From Clostridiales bacterium Firm_07 (GTDB lineage Bacteria; Bacillota; Clostridia; Oscillospirales; CAG-272), in NCBI GenBank assembly GCA_001604005.1, contig LVAM01000019.1, forward strand, positions 1-64,000: 64,000 nucleotides of DNA, given 5' to 3'. Positions 1 through 64,000 of this stretch are shown here, in pieces. Within the stretch, counting starts at the first letter, position 1, and each line of letters begins with the position of its first letter. The translations under genes were made by a program, and so were the position numbers. The notes below the pieces were generated by a model. It searched no databases and was not told the origin of the DNA. It was given only the letters and a program-made list of their open reading frames with translations.

Positions 1-17
1 CGACGCTCTTCCGATCT
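1..17. other. Illumina sequencing adapter remnant at contig end
   Basis: The first 17 bases, CGACGCTCTTCCGATCT, equal the 3' end of the standard Illumina TruSeq read-1 adapter. This is untrimmed library sequence and not genomic DNA. It marks position 1 as the physical end of an assembled contig. Native sequence begins at about position 18. Confidence 0.93.
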
Positions 18-66
18 AAAATCGCGCTCCGCGCCCTCGCCGCCGCGCCTTTCCCGCGCCGCGCGC

Positions 67-104
67 AAAAAGCCGCCCCGCACGGCAAGCGCCGTGCGGG
101 GCGG
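67..104 (-). terminator. Rho-independent terminator of the 2984-aa exoprotein gene
   Basis: A 14-bp GC-rich stem (73-86 with 91-104, loop AAGC) is followed on the minus strand by a run of five T (plus-strand A at 67-71). It lies 34 bases beyond the stop codon of the giant minus-strand gene and is placed to end its transcript. Confidence 0.85.
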
Positions 105-137
105 GGAAATTTGTTTATTTTCCACAAAAGCGGCTCA

Positions 138-3100
138 TTACGAAAGCGTCAGACGGTAAATGTACGTGACGCTGCTGCCCACCATCATCACGTAACCGTG
201 CGTCGAATCGGTCATTGTGATGTTCTCGGGCTCGTAAATGGTGTAACTGGTCAGCGGGATGTAAGCGACAATCTCGCCGTTCCAGTTGTACTTGACGATG
301 CAGTTGTTCTGGTGCCAGAGCATGTAGATATAATCGTCGTCGATCGTGCCCTGCTGAGAGGTGAACGTGGTGCCCAGCGCCAAGGTCTTGATGACCTTGA
401 CTATCGTGAAGTCGGCATCAAGGATCATAATCGAATGACCGCCGCTGACGTACGCCACGTATTGGTCTCTCGTCTCGTTGTAGGAGATCGAGTAGATGGA
501 GTAAGGCATCTTGATGATCTCACGCTCCACCACCGTGCCCGTGCCCGTAATGTCGCTCAAATTGAAGACCGAAACCATATCGTAGTTGGGCGAGTTGTGG
601 GCGATCAGCAGTTCGCCGGTCGTCGGGTTGTAGGTGATGCTGTTGTTGTGGTCCAGATCCATCGGCGCGGTGTACGCCACAACCTTGCCCGTGGAAGGAT
701 CAAACTTGACGAGGATCGTCGACTCGTGGTCGCCACTACGCAACGTGCCTTCTTCCAGTTGCGAGACATTCTGCATCGCAAGGTAGAAGTAACCGTCGAT
801 CAAGAGACCGCCCTGCGTGTATTTGTACACGGGATTGGTCAGCGTGATGGTCTTTTCCACCACAAGGTTGCCGTCGCCGTCCCAAATGTAGTGATCCACG
901 TCGTAGGTGCCGGTCAGCGTCAGGTTGCTGACGGTCTTATACCAGGCAAGGGTTGCCGTTTGCTTGGTCGCGTTGCTGTTCAGATACGAAGCAACGGCGG
1001 TTCTTTGCGCGTCGGCGTCTTCACCCGCGCCCGCAATGGCGGCGGCAATGCCGGCGTTCAGCGTCTCATTGGCGGCGTTGAACTGCACGTTGCATTTGCC
1101 GATGTCGGTAAAGGTCACGGTGTTCGCAAACGACACGTTGGAGAGAGCCGTAGGCACGCTTGTCGTGTAACGCACGGCGTAATTGACGGGAACGTAGAAC
1201 TTGCCTTCCGCGTATTCCGAGGTGTCGGCGGTAAAGGAGCTGTTTCCTGTCACCGCCAGTTGTGCGGAGCCCGAAACAAGGATGGGATACGCCGTGGCGG
1301 AGGTGGCTTTCTGCACCCAGTTGAGGTTGTTGATGGTGTTGCTGCCGGAGGTGTAGAAGCGCAACGCGTTGCCCACCGTGGCGGTTACCGTGTGTCCCGC
1401 GCCGTTGATGGTGATGCTCTTTTCGGTCACCGTCGCGGCGGAGGTCCAGTTGAAGTCGTCGCCCAGTGTCACCGTGCCGCCGTCAGGGCAAAGCGCCACG
1501 ACAGGGGCAAGGTTGGTCATCACGTTGGTGGCAAACGCCGTTCCGCCGCCGCTCTTCGTCACGGTCAAGGTCGCCGCCGCGCTCGCGGTGGTCTTCCACA
1601 CAAAGTTGGTGGAGGTGACTTGGGCGTTGTTGAAGTACACGTTGGAGGAAGTGTCAGCGCCGGCGTGGAGCACGGTCAGGTTGTTGATCGTGATGTCGGT
1701 GCCGATGAAGCGGAGTGCCGCGTCAACGGATTTCGAGGTGATGGTCTTGCTGTTGCCGTTGAAGGTGAAGGCGTTTTGGTTGGCAATGTTGAGCGCGCTG
1801 TTCAGCGTAACGTTCTTGAGCAGCGTCACCGTCGAGCCCGCGGGCGCAATGTTCAGCGCGTAGGGCAGGTTATTATAATAGGTAGTCTTGCCGCCGCTCG
1901 TCACCGAGACGTAAGCGTCCGCGGCGCCAGAGGTGGTCAGTGCCGGGTGCGCGAGATTCTGCCCGCACACCGTGTTCAGCAACTTGGTGCCGACCATCTT
2001 GCCGATCAGCAGCATATCGTCCGCCGTCCAGTGCGCGGTGTCGCTGTTGATATAGCCGACAGCCAGTTTCGCGCAGTCCACGGTGTAGACGTTGTCAAAT
2101 CTTTCCGCCATTTCCTGCTGCATCGCCGCAAACTTGTATTGGCTTTCGGTGTGCGTTCTGCCGAAGGAGTCGGAGATCTCGCCGATCACGAAAGGCATCT
2201 CGGAGAGATCTTCGCCGGTCAGATCGCCGAGCCCCGCGCGCATATCGTTCATCAGCGCCTCAAAGAGGGCGGGGTATGCGTACGGGCTGTCGAAATCGGT
2301 GATGTCGATCTCGATCTCATCGCCGTTGACAAGAACTTTGGAAACGTTGCGGTCGTCCTCGCCCTGCATCCAGAAGACGCCCTTGATGCTGATGTGGGTG
2401 TAGCCCGCCTCGCGCAACTGTTTGATGGCGTTCTGCATCACATCCATCAGGTTGTCATACTGTTTGCCGGAGAGATACTCGTTGTTTTTGCCGTAGGTTT
2501 CGAGGTAGGAAGGAGGCGTCCAAGAGCCCTCGCGGAAGTCGCCGCCGTTGGTGTTCTTCGTGCCGAACACGTCGGTCAGGTTGGTGGCGCCGTCCGCCCA
2601 TTTCACGATGCAGGCGTCACGGTCCACGGTGTTCGCCGTGCCGGTGTAATCGTCGCCGAGGTAATATTCGGAGAGCATAGCCGCCATACCGAACTCCGCG
2701 CCGATGCGCGCGCCGGTACGGTTGGCGCCAAGGCCTTTGGTCACGGGGACAAGGTCTTTCTTGTTGACAAATCCGCCGTATCCGTTGCCAGTAGCGGCAA
2801 TGCCGGTGTAGAGCACGTGCTCATAACTTTCGGTGTGCGCCGCGCTGAAAGCGGAGGTCATATCGCTGTAACCGGCGGCGTTGGATTGACCGGCGATCAC
2901 GTAGATATCGACCGCTTTCGGGCTGTACGTCGCGCCGAAGGCGGCGAGAACAGCGCGTTGTCTCGTGGAGTAACGCGAATAGCTGCCCTCAAAGCGGTTG
3001 AGATAATCGCCCACCTTGGAGGCGCGCACGTCGTTGAGCGCCACTTGCGCCACGTCTTTGACCGAACGCGCGTTGTTCTCGGGCGAGAAGTCCGCGTAAT

Positions 3101-6100
3101 AGCGCACGGTGCTGCCGTCCGTGGCGGTGTATTCCACGTAGAAGGCGGCGGCAAAGGTGCGATTGTAGTTGCCCTTCTTGATGTCGATCATCGAAGCGCA
3201 GATCGTCAGCGAATCGTCGTCTTCCACGGTGATGCCCGCAACGGCGGGAATGTCCAGATACACTTTTCCGGCGGCTTCAAGCGCCTCTTTGGTCAGCGTG
3301 ATGCCGTCCACCGTATAGTAGGTCAACGGAACGATCAGAGTGCCGTACTTGATGTCGGTACCGTCTTTCTTCAAACCGTTGACGGACTCGATAAATCCGG
3401 CGGGAACGGTGGAAGTGAAGCGGATGCCGGGGTGATCAAGGTTGAGGCGGATCGCCGCGCCGGTCTCCACTTCAATATTATTGTAGGCATAGTGACGGGA
3501 AACGCCGGGGAAACGCCAGGTGACATCATCGCTCATACCGCGTTTCAGGACGTCGCCGTAACCGTTAAGGGTAAAGGCATAGAGGTTGCAGACGGTGGTA
3601 TCGTCGTTGTTGGCGGTCCAGAAGAAGTGGTTGTCACCGCTGCTTCTGGTGCAGGTATAGTTGCCGCCGTAAATGTTGGCAACGTCGTTGGTCGAATCCG
3701 CAACGCCCACGCGGACAAGTCCGCCTGCGTTGCCTTCGGCGGGCGTGCCCTGTACAAAGGTGCCGCCGTAAACGTTGAGCGTCGTCTCGTTGGTTCCGTT
3801 ACCGACACGGACCATATAGTACGCGGTGGAAGAGAAGTAGCCGCCCAAAATGGTCATCGTACCGTTTGCGGGATACAGGAAGATATCCACGTCGTCCGTG
3901 CCGACAAAGGTGCCGCCTTTGATGGTGGTAACGCCCGATGCGGTCAGCATACGCTGAGCTCTCGAATTGAAGGTGCCGTTCGTAATGGTCACCGTGGAGG
4001 CGTTTTTGATATTGAAGAGCGAGTTTTCGGCAGCGGTGTCATCGGTCTTATAGAAGGTACCGCCGGTCACGGTGATGGTGGCGGCGTTTACGCCTTCCGC
4101 GTAGATCGCCGCGCCGCGCGTGTGAATGGTACCGCCGGTCACGGTGATGGTGGCGCCGGCGGAAGTGCCGATGCCGCGGAAGGTACCGTCAAGAGGAGCG
4201 TTCTCCTCGTTGGAAGCGGTGCCGGTGATGGTACCGCCGTTCATCGTGATGGTTGCGGCGGCGACGTTGTTCCACACGGCAAGGCCGGAGGCGTTGGCGC
4301 CCGATTGCAGGTAACCGTCGTTGATGGTGAGCGTGATCGGTGCGCTCAATTCCGCAACGCGAGCGTCGGAAATGAGGTTGGCGTTGCGCTCGATCACCAG
4401 CGTGCCTGTGGCAGAGCCGGAAGCGACGATCACGCGGCCGTTGCCGCCCGCGGATCTCATCGTCAGGGTGTTTGCCGTGCCGCCCAGCGTCACGGTGCCC
4501 TTGGTGTTGGCGTGGTTGTAGAATTCCAACGTGTCGCCGGTGGAAGTGTAGGTACCGGATTTGATGTTCAAAGATCCGGCGGTGCGGAAGCGGAAGATCT
4601 TGTTTACGCCCGAGACCGTGATGTTTTCAAAGTTGGCGGTGTAAGATTTGTTCGCGTCAAGGTCGAAAACGTCGTTGGAAGAGGCGGGGGCGGTAAAGGT
4701 GCCGCCGGTGACGTTGAGGTTGGCGCCCTGCGAGAAGAGCAGGCGCGACGCACCCGAGCGGAAAGTGCCGCCCGAGATGTTGATGGTACCGACCGAGCCG
4801 CCGACAAGGCAGGCGGCGTTATAATCGACGGAGCCGAACGTACCGCCCGTGATGGTGGTTACGGTGCTGCCGCCGTTTTGCCAGAACATATGATCGGCGC
4901 CGGTGGTGACAAACGTACCGCCGGAGATGTTCAGCGTGGTGGTGGTACCGAGATACAGAGTGCGGCTGGTTGAACTGAAACTGGGCGAGCCGGAGATGGT
5001 CAACGCGGCGCCGGTCACATTGCGGTTGAACCAGACGCAGGAATACGCGCCTTCGGCGGAGAACGTGCCGCCCGAGATCGTAAAGGAAGCGGGGGCGCCG
5101 CCCGTCATAGAGAAGATGCCGTCGGCATAAGTCACTGCGCCTTCCACTTTGGTGCCGGCGTTTTCACTTCTGAAAGTACCGCCCGAAATGTCGATGTTAC
5201 AGCCTCCCACGGTGATGCAGATCGTCGCGCTGGATTCGGCGTAAAGGGTAGGCGTGCCGGAGATTGTGAGATCCGCCGCGGTGCTTTGAATGAGAACGGC
5301 AAGCTGGTTGATGGCGTTGATCTCCGCGTCGCCCGAAATGGTGATCGAGGATCCGACGGAAGTGCCGATGCCGCGGTTACCGGAAATCGTGCCGCCCGAA
5401 ACCGAGATCGAGCCTGCGCCGTTGTTCGACCAAATGCCGAAAGCGCCGACGTCGATGGAGCCCGCCGTCATCGTGACGGTGCCCGCGGAGCCCATATTGA
5501 CGCCGCGTGCGGCGGTCGCCGAGAGCGCCGCGCCCGCGAGATTGATGACGGGGTGTTTGGCAGTGCCGCCCGTTGTGTAAACGCAGGCATAATCGCTGTC
5601 GTCGGTGATCGTTTCAATCGTGCCGCCGCTCAGGTTCAGCGTGGACGAGGAGGAAACTTCGATCACGTTGTGCGCGCCGGTGACGGCGGCATTGTCCGAG
5701 ATCGTAACGGTCACGTCCGCGTTCAGCGTCAAGGCGTTGGCGTTCGCGGAAGTCACCGACGCGTTGCCTTCAATGATCAGCGAGCCTGTGCCCGACCAGT
5801 AAATGGCGTCTTTGCTGCCGGTTTGCGAGAGCGTTGCGTTGCCGCTGATCGTCACGTCGGAAGCGCCGGACTGCGTGTAAATGACGGGGTTCGACGTGCC
5901 GGTGGAAGTGAGCGACGCGTCGTCTTCGATCGTGACGGTGGTCGCGTGACGCAGATTAAGAATATAATCGGAAGAAGTAAGAGTCGCCGAATCGGAGATC
6001 GTCAGCGTGGAGCCGGCGCCTTCCATATAGACCGCCGCGCCGGTACCCGCGGAAATTGCCGAGGTGCCGGAAATTTCAATCTCGGTTCCGCCTTTCGTGA

Positions 6101-9092
6101 CGTAGATCACGTTGCTGGCGGAATCGGTGGAAAGCGAGGCGTTATAAATGGTGACGGGCGTGGCGGGAGCGACGCCCTCGATAAAGAGCGAGTTGGCGGA
6201 GGAAACGATGGTGCAGTTGCTAAGCGAAATCGCCGCGCCTTTGGAAGAACCGACCGCACGGTTGGAGTTTTCAATGCGGCCGCCCGAAATGGTGATGGTC
6301 GCGCGGACGGTTTCATTGTCGGTGTCGTTGTTGACGTTGTTCCAAATGCCGAAACCGCCCACCGAAATGGTGCCCGCCGTCATCGTCAGCGTGCCGGCGG
6401 AGGACATCGTAACGCCGCGTCCGTTTGTCGAGGAGAGCGTAACGCCGCCGAGATTGATGGTGGAAGCGCCCTGATCGTAAATGCAGGAGGCGGAAGCGGA
6501 GTTCGAAATGGTGCCGCCATTGAGGTTAAACGTACAAGCCGCGCCGGTGCAGATGGTTTGATCCGCGCCCGTCATCGTGCCTGCCGTCATCGTCAGCGTG
6601 CCGGCGTGCGAGAAGTTGAAAACGCGCCAAGCGGAGGTAAAAGCGGGAGCGGGGGTTTCCGCATCGCCGTCGTCTTCGATGACAAAGTCAACGCCCGCAA
6701 CGGAGCTCTGATACACGGCGGCGTATGCACCGGTAGAGGTGAACGTGCCGCCCGTGATGGAAAGGGAAGCGGGAACGGCGGCAAAATCGAAAACTGCGCT
6801 GACGTATGCTTTGCTGGTGCCCGCGCGTGCGCCGGAGAGCGTGCCGCCGGTGATGGACAAGTTTGCGGAGGTGGCGGCGCTCAACACAGCGACGACGGAG
6901 CCGCCGTTGGCTTGGAGCGTGCCGCCCGAAATGGTCACGTTACCGGTCGCGTTGGCATTGTAATATTTCAGCGCGTTGCCGGTGGTGGCGGTGTAAGAAC
7001 CGGATTTGATGTTCAGCGTGCCGCTGGTTCTGTACATAAACACGCCCGCGGCGCCCGTAACCGTGATATTTTCAAAGTTGGCGGTATAGGTTTTGTTCGC
7101 GCCGGAAAGGTCGAAAACGCCGTATGCGCCCGTGGCGACGTTGTGGTATTCGCCGCCCGTGACGTTGAGGTTTGCGCCCTCGGAGAAGATGAGGCGGGAA
7201 TATTTGCTGCGGAAAACGCCGCCCTGGATGTTGACGGTGCCATAGGAACCGCCCACAAGACAGCTGCTGTTGGCAACGTCGTCAGAGCCGAACGTGCCGC
7301 CCGTGATGGTGATCACGGGTGCGCCGCCGTTCTGCCAGATCATATTCTCGTTGGCACTGGTGACGAAATCACCGCCCGAGATGTTGATCGTGGTGTTTTT
7401 GTTTATACTGAATATACGATACGCGGTGCGGAAGACGGGGGGATTTTCGGGATCAGCCGCGCTGACGTCGAGCGTAACGCCCGCCACGTCGGAAAAATAA
7501 GTGGCGGCAAAAGCGCCGGTCGACGTAAACGAACCGCCGCTGACGGTAAAGGAGGTGGGAACTTTGGTAAAGCAGAAAATCGCGGAAGCGGGAGCGGAGG
7601 AGGTGCCCGGTTTGGCGCTCTCCATAGTACCGCCCGAAACGTTAAGGGTAACGCCCGCCACGGTAACGTAGAAAACGTCGCCCGCGCCGGAGCAAGTGAT
7701 CGTGCCGCCCGAAACCGTAATCGTGCCGGCAGTGCCTTCCATCATAATGCCGTGCGCGCCGGAGGAAGGCGTAATGGTGCCGCCCGAAACCTCGATGGAA
7801 GAGCCGACGGAAGTACCGACGGCGCGGTTGCCTGCGCGGGAAATGGAGCCGCCTTGTATCTTAATGCTGCCCGCGCCGTTGTTGGACCAGATGCCGAAAG
7901 AGCCGACGCTGATATCGCCGTCCGTCATCGTGATGGTGCCCGCGGAGCTCATGGTGATGCCGCGCGCGTTGGTGGCGGAAAGCGTGGCACCCGCAATATT
8001 GATGGCGGGCGTTTGAGCGGCGGCGCCCGACGTGGAAATGCAGGAATAGGAAGAAGAGCCGGTCGTGGTGATCGTGCCGCCGTTCAGATTGAGCGTGGGC
8101 GAGGCAGAGGTCGTGATCGCGTGCGCGTTGGCGCTTGCGGTCAGCGTGCCGCCCGAGATCGTGATGGTCTGGTTGGCGGTGATATCCATCACCTGCGCGC
8201 CGGAGGAGGTAAAGGTGCCGCCCGAAATGTTGAGGGCACCGCCCTCTTTGCGGCAGTTAAAGAGGAATTTGGGCGAGGTGTATGTGCCGCCCGCAATATT
8301 CAGCGTGCCCGCTGTGTTGAAATCGAAAAGCGCGGCAGCGCTTGAACCGGTACGCGTAAAGGAGACGGATGCATCGTTCTCGTTGATGGAAACCGTTCCC
8401 GAGGTTGCGTTGTCAAACCAAATGCCGTTTTGCTTGCTGATATTAAACGTGCCGCCCGAAATTTCACATGTACCGGTGAAAGCGCCGGGCACACGGATGA
8501 TTGCGCGGCTGTTGGCGGCATCGTAGAAAGTACCGCCTTTGATGTACAGTTTACCCGTTCCTTGCACGTCAAACATCAGGTTGTTCACACCGGAAGGACC
8601 GAGAACGGCATGATATTCGCCGCCGTCGATCGTCACGGTGCTTTTGCTGATCATAAATGTCTGCGTGAAAGAGCCTGTGGTATAGGTTTCCGCATCGGTC
8701 AGGTTGCAATCTTTCAGCGTCAGATTACCGGTTGCGGTGCCGCAATAGAAAGCGTATCTGATGTTGCCCGCAACGAGATCGACCCCTTCGATCCAAACGG
8801 TCTCTTTTGGGTTGATGCAGTTGTTCAGTGTCAGTGTAACACCGTCTTCCGCCAAGATCTTGACGGGCTTGGAGATCACCAACTCGGAACTGATCGTCTC
8901 ATTTTCCGTGATGGTGATGGTGTTGGTGTCACCGAATTCGCTGGTGCCGCTCGATGCCGCAATGGCGTCGGCAAGCGTGGGGTAGGAGTTGCCGTTCAGA
9001 GAGCAGGTCGCAGAAGCCGCCAGTGCCGTCAGACACAAAAGGGCGGTCAGGAGTACTGCCAGGAACAGCAAGTGCTTAAAGCGTGTTTTCAT
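138..9092 (-). CDS. Giant secreted beta-helix / SGNH-esterase-like / propeller protein (paralogue 1)
   Basis: A 2984-aa exoprotein. The start is the ATG at 9092, 9 bases after an AGGAGG ribosome site; this removes a 24-residue in-frame extension. Residues 1-27 are a signal peptide (MKTR, hydrophobic core, ending LAASA). About 30-1850 are short rungs with recurring ISGGT-type turns, a right-handed parallel beta-helix pattern. About 1860-2000 form a module containing GIRFTSTV and TICASMI that is shared with both neighbours. About 2060-2380 form an SGNH hydrolase of the sialate-O-acetylesterase type: GQSN with the nucleophile Ser (about 2066), WMQGE, and an AHW His block (about 2350). More helix rungs follow, then from about 2745 a propeller-like region with YNPTTGELL and DYIYMLWHQN. 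No sorting motif, S-layer domain or membrane anchor is visible, so release into the medium is likely. Removal of O-acetyl groups from a glycan is inferred; the substrate is unknown. It is transcribed alone. Confidence 0.85.
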   Translation of the reverse strand: MKTRFKHLLFLAVLLTALLCLTALAASATCSLNGNSYPTLADAIAASSGTSEFGDTNTITITENETISSELVISKPVKILAEDGVTLTLNNCINPKETVWIEGVDLVAGNIRYAFYCGTATGNLTLKDCNLTDAETYTTGSFTQTFMISKSTVTIDGGEYHAVLGPSGVNNLMFDVQGTGKLYIKGGTFYDAANSRAIIRVPGAFTGTCEISGGTFNISKQNGIWFDNATSGTVSINENDASVSFTRTGSSAAALFDFNTAGTLNIAGGTYTSPKFLFNCRKEGGALNISGGTFTSSGAQVMDITANQTITISGGTLTASANAHAITTSASPTLNLNGGTITTTGSSSYSCISTSGAAAQTPAINIAGATLSATNARGITMSSAGTITMTDGDISVGSFGIWSNNGAGSIKIQGGSISRAGNRAVGTSVGSSIEVSGGTITPSSGAHGIMMEGTAGTITVSGGTITCSGAGDVFYVTVAGVTLNVSGGTMESAKPGTSSAPASAIFCFTKVPTSFTVSGGSFTSTGAFAATYFSDVAGVTLDVSAADPENPPVFRTAYRIFSINKNTTINISGGDFVTSANENMIWQNGGAPVITITGGTFGSDDVANSSCLVGGSYGTVNIQGGVFRSKYSRLIFSEGANLNVTGGEYHNVATGAYGVFDLSGANKTYTANFENITVTGAAGVFMYRTSGTLNIKSGSYTATTGNALKYYNANATGNVTISGGTLQANGGSVVAVLSAATSANLSITGGTLSGARAGTSKAYVSAVFDFAAVPASLSITGGTFTSTGAYAAVYQSSVAGVDFVIEDDGDAETPAPAFTSAWRVFNFSHAGTLTMTAGTMTGADQTICTGAACTFNLNGGTISNSASASCIYDQGASTINLGGVTLSSTNGRGVTMSSAGTLTMTAGTISVGGFGIWNNVNNDTDNETVRATITISGGRIENSNRAVGSSKGAAISLSNCTIVSSANSLFIEGVAPATPVTIYNASLSTDSASNVIYVTKGGTEIEISGTSAISAGTGAAVYMEGAGSTLTISDSATLTSSDYILNLRHATTVTIEDDASLTSTGTSNPVIYTQSGASDVTISGNATLSQTGSKDAIYWSGTGSLIIEGNASVTSANANALTLNADVTVTISDNAAVTGAHNVIEVSSSSTLNLSGGTIETITDDSDYACVYTTGGTAKHPVINLAGAALSATAARGVNMGSAGTVTMTAGSIDVGAFGIWSNNGAGSISVSGGTISGNRGIGTSVGSSITISGDAEINAINQLAVLIQSTAADLTISGTPTLYAESSATICITVGGCNIDISGGTFRSENAGTKVEGAVTYADGIFSMTGGAPASFTISGGTFSAEGAYSCVWFNRNVTGAALTISGSPSFSSTSRTLYLGTTTTLNISGGTFVTTGADHMFWQNGGSTVTTITGGTFGSVDYNAACLVGGSVGTINISGGTFRSGASRLLFSQGANLNVTGGTFTAPASSNDVFDLDANKSYTANFENITVSGVNKIFRFRTAGSLNIKSGTYTSTGDTLEFYNHANTKGTVTLGGTANTLTMRSAGGNGRVIVASGSATGTLVIERNANLISDARVAELSAPITLTINDGYLQSGANASGLAVWNNVAAATITMNGGTITGTASNEENAPLDGTFRGIGTSAGATITVTGGTIHTRGAAIYAEGVNAATITVTGGTFYKTDDTAAENSLFNIKNASTVTITNGTFNSRAQRMLTASGVTTIKGGTFVGTDDVDIFLYPANGTMTILGGYFSSTAYYMVRVGNGTNETTLNVYGGTFVQGTPAEGNAGGLVRVGVADSTNDVANIYGGNYTCTRSSGDNHFFWTANNDDTTVCNLYAFTLNGYGDVLKRGMSDDVTWRFPGVSRHYAYNNIEVETGAAIRLNLDHPGIRFTSTVPAGFIESVNGLKKDGTDIKYGTLIVPLTYYTVDGITLTKEALEAAGKVYLDIPAVAGITVEDDDSLTICASMIDIKKGNYNRTFAAAFYVEYTATDGSTVRYYADFSPENNARSVKDVAQVALNDVRASKVGDYLNRFEGSYSRYSTRQRAVLAAFGATYSPKAVDIYVIAGQSNAAGYSDMTSAFSAAHTESYEHVLYTGIAATGNGYGGFVNKKDLVPVTKGLGANRTGARIGAEFGMAAMLSEYYLGDDYTGTANTVDRDACIVKWADGATNLTDVFGTKNTNGGDFREGSWTPPSYLETYGKNNEYLSGKQYDNLMDVMQNAIKQLREAGYTHISIKGVFWMQGEDDRNVSKVLVNGDEIEIDITDFDSPYAYPALFEALMNDMRAGLGDLTGEDLSEMPFVIGEISDSFGRTHTESQYKFAAMQQEMAERFDNVYTVDCAKLAVGYINSDTAHWTADDMLLIGKMVGTKLLNTVCGQNLAHPALTTSGAADAYVSVTSGGKTTYYNNLPYALNIAPAGSTVTLLKNVTLNSALNIANQNAFTFNGNSKTITSKSVDAALRFIGTDITINNLTVLHAGADTSSNVYFNNAQVTSTNFVWKTTASAAATLTVTKSGGGTAFATNVMTNLAPVVALCPDGGTVTLGDDFNWTSAATVTEKSITINGAGHTVTATVGNALRFYTSGSNTINNLNWVQKATSATAYPILVSGSAQLAVTGNSSFTADTSEYAEGKFYVPVNYAVRYTTSVPTALSNVSFANTVTFTDIGKCNVQFNAANETLNAGIAAAIAGAGEDADAQRTAVASYLNSNATKQTATLAWYKTVSNLTLTGTYDVDHYIWDGDGNLVVEKTITLTNPVYKYTQGGLLIDGYFYLAMQNVSQLEEGTLRSGDHESTILVKFDPSTGKVVAYTAPMDLDHNNSITYNPTTGELLIAHNSPNYDMVSVFNLSDITGTGTVVEREIIKMPYSIYSISYNETRDQYVAYVSGGHSIMILDADFTIVKVIKTLALGTTFTSQQGTIDDDYIYMLWHQNNCIVKYNWNGEIVAYIPLTSYTIYEPENITMTDSTHGYVMMVGSSVTYIYRLTLS
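4410..5595 (-). repeat. Large internal duplication in paralogue 1, downstream copy
   Basis: A stretch of about 390 residues that repeats the order of 6890-8060 within the same protein. In order it holds a VGAFGIWSNNGAG segment, a CNIDISGGTF segment, a WQNGG segment, a CLVGGS segment, an SYTANFENITV segment and a LNIKSGTYT segment. The copies are clearly diverged. Boundaries are judged from the protein and are approximate. Confidence 0.7.
6890..8060 (-). repeat. Large internal duplication in paralogue 1, upstream copy
   Basis: Partner of 4410-5595, with the matching segments in the same order: VGSFGIWSNNGAG, VTLNVSGGTM, WQNGGAP, CLVGGS, TYTANFENITV and LNIKSGSYT. A third, partial copy of the GIW segment lies near 6220-6480, and a related one occurs in the second paralogue (GFAVWSN). 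The beta-helix evidently grew by copying blocks of many rungs. Confidence 0.7.
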
Positions 9093-9181
9093 CTTTTCCT
9101 CCTTGTGCTTTCGCAAAAAGTGTGAGACAATATCAAATGACGCATTCGGTATCACTCGGCGCACTGGCTTCGCCGTCCGAA

Positions 9182-9196
9182 GGACAGAGAATGTCC
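9182..9196 (-). other. 5' leader hairpin of paralogue 1
   Basis: GGACA and TGTCC pair around a 5-base loop, about 16 bases downstream of the predicted transcription start. A second weak CGGCG/CGCCG pairing lies near 9158-9175. Either could stabilise the mRNA; this is inference. Apart from these, the promoter and the terminator of the next gene, nothing is seen in the 337-base gap 9093-9429. Confidence 0.35.
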
Positions 9197-9218
9197 ATTT
9201 AATAATAATCTATTCTCA

Positions 9219-9247
9219 ATTCTATCACAATCACATTTGAAAAACAA
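9219..9247 (-). promoter_or_regulatory. Candidate sigma-A promoter of paralogue 1
   Basis: On the minus strand, TTGTTT (9242-9247) and TAGAAT (9219-9224) are separated by exactly 17 bases. This predicts a start near 9212 and a leader of about 120 bases before the ATG at 9092. Confidence 0.5.
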
Positions 9248-9354
9248 GCGAAAAATGCAAAAATTTGCCTTATTGAAAAAAATCGGCGTTTTATCTAAAT
9301 CAAGAGAAAAGTTTTTGTATGATTTTTTCATCACGCCCTGCGCCCGAAAAAGAT

Positions 9355-9395
9355 GCCCCATATGTGCGGTTTTCCGCACATATGGGGCGTTTTTT
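9355..9395. terminator. Terminator of paralogue 2 (bidirectional)
   Basis: A 15-bp perfect stem (9355-9369 with 9374-9388, loop TTTT) is flanked by T runs on both strands. For the minus-strand gene ending at 9430 the run is the five A at 9347-9351; on the plus strand it is TTTTTT at 9390-9395. Confidence 0.85.
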
Positions 9396-9429
9396 CGATA
9401 CTGTTTTGGGGGATAATTGCTTTTTGGAC

Positions 9430-12400
9430 TTATCCGGCCGAGACCAGTTCGATCGAATAGAGATTGTTGTAACTGAATGGCGTATTGGCGCAGATATACA
9501 TCTTGCCGGGTTCCAAATGCAAATTTTCGCCCTCGTATCCGGAGGCGTTCAGTTGATCCGGACCTTTGATGTATTCCACAAAGTTTCCGTCCCAGTCGTA
9601 CACCATAATGCAGGAGCGGTTATGTTGCAGGAAATACACGTAGTTTGCGTCGGCATAAATGCCCTGCGTGGTGTATTGCGTCTGAATGGTACGCACGCTG
9701 TAAAGGTGGTTGAAGTTGGCGTCCATCACCGCCATATTCTCGCCGCCGCTGCGCGCCGCCACGTACTGGTTGCGCTCGGGGTTATAGTGCAGACCGTAAA
9801 TGTTGAAACCGATGGTAAACGTGCGTTTATACGCCATCGTTTCCGCGTTAAACACCGAAATGAGAGCGGCGTTCGGCTGGTTGTGCACCACAAACAATTC
9901 CTTCGTATTGGGGTTGTAGGTAATGTCGTTTGCGTGGTCGAGGTCGCGCGGCGTGGAATAGCTGACGACCGTCTTGTTCACAACGTCGTATTTTAGGATG
10001 ATGAAAGAATAATAGTCGGGATAGATGCTGGAAAGTCCGCCGTTGCTGAGCATCGCCAAATAATAGTATCGCGAGCCGTCAAAGCAGCCGCCCTGCACGC
10101 CCGTATATTTTGGGTCTTTGAGGGTGGTGGTATCGCCGGTGCCGATTTCGCCGGTTTCGGGATCATAGGTAACGGCGGTGACTTTGAAAGAGCCGGAAAG
10201 CGTTTTATAAGCAACGCTCTTCGTGGCGGTGATCTTTATCTTGCGAGAGGTATAAGGAGCGAAAATCGAGTTTTCTTCTTCCAGTCTGGCTTGCGCCAAG
10301 CGTGCCGAAGCTTGGGCACTGGTTTCGCCTTCCACCTCGGGATAACGGTCATAAACGGCGTTGATAGCGTTGCGCAGCGTATAGTTGGCAAGCGGGAAAT
10401 AATAATCCGAAATGGTGGGGAAGAGATCCACGTCTACGACGATCGTGCAGAGTTTGGGGTTGTGGATCGCGCGCCCGCCCGCCGTTTCAAACACGGCGCC
10501 CTCGGCTGTCAACACAAGATAGGGACCGGTCGTGCGGATGTCGATGCAATACGCATTTGCGGAATATGCGTGAAATTCGCCGCTTTTCAGCGCGTAGGAA
10601 AGTCTGGTTTCAAGGGCAAGTCCGGCGGCGGAATCATAAGCGTTAAAGACGGGCGTCGTCATCGAGAAGTTTTGCGCCGCCGAGCCGAGCACCACGCCCG
10701 AAGCGGAATTGTACGCATTGAAAGTGCCGCCGTTCAGTGTAAGTGTGGAGTTGGAACCGGCTGTTCTTACGCCCGCGCCGGAATTATAAACGTTGAAAGT
10801 GCCGCCTTTCAGCGTTGCTTTCGCGTCGAGACCGGAAACCTCCACGCCCGCGCCGGAGTCGTGAGCGTTAAAGGTGCCGCTGTTTACCGTCAGAGTCGCG
10901 CCTTCGCCCGAAACGAGCACAGCCGCGCCGGAGCCTCTGCCTGTCAGCGTGCCGCCGTTTATATTCATCACGGCGCCGCTTCCGTCCAGCGCAAAAGCGC
11001 TTCCCGCCGCCTCGTACGTGCCGCTTGGCAGCGTCAGCGTGGCATTGGTATGGACCGAGATCAGCGCGGCGTTCTCGCTTGTCGAGGAGTTGGTAACGGC
11101 GACGTTGTTGAGCGTCAGCGTTGCGGCAATCACGCGCAGCGCCGGCCCGTCGTTGGCGGAGGTGATGACGTGATTGTTTCCGTTCAGCGTCACGGTGTAA
11201 GAGGTGGAGAGCGACGCGGAGCCGCTTGTCAGCGATACGTCGCCGAGCAAGATGGCGCTTCCCTTGGAGGGAATACTGTTGAGCGCGTACGTAAGGTGGC
11301 TGTACGTGCCTTGCAGTTTGTTGGAAGAGTTATACACGGCGATCAGCGGGTCACCCAGTGTTGCGGGATGTGCAAGACCGTAACCGTATTGGGCGTTCAG
11401 AATGGAAGTGACAGCCATTTGACCGATCAGCACCAAGTCTTCCGCGCCCCAAATGCCGCCGTTTTCCGATGCGTCGGGGGCAAGTTTTGCGGAATCCAAT
11501 ACAAACACGCTGCCCGCGCCTTGCTTGGGGAGTTTATCCTGCAAGGTAATAAATTTGCTGTTGGTAACGGCGTTCGTGCCGCCAAGCGCCGTGGGGATCT
11601 CCGCGGTGACGAAAGGAAGCGCCGAGAGATCGCCGCCGAAGATGCTTTCAAGATCGGCGCGCAGATCCTTGACAAGGGAGACGAACATATTGGAATACGA
11701 GTACGGATATGCGGCGGTCGTCATCAAAACGGGGTAGTTATATTTGCCGATGGTAGCGGAGAAATCCAACGTTTCGCCTTCGTACGTCAGTTCGGTCACG
11801 GTGGAATCCGCCGCGCCCTGCATAAAGACGATGCCCTTGATCGCGATGGATTCATAGCCGCCCGCGGCGAAGTTGTTATAGGAGGCAATGACGGATTGCA
11901 CCAGTTTTTTGTAATAATATCCCGAAAGTTCTTCGCTGTTTGCACCGTGTGCGGCGAGGAACGAGGGAGGCGCAAAGTTGCCGAAAGTCGTCACGGTCTC
12001 GCCGTCGTCTTCAAGTTTTTGCACAATATCCAGCAGATGCGCGTCTTTCGCCGTCACTTTGATGATGCAGGCGACTTTGCCGGTCTCTTCGTTGTAATAT
12101 TCCGAAAGCAGTTTCGCCATACCGAGTTCCACGCCCACTTTGTCGCCCGTGATTTTGGCAGGGACGGGGTTCAAATTGCCGTTGGAGGCGTCGATGACAA
12201 GCACGTTGGAATATCCTTTGGTAAACTCCTCGTCCAACGCGGCAAACGCGTCGTTTGAAGAGCTGTAACCCGTTTCTTCGCTGTCGCCCGCCAAAATATA
12301 GATGTCCATTTCCGCCAAGGCTTCGTCCGGATCGAAATACATAGCAAGCACTTCGCGCTGCGCGGAGGTGTAGGGGCTGAACGTGCCGTCTCCCGTCGCG

Positions 12401-14919
12401 TATTGATACACGGCGTCTTGTTTTACTTTCACGTCGCGGTAGGCAAGCCGTGCGACGCCGGCGATCGAACGGAAGGGCACGGTTGCGTCGGGAGCGGAAT
12501 AATGCACGGTGGGCGCGCCGTCCCGCGCGGTGTATTTTGCGTAAACGATCGCGCAGAAAGCGCGTTTGTAGTTATATTCCCGCACGTTGATCATCGATGC
12601 GCAGATCGTAATCGAGCCGTCGTCGTTGACGGTCATACCTTCCACCGCGGGAATCTCCAAGATCGTTTTTCCCTCGCGCCGCAGAAGTTCCGGCGCAAAG
12701 GTCGTGCCGTCTTTGAGATAATCGGCGGGAAGAATGATGGTGCCGTATTCCACCGCGGTATCGGCCATTTTGGCGTTTTCCAACATCGAGCAGTAACCCG
12801 CCGAAATGGTGGAAACGAAGCGGATGCCCGAGGAATTTTTCACCGTGCGCACCGCCGCGCCGGACTCCACCGAAATGGAATTGTAGACATAGCGGTTAAA
12901 GAGCGGGGGATATTCGACGTTGTTTGCGGAAGAAGCGCCGCTGCCGCATTTGCGGATATATTTTCCGCCCTGTGCGTTATAGGCGTAAAGGATCGCGCGC
13001 GTGTTGTCGGAATCCTGCGCCGCTTGGAAAACGGCGGCGGAAGCGTTGGAGGCGATGTACGTGCCGCCGTAAATGTTGCCGAGGTCGGAGAAAGAAGAAT
13101 CGGTGCCGATGCGCACAAGCGCGGTGGTTGCATTGCCTCCGACAAAAGTGCCGCCGTAAATGGAGAGCGTGCTGTTGGAAGTTTGCACGATCAGGCTTTC
13201 CGCGTTCGATTGGAAATAGCCGCCGTAGATCGAAAGCGCCGGCGCGTTTCCGTTGATGAAAGATCCGGGGCTGCCCGCGCCGATGAAAGTGCCGCCGGTG
13301 ATCGTTCCCGTGCCGGAGATCGCGAACATTTGAGAAGCGGCCGCGTAGAAATCACCGCCGGAGATGATGAGCGTGGCGTTGGGACGAATATAGATCAGCG
13401 GATCGACGCCTTCCGCACCGTTGCGGATCGTGCCGCCCGAAACGGTGACGGTGGTATTGACGGATTCGGTAAAGATGGCGTAGCCTTTTTCCGTGTAGAT
13501 CTCGCCGCCGCTTACTGTGATCGTGGAGCCGGAAGACGAGCCGATGCCGCGCGTTTTGGCCGAGATACTGCCGCCCTCGATCACAATGGAACCCTTGGCG
13601 GTGTTGGACCAAACGGCAAAGCCGGAATCCGACGTAACGGAACCGCTTTTTATGATCAGATCAGCGGAGGAAGACAGCAACAGAGCGCGATTGCCGGCCG
13701 AGGTGATCGCGGTGCCGTCTATCGTGATCGCGGGCGTTTGCGCCGCGCCGCCGTCGGGGAGTTTTGTATAAACGGCATATCCCTTTGCCGTGATGGAGCC
13801 GCCGTTCAGATTCAGAACGGGAGAGGCTGTGGTGGTGATCGCCGTATCGTTGACGGCGATGATTTTTGCGGAATCTTGCATCGTGAGCGTCGCGTTGGCG
13901 CTGATGCTGAAAACACTGCCCGACGTGGCGTTTGCCGTGATGCTTGCCGCGCCCGAGAGCGTGATGTTTGCCGCGGCGCTGACGGTCGAGGCGGGGGAAG
14001 AGGTCGCGGTGGCGGTGATCGCCGTATTGCCGGAGATCGAGACCGTGGCAGGGGCGGAGAGCGTAAACGCGATGGGCCCGGAGAACGTGCCGTCGGTTAA
14101 ATTCAGGGTAAGACCGGCGTTGCGGCAGTTAAAGAGAAAAGAAACCGAGGTGTAGGTGCCGCCGTCGATGAGAACGGTGCCGGCCGTATTGCAGTCAAAG
14201 AGCGCGGAGGTGGTGTTCGATCCCGCTTTGGTAACGGTGTTGCCGCGCGAGGTGATCGAAGCGGCAGACTCCGCGAAAAAGGCGTTTTGAGCTTGGAGAT
14301 CGCACGTGACGTTCTCAACGATGAGCGAAGCGGAAGAAGTGCCGCCCACAAGGCACCTGCCGGCACCGTTGCAGACGAGGGAGCCGCCGCTTACGTTCGC
14401 TTTCGAGTCGACACCGTTTGCCCATACAAGGCGCATATCGCTGCCGCCGGTCGCCGATATTTGACAGTCGTTCAGATTCAACGTGCCGGAGGAAACGATC
14501 AGTGCTCTGCCGCCGGAGCCGGTATACGTCGAGGTGATCGTCGTCTCGTTCAGCGTGACCGTGGGCGCGCCGCCGGAAGCGAGAATGATCTGCTTTGCGC
14601 CGCTGCCGGTGATATTGAAATTGTTGAACGTGACGTTGGCGTTGTCGGAAAAGGTGAGCGCATAACTGCCCAACGTCATTTTAGAGCCGTTTGTGGTTTC
14701 GATCGTCAGCGTTTTGGAGATGGTCAGATTGGCGGAAAGCGTTTCGTTTGCCGTCAGCGTGATGGTATCGCCGTCGCTTGCCGCTTCAACGGCCGCCGGA
14801 AGCTTATAGTTGCCGTTGCCGTTCACTTTACAGGTTGCGGAAGCCCCCAGGAGCGTGAGCCCCGCGAAGAGCAGGGCGAAAAGCAAAAACACAAATGACG
14901 CCCGCAGAATTTTTTTCAT
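9430..14919 (-). CDS. Giant secreted beta-helix protein with degenerate SGNH domain (paralogue 2)
   Basis: An 1829-aa exoprotein. The start is the ATG at 14919, preceded by GGAGGTG at good spacing; an upstream in-frame GTG overlaps that site. Order: signal peptide (MKKILRAS, core, GASA), GGT-type beta-helix to about 690, the shared GIRFVSTI / TICASMI module (about 695-850), an SGNH-like domain (about 870-1170), a further beta-helix block with repeated GGTFNAYNSG-type rungs, and from about 1595 a propeller-like end. The SGNH signatures are broken. Where the paralogues have GQSN, WMQGE and AHW, this one has GDSE, FMQGA and GIW, so the nucleophile Ser remains but the Asn, Glu and His are gone. 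It is probably not an active esterase and may bind glycan or act as scaffold (inference). It has its own promoter and terminator. Confidence 0.85.
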   Translation of the reverse strand: MKKILRASFVFLLFALLFAGLTLLGASATCKVNGNGNYKLPAAVEAASDGDTITLTANETLSANLTISKTLTIETTNGSKMTLGSYALTFSDNANVTFNNFNITGSGAKQIILASGGAPTVTLNETTITSTYTGSGGRALIVSSGTLNLNDCQISATGGSDMRLVWANGVDSKANVSGGSLVCNGAGRCLVGGTSSASLIVENVTCDLQAQNAFFAESAASITSRGNTVTKAGSNTTSALFDCNTAGTVLIDGGTYTSVSFLFNCRNAGLTLNLTDGTFSGPIAFTLSAPATVSISGNTAITATATSSPASTVSAAANITLSGAASITANATSGSVFSISANATLTMQDSAKIIAVNDTAITTTASPVLNLNGGSITAKGYAVYTKLPDGGAAQTPAITIDGTAITSAGNRALLLSSSADLIIKSGSVTSDSGFAVWSNTAKGSIVIEGGSISAKTRGIGSSSGSTITVSGGEIYTEKGYAIFTESVNTTVTVSGGTIRNGAEGVDPLIYIRPNATLIISGGDFYAAASQMFAISGTGTITGGTFIGAGSPGSFINGNAPALSIYGGYFQSNAESLIVQTSNSTLSIYGGTFVGGNATTALVRIGTDSSFSDLGNIYGGTYIASNASAAVFQAAQDSDNTRAILYAYNAQGGKYIRKCGSGASSANNVEYPPLFNRYVYNSISVESGAAVRTVKNSSGIRFVSTISAGYCSMLENAKMADTAVEYGTIILPADYLKDGTTFAPELLRREGKTILEIPAVEGMTVNDDGSITICASMINVREYNYKRAFCAIVYAKYTARDGAPTVHYSAPDATVPFRSIAGVARLAYRDVKVKQDAVYQYATGDGTFSPYTSAQREVLAMYFDPDEALAEMDIYILAGDSEETGYSSSNDAFAALDEEFTKGYSNVLVIDASNGNLNPVPAKITGDKVGVELGMAKLLSEYYNEETGKVACIIKVTAKDAHLLDIVQKLEDDGETVTTFGNFAPPSFLAAHGANSEELSGYYYKKLVQSVIASYNNFAAGGYESIAIKGIVFMQGAADSTVTELTYEGETLDFSATIGKYNYPVLMTTAAYPYSYSNMFVSLVKDLRADLESIFGGDLSALPFVTAEIPTALGGTNAVTNSKFITLQDKLPKQGAGSVFVLDSAKLAPDASENGGIWGAEDLVLIGQMAVTSILNAQYGYGLAHPATLGDPLIAVYNSSNKLQGTYSHLTYALNSIPSKGSAILLGDVSLTSGSASLSTSYTVTLNGNNHVITSANDGPALRVIAATLTLNNVAVTNSSTSENAALISVHTNATLTLPSGTYEAAGSAFALDGSGAVMNINGGTLTGRGSGAAVLVSGEGATLTVNSGTFNAHDSGAGVEVSGLDAKATLKGGTFNVYNSGAGVRTAGSNSTLTLNGGTFNAYNSASGVVLGSAAQNFSMTTPVFNAYDSAAGLALETRLSYALKSGEFHAYSANAYCIDIRTTGPYLVLTAEGAVFETAGGRAIHNPKLCTIVVDVDLFPTISDYYFPLANYTLRNAINAVYDRYPEVEGETSAQASARLAQARLEEENSIFAPYTSRKIKITATKSVAYKTLSGSFKVTAVTYDPETGEIGTGDTTTLKDPKYTGVQGGCFDGSRYYYLAMLSNGGLSSIYPDYYSFIILKYDVVNKTVVSYSTPRDLDHANDITYNPNTKELFVVHNQPNAALISVFNAETMAYKRTFTIGFNIYGLHYNPERNQYVAARSGGENMAVMDANFNHLYSVRTIQTQYTTQGIYADANYVYFLQHNRSCIMVYDWDGNFVEYIKGPDQLNASGYEGENLHLEPGKMYICANTPFSYNNLYSIELVSAG

Positions 14920-14981
14920 AAAAAACACCTCCGAAACAGATTGAAACCGCAGTTCGAAAAAAGCAAAAAAAACCTACAAAC

Positions 14982-15010
14982 ATTATACAGTAATTTGAAT
15001 GAAAAGTCAA
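14982..15010 (-). promoter_or_regulatory. Sigma-A promoter of paralogue 2
   Basis: Minus-strand TTGACT (15005-15010) and a perfect TATAAT (14982-14987) with a 17-base spacer. The predicted start near 14975 leaves a leader of about 56 bases before the ATG at 14919. Confidence 0.75.
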
Positions 15011-15043
15011 TCGTTTTTTGAAAAAACAAGCGTGTTTTCGGGC

Positions 15044-15078
15044 AAAAAAGCACCGCGCAAGCAGTGCTTGCGCGGTGC
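15044..15078 (-). terminator. Terminator of paralogue 3
   Basis: A 12-bp GC-rich stem (15050-15061 with 15067-15078, loop CAGTG) is followed on the minus strand by six T (plus-strand A at 15044-15049). It separates paralogue 3 from the promoter of paralogue 2. Confidence 0.85.
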
Positions 15079-15114
15079 GGGGGATCGCGCTCCCGTCAAG
15101 GAGCGCTTTTCGGT

Positions 15115-18100
15115 TTAATCTGCGTAGTAGAGCGTGCCGCCGTTGCAGGTCAGGTTGGCGGTATTGATGTTTTCGGTGACAGCGTACGTAGAGGAAGTAA
15201 CGTGAATGCAGTTTGCGTCGTCTGCCGCCGTAAAGGTGCCGCCGGTGATCTTGATGACAGCGCCGTCGGTGTTGGGCTGGACACGGACACAGCAACCGAG
15301 TTCGTTGTTGTTTCCGGTCGCGTCGATCGTTGCGCTGCTGAAGGTACCGCCGGTGATTGTGACGGTGCTTGCGGTGTTCAGTTTGACGATCGCGTAGTTG
15401 GCGGATTCGGAATGGGTAACGGTGAAGGTGCCGCTCTTGATCGTCAGCGAGCAGTCGCTGTAACTGATGACGAAGCACCAGTAAGCCATATTCCAGGTGC
15501 CGCCGTCGACCGTGAGATTTGCTCCGTCATAGAAGTATGCGAAGTAGGTTTGACCGTATTCGCCGTTTTCATCGCTTCCTTGCACGACGTTCAGATTCTT
15601 GATCGTAAGGTTCGTGCCGTAAAGATCCAGCGCGTGCGGGCGGTTGCTGGCATTTCCGTTCATATTGATCGTAAAGGTCTTGCCGTTGCCGTCCACCGTC
15701 ACGGCCTTATCGTTGTTCACGTAGAAGGAAGTGTCGGAGGAGAAGTCCTTGAGAACTTTCACGGTGCCGCCTGCGGGGCAGGAATTGATGGCGGAAGCAA
15801 AGTCGTCGTATTTGGCGAGCGAAGTGCCGCTCTTTGTAAAGACTTCAAAGGTGGAGAACTCTTGCGTAAAGATGGATGTGCCGGTCAGCGTGCAGGAGGA
15901 TCTGTTCATCGAGATCGCCGAGCTCTTGGGGTTGTTGATGGCGCAGACGCCGGGTTGACCGACAAAGGTCGCGTAACTGATTCCGCCCTGCACGTAGGCA
16001 TTGTCGATGACGATGCAGTAGCCGCCTTCTTCACCCTCAAACTGTGCGGAGTAGAAGGAGCCGCCCGTGATGTCGAGCGTGGCGTGATAAACGCCGCCCG
16101 GAAGCGTCACGTAGACGCACGAGCCGTTCTGCGCCGCGGTAAAGGTGCCGTCCTCAATGTTCACGGTGCAATCCGCGTTGCAGACGATCGGGGCATTGGT
16201 GATATCGGCGGCGAATCTGGTCTCAAACGCGCCGTAAAGCACGTTCAGCGTGCAACCCGCGGTGTCCAGATAGAAGCCGTATTGATAGGAGTTGAAGGAG
16301 GAGTCTCCGTCGATCGTGACGATGGCGTTGTCATAGAGGCAGGCGGCGTACGCGCCGGCAGATTCCGTATTGTGATACAGATTGAAGTCGATCAACGTGA
16401 TGTCGGTGCCGATGAAGCGCAGGGCGTGATCGGGAGAGTTGGAATACAGCGTATAGCCGTTGCCGTTCAGCGTGATCGCGTTCTGGTTGGCGATATTGAG
16501 CGCCGCGGAGTCGATGATCACGTCGTCCTGCAATTCGATCGTCGCGCCCTCGGGTGCGATGCCGATGGCGTAAGCAAGGCTGTTGAAACAGCCGATCTCG
16601 TCGTCGTTTTCGTCATATACGATGGCGATGGGGGTATCTTCGTCAATAAAGGGTTCGGGGATATCCAGCGTGTCGTCGTAATGGAGCATAAAGGCTCTCG
16701 CGACCATCTTGCCGATTAGGGTGATGTCCTCCGCGGTCCAGTGCGCGTTGTCGCCGGAATAATAACCGGTAGCGAGAACCGAAGAATTGACGGTGTAAAC
16801 GTTGTCGAATTCTTCCGCCATCGCGCGCTGCATTGCGATGAACTCCGCCTCGTAATCGTTGAAGTTTCTGCCGAAGGAAGCCGAGATCTCGCCGATCACG
16901 AAGGGCATTTCGGAGAGGTCTTCACCGGTCATTTCGCCGAAGTCGTTGCGCATATCTTCCATCAACATATTGAAGACGCTGGGATAAGAGAAGGGAAGAT
17001 CAAAGGAGAGAAGTTCAAAGTCGGGCGTGCCGATGGTGTAGCTGACGCCATCCACGCGGCTTTCTTCCGGCGTGGTGGCGGAGCCGAATCTCAGCGTGTC
17101 GCCCTCGAAAACGAGCGAGGAGAGCGCGCGCTCGGCTTCACCCTGCATCCAGAAGACGCCCTTGACGCTGACGTCGTATCCTTCGGCTTCGAGATTATCG
17201 ACGGCGTTTTGCATAATTTCCATCAAAGAGCGATATTGCTGACCGGAAAATTCGCCGTTCGCGCCGTATGCGTCGATAAAGGAAGGCGGCAACCAGTTGC
17301 CGTTGCGGGCGTTGGAACCGGTGAGGACGTCAAGCAGGTTCGTGCCGCCGTCAGACCATTTCACGATGCAGGCGGTGCGGTCGGAATCTTCATTATACAT
17401 ATACTGGTTGAAGTAGTCCGCCATACCGACTTCGGCGCCCAGATTCTTTGTACCGCCGCCAAGACCAAGTTTGGCGGTGCCGAGTTCCGTGATATCGGAA
17501 TAGGTGATGTTGTAGCTACTGCCGTAGCCCGCCGCGCCGGAGTAGAGAACTCTCGAATAACCGTTCACATAGTCCGGGTTTGCCTCGGCAAAGGCGGTGT
17601 TGAAGGAACCGTAGCCGGAGGCGTTGGATTGACCTGCGATGACGTAAATGTCAACGGGTTTATCCGCGTCCGCCTCGGCGGCAAAGGTTTCGAGAATGGC
17701 AATTTGATCCGCGTTGTAGGCATAAGGATTTTTGAGTGCCTTTTTCGCCAGGTTGGCGGCGGAGCGGCTGTTGGCGGATTGACGGAAATCGGAATACACC
17801 ACCGCGGTGGTATCGCTGCCTTTTTCCGTGTAGGTCGCCATCACGACGGCGGAGAATTTGCGCGCGATGTTCCAGGAGTTGAGCGGAGCGATCGTGGCGC
17901 AAATGGTCAGCGAACCGTCAAGATTCTCGGTGATACCCTCTTCGGCATCAATCACGAGATAGGATTTGCCCAGCGTGTCAAGCGTGTCGCAGGAGAAGCC
18001 GGCAAGCCCTTCGAGATAATCGGTGGGAACGATGATCGTGCTGTATGTCACCGCCCCGTCCTTTGCGGCACTTGTGAGACGCTCGACAAAGCCGCGCGAC

Positions 18101-20262
18101 ACGGTGGAGGTGAAGCGGATGCCCGCGCTGTTTTCCACAAGGCGGAGTTCGGCGGAGGGCTCCATATTGATCGAGTTATAGGTATAAGATTTGGAAACGG
18201 TGGGATATTTCACTTTCACGCCGGCGGTTTTCGTACCCTTCATATGGACGAGCAAGCCGCCGCGGCAGGAATACGATACGAGATTGGTGTTAAACGCGTC
18301 GGTATCGTCGGCATCCCAGAAAATTTTTGTGTCGCGGCTGTTGGCGACAAAGGTGCCGCCGTACACGTTGATGGTGTCGCTCGTATCTGCCGCAAGGCCG
18401 TTACGGATAACGGCGCCGTTGTTGTCGGAAACGAACGTACCACCGTAAATGTTAAGGGTTGCGGGCGCATCCGTGGTGCCGCCTTCAAGACGCACCATGT
18501 AGGCGCTGCCGCGCAGTCCGTCAAGGTAGAAATAACCGCCGTAAATGTTGACGGTGGAGTTTTTGACAAAACGGAGCACAAACTCGGCGTTCGATCCTGT
18601 GAAATAACCGCCCTTGATGGTGACGGTGGCGCCCGAACTATACAAAACGGCAGCGGCGGATGCGATCTTATAAGTACCGCCGTTGATAGTGACCGGAATG
18701 GCGCCGCTCACATAGAGGCAAGATTTGTTTTTCGTCTGTTCGACACTGACGTTGTCGCTGAAAGTCAGCGAGGAGTTGACAACTTCGGGTGCCACGTAAA
18801 CGGCAGGGTCGTTGCCGGTGCCGATAACGGTCGCGTTGCCGTACACCGAAACGGGGGCGGTGGTGTTGGCGCCGTTGACGCGGATGACTTCATATCCGCC
18901 CTCTACGTAAGCGTTGTCGTAAATTTTGAGATACCCCGTGTTGTTTTGCACGTTGATGGTATAACGGTTGGCGGTGCTGCAGTTATAAATTTCGGCGTTG
19001 CCGAAAACTTCCAGCGAGGCGCTGCCTTCCAAAAACAGCGTACGGACACCCGCGCCTTTTACCACCGTGTCACCGGAGATCTTGATAACACCTTTCGACG
19101 CGCCGATCTGACAAGCTGCCGCGGAAGTCTCCGAGCCGAACGTGCCGCCTGTGATGTCGATGGTGGGCGAGCCGGAGTTTGCCCAAATGATACGTTCGTC
19201 CGCCAAATACGTGCCGCCGGCGATCTCAAGCGAAGGCGAGCCGGAGGAAGAAATATTGAACGTGCGCCACTGGGCGGTAAACTCACCGTCGGTAATCTTG
19301 ATAACGGCATTGGGGTGAATGGAGCCGTTGTCTCTGACGTGTAAAAGCGGGACATAAGTTCCCGAGGAGAAGGAACCGCCGGTGATGGTCAGTTTGACGT
19401 GGTTACGCACGTCAAAGATCGCACCGATAAGAACTTTTTGCTGCGCACTCGGCGAATACGTGTTGACGAACGTGCCGGCGGAAATATTGACTTTACCGGA
19501 GGAGTTCAGGTCAAGCACAGCCGCGTTGGAGGAGGTGGTGTTCTTCGTGAAAGAAGGAGCCACGGCGCCGCCTTTGCTGATGTTGACCGTGCCGGAATGG
19601 CTGTCGCAGAACACAAAGCCGGAGCCTTCCGTGGTAAAGGTGCCGCCCAGAATGTTGAGCGTGCCGGTGTTGCCGAGACGGAAGAAGGCGCGAACGGTGT
19701 TGTCGCCGGTAAAGACGCCGTCTTCAACGTTGATGATGTAATTTTGGTAACCGCTGACGAAACGGGCGTCCGTTTTCGTATCGGAGGGGACGGTGTAGTT
19801 GCCGCCGCGGAAGACCACAACGGGGGTGGTGCCGCTGCCCGTGATCGTGATGGTTCTCGGAGCGCCGACAGCCGTGTGGCTTTCAAACACGCAGTTTTCA
19901 AACATGGTCGTCCCGTTTGTGATGGCAATGATCGTGGATTTGCCTTTTTGAGAAATGTGCACTCCCTTAAAGGTCACGTTGCCGGTGATCGCTACCGTGT
20001 TGGAAAAAGTTGTGGTAAACGATGCGTCGGTTTGTTGAATCTTGAGGTTTTTGCTGATCGTTACCGCGTCGGAAATCGTGCTTGCGGACGTCAGCGTGAT
20101 GGTGTCGTCGGCAGGTGCCGCGGCAACCGCTTCCGCCAGCGTGTCATATTCCTCGCCCGTGCCCTCGACTCTGTACGCCGCCGAGGCCGCAAGCGCGGTC
20201 AGGCAGACGAGCGTCAGCAAGAACAGGGAGAAGAAAAGAACGCGTGTGAGTTTGTGCTTCAT
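15115..20262 (-). CDS. Giant secreted beta-helix / SGNH-esterase-like protein (paralogue 3)
   Basis: A 1715-aa exoprotein. The ATG at 20262 (MKHKL) follows AGGAGG by 9 bases, and 42 residues of in-frame upstream sequence are not part of it. It has a signal peptide ending LAASA, then a YDTLAEAVAAAP segment typical of the start of such helices. Beta-helix rungs run to about 690, the shared IRFTSTV / TICATI module follows (about 710-850), then an SGNH domain (about 870-1200) with intact GQSN (Ser about 877), WMQGE and AHW (about 1174). It ends in further beta-helix to the terminus. The propeller present in the other two is missing. The third signal peptide lacks the Cys found after ATC in the others, which argues for ordinary signal peptidase I cleavage in the family. 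Acetyl-glycan esterase activity is inferred. Confidence 0.85.
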   Translation of the reverse strand: MKHKLTRVLFFSLFLLTLVCLTALAASAAYRVEGTGEEYDTLAEAVAAAPADDTITLTSASTISDAVTISKNLKIQQTDASFTTTFSNTVAITGNVTFKGVHISQKGKSTIIAITNGTTMFENCVFESHTAVGAPRTITITGSGTTPVVVFRGGNYTVPSDTKTDARFVSGYQNYIINVEDGVFTGDNTVRAFFRLGNTGTLNILGGTFTTEGSGFVFCDSHSGTVNISKGGAVAPSFTKNTTSSNAAVLDLNSSGKVNISAGTFVNTYSPSAQQKVLIGAIFDVRNHVKLTITGGSFSSGTYVPLLHVRDNGSIHPNAVIKITDGEFTAQWRTFNISSSGSPSLEIAGGTYLADERIIWANSGSPTIDITGGTFGSETSAAACQIGASKGVIKISGDTVVKGAGVRTLFLEGSASLEVFGNAEIYNCSTANRYTINVQNNTGYLKIYDNAYVEGGYEVIRVNGANTTAPVSVYGNATVIGTGNDPAVYVAPEVVNSSLTFSDNVSVEQTKNKSCLYVSGAIPVTINGGTYKIASAAAVLYSSGATVTIKGGYFTGSNAEFVLRFVKNSTVNIYGGYFYLDGLRGSAYMVRLEGGTTDAPATLNIYGGTFVSDNNGAVIRNGLAADTSDTINVYGGTFVANSRDTKIFWDADDTDAFNTNLVSYSCRGGLLVHMKGTKTAGVKVKYPTVSKSYTYNSINMEPSAELRLVENSAGIRFTSTVSRGFVERLTSAAKDGAVTYSTIIVPTDYLEGLAGFSCDTLDTLGKSYLVIDAEEGITENLDGSLTICATIAPLNSWNIARKFSAVVMATYTEKGSDTTAVVYSDFRQSANSRSAANLAKKALKNPYAYNADQIAILETFAAEADADKPVDIYVIAGQSNASGYGSFNTAFAEANPDYVNGYSRVLYSGAAGYGSSYNITYSDITELGTAKLGLGGGTKNLGAEVGMADYFNQYMYNEDSDRTACIVKWSDGGTNLLDVLTGSNARNGNWLPPSFIDAYGANGEFSGQQYRSLMEIMQNAVDNLEAEGYDVSVKGVFWMQGEAERALSSLVFEGDTLRFGSATTPEESRVDGVSYTIGTPDFELLSFDLPFSYPSVFNMLMEDMRNDFGEMTGEDLSEMPFVIGEISASFGRNFNDYEAEFIAMQRAMAEEFDNVYTVNSSVLATGYYSGDNAHWTAEDITLIGKMVARAFMLHYDDTLDIPEPFIDEDTPIAIVYDENDDEIGCFNSLAYAIGIAPEGATIELQDDVIIDSAALNIANQNAITLNGNGYTLYSNSPDHALRFIGTDITLIDFNLYHNTESAGAYAACLYDNAIVTIDGDSSFNSYQYGFYLDTAGCTLNVLYGAFETRFAADITNAPIVCNADCTVNIEDGTFTAAQNGSCVYVTLPGGVYHATLDITGGSFYSAQFEGEEGGYCIVIDNAYVQGGISYATFVGQPGVCAINNPKSSAISMNRSSCTLTGTSIFTQEFSTFEVFTKSGTSLAKYDDFASAINSCPAGGTVKVLKDFSSDTSFYVNNDKAVTVDGNGKTFTINMNGNASNRPHALDLYGTNLTIKNLNVVQGSDENGEYGQTYFAYFYDGANLTVDGGTWNMAYWCFVISYSDCSLTIKSGTFTVTHSESANYAIVKLNTASTVTITGGTFSSATIDATGNNNELGCCVRVQPNTDGAVIKITGGTFTAADDANCIHVTSSTYAVTENINTANLTCNGGTLYYAD

Positions 20263-20365
20263 AATTCTTGTTCCTCCTTTTGGTTTCCGCCGGAAACCCA
20301 TAAAAAATTTTTCGTTTTCAGCCCCCGCCACCCGGCGGAGAAGATAAAAAAGAATGGCGCGAGCC

Positions 20366-20393
20366 TCGACAGGGCATACTTTGCCCACGTCGA
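20366..20393 (-). other. 5' leader hairpin of paralogue 3
   Basis: Two stacked stems, TCGAC/GTCGA outside and GGGCA/TGCCC inside, with a 5-base loop. They lie about 8 bases after the predicted transcription start. A 5' mRNA stabiliser is possible. The rest of the interval 20263-20541 shows no gene. Confidence 0.4.
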
Positions 20394-20407
20394 AAATTCA
20401 CACCATT

Positions 20408-20436
20408 ATTTTATTATAAAGTGCCCCAAATGTCAA
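20408..20436 (-). promoter_or_regulatory. Sigma-A promoter of paralogue 3
   Basis: Minus-strand TTGACA (20431-20436) and TAAAAT (20408-20413) with a 17-base spacer. The predicted start is near 20401, giving a leader of about 139 bases. Confidence 0.7.
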
Positions 20437-20541
20437 CTGATTTTTTGTATGGCAAAGGAATTTTGTAAATTCTTACAAAAATGCTGTTTCGCTTTTGGTG
20501 GATATTCCGTTTTGAAAGCGACAGGGCGCCGGAAACGCCGT

Positions 20542-22326
20542 TTATCGGGCTTCTTTCTTTTCGGCGCGTTGCAGTTGACTGTTGTATAGTTCCGCGTAAA
20601 ATCCTTTGCGCGCAAGCAATTCTTCGTGTTTGCCCTGTTCGACCAGTTTCCCGTCCCGCATCACCAAAATAAGGTCGGATTCCCGCACGGTGGAAAGACG
20701 GTGCGCCACCACAAACGAGGTGCGTCCCGCCATCAGCGCGGAAAACGCTTTTTGTATCTGCATTTCGGTGCGCGTGTCGATGGAGGAGGTCGCCTCGTCC
20801 AAAATGAGGACGGGTGGGAGTTCGAGAAAGAGGCGCGCGATGCAAAGCAGTTGCTTTTCTCCGCGTGAAAGCGCGTCGCCCTCGCCAAGCGGGGTATCGT
20901 ATCCTTTCGGCAAACGCAGGATAAAGGCGTGCGCGTGCGCCGCCGTGGCGGCGGCAACGATCTCCTCACGCGTGGCGTCGGGCTTGCCGAAAGCGATGTT
21001 TTCCGCCACCGTGCCGGAGGTCAGCCAGGTGTCCTGCAACACCATACCGATCGTGTGCCGCAAACTCTCTCTCGTGACGGAACGCAGGTCTTTCCCGTCA
21101 ATAAGGATCCTGCCGCCGGTGGGATCGTAAAACCGCATCAACAAATTGATCAGCGTGGTTTTCCCGCATCCCGTGGGGCCCACGATGGCGATATGTTCAC
21201 CGGCGCGAACGCGGATATTCATATTGTCAATCAGCGGGCGTTCAGGTGTATAGGAAAACGAAAGATTTTCAAAAACCACCTCGCCGCGCGGCGCTCGGAG
21301 CACGGCGGCGTCTTGGGCGTCGGGCGTTTCGGCGGGGGAGTCGATCACCTCGAAGATGCGTGCCGCGCCCGCCAGAGCGCCTTGCAGTTCGGCAATGACG
21401 CCGGAGATCTCGTTAAAGGGTTTCGTATATTGCGTGGCGTAAGCAAGGAAACAGGAAAGTTCACCGACCGAAAGCGCGCCGCTTCCCCCCGCGATGACCG
21501 AGAGCGCGCCGAAAAAGGCAACGCCGGCATACACAAGCCCGTTGACGAAGCGCGTGGAAGGATTGACGGTGGAAGAGAAGAAGATGGCGCGTTGAGAAGC
21601 CTTTGTCAGTTGGTCGTTGACGTCGTCAAACCGCGCGAGCAAAGCGTCTTCCTCCGAGAAAGCCACCACCGTTTTGTGCTGTGTGATCGCTTCTTCCATC
21701 AGTGCGGTCTCTTTGCCACGGATCTCGCTTTGCAGTCGAAACATTTTATAGGTGCGCCGCGCGATAAAAGACGCCACCACAAGCGAGAGCGGCGTGACGA
21801 GCACCACCACAAGCGTGATGGCGGGGTGCAGAGTCAGCATAAAGATCAGCGTTCCGAGAATGGTAAGGATGCCGGTGAAAAACTGCGTAAAACCAAGTAA
21901 AAGTCCGTCGGAAAGCTGGTCGGCGTCGGCAATCACACGGCTCACGACGTCGCCGATCTTGCGGGAATCCAAATAGGAAAGCGGCACCTTTTGCAAATGC
22001 CGGAAAGCGTCGTTGCGCAAATTGCGCAGCACGCCGAAAGACATTCTGTTGTTGGCGATGTTCATCAGCCACTGTGAGAGCGCCGCCGTGCCGATGCAGG
22101 CGACACACATTTCAAACAAGCGGAAAATGCGCGGAAAATCGACATTTCCTTTGCCGACGATGCAGTCGATCACCCGACCGATCAACACCGGGATCGCCAA
22201 CGTGCAAAGAACTGTGACAAGCGCCAAAAACAGAGAAGCGAAGAGATAAAAACGATAGCCGCGCAGATAAGAGAGCACGCGGCGACCGGTGCCGCGCGGC
22301 GCTTTCTGCGATTGCCGTGTTTTCAT
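20542..22326 (-). CDS. ABC exporter half-transporter, canonical Walker B Glu
   Basis: A 594-aa fusion of a six-helix exporter membrane domain (about 1-320) and a nucleotide-binding domain (about 345-590). Visible motifs are Walker A GPTGCGKTT, a variant signature LSRGEKQ in place of LSGGQ, Walker B LILDEAT with the catalytic Glu, and the H-loop AHRLS. Its ATG overlaps the stop of the upstream half by four bases (ATGA), so the two are translationally coupled and presumably form a heterodimer. Altered signature here and altered Walker B in the partner are the usual marks of one degenerate ATP site in heterodimeric multidrug or lipid exporters. The substrate cannot be told. No clear terminator follows. 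Confidence 0.9.
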   Translation of the reverse strand: MKTRQSQKAPRGTGRRVLSYLRGYRFYLFASLFLALVTVLCTLAIPVLIGRVIDCIVGKGNVDFPRIFRLFEMCVACIGTAALSQWLMNIANNRMSFGVLRNLRNDAFRHLQKVPLSYLDSRKIGDVVSRVIADADQLSDGLLLGFTQFFTGILTILGTLIFMLTLHPAITLVVVLVTPLSLVVASFIARRTYKMFRLQSEIRGKETALMEEAITQHKTVVAFSEEDALLARFDDVNDQLTKASQRAIFFSSTVNPSTRFVNGLVYAGVAFFGALSVIAGGSGALSVGELSCFLAYATQYTKPFNEISGVIAELQGALAGAARIFEVIDSPAETPDAQDAAVLRAPRGEVVFENLSFSYTPERPLIDNMNIRVRAGEHIAIVGPTGCGKTTLINLLMRFYDPTGGRILIDGKDLRSVTRESLRHTIGMVLQDTWLTSGTVAENIAFGKPDATREEIVAAATAAHAHAFILRLPKGYDTPLGEGDALSRGEKQLLCIARLFLELPPVLILDEATSSIDTRTEMQIQKAFSALMAGRTSFVVAHRLSTVRESDLILVMRDGKLVEQGKHEELLARKGFYAELYNSQLQRAEKKEAR

Positions 22327-24062
22327 ACGCCCACCTCCTCGCCGTTGCCGAATTGCGCGGTATGGATCTCCCGGTAAACGGGGCAGGTTTCAAGCAGTTC
22401 TTCGTGCGTTCCCTTGCCGATGATCTCGCCGTTTTCGAGGACGAGGATCAGATCGGCGTCGCGGATCGAGGCGGTGCGCTGCGACACGATGAAGAGCGTG
22501 GGCGCAAAGGGCAGGGTAGCGATCCGACGCCGCAGAGCGGCGTCGGTCGCGTAATCGAGCGCGGAGGCGCTGTCGTCCAAAATCAGGATCTCGGGGCGGC
22601 GCACCAGCGCGCGGGCAATGGTCAGGCGCTGTTTTTGTCCGCCGGAGAGGTTGCGCCCGCCTTGTTCTATCCTATAATCAAGCCCGCCGGGCAGTGCCCG
22701 CACAAAATCGCCGGCGACCGCCGCGTCCAGTGCCGCAAAGAGCGCATCGTCATCCGCCGCGGCGTCTCCCCAAAGCAGATTTTCGCGTATCGTGCCCGAA
22801 AAAAGCGCGGCTTTTTGCGGCACCACGCCGATGCGAGAACGCAAAGCGCGCTCGTCAAGCGTCCGCACGTCTTTTCCGTCGATCTTCACCGCGCCCGCGC
22901 TGACGTCGTAAAAGCGCGGGATCAGATGGACAAGGGAAGATTTGCCCGATCCCGTGCCGCCGATGATGCCCACGGTCTTGCCGGACGGTATCGAAAAATC
23001 AATGTGGGAAAGCGCCTCTTTCGCTCCTTTGCTGTATGCGAGCGAAACGTCGCAAAATTCAACTTTTTGCGATACGTGTTGGGGGGTATCGCCGTTTTCC
23101 GGCGGATAAACCTTCATTCCTTCCGGTGCTTCCAGCACTTCGTTTATCCGCCCCGCGCAAGCGCAGGCTTTTGTGATGATGATAATGAAATTTGCCAGTT
23201 TGACAAGTTCCACAAGAATCTGCGACATATAGTTGTAAAGAGCAATAACGTCGCCCGTGCGCAAATTCCCCGTATTGACTTCTTTGCCGCCGAGATAAAT
23301 GATCGCTAAAATCGAAAGATTGAGAATGGCATAGGTAAGCGGGTTGAGCAACGCCGAAAACCGACCGCTGAAGCGTTGCAGGTGCGTCAGTTCGCGGTTT
23401 TCGTCGACAAATTCGCGCACCGAGGCGTCTTCTCGCACAAAAGCACGCACCACGCGCGCGCCTTCGAGATTTTCGCGCGTGCGAAGCACCACGCGGTCAA
23501 GCGCGCCTTGGACTTTGCGCGAGAGCGGTATGCCGACAAGCATAATGCCGAATATCACGACGGAAAGCGCGGGAATGGTGACGAGAAAGACGAGCGCGGC
23601 GCGCGGCGAAACGATAAAGGACATCACCATCGCGCCGAAAACGATGAAAGGAGAGCGCAAAAACAGGCGAAGAACAAGATTGACCGCCGTTTGCACCTGT
23701 CCCACGTCGGCGGTGGCGCGGGAAAGAAGCGTTGAAGCGCCGAAACGGTCGGTTTCGGCAAAGGAGAGTTTTCCCACGCGCGCAAACAGGTCGTGCCGAA
23801 TGCCGCGCGACATTCCGACAGCGGCTTTTGCGGAGAAAAACTGCGCGGAAAGCGAGCAGACAAGCCCCACCACACCGAAAATCAGCATAACGGCGCATCG
23901 TTGCAAAATATACGTGCGGTCGCCGTTTGCGATGCCCTCGTTCACGATATTTGCGACAAGGAGCGGGATCAGCAACTCAAAAAAAGCCTCCAACATTTTG
24001 AAAAGAGGCCCGAGGATCGCTTCTTTTTTGTAAGGAGAGAGGTAACGGATCAGTTTTCGCAT
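22323..24062 (-). CDS. ABC exporter half-transporter with Asp at the catalytic Glu position
   Basis: A 579-aa exporter half with a membrane domain (about 1-310) and an ATPase domain (about 335-575). Walker A is GGTGSGKSS, the signature is a canonical LSGGQKQ, but Walker B reads LILDDSAS, with Asp in place of the catalytic Glu, and the H-loop region reads SQRTAS, lacking the His. This half therefore carries the degenerate ATPase residues while its partner at 20542-22326 carries the active Glu and His. The start ATG at 24062 has GGAG upstream. It is the first gene of the two-gene operon and diverges from mrp. Confidence 0.9.
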   Translation of the reverse strand: MRKLIRYLSPYKKEAILGPLFKMLEAFFELLIPLLVANIVNEGIANGDRTYILQRCAVMLIFGVVGLVCSLSAQFFSAKAAVGMSRGIRHDLFARVGKLSFAETDRFGASTLLSRATADVGQVQTAVNLVLRLFLRSPFIVFGAMVMSFIVSPRAALVFLVTIPALSVVIFGIMLVGIPLSRKVQGALDRVVLRTRENLEGARVVRAFVREDASVREFVDENRELTHLQRFSGRFSALLNPLTYAILNLSILAIIYLGGKEVNTGNLRTGDVIALYNYMSQILVELVKLANFIIIITKACACAGRINEVLEAPEGMKVYPPENGDTPQHVSQKVEFCDVSLAYSKGAKEALSHIDFSIPSGKTVGIIGGTGSGKSSLVHLIPRFYDVSAGAVKIDGKDVRTLDERALRSRIGVVPQKAALFSGTIRENLLWGDAAADDDALFAALDAAVAGDFVRALPGGLDYRIEQGGRNLSGGQKQRLTIARALVRRPEILILDDSASALDYATDAALRRRIATLPFAPTLFIVSQRTASIRDADLILVLENGEIIGKGTHEELLETCPVYREIHTAQFGNGEEVGV

Positions 24063-24090
24063 CGTATCGCTCCTTTTCTTTATCTTTCAC

Positions 24091-24119
24091 ATTGTAGCAC
24101 ATTTGCGATGAAAAAACAA
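24091..24119 (-). promoter_or_regulatory. Sigma-A promoter of the ABC exporter operon
   Basis: Minus-strand TTGTTT (24114-24119) and TACAAT (24091-24096) with a 17-base spacer, 29 bases upstream of the first ATG. Confidence 0.6.
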
Positions 24120-24157
24120 GAGCGCGGAAGGTTTTTGCATGGCTTTTTCGCTTCCCC

Positions 24158-24185
24158 TTGCAATTTAGCGAAAATAGTGTATAAT
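24158..24185 (+). promoter_or_regulatory. Sigma-A promoter of the mrp-folD operon
   Basis: TTGCAA (24158-24163) and TATAAT (24180-24185) with a 16-base spacer, 30 bases before the mrp ATG. Confidence 0.65.
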
Positions 24186-24215
24186 ATATGTATCAATCTT
24201 TCAGCGAGGTCAAAA

Positions 24216-25046
24216 ATGGCGGAAGAAACTTGTACGCACGACTGTGCATCCTGCTCGGCAAATTGCGGATCCCGCACCGAGCCGCAAAAGGAAACCCTAA
24301 ACAAACAAAGCAACGTTCGGCACACCGTTGCCGTTGTCAGCGGCAAAGGGGGCGTGGGAAAATCCTTCGTCACCTCTCTTTTTGCCGTCGCGCTTGCCGC
24401 GCGCGGCTATCGCGTCGGCATACTGGACGCCGATATCACCGGCCCTTCGATCCCCAAAGCCTTCGGCGTGACCGACGAGATCTTTGGCAACGAGGACGGA
24501 ATGTTTCCGGCAAAAAGCAAAAAAGGCATTTTCGTAATGTCGCTCAACCTGCTTCTCCCCGACACGGCTTCGCCCGCCATCTGGCGCGGTCCCGTGATCG
24601 CGGGGACCGTCAAGCAATTCTATACCGACGTGATCTGGGGCGACCTTGATTTTCTCCTCATCGATTGCCCTCCCGGCACCGGCGACGTGCCGCTCACCAT
24701 CTTTCAGTCGATCCCGCTGGACGGCGTGGTGATCGTCAGCAGTCCGCAGGAACTTGTCTCGATGATCGTTTCCAAAGCCGCCAATATGGCGGATATGATG
24801 GGAGTGCCGGTCCTTGGGCTTGTAGAGAATATGAGCTTCGTCAAATGCCCGGATTGCGGAGCGGAGATCCGCGTTTTCGGGGAGAGTCATATCGAAACGG
24901 TGGCGGAAAAATTCGGTTATCCCGTGCTTGCCCGCATTCCGATCGACCCCGCGCTTTCCGCGCTGGTGGACAAAGGCGAGATCGAGAATATAGCGGAGAA
25001 TCCGCTGGACGGCGCCGTTTCCGAAATTGAAAAAAAGATCGGTTGA
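24216..25046 (+). CDS. mrp: Mrp/NBP35-family Fe-S carrier ATPase
   Basis: A 276-aa P-loop ATPase of the Mrp/ApbC family, which holds and hands over iron-sulfur clusters. The N terminus carries a Cys cluster (CTHDCASCSANC), typical of archaeal and clostridial forms with an extra N-terminal cluster. Then come a deviant Walker A GKGGVGKS, a switch region DADITGPS, and the C-terminal CPDC motif (CxxC) that binds the bridging cluster. The ATG at 24216 was chosen because the promoter just upstream excludes the longer in-frame reading and the Cys cluster begins directly after it. It is the first gene of an operon with yfmF, yfmH, lgt and folD. Confidence 0.9.
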   Translation: MAEETCTHDCASCSANCGSRTEPQKETLNKQSNVRHTVAVVSGKGGVGKSFVTSLFAVALAARGYRVGILDADITGPSIPKAFGVTDEIFGNEDGMFPAKSKKGIFVMSLNLLLPDTASPAIWRGPVIAGTVKQFYTDVIWGDLDFLLIDCPPGTGDVPLTIFQSIPLDGVVIVSSPQELVSMIVSKAANMADMMGVPVLGLVENMSFVKCPDCGAEIRVFGESHIETVAEKFGYPVLARIPIDPALSALVDKGEIENIAENPLDGAVSEIEKKIG

Positions 25047-25047
25047 T

Positions 25048-26355
25048 ATGAGATCCGACGACACGATGCGGGGGCGGCTTTTCTCGCTTCCCGGCGGCGC
25101 GAAATTTTTCGCCGTTCCCACAGACCGATTTAAGTGCGAATACTTCTCCTGTCGCTTTCAAACACCGATAAGACCGGAAACTGTGCAGAAAAACACCTTG
25201 CTTCTCTCGGTGCTTCGCCGCGGAACGGCGAAGTTTCCGGATCAGACGGCGTTAAGCAGACATTTGGATTTTCTGTATTCTTCCGCGGTGCGCAGTGTGT
25301 TAAGCACCCGCGGCGATATGCAGACGCTCGGCTTTTCCGCCGATTTTCTCGGCGAAGATTACGTGGAGGGCAAGGGGCTTTACGCCGCAATCACCGCTCT
25401 TTGCGCCTCCTTTTTCACCGATCCCGCTATGGAAAACGGGCACTTGCGCGCCGACCATACCGAAACGGAAAAACGCAATATGATCGACGCCATTCGCGCA
25501 AAGATCAACAATCCGCGCGCGCTGTGCGCCGCAAAATGCAGAGAGATCTTATACAGCGGCGAGCCCGCCGCGCTGGATCTTCTCGGTGAAGAAGAAACGG
25601 TTTCGTCGATCGACGCCGAAAGTCTTACGGCGCGTCTTCGCGCTCTTCGCACCGAGAATATGCCGGACTTTTTTTACGTGGGAAACTCCGATCCTCAAAG
25701 GATCGCGGCGGTCTTGGAAGAGACGTTCCTTACCGCAAACGGTTTTTCGGGGCAGAGAAATCCTATGCGCGCGGTGACCGAAAACGCCCCGCAAAAAGCG
25801 GTTTACGCTACCGAAAAAACGTCGCTCTCGCAAGGAAAACTGACGCTGGGTTTTCGCGCCGACATCGGCGATCGCCACCCGCTTTCACCCGCGATTGTCG
25901 TCCTCAATGAATTATACGGGGGATCGCCCGCGTCCAAACTGTTTTTGCACGTGCGCGAGGACAAAGGGCTTTGCTATCAATGTTCCTCCGGCGCCGACCG
26001 CACGAAAGGCGCGATCTTGGCGGCGGCGGGTATGAAACCGGAAAACAGGCAAGTGACCGAGGACGCGATGCTTGCCGAATTTGCCGCGCTTGCGCGCGGC
26101 GAGATTGGTGACACCGAGTGGGAAGCCGCGCGATTGTCGCTTGCGAACGCGTTTTTACAATATGAAGACAATCCCGCCGCGCTTTGCGCGTTTTACGCGG
26201 GGCGGATCGCGAGCGATGATGACGAGACCATTGAAGAGTGGCGGGAGAGAGTGATGCGCGTCACGCGGGAAGAGGTTGTGGAAGCGGCGCGGGCGATGCG
26301 TCTCGGTGCGGTTTATTATCTTGACGGCTGTGGGAGCGAAGAGGCAACGGAATGA
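25048..26355 (+). CDS. yfmF: M16-family protein, YfmF type (no zinc motif)
   Basis: A 435-aa M16 peptidase-like protein that lacks HxxEH, as expected for the non-catalytic partner in YfmF/YfmH pairs. Recognisable M16 landmarks are the ELYGGSPASKLF segment and the LCYQCSS segment in the C-terminal half. In Bacillus the corresponding ymf genes sit beside the reductase that finishes EF-P 5-aminopentanol modification; neither that reductase nor efp is seen in this window. The ATG at 25048, one base after the mrp stop, is preferred; another in-frame ATG lies at 25066. Its stop overlaps the yfmH start. Confidence 0.8.
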   Translation: MRSDDTMRGRLFSLPGGAKFFAVPTDRFKCEYFSCRFQTPIRPETVQKNTLLLSVLRRGTAKFPDQTALSRHLDFLYSSAVRSVLSTRGDMQTLGFSADFLGEDYVEGKGLYAAITALCASFFTDPAMENGHLRADHTETEKRNMIDAIRAKINNPRALCAAKCREILYSGEPAALDLLGEEETVSSIDAESLTARLRALRTENMPDFFYVGNSDPQRIAAVLEETFLTANGFSGQRNPMRAVTENAPQKAVYATEKTSLSQGKLTLGFRADIGDRHPLSPAIVVLNELYGGSPASKLFLHVREDKGLCYQCSSGADRTKGAILAAAGMKPENRQVTEDAMLAEFAALARGEIGDTEWEAARLSLANAFLQYEDNPAALCAFYAGRIASDDDETIEEWRERVMRVTREEVVEAARAMRLGAVYYLDGCGSEEATE

Positions 26356-27635
26356 GCAAAATACAAACACTGCACAGCGATCTTTTGCACGAAACATATT
26401 ACAAGATCTCGCACGATTCGGGTTTGCCGATCTATGTTTTTCCCAAGAAACTCACCTCTGCTTACGCTTTATTCGGCGTGGATTTCGGCAGTGTCGACGC
26501 CTTTTTCGACGGCGAAGGCAAAGAAAAAATGCCGGACGGCGTAGCGCATTTTTTGGAGCACAAACTCTTTTCCAACGAGGACGGCAGCGATTCCTTCGAG
26601 CATTTTTCCGCATACGGCGCCGACGCGAACGCCTTTACCTCACATACGCGCACGGTATATCTTTTCTCCGCGACGGATCGCTTTTCAAAATCCTTGTCGG
26701 AACTTTTGACTTTCGTCACGCATCCGTATTTTGAAAAAAACAGCGTCGAGCGCGAAAAAGAGATCATCGGGGAAGAAATTCGTATGTGTCGGGACAACCC
26801 CTATGATCGTTGTTATTACAATATGTTGGCTGGGCTTTACAGCGCGCACCCCGTAAAAAACGACATTTGCGGCTCTCTCTCCTCCATCGCAAAAATCACA
26901 CCGGAGCTTCTCTATCAAACCTACGAGCACTTTTACCGCCTTTCCAATATGGCGCTTGTGGTTTGCGGAGACACCACACCGGAAGAGATTTTGAAGATCG
27001 CCGACGAAAATTTACCACCGAAATGTAATTACCCCCGAAACATATCGCGTTTTTGCCCAAAAGAGCCGCCCCACGCGGTGAAAGAATCCGTGCGGGAAGC
27101 GGGACAGGTAGCCAAGCCCGTCTTTTCGATCGGGTTTAAGATCGACCGTTTGCCGAAGGATTCCTTCGCGCGCAGTCGTATGGACGCCGCGCTTGCGCTC
27201 CTTTCCGAGACGCTCTTTTCGGAATCGGGTGAACTCTATCGGCGTCTGATCGCCAAAAAACTGATCTCCCCCGAGTTTTCCTCGGATCTGGCTTTGACAG
27301 CCACGTTCGGTTTTGTACAGCTTGCGGGAGAAGCGGAAGATCCCGACGCCGTGTGGCGCGAGGTCTTCGCGTATTTGGAAGAACAACAAAAGCAGGGGAT
27401 CGACGGCGCGGAATTTGAACGCGCGCGGCGCGTGGAATTTGCCGAGTATATCAAAGGTTTCGATTCTACGGAAGAGATTGCCAACAATCTGCTTGCTTTT
27501 GTCTTCGACGGCGCCGAGATCTTTCAATACGGCGATCTTTTGCGCGGTGTGCGCAAAGACGAGATCGAAGAATTGCTTGCGGAAATATTCCGGAAAGAAA
27601 ACGCAACGCTTTCCGTAGTCTTTCCGAAAAAATGA
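26352..27635 (+). CDS. yfmH: M16-family zinc peptidase, YfmH type
   Basis: A 427-aa member with the inverted zinc motif HFLEH near residue 63 and the downstream Glu region EKEIIGEEI near 140, so all metal ligands expected for an active M16 peptidase are present. The ATG overlaps the yfmF stop (ATGA), which supports a coupled heterodimer of one catalytic and one non-catalytic subunit. The biological substrate is unknown. Lgt follows after 12 bases. Confidence 0.85.
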   Translation: MSKIQTLHSDLLHETYYKISHDSGLPIYVFPKKLTSAYALFGVDFGSVDAFFDGEGKEKMPDGVAHFLEHKLFSNEDGSDSFEHFSAYGADANAFTSHTRTVYLFSATDRFSKSLSELLTFVTHPYFEKNSVEREKEIIGEEIRMCRDNPYDRCYYNMLAGLYSAHPVKNDICGSLSSIAKITPELLYQTYEHFYRLSNMALVVCGDTTPEEILKIADENLPPKCNYPRNISRFCPKEPPHAVKESVREAGQVAKPVFSIGFKIDRLPKDSFARSRMDAALALLSETLFSESGELYRRLIAKKLISPEFSSDLALTATFGFVQLAGEAEDPDAVWREVFAYLEEQQKQGIDGAEFERARRVEFAEYIKGFDSTEEIANNLLAFVFDGAEIFQYGDLLRGVRKDEIEELLAEIFRKENATLSVVFPKK

Positions 27636-27647
27636 AAGGAGAACGCA

Positions 27648-28661
27648 ATGGATCGCTTTACCGTATCGTTTCCCGGCATCGGCATTGCCCCGTTTGAGAT
27701 CAATAAGATCGCGTTCACACTGCCGATCTTCGGCGGACTTGAAGTGCGTTGGTACGGTCTTATCCTGACGTTCGGCATCGTGGCGGGTCTGCTGTATACG
27801 CTTTATCACGCCAAATTTGAAGGCATTTCGACCGACGACGTGCTGGATTTCGCCATCTATACCGTGCTTTCCGCCATCGTCGGCGCGCGCACGTATTATG
27901 TGTTGACCACGCTCAAAGACCCCGCGACGGGCGCGTGGAATTATCACGGGTTTATTGACGTCATCGCCATCTGGAACGGCGGGATCGCCATGTACGGCTC
28001 GATCATCGGCGGCGCGCTCGCGCTTTTCCTTGTCAGCAAAGTCAAAAAATTTGATCGAACGAAAATGATCAAGATCTTCGATATGGTCGCGCCGAGCGTG
28101 ATGCTGGGGCAGATCATCGGCAGATGGGGCAATTTTTGCAACGGAGAGGCGCACGGCATTGAAACTTCCGCCAACTTTTTCCTGCGTATGGGACTGATGG
28201 GCGACGCCGACGGCGCGTCGTTCAAATATATGACCTATTTTCACCCCACTTTTCTCTATGAATCGCTTTGGAATCTCGCTGGTTTTCTCATCATTCATTT
28301 CCTCTATAAGAAAAAGAAGTTTGACGGTCAGGTAGCGCTGATGTACCTTGCTTGGTACGGATTCGGCAGAATGTTCATCGAGGGATTGCGCACCGACAGC
28401 CTCTATATCGGCGTTTTTCGCATTTCGCAGGTCGTGGGCTTTCTCTGTTTCCTGATCTGCACCACGCTCCTCGTTTTGCGCCTTGTGCGCGTGCGTCGGG
28501 CAGCGCTTGACGGCGAGGAATACGTGCCGCTTTACGAGAAACTGCGCGGGATCGGCAAACTGCGCTCCGCAAAGAGCGATGAAACGACCGAAGCGGAGAA
28601 AAAAGACGAGAAGAGCGCATCGGGAGAGGAAAAGGAGACAGACGATGGCAACGATCATTGA
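27648..28661 (+). CDS. lgt: Prolipoprotein diacylglyceryl transferase
   Basis: A 337-aa integral membrane enzyme that transfers diacylglyceryl from phosphatidylglycerol to the lipobox Cys of prolipoproteins. It shows the family signature GRWGNFCNGEAHG near residue 158, preceded by YGSIIGG, and several membrane segments. After the last segment there is a charged tail of roughly 60 residues rich in Glu and Lys, longer than the minimal enzyme. A clear GGAG site precedes the ATG. Two lipoproteins in this window (31780-32790 and 41926-44403) would be its clients. FolD overlaps its 3' end by 17 bases. Confidence 0.95.
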   Translation: MDRFTVSFPGIGIAPFEINKIAFTLPIFGGLEVRWYGLILTFGIVAGLLYTLYHAKFEGISTDDVLDFAIYTVLSAIVGARTYYVLTTLKDPATGAWNYHGFIDVIAIWNGGIAMYGSIIGGALALFLVSKVKKFDRTKMIKIFDMVAPSVMLGQIIGRWGNFCNGEAHGIETSANFFLRMGLMGDADGASFKYMTYFHPTFLYESLWNLAGFLIIHFLYKKKKFDGQVALMYLAWYGFGRMFIEGLRTDSLYIGVFRISQVVGFLCFLICTTLLVLRLVRVRRAALDGEEYVPLYEKLRGIGKLRSAKSDETTEAEKKDEKSASGEEKETDDGNDH

Positions 28662-29496
28662 CGGAAAGGCGATCGCCGCCGAGATACGGCGTGAGATCGC
28701 GGAAAAAACCAAAGAATTGGCGGAGAAAAACGGTTTTGTACCGGGTCTTGCCGTGGTAATGGTGGGAGATGATCCCGCCTCCGCCGTATACGTGCGCAAC
28801 AAGCATCGCGCGTGCGCGGAAGTCGGCTTTTTGTCCAAAGGATTTGAACTGCCCGCGGAAACGAGCGAGGAAGAATTGCTCTCTCTCATCAAGACGCTCA
28901 ACGAAGATTCCGCAATACACGGAATACTGGTGCAGTTGCCCTTGCCGCGTCATATTGACGAAAAGAAAATTTTGCTTGCCATAGATCCGAAAAAAGACGT
29001 TGACGCTTTTCACCCATTTAACGTCGGCAGGGTGTTGACGGGCGATTATGATTTCGTGCCTTGCACGCCCGCCGGCGTGATGGAACTTCTGCGACGCAGT
29101 CACATAGACGTCGACGGCAAAAACTGCGTTGTGGTGGGACGCTCCAACATCGTGGGTAAACCGCAGGCGCTTTTGCTGCTTGAAGCTAACGGAACGGTGA
29201 CGGTCTGCCATAGCCACACGAGGGATCTCGCCCGCGTTTGCCGCCGTGCCGATATTTTGGTGGCAAGTATCGGAAAACCCGAATTTTTCGACGAGACTTA
29301 CATCAAAAAAGGCGCGGTCGTCATCGACGTCGGCATCAACCGACGCGCGGACGGAAAACTCTGCGGCGACGTTGCGTTTGACCGCGTTTTCCCGAAAGTT
29401 TCCGCCATCACGCCGGTGCCCGGAGGCGTCGGACCGATGACGATCGCCATGCTGTTGAAAAACACGTTTACCGCCGCGGAGCGGAGTCTTCAATAA
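28645..29496 (+). CDS. folD: Bifunctional methylene-THF dehydrogenase / cyclohydrolase
   Basis: A 283-aa enzyme interconverting 5,10-methylene-THF, methenyl-THF and 10-formyl-THF. It shows YVRNK (catalytic Tyr and Lys), QLPLPRHI, DVDAFHP, the NADP-binding GRSNIVGKP, and the end motif TPVPGGVGPMT. The ATG at 28645 follows AAAGGAGAC inside the lgt end; the 54 upstream in-frame residues are lgt in another frame. It is the last gene of the mrp operon, followed by a terminator. Confidence 0.95.
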   Translation: MATIIDGKAIAAEIRREIAEKTKELAEKNGFVPGLAVVMVGDDPASAVYVRNKHRACAEVGFLSKGFELPAETSEEELLSLIKTLNEDSAIHGILVQLPLPRHIDEKKILLAIDPKKDVDAFHPFNVGRVLTGDYDFVPCTPAGVMELLRRSHIDVDGKNCVVVGRSNIVGKPQALLLLEANGTVTVCHSHTRDLARVCRRADILVASIGKPEFFDETYIKKGAVVIDVGINRRADGKLCGDVAFDRVFPKVSAITPVPGGVGPMTIAMLLKNTFTAAERSLQ

Positions 29497-29497
29497 T

Positions 29498-29535
29498 CGA
29501 AAACGGACGCATACATGCGTCCGTTTTCGCGTTTT
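29498..29535 (+). terminator. Terminator after folD
   Basis: CGAAAACGGACGCAT (29498-29512) pairs with 29515-29529, with T runs in and after the descending arm. It begins two bases after the folD stop. Confidence 0.75.
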
Positions 29536-29561
29536 AGCACTTTTTTCCGCCTGTTCCTTTT

Positions 29562-29591
29562 GAATAAGCGCCGCCTTCTCTCGACAATACT
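29562..29591 (+). promoter_or_regulatory. Possible forespore-type promoter of sigG
   Basis: GAATA (29562-29566), an 18-base spacer and CAATACT (29585-29591) resemble the G-H-A-T-R / CAT-rich pattern of SigF/SigG promoters. The -10 match is imperfect and no good sigma-A promoter is seen between the folD terminator and the ATG. Confidence 0.3.
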
Positions 29592-29618
29592 GTTTTTGAG
29601 AAAAAACAGGGGGCGGCA

Positions 29619-30389
29619 ATGTACAATAAAGTTGAGATCTGCGGCGTTGACACTTCCAAACTGACGGTGCTTGACGACGCGGAGAAGAAAGAACTTTTAC
29701 TGCGTGTCAAGGCGGGAGACAGCGCGGCGCGCGAAAAACTGATCTGCGGCAATTTGCGACTGGTTTTGAGCATTATTCAACGCTTTTCGGGACGCAAAGA
29801 AAACGTGGACGATCTTTTTCAGGTCGGCTGTATCGGGCTCATCAAAGCGGTGGATCATTTCAACGTCGATCTTGACGTAAAATTTTCCACCTATGCCGTG
29901 CCGATGATCGTGGGCGAGATCCGACGTTATCTGCGGGACAACAATTCCATCAGGATCAGCCGTTCCACGCGGGACCTCGCCTATCGCGCCTTGCAGGCGC
30001 GCGAGGAACTCTGCCGCGAAAAAGAGCGCGAACCGAATGCCGACGAGATCGCGGGCAAACTCGGAGAGGACCGCGAGAGCGTGGTGCGCGCGATGGAAGC
30101 GATTGTCGAGCCGATCTCGCTTTACGAGCCGGTTTACAGCGAAAACGGGGACTCCATTTATGTGATGGATCAGTTGAGCGACACCTCGTCGGGGGACGAG
30201 CATTGGCTGGAAAACATCGCGCTTGCCGACGCGATGAAAAAACTCGGAGAGCGCGAGCGTATGATCATCGAAATGCGCTTTTATCGAAACAAAACGCAAA
30301 TGGAGATCGCGGAGAGCATCGGCATTTCGCAGGCACAGGTGTCACGCCTTGAAAAAGGCGCGCTGAAACGAATGCGCGGTCAGATATAA
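29619..30389 (+). CDS. sigG: RNA polymerase sporulation sigma factor SigG
   Basis: A 256-aa sigma-70 family factor that drives late forespore genes. The N terminus NKVEICGVDTSKL is the hallmark of SigG. Region 2 has DDLFQVGCIGLIKAVDHF and KFSTYAVPMIVGEIRRYL; region 3 follows; region 4 has the helix-turn-helix GISQAQVSRLEKGALKRM near the C terminus. Length matches the family. In Bacillus and many clostridia sigG sits after spoIIGA-sigE; here it stands alone between folD and a terminator. A GGGGGCGG ribosome site precedes the ATG. Its presence is the strongest sign that the organism makes endospores. Confidence 0.93.
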   Translation: MYNKVEICGVDTSKLTVLDDAEKKELLLRVKAGDSAAREKLICGNLRLVLSIIQRFSGRKENVDDLFQVGCIGLIKAVDHFNVDLDVKFSTYAVPMIVGEIRRYLRDNNSIRISRSTRDLAYRALQAREELCREKEREPNADEIAGKLGEDRESVVRAMEAIVEPISLYEPVYSENGDSIYVMDQLSDTSSGDEHWLENIALADAMKKLGERERMIIEMRFYRNKTQMEIAESIGISQAQVSRLEKGALKRMRGQI

Positions 30390-30421
30390 AAACGCGCAGA
30401 GGTTTTCCTCTGCGCGTTTTT
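30389..30421. terminator. Bidirectional terminator between sigG and the Crp/ABC operon
   Basis: A 14-bp stem (30389-30402 with 30407-30420, loop TTTT) with A and T ends serves both converging units. It overlaps the last base of the sigG stop and the stop of the ATPase gene. Confidence 0.85.
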
Positions 30422-31026
30422 CACGCGTTTTCCGACAAATCAAAAACGGGAGATCCCGTGAGATACAAAACTTTTGCGCCAAGGCGCACGGCGTCCTCTT
30501 TGTCGTGCGTAACGAGCAAAACGAGGCGACCTTCCGCGAGCGCCTTGATTCTTGGAAAAAGCCGCGCTTTCAGTGCGTCGTCCAAGGCAGAGAAGGGTTC
30601 GTCAAGAAGAAAAAGGTCGCCGTCAAAGGCAAGTGCGCGCGCAAGCGCCGCGCGCTGTTTCATACCGCCCGAAAGTGCCCCCGGCAGGATATCCCGTGCG
30701 TCCGAGAGCTCGGCATCGGAAAGAGCCTTTAAGGTTTTTTCTTCCCGCGCGGGATCGTCTTTCAGCACCAGTTCCACGTTCTTTTCCACCGAAAAAAACG
30801 GGAGCAGGCGCGGTTCTTGAAAAACGACCGATATTTTTTCGGCGTCGGTGAGCACTTTTCCGCCGCTCGGCTTTTCAAGCCCCGCAATGAGGCGAAAAAG
30901 CGTCGTTTTCCCACACCCCGAAGGACCCGACAGCGCGACGATGCCTTTTTCGGGAAAGCGGAAAGAAAGATGCGAGACGACTTGCTTTTTGCCGTAAGAA
31001 AAGGAAAGATCGGAGAATTCAAGCAT
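30421..31026 (-). CDS. ABC importer ATPase (nitrate/sulfonate/taurine class)
   Basis: A compact 201-aa ATPase with Walker A GPSGCGKTT, Q-loop FQEPRLLPF, signature LSGGMKQR, Walker B LFLLDEPF with the catalytic Glu, D-loop SALDD and H-loop THD. The FQEPRLLPW-like Q-loop is typical of SsuB/TauB/NrtD-type import ATPases. It is shorter than the usual 240-260 aa because it lacks the C-terminal extension. The ATG at 31026 overlaps the permease stop and follows AGGAGG. It is the last gene of the four-gene operon. Confidence 0.9.
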   Translation of the reverse strand: MLEFSDLSFSYGKKQVVSHLSFRFPEKGIVALSGPSGCGKTTLFRLIAGLEKPSGGKVLTDAEKISVVFQEPRLLPFFSVEKNVELVLKDDPAREEKTLKALSDAELSDARDILPGALSGGMKQRAALARALAFDGDLFLLDEPFSALDDALKARLFPRIKALAEGRLVLLVTHDKEDAVRLGAKVLYLTGSPVFDLSENA

Positions 31027-31783
31027 TGTTTTTCCTCCTTTTTTCCGTGGACAAAAGGCGCGTCGCGCCCCATTCGATCAGCACGCTGATAAGGATCACG
31101 GCAAGCGTCAGAGCGAAAAGACGATCGGTTTCAAGATAGAGATTGGCGTTAAAGATCTCCCGCCCGATCGAGCCCGTGGGCACGCAAAGCACTTCCGCCG
31201 CAATGCCGGCTTTCCAGGCAAGCGAGAGCGCCGAGCGCAGTGCGGCGAGAAAATAGGGGAGAAGCGCGTGCAAATAGATCGTTCGCACTTTGGTGAAAAA
31301 CGAAAAATCGAAAACCCGCGCCATTTCAAGCAGTTGACGGTCCACGCCGGAGAGTCCCTCTTTTACGTTGGCAAACACGATGGGCGTCGCCATCATAAAG
31401 GCAATCACGGGCGGCACTTTGTCGCGCCCGAGATAGAGGAGCATCAAGAAAATGATCGAGGCGACGGGCGTCGCTTTCATCAACGCGAGAAGCGGCGAGA
31501 AAAGCGTGTCGACGACCGTGCTTTTGTAGGCGAGCACGGCAAGCAGCGTGCCGCAAAGAAGCGCCGCGAGGATCCCCAGCAAGATACGGAAGATCGAGCG
31601 AAAGACGACCTTCCAGAAAACGCCGGTCAGCGCCATTTCGCCGAGCGTGCGGCAGACGGCAAGCGGCGAGGGGAGAATGAGCGGCTTGCCGTAACGAAAC
31701 GCCGCGAACGCCCATACCCCCACCCAAAAAGCAAGGGAGAGGAGCGCGAGCGCGGCGCGCGGAAGTCGCGCGGCGCGGTTCAT
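31019..31783 (-). CDS. ABC importer permease (nitrate/sulfonate/taurine class)
   Basis: A 254-aa BPD-type permease with about six membrane helices. The EAA-type loop is recognisable around ARVFDFSFFTKVRTIYLHALLP, where the ATPase docks. The start chosen is the ATG at 31783, which overlaps the stop of the binding-protein gene as ATGA; a longer in-frame reading would run deep into that gene. Its neighbours are the ATPase downstream and the binding lipoprotein upstream. Confidence 0.88.
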   Translation of the reverse strand: MNRAARLPRAALALLSLAFWVGVWAFAAFRYGKPLILPSPLAVCRTLGEMALTGVFWKVVFRSIFRILLGILAALLCGTLLAVLAYKSTVVDTLFSPLLALMKATPVASIIFLMLLYLGRDKVPPVIAFMMATPIVFANVKEGLSGVDRQLLEMARVFDFSFFTKVRTIYLHALLPYFLAALRSALSLAWKAGIAAEVLCVPTGSIGREIFNANLYLETDRLFALTLAVILISVLIEWGATRLLSTEKRRKNNA

Positions 31784-32790
31784 TGTACCGTCACGCCGGC
31801 TTTTTTGAATAACGCCGACAAAATGAACGCAGGATTTTGCGCGGGGCAATAGAGCGTTTTGCCGTTAAGATCGGCTATTTTCAGATTTTCCGCGCCGTTG
31901 GTGGTCACAAGGTAGAGTACGCTACCCGTATTGACGGCAAGGACTTTTACGCCGCCGCTTGTTTTGTTATAGACGGTTGCCGCCGCGTTGGTGGGGAGCG
32001 CACCGATGTCGATACTGCCGTTGATCAGCCCTTTGACAATATTGGTGGCCTCGGTCTCCACCGTAAAATCGTAATTCAGCGTCGCCGTGCCGGCGCTTTT
32101 GTCGTTCATTAGTTTCGCCATGCCGAAACCGGTCGTTCCGTTGAGCGTGGCAACGCGCACCGCCGGGGCGCCGTCGGGCGTCCCGCCGTTATTGCCGAGA
32201 AAATAAAAGTCGTCGCCGGGCAAACTTCCGCCGAGCGAATCCAAGGGCATTTCGGCAAAGAATTCAGCAAGCCCCGTTTTCATTTCCGCGCCGGATAGGA
32301 AAAGCAGATTGCATTTCGGGATCGCTTTTTCCGCGACGGCCGCTTTTTCAAAAATACCGTTTTCGGCGATCATCTGCGCGGCCTCATGCGGATTTTCCTT
32401 GACGAAATTCACCGATGCGGCGTACTCCTGCATAAAAGCGGCGACTTCGGCGGGGTGCTCTTCGAGAAACGCGGTGCGCACGACCACGCAGCCCTGCAAA
32501 AGAGAGTTTTTGCCGAAATATTCCTGCCAAACGGCGCCGATATCCATTGCCACCTTGACGTTGCCGTTTTGCGAAGCGGCGATGGTGACCATCGGCTCCG
32601 GAAGAACGGCGTATTCCACCAAATTTTCAGAGACCGCCGTGCGCAGAGCCGCCGGCGCGGCAAATTTGGTGCTGTCCAGCGTCAGGGTGACGGGCGTCAC
32701 TTCGGGCGCCGGTTCTTCGGTTTTCTTTTTACAGGAAACGAGCGCAAAAAGAAGCAGGAACGCGAGGAACAAAGAAAGCAGTTTTTTCAT
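31780..32790 (-). CDS. ABC substrate-binding lipoprotein, apparently circularly permuted
   Basis: A 336-aa NMT1-like solute-binding lipoprotein with signal peptide and lipobox LVSC (Cys20). The domain order is unusual. Residues 33-200 (AVLPEPMVT, CVVVRTAFLEEHP, CNLLFLSGAEMK, GGSLPGDDFYF) are what normally forms the C-terminal half. Residues 209-336 (VRVATLNGTTGFGMAKLM, IDIGALPTNAA, VKVLAVNTGSVLY, LNGKTLYCP) are what normally directly follows the lipobox. The old ends are joined by a short NNGGTPDGAP linker, and the new ends fall between GVTVQ and VTLTLDS. The reading frame is unbroken and no segment seems lost. The normal order is recalled from the family, not computed. It sits between the Crp regulator and the permease. 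The substrate is unknown. Confidence 0.85.
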   Translation of the reverse strand: MKKLLSLFLAFLLLFALVSCKKKTEEPAPEVTPVTLTLDSTKFAAPAALRTAVSENLVEYAVLPEPMVTIAASQNGNVKVAMDIGAVWQEYFGKNSLLQGCVVVRTAFLEEHPAEVAAFMQEYAASVNFVKENPHEAAQMIAENGIFEKAAVAEKAIPKCNLLFLSGAEMKTGLAEFFAEMPLDSLGGSLPGDDFYFLGNNGGTPDGAPAVRVATLNGTTGFGMAKLMNDKSAGTATLNYDFTVETEATNIVKGLINGSIDIGALPTNAAATVYNKTSGGVKVLAVNTGSVLYLVTTNGAENLKIADLNGKTLYCPAQNPAFILSALFKKAGVTVQ

Positions 32791-32809
32791 CGTAGTTTAC
32801 CTCCGAGTA

Positions 32810-33496
32810 TCAAAATATCCGCGAAGCGGAATTTTCAGTATATTTTTCGGCGAGCGCCGCGCGGTCAAGAATGTGAATTTTTCTGCCCTCCCGCGCGATG
32901 AGCCCTTCCGCGGCAAAAAGATCAAGCGCGCGATAAAGCGACGCGCGCGCGATGCCGAGCGCGTCCGAAAGCGAGGAGACCGAGTGCGGCAAAGAGAGCG
33001 TATTCTCTTTTTCCGAGAGCAGGTAAAGCGCCAGCTTCTTTTCGGCGCTGCCCGCCGTAAAGCAGAGTATCTTTCGGTTGAGAAACGCCACGCGACCCGC
33101 CAAGAGAGAAAGATACGCCGCGAGAAAGGCGGTGTCTTTCGTGAGAAGCGTGAAGATCGCCTCTTTTGAAAAGAGGCAGAGCAAAACATCCTCTTTTGCG
33201 ACAAGCGCCGTTTCGGGCAACTCTTCTTTGCAGAAAACCGATGCCGCGCCAAACACCGCGAGGGGCGAGAGCGTGCGCAGGATAACGGGCTTTTCGGCGC
33301 TTGACGAAACGATTTCGGCGCGCCCCGCAAGCAACACCGAGACGTTGCGGCAAGGTTCTCTCGCGGGCGCGCTTTTTTTCGTGAGCGCAAGAAGCGAACA
33401 CCCCTCGCTTTCGACAAGTTCACGCAAATGTTCTTTTGCGGCAAGCGAAAACGGGGAGATCGTCGATAAGACGGGCAGCAGTTCCGATTTTGTCAA
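32810..33496 (-). CDS. Crp/Fnr-family transcription regulator, TTG start
   Basis: A 228-aa regulator. The N-terminal part is a cyclic-nucleotide-binding-like beta-roll (VSVLLAGRAEIV, LSPLAVFGAASVF), then a long dimer helix (about 135-160), then a C-terminal winged helix (LSDALGIARASLYRALDLFAAEGLI). The start is a TTG at 33496, seven bases after AGGAGGG. Longer in-frame readings would extend upstream through the promoter and operator. Residues for cAMP or an Fe-S cluster are not evident, so the ligand is unknown. It is the first gene of the operon with the binding protein, permease and ATPase. A perfect palindrome lies over its transcription start, which suggests it represses its own operon. 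Confidence 0.85.
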   Translation of the reverse strand: MTKSELLPVLSTISPFSLAAKEHLRELVESEGCSLLALTKKSAPAREPCRNVSVLLAGRAEIVSSSAEKPVILRTLSPLAVFGAASVFCKEELPETALVAKEDVLLCLFSKEAIFTLLTKDTAFLAAYLSLLAGRVAFLNRKILCFTAGSAEKKLALYLLSEKENTLSLPHSVSSLSDALGIARASLYRALDLFAAEGLIAREGRKIHILDRAALAEKYTENSASRIF

Positions 33497-33503
33497 TGTG
33501 ACG

Positions 33504-33510
33504 CCCTCCT
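33504..33510 (-). promoter_or_regulatory. Ribosome site fixing the TTG start of the Crp-like gene
   Basis: Minus-strand AGGAGGG, 7 bases upstream of TTG and directly abutting the operator. No ATG or GTG lies at a usable distance from it. Confidence 0.75.
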
Positions 33511-33528
33511 TTGTCTCAAATGAGACAA
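33511..33528 (-). promoter_or_regulatory. Palindromic operator of the Crp/ABC operon
   Basis: TTGTCTCA-AA-TGAGACAA is a perfect 8-bp inverted repeat with a 2-base centre. It starts 4 bases after the -10 box and covers the predicted transcription start, where a bound regulator would block initiation. The Crp-like product encoded next to it is the obvious candidate; this is inference. Confidence 0.75.
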
Positions 33529-33532
33529 TTAC

Positions 33533-33561
33533 AGTATATAACTCCATCAACATTTTGTCAA
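33533..33561 (-). promoter_or_regulatory. Sigma-A promoter of the Crp/ABC operon
   Basis: Minus-strand TTGACA (33556-33561) and TATACT (33533-33538) with a 17-base spacer. Confidence 0.8.
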
Positions 33562-33622
33562 GAGAACGGCGAAAAAAACCGCTCTCTTTTTGTAAATAAA
33601 CCGTAAACAATCCGAAATCCTT

Positions 33623-33651
33623 TTGCGGCGAAGAAACCAAGCGTTTATAAT
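33623..33651 (+). promoter_or_regulatory. Sigma-A promoter of galM
   Basis: TTGCGG (33623-33628) and TATAAT (33646-33651) with a 17-base spacer, 24 bases before the ATG. Confidence 0.6.
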
Positions 33652-33675
33652 GAAAGAAAAAACGAAGGAGACGCT

Positions 33676-34737
33676 ATGTCGATCACAAAAAGAGTTTTCG
33701 GTACCCTCTCGGACGGGACGACGGTCTACCGCTACACGATGCAGAACAAAAACGCGATGACGGTTTCGGTGATGGAATACGGCGCCGCAGTGACAGAGGT
33801 GATCGTGCCGGACAGAAACGGCGTTTTTGCCGACGTCGCGGGAGGCTTTGACGATCCGAAATACTATGAAAAAGACGAAAGTTACATGGGCTCGATCGTG
33901 GGGCGTTTCGCCAACAGGATCAAGGGCGCGGTCTTTATGCTCGACGGCGTCCGGTATCACGTTTCCGCAAACGCCGGCAACGACCTGATGCACGGCGGCT
34001 TTCGCGGCTTTACGTTCAGAATGTGGGATATCACTCCGCGGGACGGAGAAGAACCCGCTCTCGTTTGCCGCTGTTTTTCGCCCGACGGCGAGGAAGGTTT
34101 TCCGGGCAATATGCAAGTAGAGGTGACGTATACGCTTTGCAACGACAATACGCTTTCCGTTGCCTATCGTGCCGTTTCGGATAAAAAGACCGTCATCAAT
34201 CTCACCAACCATTCCTATTTCAATCTCGGCGGCTTCGGAGCGGGCGATATTTTTGATCACGAACTGTGGGTGGACGCCGACACGTATCTGCCGCTCACGC
34301 CCGCGCTCGTTCCGACGGGTGAGATCCTTCCCGTGGCGGGCACGCCTTTCGATTTCACAACGCCCAAGACTATCGGGCGGGATTATGTGAACGATCACCC
34401 GCATTTTGCCGTGATGGGCGGGTACGACGTTACGCTCAACTTCGTCGGCGGCAAGCAGAAAACGCCGGTTTTGCGCGCCGTCGCGTATCACCCCGCATCG
34501 GGCAGAGAACTGCGGATCTTTACCGACCAACCTTGCGTGCAGCTTTATACCGCCAACGATTTTTATGCGGCGGAGCGCCCGATGAAAGGTGGCGTCCCAC
34601 AGCACACCCAAGCGATTTTTTGCCTCGAAACGCAAGGAATGCCAGACGATATGGACCGTCCCGATTTCCGTTCTCCCGTGATAGACGCGGGCGAGGAGTT
34701 TTTCAGCGTTACCGAGTTTTCTTTCGGTATCCGATGA
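33676..34737 (+). CDS. galM: Aldose 1-epimerase (galactose mutarotase)
   Basis: A 353-aa cytoplasmic beta-sandwich enzyme that interconverts alpha and beta anomers of galactose and glucose. It shows VGRFANRI, DLMHGGFRGF with a catalytic His, NLTNHSYFNLGG with the second His, and FCLETQGMPD with the catalytic Glu near the C terminus. Length is normal. Good GGAG site before the ATG. It is monocistronic, with its own promoter and terminator, diverging from the Crp operon. Together with the GH4 enzyme at 44619 it points to use of galactosides or related sugars. Confidence 0.93.
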   Translation: MSITKRVFGTLSDGTTVYRYTMQNKNAMTVSVMEYGAAVTEVIVPDRNGVFADVAGGFDDPKYYEKDESYMGSIVGRFANRIKGAVFMLDGVRYHVSANAGNDLMHGGFRGFTFRMWDITPRDGEEPALVCRCFSPDGEEGFPGNMQVEVTYTLCNDNTLSVAYRAVSDKKTVINLTNHSYFNLGGFGAGDIFDHELWVDADTYLPLTPALVPTGEILPVAGTPFDFTTPKTIGRDYVNDHPHFAVMGGYDVTLNFVGGKQKTPVLRAVAYHPASGRELRIFTDQPCVQLYTANDFYAAERPMKGGVPQHTQAIFCLETQGMPDDMDRPDFRSPVIDAGEEFFSVTEFSFGIR

Positions 34738-34740
34738 GAC

Positions 34741-34776
34741 GAGCGTGTGCGATTTCGCACACGCTCTCATTTTTTT
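34741..34776 (+). terminator. Terminator after galM
   Basis: GAGCGTGTGCG pairs with CGCACACGCTC (34741-34751 with 34756-34766), followed by seven T at 34770-34776. Confidence 0.88.
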
Positions 34777-34811
34777 CTTTTCGCCCTCATAGAGTAAACG
34801 GGGGTGATACG

Positions 34812-35993
34812 ATGAAAACTTACATAAGACGCGGCGTTATTTTCATTCTTATCTGCGCCGTTCTCTTTGCGCTGCCCGTGGGGGCGGAGAGCGCCGAAAA
34901 AGAAACCGAAACGATCGCGGGGGAAGCGACAAGCCTTGATCTTCCGTGCCGCGCGGCAATCCTGATGGACGCCGCAACGGGGACGGTTCTTTATGAGCAA
35001 AATGCCGACGAGCCTTTGCCGCCCGCCTCGGTGACAAAGGTGATGACGCTGCTTCTCGTGATAGAGGCGGTGGACAGCGGCAAGATCGCGCTCACCGATT
35101 CCGTTTCGGTCAGCGCGCACGCGGCATCGATGGGCGGTTCGCAGGTATATCTCAAAGAGGGAGAAACGATGCCGGTCGAGGAGATGATCAAGTGCGTGGT
35201 GATCGCTTCGGCAAACGACTGTGCCGTGGCGCTTGCCGAATTTGTCGCGGGCAGTGAAGAAGCTTTTGTCGCGGCGATGAACGCGCGCGCGGCGGAACTC
35301 GGTATGAAAAACACGCATTTCGAAAATACCAACGGGCTGGACGATACGGTGGAAAACCACCTGATTTCGGCGCGGGATATCGCAATTATGTCGCGCGCGC
35401 TCATCGCGCACCCGAAGATCTTTGAATACAGCGGCATCTGGATGGACAGCATCCGCGACGGCGCGTTCGGACTGACCAACACCAATCGTCTCGTGCGCTT
35501 CTACCGCGGATGCACGGGGCTGAAAACCGGTTCGACCTCCCGCGCCAAGTTTTGCATTACCGCTACCGCCGAACGCGACGGCGTGTCGCTCATCGCCGTC
35601 GTGATGGCGGCGGACACGCGGGATATTCGCAACGCCACGGCGGCAAAACTCCTTGATTACGGTTTTGCCGGCTTTGAGACCTACAAATCGGAGGGCGCCA
35701 CGCGCGTGGCACCGCTTACGGGCGGCACGAAGCGGACGATCCCCGTTTCTTTCGCTTCTTTCGCGGCGACCGTGAAAAAGGGCGAGGGGGCGAAAATCGT
35801 GCAGGAAGTACGCATAAAAGAAGATCTTTCCGCGCCGATCGCGGCAGGGGATACGGTGGGCGAGACCGTTTATCTTTTGAACGGCGAGGAGATCGGCAGA
35901 GTGCCGATCACGGCAGAGGAAAGCGTGGAAAAGATCGGTTTTCTCACTTTGTTTCGCCGTATGCTCGCGTCTTTTTTCCTGCTTTCCGCGTAA
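34812..35993 (+). CDS. dacF: D-Ala-D-Ala carboxypeptidase, DacF type (low-molecular-weight PBP)
   Basis: A 393-aa serine peptidase (family S11) that removes the terminal D-Ala of peptidoglycan side chains outside the membrane. Signal peptide at 1-25, then the active site SVTK near residue 75, SAND near 137 and KTGST near 237, followed by a C-terminal beta-rich domain and a hydrophobic end that could anchor it. The ATG at 34812 directly follows GGGGGTGATACG; earlier in-frame sequence runs back through the galM terminator. DacF and related enzymes often act in spore cortex formation; DacA-type housekeeping use is equally possible. Confidence 0.88.
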   Translation: MKTYIRRGVIFILICAVLFALPVGAESAEKETETIAGEATSLDLPCRAAILMDAATGTVLYEQNADEPLPPASVTKVMTLLLVIEAVDSGKIALTDSVSVSAHAASMGGSQVYLKEGETMPVEEMIKCVVIASANDCAVALAEFVAGSEEAFVAAMNARAAELGMKNTHFENTNGLDDTVENHLISARDIAIMSRALIAHPKIFEYSGIWMDSIRDGAFGLTNTNRLVRFYRGCTGLKTGSTSRAKFCITATAERDGVSLIAVVMAADTRDIRNATAAKLLDYGFAGFETYKSEGATRVAPLTGGTKRTIPVSFASFAATVKKGEGAKIVQEVRIKEDLSAPIAAGDTVGETVYLLNGEEIGRVPITAEESVEKIGFLTLFRRMLASFFLLSA

Positions 35994-36039
35994 AACGGAA
36001 AAAATGCCGTAATTTTTGCGTAATTTTTCAAAAAAGCGC

Positions 36040-36068
36040 TTGCTTTTGCACAAAAGATGGTGTAAAAT
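36040..36068 (+). promoter_or_regulatory. Sigma-A promoter of pgi
   Basis: TTGCTT (36040-36045) and TAAAAT (36063-36068) with a 17-base spacer, 42 bases before the ATG. Confidence 0.6.
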
Positions 36069-36110
36069 AAAAGAAAAATAAGGCAACTTGTCCAAAAGGA
36101 GGAAAAATTT

Positions 36111-37454
36111 ATGTCTTTGCATCTTGTAGACTCGTTCCTGTCGCCCTTTGTCCGCCCTGCGGAGTATCAGGCGATGCAGCCGCTCGTTACGGCGGCGCAC
36201 GAAATGATCCACAACAAAAACGGCCTCGGAAACGATTTTCTCGGCTGGCTCGATCTGCCGCGCGATTATGACAAAGAGGAGTTTGCCCGCATTCTGGCGG
36301 CGGCGAAAAAGATTCGCAAAAATTCCGACGTTCTGATCGTCATCGGCATCGGCGGTTCTTATCTCGGCGCGCGCGCCGTGGTGGAGTTCCTCAATTCTCC
36401 TTTTTACAACAATCTGAAAAAAGACGGTCCCGACGTGTATTTTGCCGGCTGCAACATCAGCGCCACCCATATGAAAGAACTTCTCGCGATCTGCGAAGGA
36501 CGCGATGTGTCGATCAACGTGATCTCCAAATCCGGCACCACCACCGAGCCCGCCGTGGCGTTTCGCATTTTCCGCAACCTGCTTGAAGAAAAATACGGCA
36601 AAGAGGGCTCGAAAGATCATATTTTCGTCACGACCGACCGTGCGCGCGGCACTCTCAAAAGTTTTGCCGACCGCGTGGGATATGAGACCTTCGTCGTGCC
36701 GGACGACGTGGGCGGCAGATATTCTGTGCTCACCGCCGTCGGACTTTTGCCGATCGCGGCGGCAGGCATCGACATCGCGGCGCTGATGAAGGGCGCGAAC
36801 GCCGCCCGCGAAGCGTTTGCCGATCCCGATCTTAACAAAAACGATTGCTATAAATATGCCGCGCTGCGTCAAATTTTGGCGCGCAAAGGCAAAACCACCG
36901 AGGTGCTTGTCGGTTACGAACCCTTTATGCAGATGTTCTCCGAGTGGTGGAAGCAACTCTACGGCGAGAGCGAAGGCAAAGACAAAAAAGGCATTTATCC
37001 CTCTTCCGTCATTTTCTCCACCGACCTCCACTCGCTGGGGCAGTATATCCAGGACGGTATGCGTAATCTCTTTGAGACCGTTATTACCGTAAAAGAAACC
37101 GGCACGCACGTGGAGATCCCCGAAGACCCCGAAAATATCGACGGCCTCAATTTCCTTGCGGGCAAAGACCTCAACTACGTCAACGGAAAAGCGTGCCAGG
37201 GCACCATTCTCGCGCACACGGACGGCGGCGTGCCCAACATTTTGCTTGAACTCGATTCCCGCACGGCGGAATCGCTCGGCTATATGATTTATTTCTTCGA
37301 AAAGGCTTGCGCCGTGTCCGGCTATCTTACGGGCGTCAATCCTTTCGACCAACCCGGCGTTGAGGCTTACAAAAAGAATATGTTTGCACTGCTCGGCAAG
37401 CCCGGCTACGAGGAACAAAAGGCGGCGCTGGAAGCGCGTCTTGCAAAAATGTAA
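36111..37454 (+). CDS. pgi: Glucose-6-phosphate isomerase
   Basis: A 447-aa glycolytic enzyme converting glucose-6-phosphate to fructose-6-phosphate in the cytoplasm. It shows the sugar-phosphate binding [12 protein letters not shown] near residue 80, the [10 protein letters not shown] loop near 143, [16 protein letters not shown] near 200, and HTDGGVPN with the catalytic His near 367. Length fits the short bacterial form of Firmicutes. A strong AAAGGAGG site precedes the ATG. It is monocistronic between its own promoter and terminator. Confidence 0.95.
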
Positions 37455-37464
37455 CCTTTCTATC

Positions 37465-37501
37465 CCGTGCGCGGAAAAATTTTCCGCGCACGGCTTTTTT
37501 T
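37465..37501 (+). terminator. Terminator after pgi
   Basis: A 14-bp stem (37465-37478 with 37480-37493) followed by seven T at 37495-37501. Confidence 0.88.
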
Positions 37502-37513
37502 GCGGGAAAAGTC

Positions 37514-37542
37514 TTGCAAACACCGCCGTTATCGTGTATAAT
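37514..37542 (+). promoter_or_regulatory. Sigma-A promoter of the small P-loop gene
   Basis: TTGCAA (37514-37519) and a perfect TATAAT (37537-37542) with a 17-base spacer. Confidence 0.7.
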
Positions 37543-37594
37543 AAAAACAAGGACAAAGGTTTTATCCGAAAAATAATGTTGCGGAGGTACAAAT

Positions 37595-37999
37595 ATGCTG
37601 AAATTGATGATAGGTGTGAAAGGTACGGGGAAGACCAAAACCCTGATCGAAAAAGTCAACGCTGCCGCCGACGCCTCGAAAGGCGACGTCGTGTGCATTG
37701 AAAAAGGGAATCAACTGCGCTACAATATCAAAACGCGCGTGCGCCTTGTCAACACCGAGGAGTTTTTCATTCAGGACGCGGAGGAACTGTACGGCTTTGT
37801 GGCGGGCATTCTTGCCAGCAACTACGATGTGACCGATCTGTTTCTCGACAGCGCGCTCAAAATTTGCAAAGGCGATATTGCCGCGTTTGACGTGTTGCTC
37901 CAAAAAATCAACGATCTGCTCGTCAACCACGACGCCAACATTTTTATGACGGTGTCGATGCCGGTTGAAGAAGCAACCGAAACAATGAAAAAATTTCTT
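37595..37999 (+). CDS. Small P-loop NTPase-like protein of unknown function
   Basis: A protein of about 135 aa starting with LKLMIGVKGTGKTKTL, a Walker A loop at residues 8-15. A hydrophobic strand ending in LFLDSAL near residue 88 could be Walker B, but no full ATPase fold with further motifs fits in this length. The C terminus reads IFMTVSMPVEEATETMKKFL. I recognise similar small proteins from clostridial genomes but no function. It is a single-gene unit with its own promoter and a bidirectional terminator, and has a GGAGG site. The stop codon TGA lies at 38000-38002. Confidence 0.75.
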
Positions 38000-38020
38000 T
38001 GAGAAAAATAAAAGCACATA

Positions 38021-38051
38021 AAAAAAGCGCGCCGTACGGCGCGCTTTTTTT
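38021..38051. terminator. Bidirectional terminator between the P-loop gene and the esterase gene
   Basis: AAAAAAGCGCGCC-GTAC-GGCGCGCTTTTTT gives a strong stem (38027-38033 with 38038-38044) with A and T tracts on either side, between two converging genes. It overlaps the stop of the esterase gene. Confidence 0.85.
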
Positions 38052-39093
38052 ACGTGGCTTTGTGTTTCGCGTTTAAAAAGGCGATATAGCGTAGCCAATC
38101 TTCGCGGCTGAAATAGTGATTCCCCGCGCGCAGATGGTAACCGATATTTCCGTTGTGGAAATTCTCACCGATGAGCGGCAAACGGTCGGGGTGGACAAAG
38201 CCGAGCACTCCTCGTTCTTCAAAAAATCCGCTTGCGGCAACCGCGGCGCGATATTCGCTCTTTGTGCAGGCGTAAGGATCTTCCGCCGCGCTTGCCACAT
38301 ACACCTTGTGCGGGTAGTTGGCGGCGATCAGAAAGTGTTGGTCAAAGGGGAGCAGATCTTCGCGATCCGCATATTTTTTATAATTCTCGCAAAACCAAAA
38401 GGGAAATTTCGCGGTGATCTTTTGCACGGTTTCTTTTTCACTGCCGCGCGACAGTCCCGCGCCGCTGCAACCCGAGTCGTTGGAAAAAGCGCAATCAAAG
38501 CGCTCGTCCAGGGCGCCGACAAGCAGAGCCGTTTTCCCGAGCCTTGAATGTCCCGCAACAGAAATCCGTTCCTTGTCAAGTTCGGGAATTGTCAGCGCGT
38601 AGTCCATCACCGCCATCGCCGCCCAAGCCCACAGCCCGATCTTTCCGCAATCGTCGCGCTTTCGCACGCCGTCCGGATACACGACGCCGGCAAGACCGTT
38701 TGTAAAATCTCCGTCGTCGGAGGAAACGTCCGTGTAGCAAAAAGTGAGCGTCGCAAATCCCGCGTCGATCAGTTCTTCGGTCGGTTGATATTTGTCCGGA
38801 ACAAGGTCTCGAAAATTGATATGGATAAAGGCGGGGATCTTGTCGGCGTTTCGCGGGATCACAAGGTAGACGGGGAAAGAGAATTCTCCGAAATCCGCTT
38901 TGCAGTTCAGCATCACTTTTTCAAGGAAGGCTTTTCCGGCGCAGAATTTTTTGTCTGTCTTTACCGTCTCGGCACTGACGAGGTAAGGGCGCGGGGGCAG
39001 ACAGCCGTATTCTTCTTCCAGTAAAAGATCAAGCATCTCCTGCTTTTTTCGATTTGCAATAGAGGGGAGATCGGGCGGCAAATTTATCGTCAT
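38050..39093 (-). CDS. CE15/glucuronoyl-esterase-like alpha/beta hydrolase
   Basis: A 347-aa serine hydrolase. The nucleophile motif is GHSRLGKTA near residue 203, the variant of the CE15 GCSRxGK motif seen in many bacterial relatives. An acid candidate lies in AAEDPYA near 270 and a catalytic His in RAGNHYFS near 327. CE15 enzymes split esters between glucuronoxylan and lignin; bacterial relatives are broader and often annotated as acetylxylan esterases. No signal peptide is present, so it acts inside the cell, presumably on imported oligosaccharides (inference). The ATG overlaps the stop of the upstream membrane protein by four bases; AGGAG precedes it. Confidence 0.75.
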   Translation of the reverse strand: MTINLPPDLPSIANRKKQEMLDLLLEEEYGCLPPRPYLVSAETVKTDKKFCAGKAFLEKVMLNCKADFGEFSFPVYLVIPRNADKIPAFIHINFRDLVPDKYQPTEELIDAGFATLTFCYTDVSSDDGDFTNGLAGVVYPDGVRKRDDCGKIGLWAWAAMAVMDYALTIPELDKERISVAGHSRLGKTALLVGALDERFDCAFSNDSGCSGAGLSRGSEKETVQKITAKFPFWFCENYKKYADREDLLPFDQHFLIAANYPHKVYVASAAEDPYACTKSEYRAAVAASGFFEERGVLGFVHPDRLPLIGENFHNGNIGYHLRAGNHYFSREDWLRYIAFLNAKHKAT

Positions 39094-39866
39094 AATTTCT
39101 CCTGTGGCAACGCGTTTTCGAGGCGACGACGTTCAAAGAGAAGCATCGCGCCGAGCGCGAGCGAATATCCGATAAAAGGAAGAAGCAAAACCTGAAAAAC
39201 AAACTCCAAAGTAAGGAGTGGCAGATCTTCGAGGGCAAACGCGAAATAAGAATAATAGGAGATCTTATCCGCGAGAAAAGCGATCAAGCGGACGGCGGAC
39301 AGGAACACGGCGCCGAGGAGAGCGGCGCATTGCAACGGATTGGAGCGGCGAAAAATACGGGAAAAAGGCAGAAAACGGTCGACGACGGCGTCTTCATCTT
39401 TTGCAAGGATTCGCGCGGCACGGCGCTTTTCGTCGTTTTCTTCTTCTGCACGTCGAATAAGGCGCCGCGCCGCGAAGAAGACGAGAAGGCAGGCGACGAT
39501 CTCCAAGAGAACGGCAAGCAATTCGGAAACGCGGTTTGCCGTCAGATCAAACGATCCGTTCAGGATCGAAAGTGCGATCAGCGCGGCGATATGTTTGAAG
39601 AAGATCGCACCGAAAGCAAGGGAGAGAAGCGGCGGCACGGGATAGCGGTCGTTTCGGTAAACGCCGTAAATGCAGAACGCAATCACCAAAGAGAGCGTGC
39701 AAAAGTCGAAAAGATCGGCAAAAAGCGAGAGAAGATAAAACCCCACGGAAGAGAAAAAGATCAGGTCGGCTTGCAGATATTCCAATATCGGGAGGAGCGC
39801 GCCCCCGTAAAGCGCGGCGGAGCCGTAGAGCAAAAGAACGGGCAAAAGCCATTTTTTGGACTGCAT
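39090..39866 (-). CDS. Polytopic membrane protein of unknown function
   Basis: A 258-aa protein starting at the ATG at 39866 (MQSKKWLL), 6 bases after AAAGGAGC; 37 upstream in-frame residues overlap the promoter and are discarded. About six or seven hydrophobic segments are visible (around 6-28, 33-53, 71-90, 106-125, 182-200 and 215-245), with a charged cytoplasmic loop rich in Arg, Glu and Asp near 130-170. I do not recognise a family. It is translationally coupled to the downstream CE15-like gene, so the two may act together. Confidence 0.7.
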   Translation of the reverse strand: MQSKKWLLPVLLLYGSAALYGGALLPILEYLQADLIFFSSVGFYLLSLFADLFDFCTLSLVIAFCIYGVYRNDRYPVPPLLSLAFGAIFFKHIAALIALSILNGSFDLTANRVSELLAVLLEIVACLLVFFAARRLIRRAEEENDEKRRAARILAKDEDAVVDRFLPFSRIFRRSNPLQCAALLGAVFLSAVRLIAFLADKISYYSYFAFALEDLPLLTLEFVFQVLLLPFIGYSLALGAMLLFERRRLENALPQEKL

Positions 39867-39893
39867 ATTTTGCTCCTTTCGACGATTTTTTTC

Positions 39894-39922
39894 AGTATAG
39901 CACAAAAACACGAAAATAGCAA
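39894..39922 (-). promoter_or_regulatory. Sigma-A promoter of the membrane-protein/esterase operon
   Basis: Minus-strand TTGCTA (39917-39922) and TATACT (39894-39899) with a 17-base spacer, 28 bases upstream of the ATG. Confidence 0.65.
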
Positions 39923-40006
39923 GCCAAAACTCCGCCGCCCACGCTCTTTTGCGGCATTTTTGACTGTCTCGGGGCATAAAATGAGAAAAAAGACAGGGGG
40001 AAAACG

Positions 40007-40900
40007 ATGGAAAAGGCGATGGATCATAAACAACTGATGCGGTGGATCGACACGCTGCCCCGCGAAGGAGTGAGCGTTTTGCCGCTTACCCGCTCGATTT
40101 TTTCGCGCGAGATACCGATGATCACGGTGGGGCGCGGCAAGAAAACGGTCGTTTATGTGGGTGCGCATCACGGTATGGAGGGGATCACGGCGGGCGTTCT
40201 TGCCGATTTCGTGGACGAACTGATCCGCAGCGCGCAAAAGGACAGGGTGGTATTCGATATATCGGTAAAATGTCTCCTCAATGAGCGCAAGATCGCGGTC
40301 GTGCCGATGCTCAACCCGGACGGTGTGGAATATGCCCTGCACGGCGTCGCGGAGGATAATCCTCTACGCGAGCGGGTGACGGCTTTCAACGGCGGCGACG
40401 ATTTTTCGCATTGGCAGGCAAACGCGCGCGGCGTCGATCTCAACCACAATTACGACGCCGGTTTTTCGGAATATAAAAAAATCGAGCGGGAAATGGGCAT
40501 TTTCGGCGGCGCGCCGACGAAATACAGCGGAGAATATCCGGAATCCGAACCCGAGACCGCCGCGCTTTGCCGTTTTCTCCGCTATCACAGCGATGACCTT
40601 GTCGGCGTTTTGTCGCTCCACACGCAGGGCGAGGAGATCTTTTGCAACTGTGCCGATAAAATGAGTGCCAAAACCTTGGCTGTGGGCAGAATGCTGGCAC
40701 GTCTTACCACTTACAAACTCTCCGAACCGCAAGGAACGGCGGCTTACGGCGGTCTTGCCGACTGGTGTATCGACAAACTCTCGTGTCCCGCGTATACGTT
40801 GGAATGCGGCAAGGGCGAAAATCCACTGCCGCCGGGCGATCGGGGAAAGATTTATGAGCGGCTCCGTCGCGCGCTGTTTTCTTTTCCGTATCTCGTTTAG
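40007..40900 (+). CDS. M14-family zinc carboxypeptidase-like protein
   Basis: A 297-aa protein with the M14 zinc motif HHGME (His55, Glu58), the third ligand His in VLSLHTQGE near 205, and the catalytic Glu in YTLECGKGE near 268. NARGVDLNHNYDAGF corresponds to the Asn/Arg substrate-binding segment. The best match in layout is the gamma-D-glutamyl-diamino-acid endopeptidase group, which cuts peptidoglycan peptides. No signal peptide or LysM domain is seen, so a cytoplasmic role in muropeptide recycling is the simplest reading. An alternative ATG lies at 40019; the first one follows AGGGGG. No clear sigma-A promoter was found. Confidence 0.8.
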   Translation: MEKAMDHKQLMRWIDTLPREGVSVLPLTRSIFSREIPMITVGRGKKTVVYVGAHHGMEGITAGVLADFVDELIRSAQKDRVVFDISVKCLLNERKIAVVPMLNPDGVEYALHGVAEDNPLRERVTAFNGGDDFSHWQANARGVDLNHNYDAGFSEYKKIEREMGIFGGAPTKYSGEYPESEPETAALCRFLRYHSDDLVGVLSLHTQGEEIFCNCADKMSAKTLAVGRMLARLTTYKLSEPQGTAAYGGLADWCIDKLSCPAYTLECGKGENPLPPGDRGKIYERLRRALFSFPYLV

Positions 40901-40903
40901 AAG

Positions 40904-40932
40904 TTGACAAAAGCAAAGGCGTGTAGTAATAT
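40904..40932 (+). promoter_or_regulatory. Sigma-A promoter of the PIG-L deacetylase gene
   Basis: TTGACA (40904-40909) and TAATAT (40927-40932) with a 17-base spacer, directly after the M14 peptidase stop. Confidence 0.7.
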
Positions 40933-40975
40933 ATAAACGGAAGACAGAAGAAGGCAAAAGATCGGAGAAAGTCAA

Positions 40976-41848
40976 ATGAAAAAAGGGCTGAAAATTCTGA
41001 TGATCGGCGCACACCCGGACGATAACGATATCTGCGGTGGCGGAACTGCGTTGCGGTATCTGGAAAACGGGTGTCGGGTGCGCTTTTTGTCGGTTTCGGA
41101 CGGACGCTGCGGGCATCACCGCCTCTCCCCTGAGGAGACCGCGCGCCGCCGCAAAGCGGAAACCGCGGCGGTGGCAAAACTCACCGGTATCGAATATGAC
41201 GTTTGGGACGTTCCGGACGGCGAAGTGACGGCGAATCTTGAAACGCGCCGGCGCATGATCCGTTACATACGAGCATACGCGCCCGACGTCGTTTTTACGC
41301 ACCGAACCATCGATTATCATCCCGACCACCGCAACGCCTCGCTCTTGGTGCAGGACGCTTCCTATATGCTGACGGTGCCGAATTTTTGCCCGGAAGCCCC
41401 GGCAATGCGGCACATGCCGGTCATTATGTTTTTCGATGATCGATTCAAAAACCCCGTCTTTGTTCCCGACGTCGTTGTCGCCACGGACGGCGTGATCGAC
41501 AAAAAGTTTGAGATGTACCATTGCCACACCTCGCAAATGTACGAGTGGCTGGCGTATACGCACGGCGATGAGGCGCTTGTGCCGGCGGATCCCGCAAAAA
41601 GGCTTGAATGGTATCGCTCCCCGCGGATCCCGCGCGACAGGGCGCTGACGCTTGCCGAAATCATGCCGAATGTGACCAACAACCATAACGAATACAGGGA
41701 AGCGATCCCCGCCGCCAAATATCGGGCGGAACTGATCAAGCGATACGGCAAAGCGGGAGAGAGGATCGTGTTTGCGGAGGCGTTTGCGCTTTCCGAGTAC
41801 GGCGCGCAGCTGACCGAAGAAAAAATAAAACGGTTATTCCCGCTCTGA
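40976..41848 (+). CDS. PIG-L/LmbE-family N-acetylglucosaminyl deacetylase-like protein
   Basis: A 290-aa zinc-dependent deacetylase-like protein. The metal-binding motif AHPDDND is at residues 12-18 and the second motif YHPDHRNAS near 107. Family members remove N-acetyl groups from GlcNAc conjugates such as bacillithiol precursors or glycan breakdown products. The length is above the usual 220-240 aa, and a C-terminal extension after about 190 (EWLAYTHGDE, AKYRAELIKRYG) matches the subgroup found in carbohydrate-use loci. It is cytoplasmic, with a GGAG site before the ATG. The exact substrate is open. Confidence 0.85.
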   Translation: MKKGLKILMIGAHPDDNDICGGGTALRYLENGCRVRFLSVSDGRCGHHRLSPEETARRRKAETAAVAKLTGIEYDVWDVPDGEVTANLETRRRMIRYIRAYAPDVVFTHRTIDYHPDHRNASLLVQDASYMLTVPNFCPEAPAMRHMPVIMFFDDRFKNPVFVPDVVVATDGVIDKKFEMYHCHTSQMYEWLAYTHGDEALVPADPAKRLEWYRSPRIPRDRALTLAEIMPNVTNNHNEYREAIPAAKYRAELIKRYGKAGERIVFAEAFALSEYGAQLTEEKIKRLFPL

Positions 41849-41925
41849 CCTCGCGCGCGTTTCGGCGGACAAGCCATATTGAAATAGGCCTTGAAAGATT
41901 TTTTGACAGAAAGGACGTTTCCCCG

Positions 41926-44403
41926 ATGAAAAAGAACAACCCCGACAAATGCGCCTTCTCACAAAAAGCGGCGCTTTTCTTTCAGGTATTGCTGATCGCG
42001 CTTTTGCTTTTCCTGTTTTTCGGCTGTAAGCGTTCCACGACGGTGCCTGCGCCTGAAAATTCCCCTTCCGACGAGGGCAAAACCGAGCAGGTCGCGGAGT
42101 ATACTCCCGCGGAAGTGTTCGGCGCCATCACCGAATACTCGACCTTTGCGCCCGGCGAGACGCTTGACGACAGTTTCTATTATTCGGACGCCTGGTTTGA
42201 CAAGGCGCCCCAAGAGAGAAACGACGCGTTGGCGCTTTTGTCGATGCAACTCTCCGCGGCGGCGGCAACGAAAGATGAAAACGGTCACGGCGCAAACGCG
42301 TTGCGCGCGATCGGTTTCGATAAAATCGGATTTGAGGGCTTTGAAACCGATGATCCCGACGATTGTGCCTACACTTGGGCGACAAAAGAAATCGGCGATT
42401 GCAGATTGGTCGTGATCGTCGTGCAAAGTTACGCTCTGGACGCGCAGACAAAAACCAAAGGCTGGAAGCAAAACTTCACCGTCAACGGGGAGAGCACGAC
42501 GGGAGAGCACGCCGCTTTTGCCACGGCGGCGGGGAAAGTTCTCGACAAAATCGCGGGACTCGGCGGCGCAAAAGCCAAATACTGGATAACGGGACAGAGC
42601 AGAGGAGGCGCGCTTGCCAATCTGATCGCGGCGAAACTTCCCGAAAAACTGGGCGCCTCAAATCAAGGCGTTTATGCCTATACGTTTGAGTCTCCCGCAA
42701 CGGTCGATGCGTCTTTCGCAGAGAGCGGATCTGGCAAATATGCCTATATCCACAACTATATCGCAAATGATGATATCGTCACGATGATCCCGGCGTGGGG
42801 AATGACGCGCTATGGAAAAGACTATGAATTGAAGAGCGAGGCGACGGAGTCCGCGCTCAAAGCGGAACTTGCCAAGATCGGCAGTAAAGCCGCAGAGGCC
42901 GATCACAACTCCCGCGCGGAATTGGCGACGGAATTGGTGCGCTTTCTTGAAGCGAGAATCGCCGCGGGGGCACCGATCAACGGGGGAAGAGCAAATTATT
43001 CAGTGATCAGACGCGACGCTTTCAAAGACGCGGAAGAGAACGACGCGGTGATCGAATACAGTTATCAGGACACTCTGGTACACCTGATGGGAATGATCTT
43101 TTCCGGTGAATTGAGCGGGATCGAGATCGACGAACTGACGGACAAACTGCCCGAATTGACGGGTTTTGCTTCCTTGCTTGCGACCGCGGTGCGTGAGGAA
43201 AACGCGGGCAGCGCCGAAGCCGCCGTGCCGCACTATCGGCAAAGCGCGCAAGAACTTCGCCGCGTGCTGAACGAAGTCGTAAAGCGCGAGATCAGTTTGA
43301 GCGAAACCGATTTTTACGCGTTGCTCCGCTTGTTCGGTCCGAGATTGATCGACCTCGACTATACGCCCGAAGATGACGAGCCCGCCAGTGTGTTCAGTTA
43401 TCTTCTGCCGGTCTTTGATATCGCCGTATCTGCCGGAGATCTGACGTATTCGCACCATTTCGACACCGTGATCGCGAGATTGAAAACGCGAGCGCCGCAA
43501 CCGACACAGCCCTCGTTTGAGGTCGTTGTCACATCACCGAAAAGCGGCGACGCCGCCTCGAAAATGGTGAACGAGTTTGCGGATCAAATCGCAAAACGCA
43601 ACGAAAATTGGCTTTCGGTACAAAGTGCCGCGTGGAATACCGATCGGCAAGATTTGCAGAGCGGATCGCTGTATTATTTCGAGGCGAAGTTGAAAGTCGT
43701 CGGACACCTTGTCCCCGAGTTTTTCATCGTTCGCATCAACGGAAAAGCACCCGTGGATATTTCGGTCGCCTATGAGAAGGGCATTCCCGTTGCCTGTCTG
43801 ACGTGGGAATTTGCCGTCGGCACACCCGAGGAAACTTCGCTTTTCTTCGACACGGGAAACGGGGCGGAAGCGCCGGAGACACTTCGGCTGTCGATGGGGA
43901 AACGCCTCAAATACGTGGAAAAACCCGCTTTTGCAGAGAAGTTTTTTGAAGAGGGCGAAACACTCTTTTTTCGTGACTGGCAGGATGGGGACGGAAACTT
44001 TTGGGACGACGTCACCGTGAGCGGTGAAACGCGCCTTTTTGCAAAATGGATCCGCGTCATCGACAACGTGCAGCTGTCGTTCGTTCTGCCGTCGGTGGGC
44101 GAGCAGATCCAGTCTCCGTTTCTTCCGGAAGGCGTCCTGTACCGTGTTTCGGAGTTCCATGTAAATGATGAAAACTACCGCACGGTAGAAGAGATTACCT
44201 GTGCGGGCGAGTATGAACTGATCGTATTCTTAGTCGCCGTTCCCGGAGAATCCGTATTTGCCGAAACCGTTGATAATTTCGACGAGCGCGTGTACGCGGG
44301 CAGTGTTGCGTTAAACGGTAAAGAGTCGCAAAGTTTTTGGTATGAGCCGTATGAAGACCCCGCGCTTCTTGTGATGACGGAGTCGTTCACCGTAACCGCA
44401 TAA
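41926..44403 (+). CDS. Lipase-like lipoprotein with an InlB-type repeat
   Basis: An 825-aa surface lipoprotein. A hydrophobic segment (about 16-33) ends in FFGC, a lipobox-like site with an unusual -3 residue. An alpha/beta-hydrolase domain follows, with nucleophile elbow GQSRGG near residue 225 and YTFESPATVD near 255, arranged as in class 3 lipases. A long alpha-helical middle follows. Near 655-705, GETLFFRDWQDGDGNFWDD and LFAKW match one Listeria-Bacteroides (InlB B) repeat, usually a surface adhesion module. The substrate could be a lipid or another ester. The ribosome site (AGAAAGGAC) is distant and weak. A terminator follows. Confidence 0.75.
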   Translation: MKKNNPDKCAFSQKAALFFQVLLIALLLFLFFGCKRSTTVPAPENSPSDEGKTEQVAEYTPAEVFGAITEYSTFAPGETLDDSFYYSDAWFDKAPQERNDALALLSMQLSAAAATKDENGHGANALRAIGFDKIGFEGFETDDPDDCAYTWATKEIGDCRLVVIVVQSYALDAQTKTKGWKQNFTVNGESTTGEHAAFATAAGKVLDKIAGLGGAKAKYWITGQSRGGALANLIAAKLPEKLGASNQGVYAYTFESPATVDASFAESGSGKYAYIHNYIANDDIVTMIPAWGMTRYGKDYELKSEATESALKAELAKIGSKAAEADHNSRAELATELVRFLEARIAAGAPINGGRANYSVIRRDAFKDAEENDAVIEYSYQDTLVHLMGMIFSGELSGIEIDELTDKLPELTGFASLLATAVREENAGSAEAAVPHYRQSAQELRRVLNEVVKREISLSETDFYALLRLFGPRLIDLDYTPEDDEPASVFSYLLPVFDIAVSAGDLTYSHHFDTVIARLKTRAPQPTQPSFEVVVTSPKSGDAASKMVNEFADQIAKRNENWLSVQSAAWNTDRQDLQSGSLYYFEAKLKVVGHLVPEFFIVRINGKAPVDISVAYEKGIPVACLTWEFAVGTPEETSLFFDTGNGAEAPETLRLSMGKRLKYVEKPAFAEKFFEEGETLFFRDWQDGDGNFWDDVTVSGETRLFAKWIRVIDNVQLSFVLPSVGEQIQSPFLPEGVLYRVSEFHVNDENYRTVEEITCAGEYELIVFLVAVPGESVFAETVDNFDERVYAGSVALNGKESQSFWYEPYEDPALLVMTESFTVTA

Positions 44404-44415
44404 TCCCGACCGTAT

Positions 44416-44451
44416 CCCCGCAACGGCAGAAAACGCCGTTGCGGGGATTTT
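44416..44451 (+). terminator. Terminator after the lipase-like gene
   Basis: A 12-bp stem (44416-44427 with 44435-44446) followed by ATTTT. Confidence 0.75.
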
Positions 44452-44517
44452 ACGTAAGATCGTTTGGCAATCCATTTGGAAAGATATTTCACTTTCGATG
44501 TAAAAACAGCCCGATTT

Positions 44518-44532
44518 TGCAGAAATTCTGCA
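44518..44532 (+). promoter_or_regulatory. Palindromic operator upstream of the GH4 gene
   Basis: TGCAGAA-A-TTCTGCA is a perfect 7-bp inverted repeat around one base. It ends 8 bases before the -35 box, a position typical for an activator. The binding protein is not known. Confidence 0.6.
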
Positions 44533-44540
44533 GAAATCCC

Positions 44541-44569
44541 TTGACTCTACACGTGGGATATAGTATACT
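44541..44569 (+). promoter_or_regulatory. Sigma-A promoter of the GH4 gene
   Basis: TTGACT (44541-44546) and TATACT (44564-44569) with a 17-base spacer. Confidence 0.75.
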
Positions 44570-44618
44570 GATGAAAACAGATCGGCACAGAAAAAACAAA
44601 CTTTTTCGGAGGTTGCAT

Positions 44619-45941
44619 ATGGGAAAAATTACGTTTATGGGTGCGGGCAGCACGGTTTTTGCCAAAAACGTCCTGGGTGACTCGATGCTGACGCCCGCAT
44701 TGCAGGATTTTGAGATCGCCCTTTACGATATCGACGCAAAGCGTCTGGAAGAATCGTTTGTGATGGTCGATGCGCTGAATAAAAATATCAACGCGGGGCG
44801 TGCCGCCATCACCAAACATTTGGGCGTCGCCGAGCGGCGCGAAGCCCTGCGCGGTGCGGATTTCGTTGTCAACGCGATACAAGTGGGCGGCTACGATCCC
44901 TGCACGATCACCGATTTTGAAGTGCCGAAAAAGTACGGCTTGCGCCAGACCATCGCCGATACGCTGGGGATCGGCGGTATTTTTCGCGCGCTACGCACCA
45001 TTCCCGTGCTTGTTGATTTTGCCGAGGATATCGAGGCGGTTTGTCCCAACGCGTGGTTTCTCAACTACACCAATCCCATGGCGATTTTAACGGGCTTTAT
45101 GCAGCGTTATACCGGCGTGCAGACGGTGGGGCTTTGCCACAGTGTGCAGGTTTGCTCCTCTCATTTGCTGAAAAAACTGGGTATGACGCCCAAACTGCCC
45201 TTAAAAGAGAAGATCGCGGGTATCAACCATATGGCGTGGTTGCTGGAAATTTATGACGCGGAGGGCAACGATCTTTATCCCGAGATCAAGCGCCGCACCG
45301 CCGCCGCTCTCGCCGATCCGAACACCGACGACAAGGATCTTGTGCGCTACGAATACATTCGTCGCCTCGGTTATTATTGCACGGAATCCAGCGAACACAA
45401 CGCCGAGTATAACAATCTTTTTATCAAATCCAAATACCCCGAATTGATCGAACGGTATCATATCCCGCTTGACGAATATCCGCGGCGGTGCATAAGGCAA
45501 ATCGCCAAATGGGAGAGCGACAGAGAAAAATATCTTTCCGGCGACGTTACGCACGTGCGCACACACGAGTATGCTTCCAAAATTATGGAAGCGATCGTCA
45601 CCGGCGTGCCGTATCAGATCGGCGGCAACGTCCTCAACGACGGGCTTATCACAAATCTGCCGCGCAAGGCTTGCGTGGAAGTGCCGTGCCTTGTCAACAA
45701 GAACGGGATCCTGCCCACCGTGGTGGGAGATCTGCCCGAGATCTGCGCGGCGATGAACCGCACGAACATCAACGTGCAACTCCTGACCATCGAAGCGGCG
45801 CTTTCACACAAAAAAGAGGACGTTTACCGCGCCGCGATGCTTGATCCGCACACTTCCGCCGAACTTTCCATCGACGACGTCGTTTCTCTTTGCGACGATC
45901 TCTTTGAGGCGCACAAAGGTTGGATGCCCGAATATCGCTGA
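44619..45941 (+). CDS. melA: GH4-family alpha-galactosidase / alpha-glucosidase
   Basis: A 440-aa NAD- and Mn-dependent glycosidase of family 4, which cleaves through an oxidation-elimination route. The Rossmann start reads MGAGSTVFAKN; then come LYDID, NYTNPMA, the metal-binding Cys in LCHSVQ near 172 and the His in GINHMAW near 203. This combination is the MelA-like alpha-galactosidase branch, though alpha-glucosidase and galacturonidase members look alike. It is cytoplasmic. The ATG at 44619 follows CGGAGG; 60 residues of upstream in-frame sequence cover the promoter and are excluded. Monocistronic, with a palindrome upstream and a terminator after. Confidence 0.87.
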   Translation: MGKITFMGAGSTVFAKNVLGDSMLTPALQDFEIALYDIDAKRLEESFVMVDALNKNINAGRAAITKHLGVAERREALRGADFVVNAIQVGGYDPCTITDFEVPKKYGLRQTIADTLGIGGIFRALRTIPVLVDFAEDIEAVCPNAWFLNYTNPMAILTGFMQRYTGVQTVGLCHSVQVCSSHLLKKLGMTPKLPLKEKIAGINHMAWLLEIYDAEGNDLYPEIKRRTAAALADPNTDDKDLVRYEYIRRLGYYCTESSEHNAEYNNLFIKSKYPELIERYHIPLDEYPRRCIRQIAKWESDREKYLSGDVTHVRTHEYASKIMEAIVTGVPYQIGGNVLNDGLITNLPRKACVEVPCLVNKNGILPTVVGDLPEICAAMNRTNINVQLLTIEAALSHKKEDVYRAAMLDPHTSAELSIDDVVSLCDDLFEAHKGWMPEYR

Positions 45942-45950
45942 TCAAACGGT

Positions 45951-45990
45951 AAAAAACAAGCCGCGAACAAAAGTTCGCGGCTTGTTTTTT
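45951..45990. terminator. Bidirectional terminator between the GH4 gene and ruvB
   Basis: An 18-bp arm AAAAAACAAGCCGCGAAC (45951-45968) pairs with 45973-45990 around loop AAAA, giving T tracts on both strands between the converging genes. Confidence 0.88.
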
Positions 45991-46009
45991 ATGAAGTGGG
46001 GAGAGGCGT

Positions 46010-47098
46010 TCAGCGCGCCTCCGCGCCGTTTGTATCGTCGAAAAAGTTGATCTGCTCGCCGTTTGCGGGCGCGGGCAGGGGAAGCCCCAAATGCTCGTAA
46101 GCACGGCGCGTGACGCACCGCCCGCGCGGCGTGCGGGAGAGAAAGCCGATCTGCATCAGATAGGGTTCGTAAACGTCTTCCAGAGTGATCGCTTCTTCTC
46201 CGATGGTCGCCGCAAGCGTTTCAAGTCCCACGGGGCCGCCGTTATAATAGGAAATGATCGCGCCGAGCATTCGACGGTCGATGCCGTCCAGCCCGAGACC
46301 GTCGATTTCCAGTTTTTGCAGGGCATAGTTGGCGATCTCGGATGTGATGGAGCCGTCTCCTTTCATCTCGGCAAAATCGCGCACGCGTTTGAGCAATCGG
46401 TTGGCGATACGCGGTGTTCCGCGCGAGCGCGACGCGATCTCAATGGCACCGTCCTCCGCAATCGGAAGCCCCAGTATCGAGGCGCTGCGCTTGACGATCA
46501 GCGCCAGTTCCTCGGGGGTGTAAAGATCCAGTTTCAGTACCACGCCGAAACGGTCGCGAAGCGGCGTCGACAGTTGTCCCGCGCGGGTGGTCGCGCCGAT
46601 CAGGGTAAAGCGCGGCAGATCGATACGGATGCTGCGCGCGGCGGGACCTTTGCCGATGATGATGTCAAGGGCATAATCTTCCATCGCGGGATAGAGGATC
46701 TCCTCCACGGCGCGCGGCAGGCGATGGATCTCGTCAATAAAGAGCACGTCGCCTTCGGCAAGCCCGGAAAGAAGCGCGGCAAGATCGCCTTGCTTTTCGA
46801 TGGCGGGACCGGAAGTGATGCGGATATTGACGCCCATTTCCGAGGCGATGATGTTTGCCAGCGTGGTTTTGCCGAGCCCCGGAGGGCCGTAGAGCAGGGT
46901 GTGATCAAGGCTGTCGCCGCGCTTTTTGGCAGCTTCTATATACACTTTCAGATTTTCTTTGACTTTCGCCTGACCGACGTAATCGGAGAGCGTTTTGGGA
47001 CGCAGAGAGATTTCTTCTTTGCCGTCCTCGCTTTGCACGGTCGAAGAAAGGATGCGGCTCTCAAAATCAAAATCCGCGCCGTTTTGTTCAAAATCCAT
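46010..47098 (-). CDS. ruvB: Holliday junction branch migration ATPase RuvB
   Basis: A 362-aa AAA+ motor that drives branch migration with RuvA. It shows [16 protein letters not shown], Walker [10 protein letters not shown] near 66, Walker [10 protein letters not shown] near 117, the sensor GATTRAGQL near 170, arginine-finger region LRDRFG, and the C-terminal winged helix ending [18 protein letters not shown]. Length is slightly above the usual 330-340 because of extra N- and C-terminal residues. AAAGGAG precedes the ATG. It follows ruvA by 30 bases on the minus strand. Confidence 0.97.
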
Positions 47099-47128
47099 AG
47101 GGAACTCCTTTCAGTTGCGAAGTTTCGG

Positions 47129-47740
47129 TCAAATGCGCGCCAACAGTTTGAGCGCGCCGCGGATCATCTCTTCTACGCTCATCGAAGCGGTGTCCATCGC
47201 GGAGAGCGCGCGCAGTATCTCGGAACGGCTGTATCCCAGCACCGAGAGCGCTTCTTCCGCTTCTCCCGTTTTGCCGTTTGCGGCGGGAGAAAAAGGGAGT
47301 CCCGCACCGCCGTCGGGCGCGGCGGAGAAGGTGTTTTGCGACAGTTTGTCGCGCAATTCGAGAATGACGCGCGCCGCCGTTTTCGGACCGATGCCGTTTG
47401 CCTTGGCGATTGCTTTTTTGTCTTCGGTCGCCACGGCAAGCGCAAATTGTTCGGGCGAAAACGCGGAAAGAATCGCCATCGCGGCTTTGGGACCTATTCC
47501 CGAAACGCCGATCAACAGTCGGAAAGTTTCCAGTTCCGCCTCGTCAAAAAAGCCGAAAAGTTCCATACCGTCCTCACGCACCGAAAAGTGTGTGAACAGT
47601 TGTACGGAGTCTTTCGGGACGCCGGAGAGCGCCGAAAAAGTGCGGTCGCTGACGGTCAGTTGAAAGCCCGCGCCCCCCACGTCCAAAACGGCGAACGAGG
47701 GACGGAGAAGAACAAGTTTTCCGCGTAAATAATGAAACAT
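47129..47740 (-). CDS. ruvA: Holliday junction DNA-binding protein RuvA
   Basis: A 203-aa protein that binds the four-way junction and loads RuvB. The N-terminal OB fold (MFHYLRGKLV) is followed by two helix-hairpin-helix segments (GVSGIGPKAAMAIL and ANGIGPKTAARVILEL) and a C-terminal three-helix domain that touches RuvB (ALSVLGYSRSEI). A GAGGG site precedes the ATG. It sits between the DUF951 gene (65 bases upstream) and ruvB. Confidence 0.96.
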   Translation of the reverse strand: MFHYLRGKLVLLRPSFAVLDVGGAGFQLTVSDRTFSALSGVPKDSVQLFTHFSVREDGMELFGFFDEAELETFRLLIGVSGIGPKAAMAILSAFSPEQFALAVATEDKKAIAKANGIGPKTAARVILELRDKLSQNTFSAAPDGGAGLPFSPAANGKTGEAEEALSVLGYSRSEILRALSAMDTASMSVEEMIRGALKLLARI

Positions 47741-47805
47741 TTTGCCCTCACAATCTTAAAAAACAGGAAATCATTAAAAAACGTTCTTTTTAAAATAAAT
47801 AGAAC

Positions 47806-48006
47806 TCATTTTTCGGCTTGCGGCGCGGAGGTGGATTTGATCGCTTTTTCCAACTTTACGCGGTCCATCTCCATATCTCTTCCGCATTTTTCACACACCA
47901 CGCGGCAAAGACTGCCCACGCGCAAGAGCCGAAATCGGTCGCCGCCGCAGGGGTGCGGCTTTTTGAGTTGCAGTTCCATTCCCTCGGACAAAGGTATGAT
48001 CCGCAC
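47806..48006 (-). CDS. DUF951-family small protein, GTG start
   Basis: A 66-aa protein with the DUF951 pattern: LKKPHPCGG, then RLLRVG, then CEKCGRDMEM, with Cys residues spaced as in a small zinc ribbon. The GTG at 48006 was chosen because GAGGTGG lies just upstream and the predicted transcription start is near 48043, which leaves no leader for the upstream in-frame ATG at 48030. Function of the family is unknown; in other Firmicutes it often lies near DNA replication or chromosome segregation genes. It is the first gene of the unit with ruvA and ruvB. Confidence 0.8.
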   Translation of the reverse strand: MRIIPLSEGMELQLKKPHPCGGDRFRLLRVGSLCRVVCEKCGRDMEMDRVKLEKAIKSTSAPQAEK

Positions 48007-48049
48007 GGTGCCACCTCGTTTCCGGCGCATTCTCAACGCCTATATCGTC

Positions 48050-48078
48050 AGTATACCATATTATCGAGTAAATGTAAA
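48050..48078 (-). promoter_or_regulatory. Sigma-A promoter of DUF951-ruvA-ruvB
   Basis: Minus-strand TTTACA (48073-48078) and TATACT (48050-48055) with a 17-base spacer. Confidence 0.7.
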
Positions 48079-48108
48079 TAAAATATTTTGAAAATGGGTG
48101 AAAACCAT

Positions 48109-48137
48109 TTGACGGCGCGCGCTTTTTATGTTATAAT
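48109..48137 (+). promoter_or_regulatory. Sigma-A promoter of the ruvC unit
   Basis: TTGACG (48109-48114) and TATAAT (48132-48137) with a 17-base spacer. Its -35 box lies 30 bases from that of the divergent DUF951-ruvAB promoter. No SOS-type box is seen between them. Confidence 0.75.
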
Positions 48138-48180
48138 ATACAATCAGGATATTATGGAAAAATGTGCAAGGAGGGCGCGT

Positions 48181-48678
48181 ATGGTCATTCTCGGTATCGA
48201 CCCAGGTCTTGCCATCGTCGGTTGGGGCGTGCTCGAATATCGCGGAGGGCGTTTCAAAACGCTCGGATACGGCGCGATCACAACGCCCGCCGGCACAAAG
48301 ACCGAAGATCGCCTTTTGCAGATCCAAGAAGAATTGACGCGGCTGATCGAAACGTATCACCCCGAAGAAATGGCGGTGGAAGAACTGTTTTTCAACACCA
48401 ACATCACCACGGGCATTCGTGTGGCGGAAGCGCGCGGCGTGATCCTTCTTTGCGGCGCGACGGCGGGCTTGCGCATCGCGGAATACACGCCGCTGCAAGT
48501 CAAGCAGGCAGTGGTCGGTTACGGCAGAGCGGAAAAACGTCAGGTCATCGCGATGGTCACTTCCATTCTCGGATTAAAAAGCCCCCCGAAGCCCGACGAC
48601 ACGGCGGACGCGCTGGCGATCGCGGTGTGTCACGGTCATTGCGGCGCTTCAAGACTTGCAAAATATTTTAATCAGTGA
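48181..48678 (+). CDS. ruvC: Holliday junction resolvase RuvC
   Basis: A 165-aa endonuclease that cuts junctions delivered by RuvAB. The acidic site is built from ILGIDPGLA (Asp7), AVEELFF (Glu near 68) and the C-terminal pair in PPKPDDTADALAIA near 140. The ATG at 48181 is preceded by AAGGAGGG; the longer in-frame reading runs into the promoter. It is read away from DUF951-ruvA-ruvB, and a methyltransferase gene follows after 7 bases. Confidence 0.95.
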   Translation: MVILGIDPGLAIVGWGVLEYRGGRFKTLGYGAITTPAGTKTEDRLLQIQEELTRLIETYHPEEMAVEELFFNTNITTGIRVAEARGVILLCGATAGLRIAEYTPLQVKQAVVGYGRAEKRQVIAMVTSILGLKSPPKPDDTADALAIAVCHGHCGASRLAKYFNQ

Positions 48679-48685
48679 GAGATAT

Positions 48686-49546
48686 ATGTGGTATTCAAAA
48701 AATTGGCAGGAATATGAGCTTCTCGACGCCAGCGACGGCGAACGCCTGGAACGCTGGGGAAAATACGTTCTCATCCGTCCCGATCCGCAGATCATCTGGC
48801 ACGGCGAGAAACGTCACCCGCTTTGGAAAAAAGCCGACGCCGCCTATCACCGTTCTTCTTCGGGCGGGGGCGCGTGGCGTGAAAACGATTTGCCCGCGGA
48901 GTGGAAAATACGCTATCGCGATCTGATTTTTCTCGTGCGCCCGATGGGCTTTAAGCACACGGGGCTTTTTCCGGAGCAGGCGGCAAACTGGGATTGGTTT
49001 TCCGAAAAAATAGCCAAAGCGAAGCGCCCCGTCTCGGTGCTGAATCTTTTTGCCTATACGGGCGGCGCCACGGTGGCGGCGGCAAAGGCAGGTGCTTCCG
49101 TCGTCCACGTGGACGCGGCAAAGGGAATGGTTGCGCAGGCGAAAGAAAACGCGCGCCTTTCCGGTCTTGCCGACGCGCCGATTCGTTATATCGTGGACGA
49201 TTGCAAAAAGTTCGTCGAGCGCGAGATCCGGCGCGGCAACCGCTATGACGCCGTCATTATGGATCCGCCCTCTTACGGCCGCGGACCTTCCGGCGAGGTG
49301 TGGAAGATCGAAGAAGCGGTGGATGAACTTGTCGCGCTGACGGCAAAACTGCTTTCTTCCGAGCCCCTCTTTTTCCTGATCAATTCCTACACGACGGGGC
49401 TTTCCCCGTCGGCGATGCAATATATTCTCGATCTGCGCGTGCGTGCAGTCTTCGGCGGCAGGACCACGGCGGACGAGATCGGCATTCCCGTCGCCACCAC
49501 GGGGAGCGTTTTGCCAGCGGGCGCTTCGGCACGTTTTGAAAGATGA
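48686..49546 (+). CDS. Class I SAM-dependent methyltransferase (RlmI/RlmK-like)
   Basis: A 286-aa methyltransferase. SAM-binding motif I is LNLFAYTGGATVAAA near 125, an acidic strand VHVDAAKG follows, and the catalytic-type motif DPPSYGRG lies near 194. This layout matches the C-terminal half of RlmI-like 23S rRNA methyltransferases without the PUA domain; the N-terminal 90 residues include LLDASDGERLERWG. RNA is the likely substrate, the exact base unknown. The ATG at 48686 has only a weak ribosome site and is probably coupled to ruvC. The stop overlaps an ATG at 49543. Confidence 0.82.
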   Translation: MWYSKNWQEYELLDASDGERLERWGKYVLIRPDPQIIWHGEKRHPLWKKADAAYHRSSSGGGAWRENDLPAEWKIRYRDLIFLVRPMGFKHTGLFPEQAANWDWFSEKIAKAKRPVSVLNLFAYTGGATVAAAKAGASVVHVDAAKGMVAQAKENARLSGLADAPIRYIVDDCKKFVEREIRRGNRYDAVIMDPPSYGRGPSGEVWKIEEAVDELVALTAKLLSSEPLFFLINSYTTGLSPSAMQYILDLRVRAVFGGRTTADEIGIPVATTGSVLPAGASARFER

Positions 49547-49554
49547 GGTATCCG

Positions 49555-50424
49555 ATGTCAGAATCGTTTATTCACGTCAAAGATCTTGTCGCCGCTTACG
49601 AGGAAAACGGTGTCAACGTGCCGGTTTTGCGCGGCATTTCCCTTGATATTGAAAAAGGGGAGTATGTTGCCGTATTGGGGCACAACGGATCCGGCAAATC
49701 AACGCTGGCAAAACTTCTCAACGGCATTCTCGCGCCGGACGCTGGCGAACTTTTCGTGGCGGGGCACGATCTCTCGAATCCCGAGATCGACGAAGACGAG
49801 ATCTACGCATTGCGGCGTGAGGTCGGAATGGTCTTTCAAAACCCGGACAACCAACTGGTCGCCACCATTGTGGAAGAAGACGTCGCTTTCGGACCGGAGA
49901 ACCTCGGCGTTCCGTCTGCCGAGATCCGCGAACGCGTGGACAGAGCGCTCGCCCTCGTCGGTATGAGCGATTATGCCGCGGCAGACACCAACTGCCTTTC
50001 GGGCGGACAAAAGCAGCGCGTGGCGATCGCGGGACTGATCGCGATGTCGCCCTCTCTTATGATCTGCGACGAGGCGACGGCGATGCTCGATCCCATCGGG
50101 AGGCGGGAAGTGATCGAAACGCTGGAAAATCTCAACCGCGATCAGGGTGTCACGGTTGTGATGATCACACACTATATGAACGAGGCGGCGCGTGCCGACC
50201 GCGTGATCGTGCTGGACGACGGCAAGATCCTTGCCGACGGAACGCCGCGCGAGATCTTTTCGCAACCCGAAATGCTCCGTGCGGCGGGGCTCGACGTGCC
50301 GCAATGCACGGCTCTCACCCACGCACTGCGCGCGCGTGGGATAGATCTTCCGGGCGAGCCGCTCTCCGAAGAAGAGTGCGCCGAGATCGTTTGCCGCGCT
50401 TGGAGGGAACGATGGACAAAATAA
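49555..50424 (+). CDS. ecfA1: Energy-coupling factor transporter ATPase EcfA1
   Basis: A 289-aa ATPase of the group II ECF vitamin/metal importer core. Walker A GHNGSGKST near 41, Q-loop VFQNPDNQLVA near 90, signature LSGGQKQR near 143, Walker B LMICDEATAMLDP near 164 and H-loop ITHYM. The ATG at 49555 follows GAGGT by five bases; the ATG at 49543, overlapping the previous stop, is an alternative. It pairs with EcfA2, whose start lies inside its 3' end. No substrate-specific S component is encoded here. Confidence 0.93.
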   Translation: MSESFIHVKDLVAAYEENGVNVPVLRGISLDIEKGEYVAVLGHNGSGKSTLAKLLNGILAPDAGELFVAGHDLSNPEIDEDEIYALRREVGMVFQNPDNQLVATIVEEDVAFGPENLGVPSAEIRERVDRALALVGMSDYAAADTNCLSGGQKQRVAIAGLIAMSPSLMICDEATAMLDPIGRREVIETLENLNRDQGVTVVMITHYMNEAARADRVIVLDDGKILADGTPREIFSQPEMLRAAGLDVPQCTALTHALRARGIDLPGEPLSEEECAEIVCRAWRERWTK

Positions 50425-51260
50425 GACTGGAACACGTTTCTTTCGTTTACGGCGACAAAACGCCTTTCCGTGCCGAGGCACTGCACGACGTTTCGCTCTC
50501 TTTCGGGGCTGGCAGAGTGACGGGACTGATCGGACACACGGGATCGGGCAAATCCACCATGTTGCAACTCTTAAACGGGCTTGAAAAGCCAAACGAGGGA
50601 AAAATTTATCTTGACGGTCAGGATATCTTCGCAAAACCGCGTGAAATGCGGCAGATCCGCTTTCGCGTGGGACTTGTGATGCAATATCCGGAATATCAAC
50701 TCTTTGAAGAAACCGTGCGATCGGACATCGCGTTCGGGCCGCGCAATATGGGGTTATCCGACGAAGAGATCGCGGTGCGTGTGACCGAGGCGGCAAACTT
50801 TACGGGGTTGCCCTCGGCGTTGCTGGACAAATCTCCTTTTGATCTTTCCGGTGGCGAAAAACGCCGCGCGGCGATCGCGGGCGTGATGGCGATGCGGCCG
50901 GAAGTGCTGGTGCTCGACGAACCCGCGGCGGGGCTGGATCCGCGCGGACGGGACAGCATTCTCGGCGGTGTGCGGGCGTATAAGGAAGCGACCGGCGCCA
51001 CGGTCATCATCGTCAGCCACAGTATGGAAGATATGGCGATGTTTTGCGATGATCTCGTCGTGCTTTCCAAAGGAAAAGTGCTTTTTACGGGTACGCGCAA
51101 CGAAGTCTTTTCCCGCGTGCGGGAACTGGAAGAAGTGGGGCTTGCCGTGCCGCAAATGGCGCGTCTGATGATGCTCCTTCGCGAAAAAGGACTTCCGGTT
51201 CCGGAAAACATTTACACGGTGTCGGCGGCAACAGAGGCCGTCGCGGCGCTGTTTGAGTAA
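50412..51260 (+). CDS. ecfA2: Energy-coupling factor transporter ATPase EcfA2
   Basis: A 282-aa partner ATPase. Walker A GHTGSGKST near 38, Q-loop MQYPEYQLFEET near 89 (the EcfA2-type wording), signature LSGGEKRR near 142, Walker B VLVLDEPAAGLDP near 164 and H-loop VSHSM. The ATG at 50412 lies 13 bases inside ecfA1 and follows GGAGGG; the 36 upstream in-frame codons are ecfA1 in another frame. It forms the A1A2T module with its neighbours. Confidence 0.93.
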   Translation: MDKIRLEHVSFVYGDKTPFRAEALHDVSLSFGAGRVTGLIGHTGSGKSTMLQLLNGLEKPNEGKIYLDGQDIFAKPREMRQIRFRVGLVMQYPEYQLFEETVRSDIAFGPRNMGLSDEEIAVRVTEAANFTGLPSALLDKSPFDLSGGEKRRAAIAGVMAMRPEVLVLDEPAAGLDPRGRDSILGGVRAYKEATGATVIIVSHSMEDMAMFCDDLVVLSKGKVLFTGTRNEVFSRVRELEEVGLAVPQMARLMMLLREKGLPVPENIYTVSAATEAVAALFE

Positions 51261-51275
51261 AGGATTTTTACCGTT

Positions 51276-52100
51276 ATGAAAACTGTTTCTTTGGGGCAGT
51301 ATTATCCCGCCGCCTCACCGCTCCACCGCCTGGATGCGCGGATGAAAGTGTGCCTTTCAATCTTGTTTATCGTTTGCACTTTTCTTGCCAAAAACATCTG
51401 CGCCTTCGCGGCACTCGTGGCGGCAATGCTGATCCTTGTCGCGCTTTCGCGCATTCCTCTGCGCCTCATTTTACGTGCGGTGCGCCCCGTGCTTTTCATT
51501 ATGGTCTTTACCGCCGTCGTCAATTTGTTCGTGACGAAAGGCGAAAATTTGCTTTTCTCCTGGTGGAAACTGCAAATTTTCCGCGAAGGAATCTATAACG
51601 CCTCGTTTATGTTGGTGCGCATCATCACGCTGGTGGTGGGGAGCAGTCTGTTGCTCACTTATACGACAACACCCATACAATTGACCGACGCGATCGAGAG
51701 TTTGCTCTCGCCGCTCCGCGTTTTTCGCCTTCCGGTACACGAGTTTGCGATGATGATGACGATCGCGCTGCGCTTTATTCCGCTCCTGTCGGAAGAGACC
51801 GCGAAAATTATGAACGCCCAACGCGCGCGCGGCGTGGACTTCTCGGTGGGCGGACCGGTGCGGCGCGTGCAATCGCTCGTGCCGATCCTGATCCCGCTTT
51901 TCGTGTCGTCGTTCCGCCGCGCCGACGAGTTGGCAACGGCGATGGAATGTCGCTGTTACCGCGGCGGCAAGGGCAGAACGAAAATGACGATCCCGCATCT
52001 GCACGCGAGAGACGGCGTGGCGCTTGTTCTTCTTTTGCTTTTCGGCACGGGGATCGTGCTGCTCAATCGGTACGGCTACGGCTATACGATGACGAGGTGA
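51276..52100 (+). CDS. ecfT: Energy-coupling factor transporter transmembrane protein EcfT
   Basis: A 274-aa membrane scaffold that couples the two ATPases to interchangeable S components. About five or six membrane helices are visible, with the coupling-helix motifs NAQRARGVDF near 184 and AMECRCYRGG near 222, the two Ala-Arg-Gly-type signatures of the family. An AAAGGA site precedes the ATG. The order ecfA1-ecfA2-ecfT-truA is the common Firmicutes arrangement. Confidence 0.94.
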   Translation: MKTVSLGQYYPAASPLHRLDARMKVCLSILFIVCTFLAKNICAFAALVAAMLILVALSRIPLRLILRAVRPVLFIMVFTAVVNLFVTKGENLLFSWWKLQIFREGIYNASFMLVRIITLVVGSSLLLTYTTTPIQLTDAIESLLSPLRVFRLPVHEFAMMMTIALRFIPLLSEETAKIMNAQRARGVDFSVGGPVRRVQSLVPILIPLFVSSFRRADELATAMECRCYRGGKGRTKMTIPHLHARDGVALVLLLLFGTGIVLLNRYGYGYTMTR

Positions 52101-52103
52101 ACG

Positions 52104-52871
52104 ATGGAGAAAAAGATCTGTATCACGTTTTCTTTCGTCGGTACGGCGTATTGTGGGTATCAGGTGCAGAAAAACGGTGTTTCCGTGCAGGAGACGTTGG
52201 GCGCGGCGGCAAAAGAGCTCTTTGGGTTTCCCTGTGATATCACGGGGTGCAGCCGCACAGACAGCGGCGTCCACGCGCGCGCTTTCGTTGCCACGATCGC
52301 GCGGCGCGGCGAGGACGTCTTGCCGACCGAAATTCCGATCTCACACGTTCCGCGCGCGTTGAACGCGCATCTGCCGCGCGATATCGCGGTTAAAAAGGCA
52401 AAATGGGTGTCTTCCGCTTTTCACGCGCGCTACGACGCCAAAGCGAAAGAATATGAATATTTGTTTTACGACGGAAAAGAGAGAGACCCTTTCTTTGAAG
52501 GGCGCGCTTTTGCCGTTCGCCCGATCTCGGCGGCGTCTCTTGCCGCAATGCGGGAGGCGGCGCGGCAATTCGTCGGAACGCACGATTTTTCCGCGTTTTG
52601 CGCGGCGTCCCCTGACAAGGAAGAGAAAAACAAAACACGCACCGTGCGATATGCCGAGTTGCGGCGTAAAGGAGATATGATTTCTTTCCGCGTGGCGGCG
52701 GACGGTTTCCTTTATCATATGGTGCGCATTATGGCGGGCACGCTTTTTGCGGTTGCGGCGGGGAAGATCGACCCCGCGGATATCGCCGCCGTTTTGGAGA
52801 GCAAAGACCGCGCTCGCGCGGGAATGACCGCGCCTGCCGAGGGACTGTACCTCAACAAAGTGTTTTATTGA
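52104..52871 (+). CDS. truA: tRNA pseudouridine(38-40) synthase TruA
   Basis: A 255-aa enzyme that makes pseudouridine at positions 38-40 of tRNA anticodon arms. The catalytic Asp lies in GCSRTDSGVHA near 54, FHARYDAKAKEYEY follows near 110, and FLYHMVRIMAGTLFAV near 200. Length is normal. Its ATG comes three bases after the ecfT stop, and GAGGTGA within the ecfT end is the ribosome site. Confidence 0.96.
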   Translation: MEKKICITFSFVGTAYCGYQVQKNGVSVQETLGAAAKELFGFPCDITGCSRTDSGVHARAFVATIARRGEDVLPTEIPISHVPRALNAHLPRDIAVKKAKWVSSAFHARYDAKAKEYEYLFYDGKERDPFFEGRAFAVRPISAASLAAMREAARQFVGTHDFSAFCAASPDKEEKNKTRTVRYAELRRKGDMISFRVAADGFLYHMVRIMAGTLFAVAAGKIDPADIAAVLESKDRARAGMTAPAEGLYLNKVFY

Positions 52872-52912
52872 AAAATTGATAAAGCGAAACAATGAGGAAA
52901 GGAGTGAGCGAG

Positions 52913-54118
52913 ATGCGTGAGGAACAAAGCCGCGCTCTGGTGGCGACGCCGGACGGCGCGAGCGAGAAAAAGGAACCGTATTTTCGGAAAGTTGCCGCGC
53001 GGTACAGCGTCTTTTCGCGTTTGCTTGCGCTTGTGCTCGTCTTTTTCCTCGTTGTGTTTACGCTCTTTTTCTCCCGCGCGTTCACGTATAACAGCCTGTT
53101 CGGGTTTTTCGGGGATCTGCGCGCCCTCTCGGCGTTCGTGCCGAAAAGCGAGGCGGATATTGCCGCAAGTTACGCAACGGGTGAGTGTGCCGTTTCCTAC
53201 CGCGGCGGCGTGGCGTTTGCAAACACACGGGGGATCGAAGCCTATTCTCCGGACGGAAAATGCCTTTTTTCGGCGGAAAGAGAGTTCGCCTCGCCCCGCA
53301 TTGCGGCGTCGCGCAAGTATTTTCTTGTTTTCGACGCGGGCGGCACCGTTTTTTCCGTGTGTAACGCCTATGCGGAGCTTTACGTCGGAAAATCGGATCT
53401 TCCGATCCTTTCCGCGTCGATGGCGGACACGGGGCATTTCGCGCTCATCACCGCGTCGGATCAGGCACTCTCCGCGATCGAACTCTATAATCCCAATTTC
53501 GGCGTTGTCGCGCGCTTTCGGCGCGCTTCCGCCACGCTTTCGGTGTCCTTTACCGATAACGGTAAGAAAATGGCGATACTCGGAATGAAGGCGGAAAACG
53601 GCGAAACGGGCGCGCTCCTTGAAGTGTTTGGCCTGGGCGAGGAAAATGCCGAGTTTTCCGCGTTCTACAAGGGAGAACTTCCCGTTGCCGCGTCTTTTAC
53701 CGATCGGAAAAATCTCGTACTTTTGACCGAGAGCGGTATGCGTTGGTATAAAAACGGGGAACTCAAAAAAGAAACGCCCCTTGCGGGCGAGGTCGTGGCA
53801 TTCGGAACCGGTCAAAGCGGCGCATATTGCGTTTTGTCGACAGATGCGTTTTGCGCCTCTCACAGAATCTTGATGACGGACAAAAAGGGTGAGATTACGT
53901 ACGACAACGGCGCGTTTTCGGGAAACGTTTTTTCCGCCGTGCGCACGGGAAATGTCGTGTATCTGTTGACGGACGGCGCCGTGATATCGGTGTCTTCGGT
54001 AAAACAGGAGATCCGGTCTTATCCCGCCGCGGACGCGCTTTCGATCCTTTTTGCCGATGAAAACGGTGCGCGCGTATTTTCGACGGCAGGCGCGCGGTAT
54101 ATTTCTTTTACAAAATGA
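52913..54118 (+). CDS. DUF5711-family membrane-anchored propeller-like protein
   Basis: A 401-aa protein with a cytoplasmic N terminus of about 35 residues, one membrane segment (about 36-58) and an extracytoplasmic domain of repeated beta-strand blocks (ATGECAVSYRGGVAFANTRGIEAYSPDG and similar), the layout of DUF5711. Function is unknown. The start is the ATG at 52913, preceded by AAAGGAG; the ATG at 52892 lacks a site. It lies between truA and clpE in a long co-directional unit. Confidence 0.78.
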   Translation: MREEQSRALVATPDGASEKKEPYFRKVAARYSVFSRLLALVLVFFLVVFTLFFSRAFTYNSLFGFFGDLRALSAFVPKSEADIAASYATGECAVSYRGGVAFANTRGIEAYSPDGKCLFSAEREFASPRIAASRKYFLVFDAGGTVFSVCNAYAELYVGKSDLPILSASMADTGHFALITASDQALSAIELYNPNFGVVARFRRASATLSVSFTDNGKKMAILGMKAENGETGALLEVFGLGEENAEFSAFYKGELPVAASFTDRKNLVLLTESGMRWYKNGELKKETPLAGEVVAFGTGQSGAYCVLSTDAFCASHRILMTDKKGEITYDNGAFSGNVFSAVRTGNVVYLLTDGAVISVSSVKQEIRSYPAADALSILFADENGARVFSTAGARYISFTK

Positions 54119-54155
54119 CAGACAAGGGCAGGTAAATGCCGGAAAGGAAACCCAA

Positions 54156-56465
<2,310 letters not shown>

Positions 56466-56517
56466 GAAGGAAAAACTTGCCAAAATGTAAAAAAAATGTT
56501 AAATGCGCTTTTGCGCG

Positions 56518-56546
56518 TTTGCAGATAACCCATTTTATGTTATAAT
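56518..56546 (+). promoter_or_regulatory. Sigma-A promoter of rpsB-tsf
   Basis: TTTGCA (56518-56523) and a perfect TATAAT (56541-56546) with a 17-base spacer. The transcript would start near 56553. Confidence 0.7.
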
Positions 56547-56552
56547 AATTTT

Positions 56553-56660
56553 CGCTTGCGTGATGGCGAGCAAAAACACACACGGAAAAGCACGGCGTGC
56601 ACGGTGCCTTTGCGGCTTGTGCGCCGATCCGTGGTGGAAAAACCGAAGGAGGACATAACT
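56553..56660 (+). promoter_or_regulatory. Leader of rpsB, possibly structured
   Basis: About 108 bases between the predicted start and the rpsB ATG. CACGGA and TCCGTG can close a large stem-loop, with GGCGTGCAC and GTGCGCC pairing inside. Such leaders can serve ribosomal protein autoregulation, but no described S2 leader could be matched by eye. Confidence 0.3.
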
Positions 56661-57413
56661 ATGTCAGTAATCACCATCAAACAACTGCTTGAAGCAGGCG
56701 TCCATTTCGGACACCACACCAGAAGATGGAACCCGAAAATGCAGGAGTACATCTTCACCGAACGCAACGGGATCTATATCATCGACCTGCAAAAAACGGT
56801 GAAGAAGTTTGAGGAGGCTTACGCTTTCGTGCGTGACCTTGCCGCAAACAACGGTACGCTCCTCTTTATCGGCACCAAGAAACAGGCCGCGGACGCGATC
56901 AAAGAAGAAGCGGAACGCTGCGGAATGTTTTACGTCAACGTGCGTTGGCCGGGCGGTATGATGACGAACTTCAAGACCATCAAGAAGTCCATCGCCCGCC
57001 TCAATTCGCTGACCAAAATGCAAGAAGAAGGCACCTTTGACCTTCTCCCCAAGAAAGAAGTCGCCGCGAAGCAAAAAGAGATCTTCGACCTTGAAAAGAG
57101 CTACGGCGGCATCAAAACGATGGCGGCTCTGCCTTCCGCCGTCTTTATCGTCGACCCGCACAAAGAACACAACGCCGTTCTGGAAGCCAAAAAACTGGGC
57201 ATTCCGGTCATCGCCATCGTCGATACCAACTGCGATCCCGACGACGCCGACTATGTGATCCCCGGCAACGACGACGCCATTCGCGCCATCAAACTGATCT
57301 CTTCCGTGATCGCCGACGCCGTGATCGAAGGCAAGCAGGGCGAAGATAACGCACCCGCCGCCGAAGAGCCCGCCGCCGAGGTCGCTGTGGAAGAAAAAGC
57401 CGACGAAGAATAA
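56661..57413 (+). CDS. rpsB: 30S ribosomal protein S2
   Basis: A 250-aa ribosomal protein. The start [25 protein letters not shown] is diagnostic, followed by [28 protein letters not shown] and [12 protein letters not shown] near 175. A low-complexity acidic tail ([16 protein letters not shown]) extends the C terminus, as in many Firmicutes. AGGAGGA precedes the ATG at 56661. It is followed after 11 bases by tsf. Confidence 0.98.
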
Positions 57414-57424
57414 GGAGAGAAACT

Positions 57425-58360
57425 ATGGCTACGATTACAGCAAAAGACGTTGCCAACCTGCGCGCAAGCACGGGACTTGGCATGATGGATTGCAAAAAAG
57501 CGCTTGTGGAAGCCGACGGCGATTTTGATAAGGCCGTCAAGATCCTGCGCGAAAAGGGACTTGCCACCGCCGCCAAAAAGGCGGATCGCGTCGCTTCCGA
57601 GGGTCGCGTGGACATTTTGACCGAAAACGGTGTGACCGCAATGGTGGAAGTGAATTCCGAGACCGATTTTGCCGCGAAAAGCGACGCTTTCAAAGAATTC
57701 GTCACCGGCGTGCTGAAAACCATTATCGCGAAGAAACCCGCCGACGTCGCGGCTTTGCTTGCTTTGCCTTACGACGGCACCGACGCGACGGTTCAGCAGA
57801 CGCTTGTTGAGAAAATCGCCGTGATCAAAGAAAACCTTTCGATCCGTCGTTTCGTTTTGGTTGACGGCATCACGTCTTCTTACGTGCACGGCTTCGGCAC
57901 CACCGGCGTCGTCGTGAAATTCGATGCGGACGCGGCGGTGACGGCGAAACCCGAGTTTGCGGTATACGCGAAGAATATCGCGTTGCAGATCGCGGCGGGC
58001 AATCCTCCGAAATACGTCAACGTTGCCGACGTTCCCGTTGAAGCTGTCAACGAGGAAAAGGCAATTCTCATCGCGCAGATGAAGAACGATCCCAAAAACG
58101 CCAACAAACCCGACGCCATTTTGGAAAAAATCGTTTCGGGCAGACTCGGCAAATTCTACGAGCGCGTCTGCCTTGTCGAGCAGGCTTACGTGAAAGAGGA
58201 CAGTATGACTGTCGGCGAATACACGAAAGCCACTGCCAAAGAACTTGGCGGCGACATCAAAATCCTTGCCTTCTATCTCTTTGAAAAGGGCGAAGGCATC
58301 GAGAAGAAAGAGGAAGATTACGCGGCGGAGATCGCGCGTCTTTCCGGCGTCAAACAATAA
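57425..58360 (+). CDS. tsf: Elongation factor Ts
   Basis: A 311-aa nucleotide-exchange factor for EF-Tu. The N-terminal UBA-like domain carries LRASTGLGMMDCKKAL and KAVKILREKG; the core has VEVNSETDFAAKSDAF near 78, the family signature. Standard length. GGAG site before the ATG. A strong terminator ends the rpsB-tsf unit. Confidence 0.98.
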   Translation: MATITAKDVANLRASTGLGMMDCKKALVEADGDFDKAVKILREKGLATAAKKADRVASEGRVDILTENGVTAMVEVNSETDFAAKSDAFKEFVTGVLKTIIAKKPADVAALLALPYDGTDATVQQTLVEKIAVIKENLSIRRFVLVDGITSSYVHGFGTTGVVVKFDADAAVTAKPEFAVYAKNIALQIAAGNPPKYVNVADVPVEAVNEEKAILIAQMKNDPKNANKPDAILEKIVSGRLGKFYERVCLVEQAYVKEDSMTVGEYTKATAKELGGDIKILAFYLFEKGEGIEKKEEDYAAEIARLSGVKQ

Positions 58361-58370
58361 GAATTTTTCA

Positions 58371-58402
58371 AAAGAGGTCCCGAAAAACGGGACCTCTTTT
58401 TT
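58371..58402 (+). terminator. Terminator after tsf
   Basis: AAAGAGGTCCCG (58371-58382) pairs with CGGGACCTCTTT (58388-58399) around five A, ending in a T run. Confidence 0.9.
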
Positions 58403-58429
58403 GTGTTCCGAAAATTTTGCGCTTGCCCC

Positions 58430-58458
58430 TTTACAAAATCCTTTTAATGAGTTAAAAT
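58430..58458 (+). promoter_or_regulatory. Sigma-A promoter of the pyrH operon
   Basis: TTTACA (58430-58435) and TAAAAT (58453-58458) with a 17-base spacer, 31 bases before the pyrH ATG. Confidence 0.65.
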
Positions 58459-58489
58459 ATAATAAAAGAAAATACAGGAAGGATTACTT

Positions 58490-59200
58490 ATGCCGACACC
58501 GAAATATAAGCGCATCTTGCTCAAACTTTCCGGAGAGGCACTTGCCGCCGGAAGCGACGACATTCTGAATTTTGATTTTATCGACCGCGTTGCCGCCGTA
58601 CTGCGCCGTTGCCGCGAGGCAGGCGTTGAGATCGGCGTCATCGTGGGCGCGGGCAACATTTGGCGCGGCAGACAGGGATTGAACCTTGACCGCACCGAAG
58701 CCGATCATATGGGTATGTTGGCGACCGCCATCAACGCGCTGGCGCTGAAAGACAGATTTCGCACCGCGGGGCTTGACTGCTGTGTGATGAGTGCGGTTTC
58801 GATGCCAGCCTTTGCGGACGCCTTTTCGATACGCGGGGCGCGCGAGGCACTGGAAAAGGGCAAAGTGGTGATCTTTGCCTGCGGACTCGGTCAACCGTTC
58901 TTTTCCACCGACACGGCGGCGGTTTTGCGCGCGGCAGAGATTGAAGCGGATGCCGTTTTGATGGCGAAAAACGTTTCCGGCGTGTTTAATGCCGATCCGG
59001 CGAAGGACCCGGGAGCCGTGCGCTATGACGAACTGACCTATAAAGAAATGATCGACAAGGAACTGAAAGCCCTTGATCTTTCGGCGGCGATGTTTTCGCT
59101 TGAAAACAATATTCGCTGTTATGCTTTCGGGCTTTCCGATCCCGAAAATATTTACCGTGTCGCTATGGGCGAACACATCGGCACGGAACTACACCGCTGA
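58490..59200 (+). CDS. pyrH: UMP kinase
   Basis: A 236-aa amino-acid-kinase-fold enzyme phosphorylating UMP to UDP. It shows YKRILLKLSGEAL at the start, VGAGNIWRG near 50, DHMGMLATAINALAL near 70, and the ATP-binding FFSTDTAAVLRAAEIEAD near 140. Bacterial UMP kinases are allosteric hexamers. The order pyrH-frr-uppS-cdsA-dxr-rseP-ispG is a classic bacterial operon. Confidence 0.97.
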   Translation: MPTPKYKRILLKLSGEALAAGSDDILNFDFIDRVAAVLRRCREAGVEIGVIVGAGNIWRGRQGLNLDRTEADHMGMLATAINALALKDRFRTAGLDCCVMSAVSMPAFADAFSIRGAREALEKGKVVIFACGLGQPFFSTDTAAVLRAAEIEADAVLMAKNVSGVFNADPAKDPGAVRYDELTYKEMIDKELKALDLSAAMFSLENNIRCYAFGLSDPENIYRVAMGEHIGTELHR

Positions 59201-59215
59201 AAAGGAGAAAATGAG

Positions 59216-59770
59216 ATGAAACTGGACACAAGAGAATATGAAGAGAAGATGAAAAAGACCCTCGTGGCGCTTGGCGCGAACTTTGATACCATTCGCGCGG
59301 GGCAGGCAAATCCCGCCGTGCTCAATCGCGTTTCTTTTGAGTATTACGGCGCGCCTACTCCCGTCTCCACGATGGCGGATATTCGCGTTTCGGATTCGAG
59401 AACGCTTGTCATCAAGCCCTACGATATGTCCACGCTCAAAGCCATCGAGAAGGCGATCCTTGCCTCGGACGTCGGCATTACGCCGAACAACGACGGTTCG
59501 GTGATCCGTCTTTCCTTTCCGCAACCCACCGAAGAGCGTCGCCGCGATCTTTGCCGTCAGGTGACCAAAATGGGCGAAGACGCCAAGGTGGCAGTAAGAA
59601 ATATTCGCCGTGAGGCGAACGACGCCTGCAAAAAGAAGGCGAAAGACGGCGAAATGACGGAAGACGAGGAGACCGCTTCCGAAAAATCGGTGCAGGATCT
59701 CACCGACCGCTACATCAAAAACATTGACGAAGCCGTCGCGCAAAAAGAGCGCGAAGTGATGGCGATCTGA
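59216..59770 (+). CDS. frr: Ribosome recycling factor
   Basis: A 184-aa factor that splits post-termination ribosomes with EF-G. It shows the family features RAGQANPAVLNRVSFEYYG near 25-45, LVIKPYDMSTLKAIEKAI near 68, and PTEERRRDL near 105, followed by a long charged helix. AAAGGAG lies upstream; a near ATG at 59211 leads at once to a stop. A GC-rich hairpin follows the stop. Confidence 0.97.
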   Translation: MKLDTREYEEKMKKTLVALGANFDTIRAGQANPAVLNRVSFEYYGAPTPVSTMADIRVSDSRTLVIKPYDMSTLKAIEKAILASDVGITPNNDGSVIRLSFPQPTEERRRDLCRQVTKMGEDAKVAVRNIRREANDACKKKAKDGEMTEDEETASEKSVQDLTDRYIKNIDEAVAQKEREVMAI

Positions 59771-59776
59771 CAAACA

Positions 59777-59811
59777 GGGCGGGAATACCGGCAGGGAGAC
59801 CCGCCCGTTTT
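59777..59811 (+). terminator. Weak terminator or attenuator between frr and uppS
   Basis: GGGCGGG (59777-59783) can pair with CCCGCCC (59800-59806), followed by GTTTTC. There is no room for a full promoter before uppS, so partial read-through is likely. Confidence 0.4.
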
Positions 59812-59837
59812 CTTGACAAAGAGCAGGGGGAAACGAA

Positions 59838-60542
59838 ATGAAGAGTGCGTTGCCGCAAATCGATGAGCGATTGTCGCACGTTGCCTTTATCATGGACGGC
59901 AACGGCAGATGGGCGAAAAAACGCGGGATGCCGCGCGAAGTGGGTCACCGTTTCGGGGCTGAAACGTTCCGCAAGATCGCGAATTATTGCCGCAAGATCG
60001 GGTTAAAGACGGTCACTTTTTATGCCTTTTCCACCGAAAATTGGAAACGTCCGCCCAAAGAAGTGAACGCCATTATGAAATTGATGGATCGCTATCTCGG
60101 AGAGATTGAGCGCGATATCGCGCAATATGATTTTCGCTTTTCCTTTATCGGCGACAAAAGCGTTTTCGATGAAAAGCGTCGCGCGCGTATGAAGGCGATC
60201 GAAGATATGACGGCGGGGCGCGAGAGCACGCTCAATATCGCGCTCAATTACGGTGGACGCGACGAGATCGTACACGCCTGCAACGCCCTGATCGCCGCAG
60301 GTAAAAAAGCCGTAAACGAAGCCGATTTCGCCGCCGCGCTCTACACGGGCGGGCAAAAGGATCCCGATCTCATCATTCGCACGGGGGGAGATTTGCGCAT
60401 CTCCAACTTTCTTCTCTGGCAATCGGCATATGCGGAATTGTATTTTACGGACTGCCTGTGGCCGGATTTCGACGAGTCGAAACTGGACGCCGCCATTGAA
60501 GATTTTTATTCACGCAAACGGCGCTACGGCGGCGTCTTATAA
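59838..60542 (+). CDS. uppS: Isoprenyl transferase / undecaprenyl diphosphate synthase
   Basis: A 234-aa cis-prenyltransferase making the C55 lipid carrier for cell-wall synthesis. It shows the signature MDGNGRWAKKRG near 20-31 (catalytic Asp), VGHRFGAE, FYAFSTENWKRP near 60-75, ALNYGGRDEI near 135, and the end motif DPDLIIRTGGDLRISNFLLWQSAYAE (split across about 175-200). AGGGGG site before the ATG. Confidence 0.97.
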   Translation: MKSALPQIDERLSHVAFIMDGNGRWAKKRGMPREVGHRFGAETFRKIANYCRKIGLKTVTFYAFSTENWKRPPKEVNAIMKLMDRYLGEIERDIAQYDFRFSFIGDKSVFDEKRRARMKAIEDMTAGRESTLNIALNYGGRDEIVHACNALIAAGKKAVNEADFAAALYTGGQKDPDLIIRTGGDLRISNFLLWQSAYAELYFTDCLWPDFDESKLDAAIEDFYSRKRRYGGVL

Positions 60543-60551
60543 GGAGGGACT

Positions 60552-61412
60552 ATGCGAACAAGAATCATCACGGCGGTCGTCGCCATCACGTGTATTTTCC
60601 CGTTTTTTTGGTTTTCCGATCCCATCGGGAACACCCACTTGCTGAATTTCCTTTTTCCGCTCCTTTTCGCGGCGATCTCGCTTGTTTCGGTTTATGAGGC
60701 ACTACGTTGCCTCTCGCTGCACAAAACCTTTGCCGTTTCGGTGCCGCTGCTTGCTGTCGGCTTTGCTTTTCCGCTCCTTGCGCGCGTGCTGTACGACGCG
60801 CGTGCGGCTTTTGTGCGGGCGGCGCTCCTTACCGCGCTGTTTGCCGCGGTCTATCTCTTCGGCGTGCTGATCTTCGTCTATGGCAAGATACCGGCGGGGA
60901 AGATCGCGCTTGCCTATATGCTGTCGTTTTACGTTACGGGGGCGAACGCGTGCGTCGTTTTACTGCGCGACACACCCGGCATCGGAAGGTTTCTTTTTCT
61001 CATCCCCTTCATTTTCGGCTGGGTGACCGACACGTTCGCTTATTTTTCGGGCAGACTGTTCGGCAAACATAAATTAAGCCCCCTCGTTTCTCCGAAAAAG
61101 ACGGTGGAGGGCGCGATCGGCGGCATCATCTTTTGCGCGCTGACAACGGTACTTTACGGATTTATCATTCAAAAAGCCTTCGGCGCGATGCCCAACTATC
61201 CCGTGCTTATCTTCGGCGGACTTGCCATCTCGGTGGTGTCGCAGATCGGTGATCTCGCTCTTTCCGCGATCAAGCGGGAATACGGTATCAAAGATTTCGG
61301 AAAAATGCTGCCGGGACACGGCGGACTTTTGGACCGCTTCGATTCAAGTATGGCAGTGACCGTGCTTGTCACGGTGATCTCCGCGTTTTTCCCGCTTTTC
61401 ACGGTGGCATAA
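60552..61412 (+). CDS. cdsA: Phosphatidate cytidylyltransferase
   Basis: A 286-aa membrane enzyme making CDP-diacylglycerol, the precursor of phosphatidylglycerol and other phospholipids. About eight membrane segments; the family signature is at the end (SQIGDLALSAIKR, then KDFGKMLPGHGGLLDRFDS) near 228-265. AAGGAGG before the ATG, nine bases after uppS. Its product pool feeds the phosphatidylglycerol used by Lgt. Confidence 0.95.
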   Translation: MRTRIITAVVAITCIFPFFWFSDPIGNTHLLNFLFPLLFAAISLVSVYEALRCLSLHKTFAVSVPLLAVGFAFPLLARVLYDARAAFVRAALLTALFAAVYLFGVLIFVYGKIPAGKIALAYMLSFYVTGANACVVLLRDTPGIGRFLFLIPFIFGWVTDTFAYFSGRLFGKHKLSPLVSPKKTVEGAIGGIIFCALTTVLYGFIIQKAFGAMPNYPVLIFGGLAISVVSQIGDLALSAIKREYGIKDFGKMLPGHGGLLDRFDSSMAVTVLVTVISAFFPLFTVA

Positions 61413-62570
61413 ATGAGAAAAAGCAATTTTGAGCCCACGCTGATCCTGGGCGCGACCGGTTCCGTGGGGCGGCAGGCGCTTGATGTGGCGCGCTGCTGCG
61501 CGATCCCCGTGCGCGGCGTTTCCGCGAATACGAACTGGCGCGAGATCGAGCGCGCGGTGCGGGAATTTCGCGTTCCCGCGGCGGCAATGGCGGATGAGAA
61601 TGCCGCAAAAGAACTGCGCGCGGCGCTTTCCGATACCAACACGCGCGTGTTTGCCGGAGAGGCGGGCGTCCTTGACATGATACGGGAGAGCGACGCCACC
61701 GCCGCCGTCAACGCCATCGTGGGGCAGGCAGGACTTTTGCCCACGCTCTCGGTGATCGACGCGGGCAAGCGCTTGGCACTTGCCAACAAGGAATCCCTTG
61801 TCGTGGCGGGGGAGATCGTCATGCGGCGCGCAAAAGAGAAAGGCGTCAAGATCACACCCGTGGACAGCGAACATTCCGCCATTTATCAGTCACTGCGCGC
61901 GGGGCGGCACGGCGAGATCAAAAAACTGATTTTGACCGCTTCCGGCGGCCCGTTTTTCGGAATGAACCGCGCGCAGCTTGAAAAGATCACGGTCGCGGAC
62001 GCGCTGGCACACCCGACTTGGAAAATGGGCGCCAAGATCACGGTGGATTCCGCCACGCTGATGAACAAAGGCTTTGAGGTGATCGAGGCGGCGCATCTTT
62101 TTCGCGTACCCGCCGACAAGATCGAGGTCGTGGTGCACCGCGAGAGTATAATCCATTCTATGGTGGAATATATTGATAACAGCGTGATTGCCGAACTCTC
62201 TGTCCCGGATATGCGGCTTTGCGTGCAATACGCGCTCACCGCGCCCGCGCGCATGGATGCCGTTATTCCGGAATTGTCGCTTACAAAGGTGGGAAAACTC
62301 ACGTTTCTCCCGCCTGACGAAGAAACCTTTCCGCTTCTTCCGGCGGCGCGCGCCGCGCTTGCGGCGGGCGGCGGCGTCCCCGCCGTTCTCAACGCCGCAA
62401 ACGAAGTGGCGGTGGCGGCGTTCCTTGCGGGTAAGATCTCTCTGCCGCGCCTTTTTGACACTGTGCTCGGCGTGATCGCGGATATGCCGCACGCGAAAGA
62501 CGCGCACACGCTGGACGAGATCTTAACGACGGATCGAGAGGCGCGTGAGCACGCCGAAACACGCTTATAA
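61413..62570 (+). CDS. dxr: 1-deoxy-D-xylulose 5-phosphate reductoisomerase
   Basis: A 385-aa NADPH enzyme of the MEP isoprenoid pathway. It shows the nucleotide-binding GATGSVGRQALDV near 12-24, LANKESLVVAG near 126, the metal and substrate motif DSEHSAIYQSL near 150, and TASGGPF near 178. The ATG directly follows the cdsA stop, so the two are coupled. Length is normal. Confidence 0.97.
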   Translation: MRKSNFEPTLILGATGSVGRQALDVARCCAIPVRGVSANTNWREIERAVREFRVPAAAMADENAAKELRAALSDTNTRVFAGEAGVLDMIRESDATAAVNAIVGQAGLLPTLSVIDAGKRLALANKESLVVAGEIVMRRAKEKGVKITPVDSEHSAIYQSLRAGRHGEIKKLILTASGGPFFGMNRAQLEKITVADALAHPTWKMGAKITVDSATLMNKGFEVIEAAHLFRVPADKIEVVVHRESIIHSMVEYIDNSVIAELSVPDMRLCVQYALTAPARMDAVIPELSLTKVGKLTFLPPDEETFPLLPAARAALAAGGGVPAVLNAANEVAVAAFLAGKISLPRLFDTVLGVIADMPHAKDAHTLDEILTTDREAREHAETRL

Positions 62571-62579
62571 GGAGAAGTT

Positions 62580-63614
62580 ATGACTTTTCTCTATATTTTA
62601 CTGGCAATTTTTTCTTTCGGGCTTTTGGTCGTCATCCACGAACTCGGACATTTTCTGATGGCGCGCCTTTTCGGCGTGGGCATCCACGAGTTTTCGGTAG
62701 GTATGGGACCGAAGATCCTGTCGAAAAAATCTTCTAAAACCGGTACGGATTATTCTCTGCGCGCTTTTCCCATCGGCGGGTACGTCAGTATGGTGGGGGA
62801 AGACGAGGAGAGCGACGCGCCGGACGCCTTCGGCGCCAAGAAAGTGTGGCAGAGGATCCTCATCGTCGTGGCAGGACCCGTGATGAACGTGTTGCTCGGC
62901 TTTTTGCTGATGCTGATCCTCGTTCTCTCCACAAAGCAACTTGCCTCCACCACCGTGGCGGAGTTTCGCGAGGGGGCGACAAGTTCCTCTTATGGCTTGG
63001 AAATTGGTGACAGAGTCCTTCGCGTCAACGGCGTGCGTGTGCACACGGGCAACGAACTGGTATATGAAATTATGAACAAAGGCTACGCGCCGGTGGATCT
63101 TTTGGTGGAGCGCGACGGTGAAAAAGTCCTCGTCGAGGGCGTGGTTTTTCCCGGACTCAGTGAGCAGGGCATTGCTTTCGGGCAACCCGATTTTCGCGTT
63201 TACGCCGAGTCGCGCACGTTCGGTCATTTGTTGTCGCATACCTATTTTCGGTCGGTTTCGACCGTCAAGATGATCTATGACCAACTCTTTGACCTCTTGC
63301 GCGGGCGCTTTGGACTTAACGCCGTTTCGGGACCGATCGGCATTACCGAGGAGATGGGCAACGCCGCGCGGAGCGGTTTCCCCAACTTTCTCTATCTTTT
63401 AACCGTCATCACCGTAAACCTCGGCGTCTTCAATCTCTTGCCGTTGCCGGCACTGGACGGCGGAAGACTCTTTTTCCTCATTTTTGAAGCGGTCGCGCGG
63501 CGTCCGATCAATCGCAAAGTGGAAGGATATATCCACCTTGCCGGTCTTGCGCTTTTGATGCTCTTGATGATCGTCGTCGCCTGTAAAGACGTAGTGGGGT
63601 TGATCCGAAAATGA
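62580..63614 (+). CDS. rseP: RseP/RasP-type site-2 membrane metalloprotease
   Basis: A 344-aa M50 intramembrane zinc protease. HELGH lies in the first membrane segment near residue 21, a single PDZ domain spans about 115-195 (YGLEIGDRVLRVNGV), and the second zinc motif NLLPLPALDGGRL lies near 285. It cuts anti-sigma factors and signal peptide remnants. Gram-positive RasP length. Its stop overlaps the ispG ATG (ATGA). Confidence 0.95.
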   Translation: MTFLYILLAIFSFGLLVVIHELGHFLMARLFGVGIHEFSVGMGPKILSKKSSKTGTDYSLRAFPIGGYVSMVGEDEESDAPDAFGAKKVWQRILIVVAGPVMNVLLGFLLMLILVLSTKQLASTTVAEFREGATSSSYGLEIGDRVLRVNGVRVHTGNELVYEIMNKGYAPVDLLVERDGEKVLVEGVVFPGLSEQGIAFGQPDFRVYAESRTFGHLLSHTYFRSVSTVKMIYDQLFDLLRGRFGLNAVSGPIGITEEMGNAARSGFPNFLYLLTVITVNLGVFNLLPLPALDGGRLFFLIFEAVARRPINRKVEGYIHLAGLALLMLLMIVVACKDVVGLIRK

Positions 63615-64000
63615 ACTATAACGAAATACGCCGCCGTACCCGCGCGGTGCGGCTGGGGAACAAAACCATCGGCGGTGACGCGCCGATCCTCGTGCAGTCG
63701 ATGACCAACACCGACACGCACGACATTGCCGCCACGCTCGCGCAAGTGCGATCGCTTGCGGCGGCGGGATGCGACGTCGTCCGCTTGACCGCGCCCGACA
63801 CCGACGCCGCCAAAACCTTTTATGCGCTCAAAGAAGCGGGCGTCACCGTTCCGCTTGTCGCGGACATACATTTTGACTACCGCGTGGCGATCGAGTGCGC
63901 CGAGAGCGGCGCGGACAAGATCCGCATCAATCCAGGAAATATAGGAGATAAAGAGCGCGTGCGCGCCGTCGTCTCGGCGTGCCGCGCGCGGAACATTCCC
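63611..64000 (+). CDS. ispG: 4-hydroxy-3-methylbut-2-enyl diphosphate synthase (partial, cut by window end)
   Basis: The first 130 residues of IspG (GcpE), the Fe-S enzyme of the MEP pathway, are present and the window end truncates the gene. Visible motifs are VQSMTNTDTHD near 27-38, GCDVVRLTAPD near 53, PLVADIHFDYRVA near 80 and KIRINPGNIGD near 103. The Cys ligands lie in the missing C-terminal part. The ATG at 63611 overlaps the rseP stop. With dxr and uppS it gives the operon a clear isoprenoid theme. Confidence 0.96.
   Translation, partial: MNYNEIRRRTRAVRLGNKTIGGDAPILVQSMTNTDTHDIAATLAQVRSLAAAGCDVVRLTAPDTDAAKTFYALKEAGVTVPLVADIHFDYRVAIECAESGADKIRINPGNIGDKERVRAVVSACRARNIP

Follow-up and report, generated by a model that had tools for sequence, protein, structure and literature searches.

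A natural circular permutation is generally encountered as an isolated difference between distantly related proteins. In the DNA methyltransferases, permutations have arisen several times. For these enzymes, the published account describes permutation by duplication with documented intermediates, and presents duplication, fusion and trimming as the classical route (PMC3320104). Among the binding proteins of ABC transporters, TpMglB-2 (Tp0684) of Treponema pallidum is described as a permuted protein of Type Ic / Cluster Bc, which still binds its ligand and has homologues in Gram-positive and gut bacteria (PMC4990184). Furthermore, OpuAC (2B4L) and glycine-betaine- and molybdate-binding proteins have been reported as a type II-like set whose members stand in a circular-permutation relation (PMC2395249).

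The locus described here lies in a window of 64,000 nucleotides (contig LVAM01000019.1 of Clostridiales bacterium Firm_07), in which the open reading frame 31780-32790 on the minus strand encodes a substrate-binding lipoprotein of 336 aa with a predicted SsuA/NMT1-like fold, a component of an ABC importer which has a single permease gene beside it. Our main reading, to which we assign a probability of roughly 0.88, is that this lipoprotein gene was permuted in place in its operon, and that its orthologue was permuted repeatedly, at two loops, presumably via tandem duplication and trimming. Like the window protein, TpMglB-2 is a lipid-anchored, circularly permuted ABC binding protein, but it belongs to the type I fold class, its permuted part is described as poorly conserved, and it represents one related family which possibly spread sideways, whereas the window protein exemplifies repeated permutation of one orthologue (PMC4990184). 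The members of the OpuAC set were found by structure and share less than 24% identity between separate families, in contrast to the orthologues within one genus considered here (PMC2395249), and the DNA methyltransferases share the proposed duplication route but are enzymes (PMC3320104). Among the open-access papers listed by our searches, none was found to describe an orthologous binding protein that had been permuted more than once; permuted binding proteins as such are known already, and it is the repeated, in-place permutation of one orthologue which appears to be new.

For comparison, the mature protein was cut into three segments, B (VRV..KKAG), A1 (VTLTLDS..LPEPMVTIA) and A2 (VKVAMDI..FYF), which follow one another as B-A1-A2 in the usual order and as A1-A2-B in the window protein; the third cyclic order, A2-B-A1, was also found, so that all three cyclic orders exist. 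The features of the locus are listed below, the lipobox having been identified by eye from the sequence.

32810..33640, minus strand: CRP/FNR-type regulator, upstream of the binding-protein gene (gene call and profile match)
31780..32790, minus strand: substrate-binding lipoprotein gene, 336 aa plus stop, order A1-A2-B, the permuted form P1
32731..32790, minus strand: signal peptide and lipobox, residues 1-20, Cys20, N-terminal place retained (sequence)
32692..32730, minus strand: post-lipobox linker, residues 21-33 (sequence)
32575..32691, minus strand: segment A1, residues 34-72, VTLTLDS..LPEPMVTIAA, the middle segment of the usual relatives
32200..32559, minus strand: segment A2, residues 78-197, VKVAMDI..GDDFYF, the C-terminal segment of the usual relatives
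32161..32199, minus strand: joining linker, residues 198-210, LGNNGGTPDGAPA, the junction of the old C- and N-termini
31795..32160, minus strand: segment B, residues 211-332, VRVATLN..LFKKAG, the N-terminal segment of the usual relatives
31780..31794, minus strand: new C-terminus VTVQ and stop, the stop codon overlapping the permease start codon as ATGA (31783-31780)
31019..31783, minus strand: ABC permease, PF00528, next gene of the operon (profile match)
30421..31026, minus strand: ABC ATPase, PF00005 (profile match)

The operon is flanked by genes which we take to be aldose epimerase-like (33676-34737) and sigma factor-like (29619-30389), and homologues of both also flank it in several genomes of genera g1, the window's own, and g33. 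No Rfam match to a riboswitch that would name the substrate was found in 29000-35000, and a search for a second copy of the gene in the window's genome turned up no more than two weak matches, both confined to the N-terminal 31-45 residues.

An earlier, sequence-only reading had described swapped blocks behind the lipobox Cys20, and the motifs it quoted do occur in that order in the 336-aa translation. Its statement that relatives carry the blocks in the opposite order was borne out by the first relatives fetched with both blocks (41 loci, some of them the same gene fetched twice), in which B precedes A in 37 loci and A precedes B in four, namely the window's own locus and three relatives. These three carry A2-B-A1, cut after LPEPKVTV, and the order of the window protein is not shared by its closest relatives. 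Aligned separately with the 37 unpermuted loci, the two halves compare well, at 36-56% identity for block A, where the lowest values are 36% (L044) and 43%, and at 43-65% for block B. Segment mapping recovered all of B, A1 and A2 in rotated form, with no segment missing, and the new termini lie between GVTVQ and VTLTLDS, as had been proposed. Family profiles are likewise matched in swapped order: residues 45-155 and 74-152 correspond to positions 138-241 of 290 in TIGR01728 and 150-224 of 252 in PF02621, and residues 241-334 and 245-316 to positions 32-132 of 242 in PF12974 and 34-106 of 300 in TIGR01729. These matches are mostly weak, PF02621 being the only one of the four above its curated cut-off (27.6 bits against 26); PF09084 also exceeds its own (24.6 against 20.5 bits), each of the two over part of the profile, and TIGR01728, at 51.5, stays below 163.5. 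The setting is that of an NMT1/SsuA-like binding protein, with a lipobox-bearing signal peptide and with permease and ATPase alongside, and the position of signal peptide and lipobox is the same in the permuted and unpermuted relatives compared. Segment order and alignments thus support the natural circular permutation, signal peptide kept in front, which the sequence-only reading had put forward; what it missed is that the permutation is repeated, including a second cut position in other genera.

The predicted structures agree with the rotation. AlphaFold models were obtained at pLDDT 93 and pTM 0.85 for the window protein, a model which partly reflects the choice of input because its alignment was built from block fragments, and at pLDDT 89 and pTM 0.83 for the unpermuted congener L033. 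Without its signal helix, the L033 model has 26 secondary-structure elements (12 in B, 4 in A1, 10 in A2), and when the models are compared by element order all 26 of 26 correspond after rotation. In the window model the old termini are joined by the linker and the new termini lie in a loop; the new C-terminus ends in one extra short strand, whose VTV duplicates the beginning of the strand that is retained at the new N-terminus as well. Foldseek searches with L033 matched 1165 PDB chains at E<=1e-3, the best being 3hn0 (chain A; TM-score 0.69/0.83). Among the matches listed, the closest solved structures of L033 are 3hn0 (BDI_1369), SsuA, TauA and Thi5/NMT1-like proteins, all in the usual order. 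MglB is absent from the best 50 of the 1165 matches, where SsuA/TauA/Thi5-like and similar proteins, which we take to be of the type II class, stand instead. A type I, MglB-like fold (Type Ic / Cluster Bc) was accordingly rejected, the listed matches of L033 being SsuA/TauA/Thi5-like. The permuted model itself matched 8 PDB chains at E<=1e-3, of which the best is OpuAC (3chg_D), from the circular-permutation set introduced above (PMC2395249); a close structural match to OpuAC was also rejected, the TM-score being 0.35/0.43 only.

Permuted genes were then counted across genera, with gene order taken from the fetched loci and, for the remainder, by eye from the order of two separate matches. Among 194 genomes of seven genera (each species represented by a single assembly, in many cases a fragmented one), 129 gave a match and 16 of these are permuted: 1/16 matched genomes in g1, 1/2 in g19, 3/48 in g23, 2/17 in g28, 3/23 in g29, 1/5 in g32 and 5/18 in g33. 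The order is A1-A2-B in two permuted genomes (G000 and G265) and A2-B-A1, with the cut after LPEPxVT, in 14. All 16 gave one match each at the cut-offs used, and two of the 129 matched genomes hold a partial gene only (G247 and G201; the contig of the latter covers just the signal peptide and the beginning of B). The permutation of G032 (A2-B-A1) is common to four more g33 species at 60-73% identity over full length, and residues invariant in eight A2-B-A1 proteins include LPEPKVTV, PTN and QGC. A family-wide sample of 395 genomes gave 11 permuted genomes among 231 with a match. Outside the GTDB family, no permuted gene was found among the matches listed in a search of the order (203 of 394 genomes with a match) or of the class (96 of 391), counted without single-match genomes (2 and 14, respectively), and of 23 loci from other families 22 have B-A1-A2 and one has B-A2 with A1 unrecognised.

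Several individual loci merit mention. The second carrier of the window's cut, L088 1282-2286 (G265), belongs to a different genus; its segment A1 has diverged strongly, scoring 28 bits at best, and the start of its downstream permease is the last base of the binding-protein stop codon. The g28 species L144 (G399) and L145 (G318) are both A2-B-A1, about 70% identical, and paired in the tree. In L185 (G184 contig C125, 4443 bases; g40) the binding protein is identical to that of G217 (g33) over the tree alignment, and this contig is probably misbinned.

The number of origins was assessed by trees of the binding protein (SBP trees), which were computed on rotated sequences and are unrooted by outgroup, such that changes of order may be gains or losses. 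The first SBP tree (89 rows) needs nine order changes, all nine forced by well-supported branches; with two further g29 genes (91 rows) it needs 11, of which at least 10 are forced, eight for A2-B-A1 and two for A1-A2-B. In AU tests a single clade was rejected for A2-B-A1 (its 12 rows in the first tree, p 1.7e-44) and for A1-A2-B (two rows, p 1.3e-62), as well as for the A2-B-A1 pair of g23 (p 0.0024), which was picked after viewing the tree. The g33 permutants form one SBP clade with modest support (92/49), and the three g29 permutants are separate. Two of the latter, G814 and G819, are similar around the joins, and we therefore put the number of events at about nine, not eleven. In the permease tree, which has 88 rows, 11 changes are again needed, at least 10 of them forced, with unsettled bootstrap values; the G250 permease sits on a long branch and the g33 permutants fall in three places. 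Since the usual order prevails elsewhere, we favour gains over losses. By these sequence comparisons, the same orthologue appears to have been permuted about nine times in one bacterial family, at two cut loops only.

The operon context is shared by permuted and unpermuted genes. Among 14 permuted loci compared, the regulator and the permease are alongside in 14/14 each and the ATPase in 12/14, the exceptions being G347, where the contig ends, and G125; two further g29 permuted loci have all three genes. The corresponding numbers for 76 unpermuted loci are 66, 76 and 75, and in g33 the outer neighbours also agree between loci. In G125 a gene that we take to be metF-like follows the permease where the ATPase would be, and no ATPase was found beside the permease in either g19 locus, L137 (G125) or L153 (G081). 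In six unpermuted g1 loci (L008, L049, L051, L053, L055 and L056) no CRP-type regulator was found upstream, and an epimerase-like gene stands there. Of five permuted pairs, three gave dN/dS ratios of 0.07, 0.06 and 0.12 and two were saturated; of seven unpermuted pairs, six gave 0.06-0.16 and one was saturated. These values are rough because dS is near or above 1. The permuted proteins apparently retain their function, and decay of the permuted gene is disfavoured by the low dN/dS and the retained regulator and permease neighbours.

The recurrence of permutants, the kept operon slot and the low dN/dS together make misassembly a poor explanation, as they do decay. That a misjoined contig conceals a true gene in the usual order would fit the single occurrence of cut P1 in the window's genus; against this stand the intact frame with its signal peptide, the 13-residue linker, the ATGA overlap with the permease, the recurrence of the other permutation in five g33 species and in the paired g28 species, and the presence of the window's own cut in another genus (G265), and we regard such an artefact as extremely improbable. 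Hardly more probable is a single ancient permutation which was inherited or transferred sideways and later reverted. The GTPD found in the A2-B linkers of both G125 and the window, and the recurrence of the second cut in six genera, could be taken in its favour, but permuted genes group with unpermuted congeners in the SBP trees, one clade is rejected for each order, and the permease tree, with its rough bootstrap values, scatters the permutants too. Moreover, two different cuts exist, and a return to the usual order would demand this complex rearrangement over and over again.

For repeated permutation in place, the route we propose would begin with an in-frame tandem duplication, which would fuse the C-terminus of copy one to the post-lipobox linker of the next copy; redundant sequence would then be lost at either end, at the front just behind the signal peptide. 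Both cuts would fall where loops tolerate changes of length, so that the fold with its two closing lobes would be kept, as would delivery to the permease, and judging by the fold the lipid anchor would sit in the second lobe and no longer in the first. Ranked by length variation among 75 unpermuted sequences, the cut loops come second and third of all stretches, in agreement with the reported general preference of circular permutation for loops (PMC3281007). Joining linkers measure 12-15 residues in 14 permutants, and the sequences of linker and ends are compatible with a tandem duplication that lost both its ends. Within g33, most joining linkers have a second half which resembles the post-lipobox linkers of unpermuted congeners (KADSALE vs KPDSELE); the likeness is poorer for G032 and for permutants outside g33, and it may be structural. 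A search for direct repeats at the junctions in the window found none, the only repeat detected being an imperfect one of 18 nt inside block B, unrelated to the junctions.

A segment moved by cut and paste within the gene, or fission followed by re-fusion, would yield end products like those of duplication, and no tandem-duplicated intermediate was found among 239 SBP frames (repeat fetches included), nor any locus with two frames. Both the g33 linker likeness and the VTV/VTL strand remnant carried at the two ends of the window protein are expected if copies overlapped and so count against these routes, which we judge unlikely, if clearly less so than the two explanations weighed above. As to why duplication and trimming should recur, the permutants may be tolerated accidents of neutral drift, in which order is irrelevant and has no selective value. 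The scattered distribution, the mostly shallow clades and the position of the cuts in length-variable loops fit this account, to which we give slightly less than an even chance. About nine or more events in one family, against none among the matches listed elsewhere in the order and class, are unevenly distributed for drift, but denser within-genus sampling here and mutation rates could explain this as well. More tentatively still, and with the odds somewhat against it, the gene might be a permutation hotspot, with recurrent duplication and trimming through all three orders driven by something in the gene itself or by selection in favour of a membrane anchor on the other lobe.

In this family, permuted and unpermuted orthologues which are up to about 70% identical share the same operon slot within one genus. 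Such congeneric natural pairs, together with some nine events, make the duplication-fusion-trimming route, the choice of cut sites and the effects of permutation on folding and transport directly testable.
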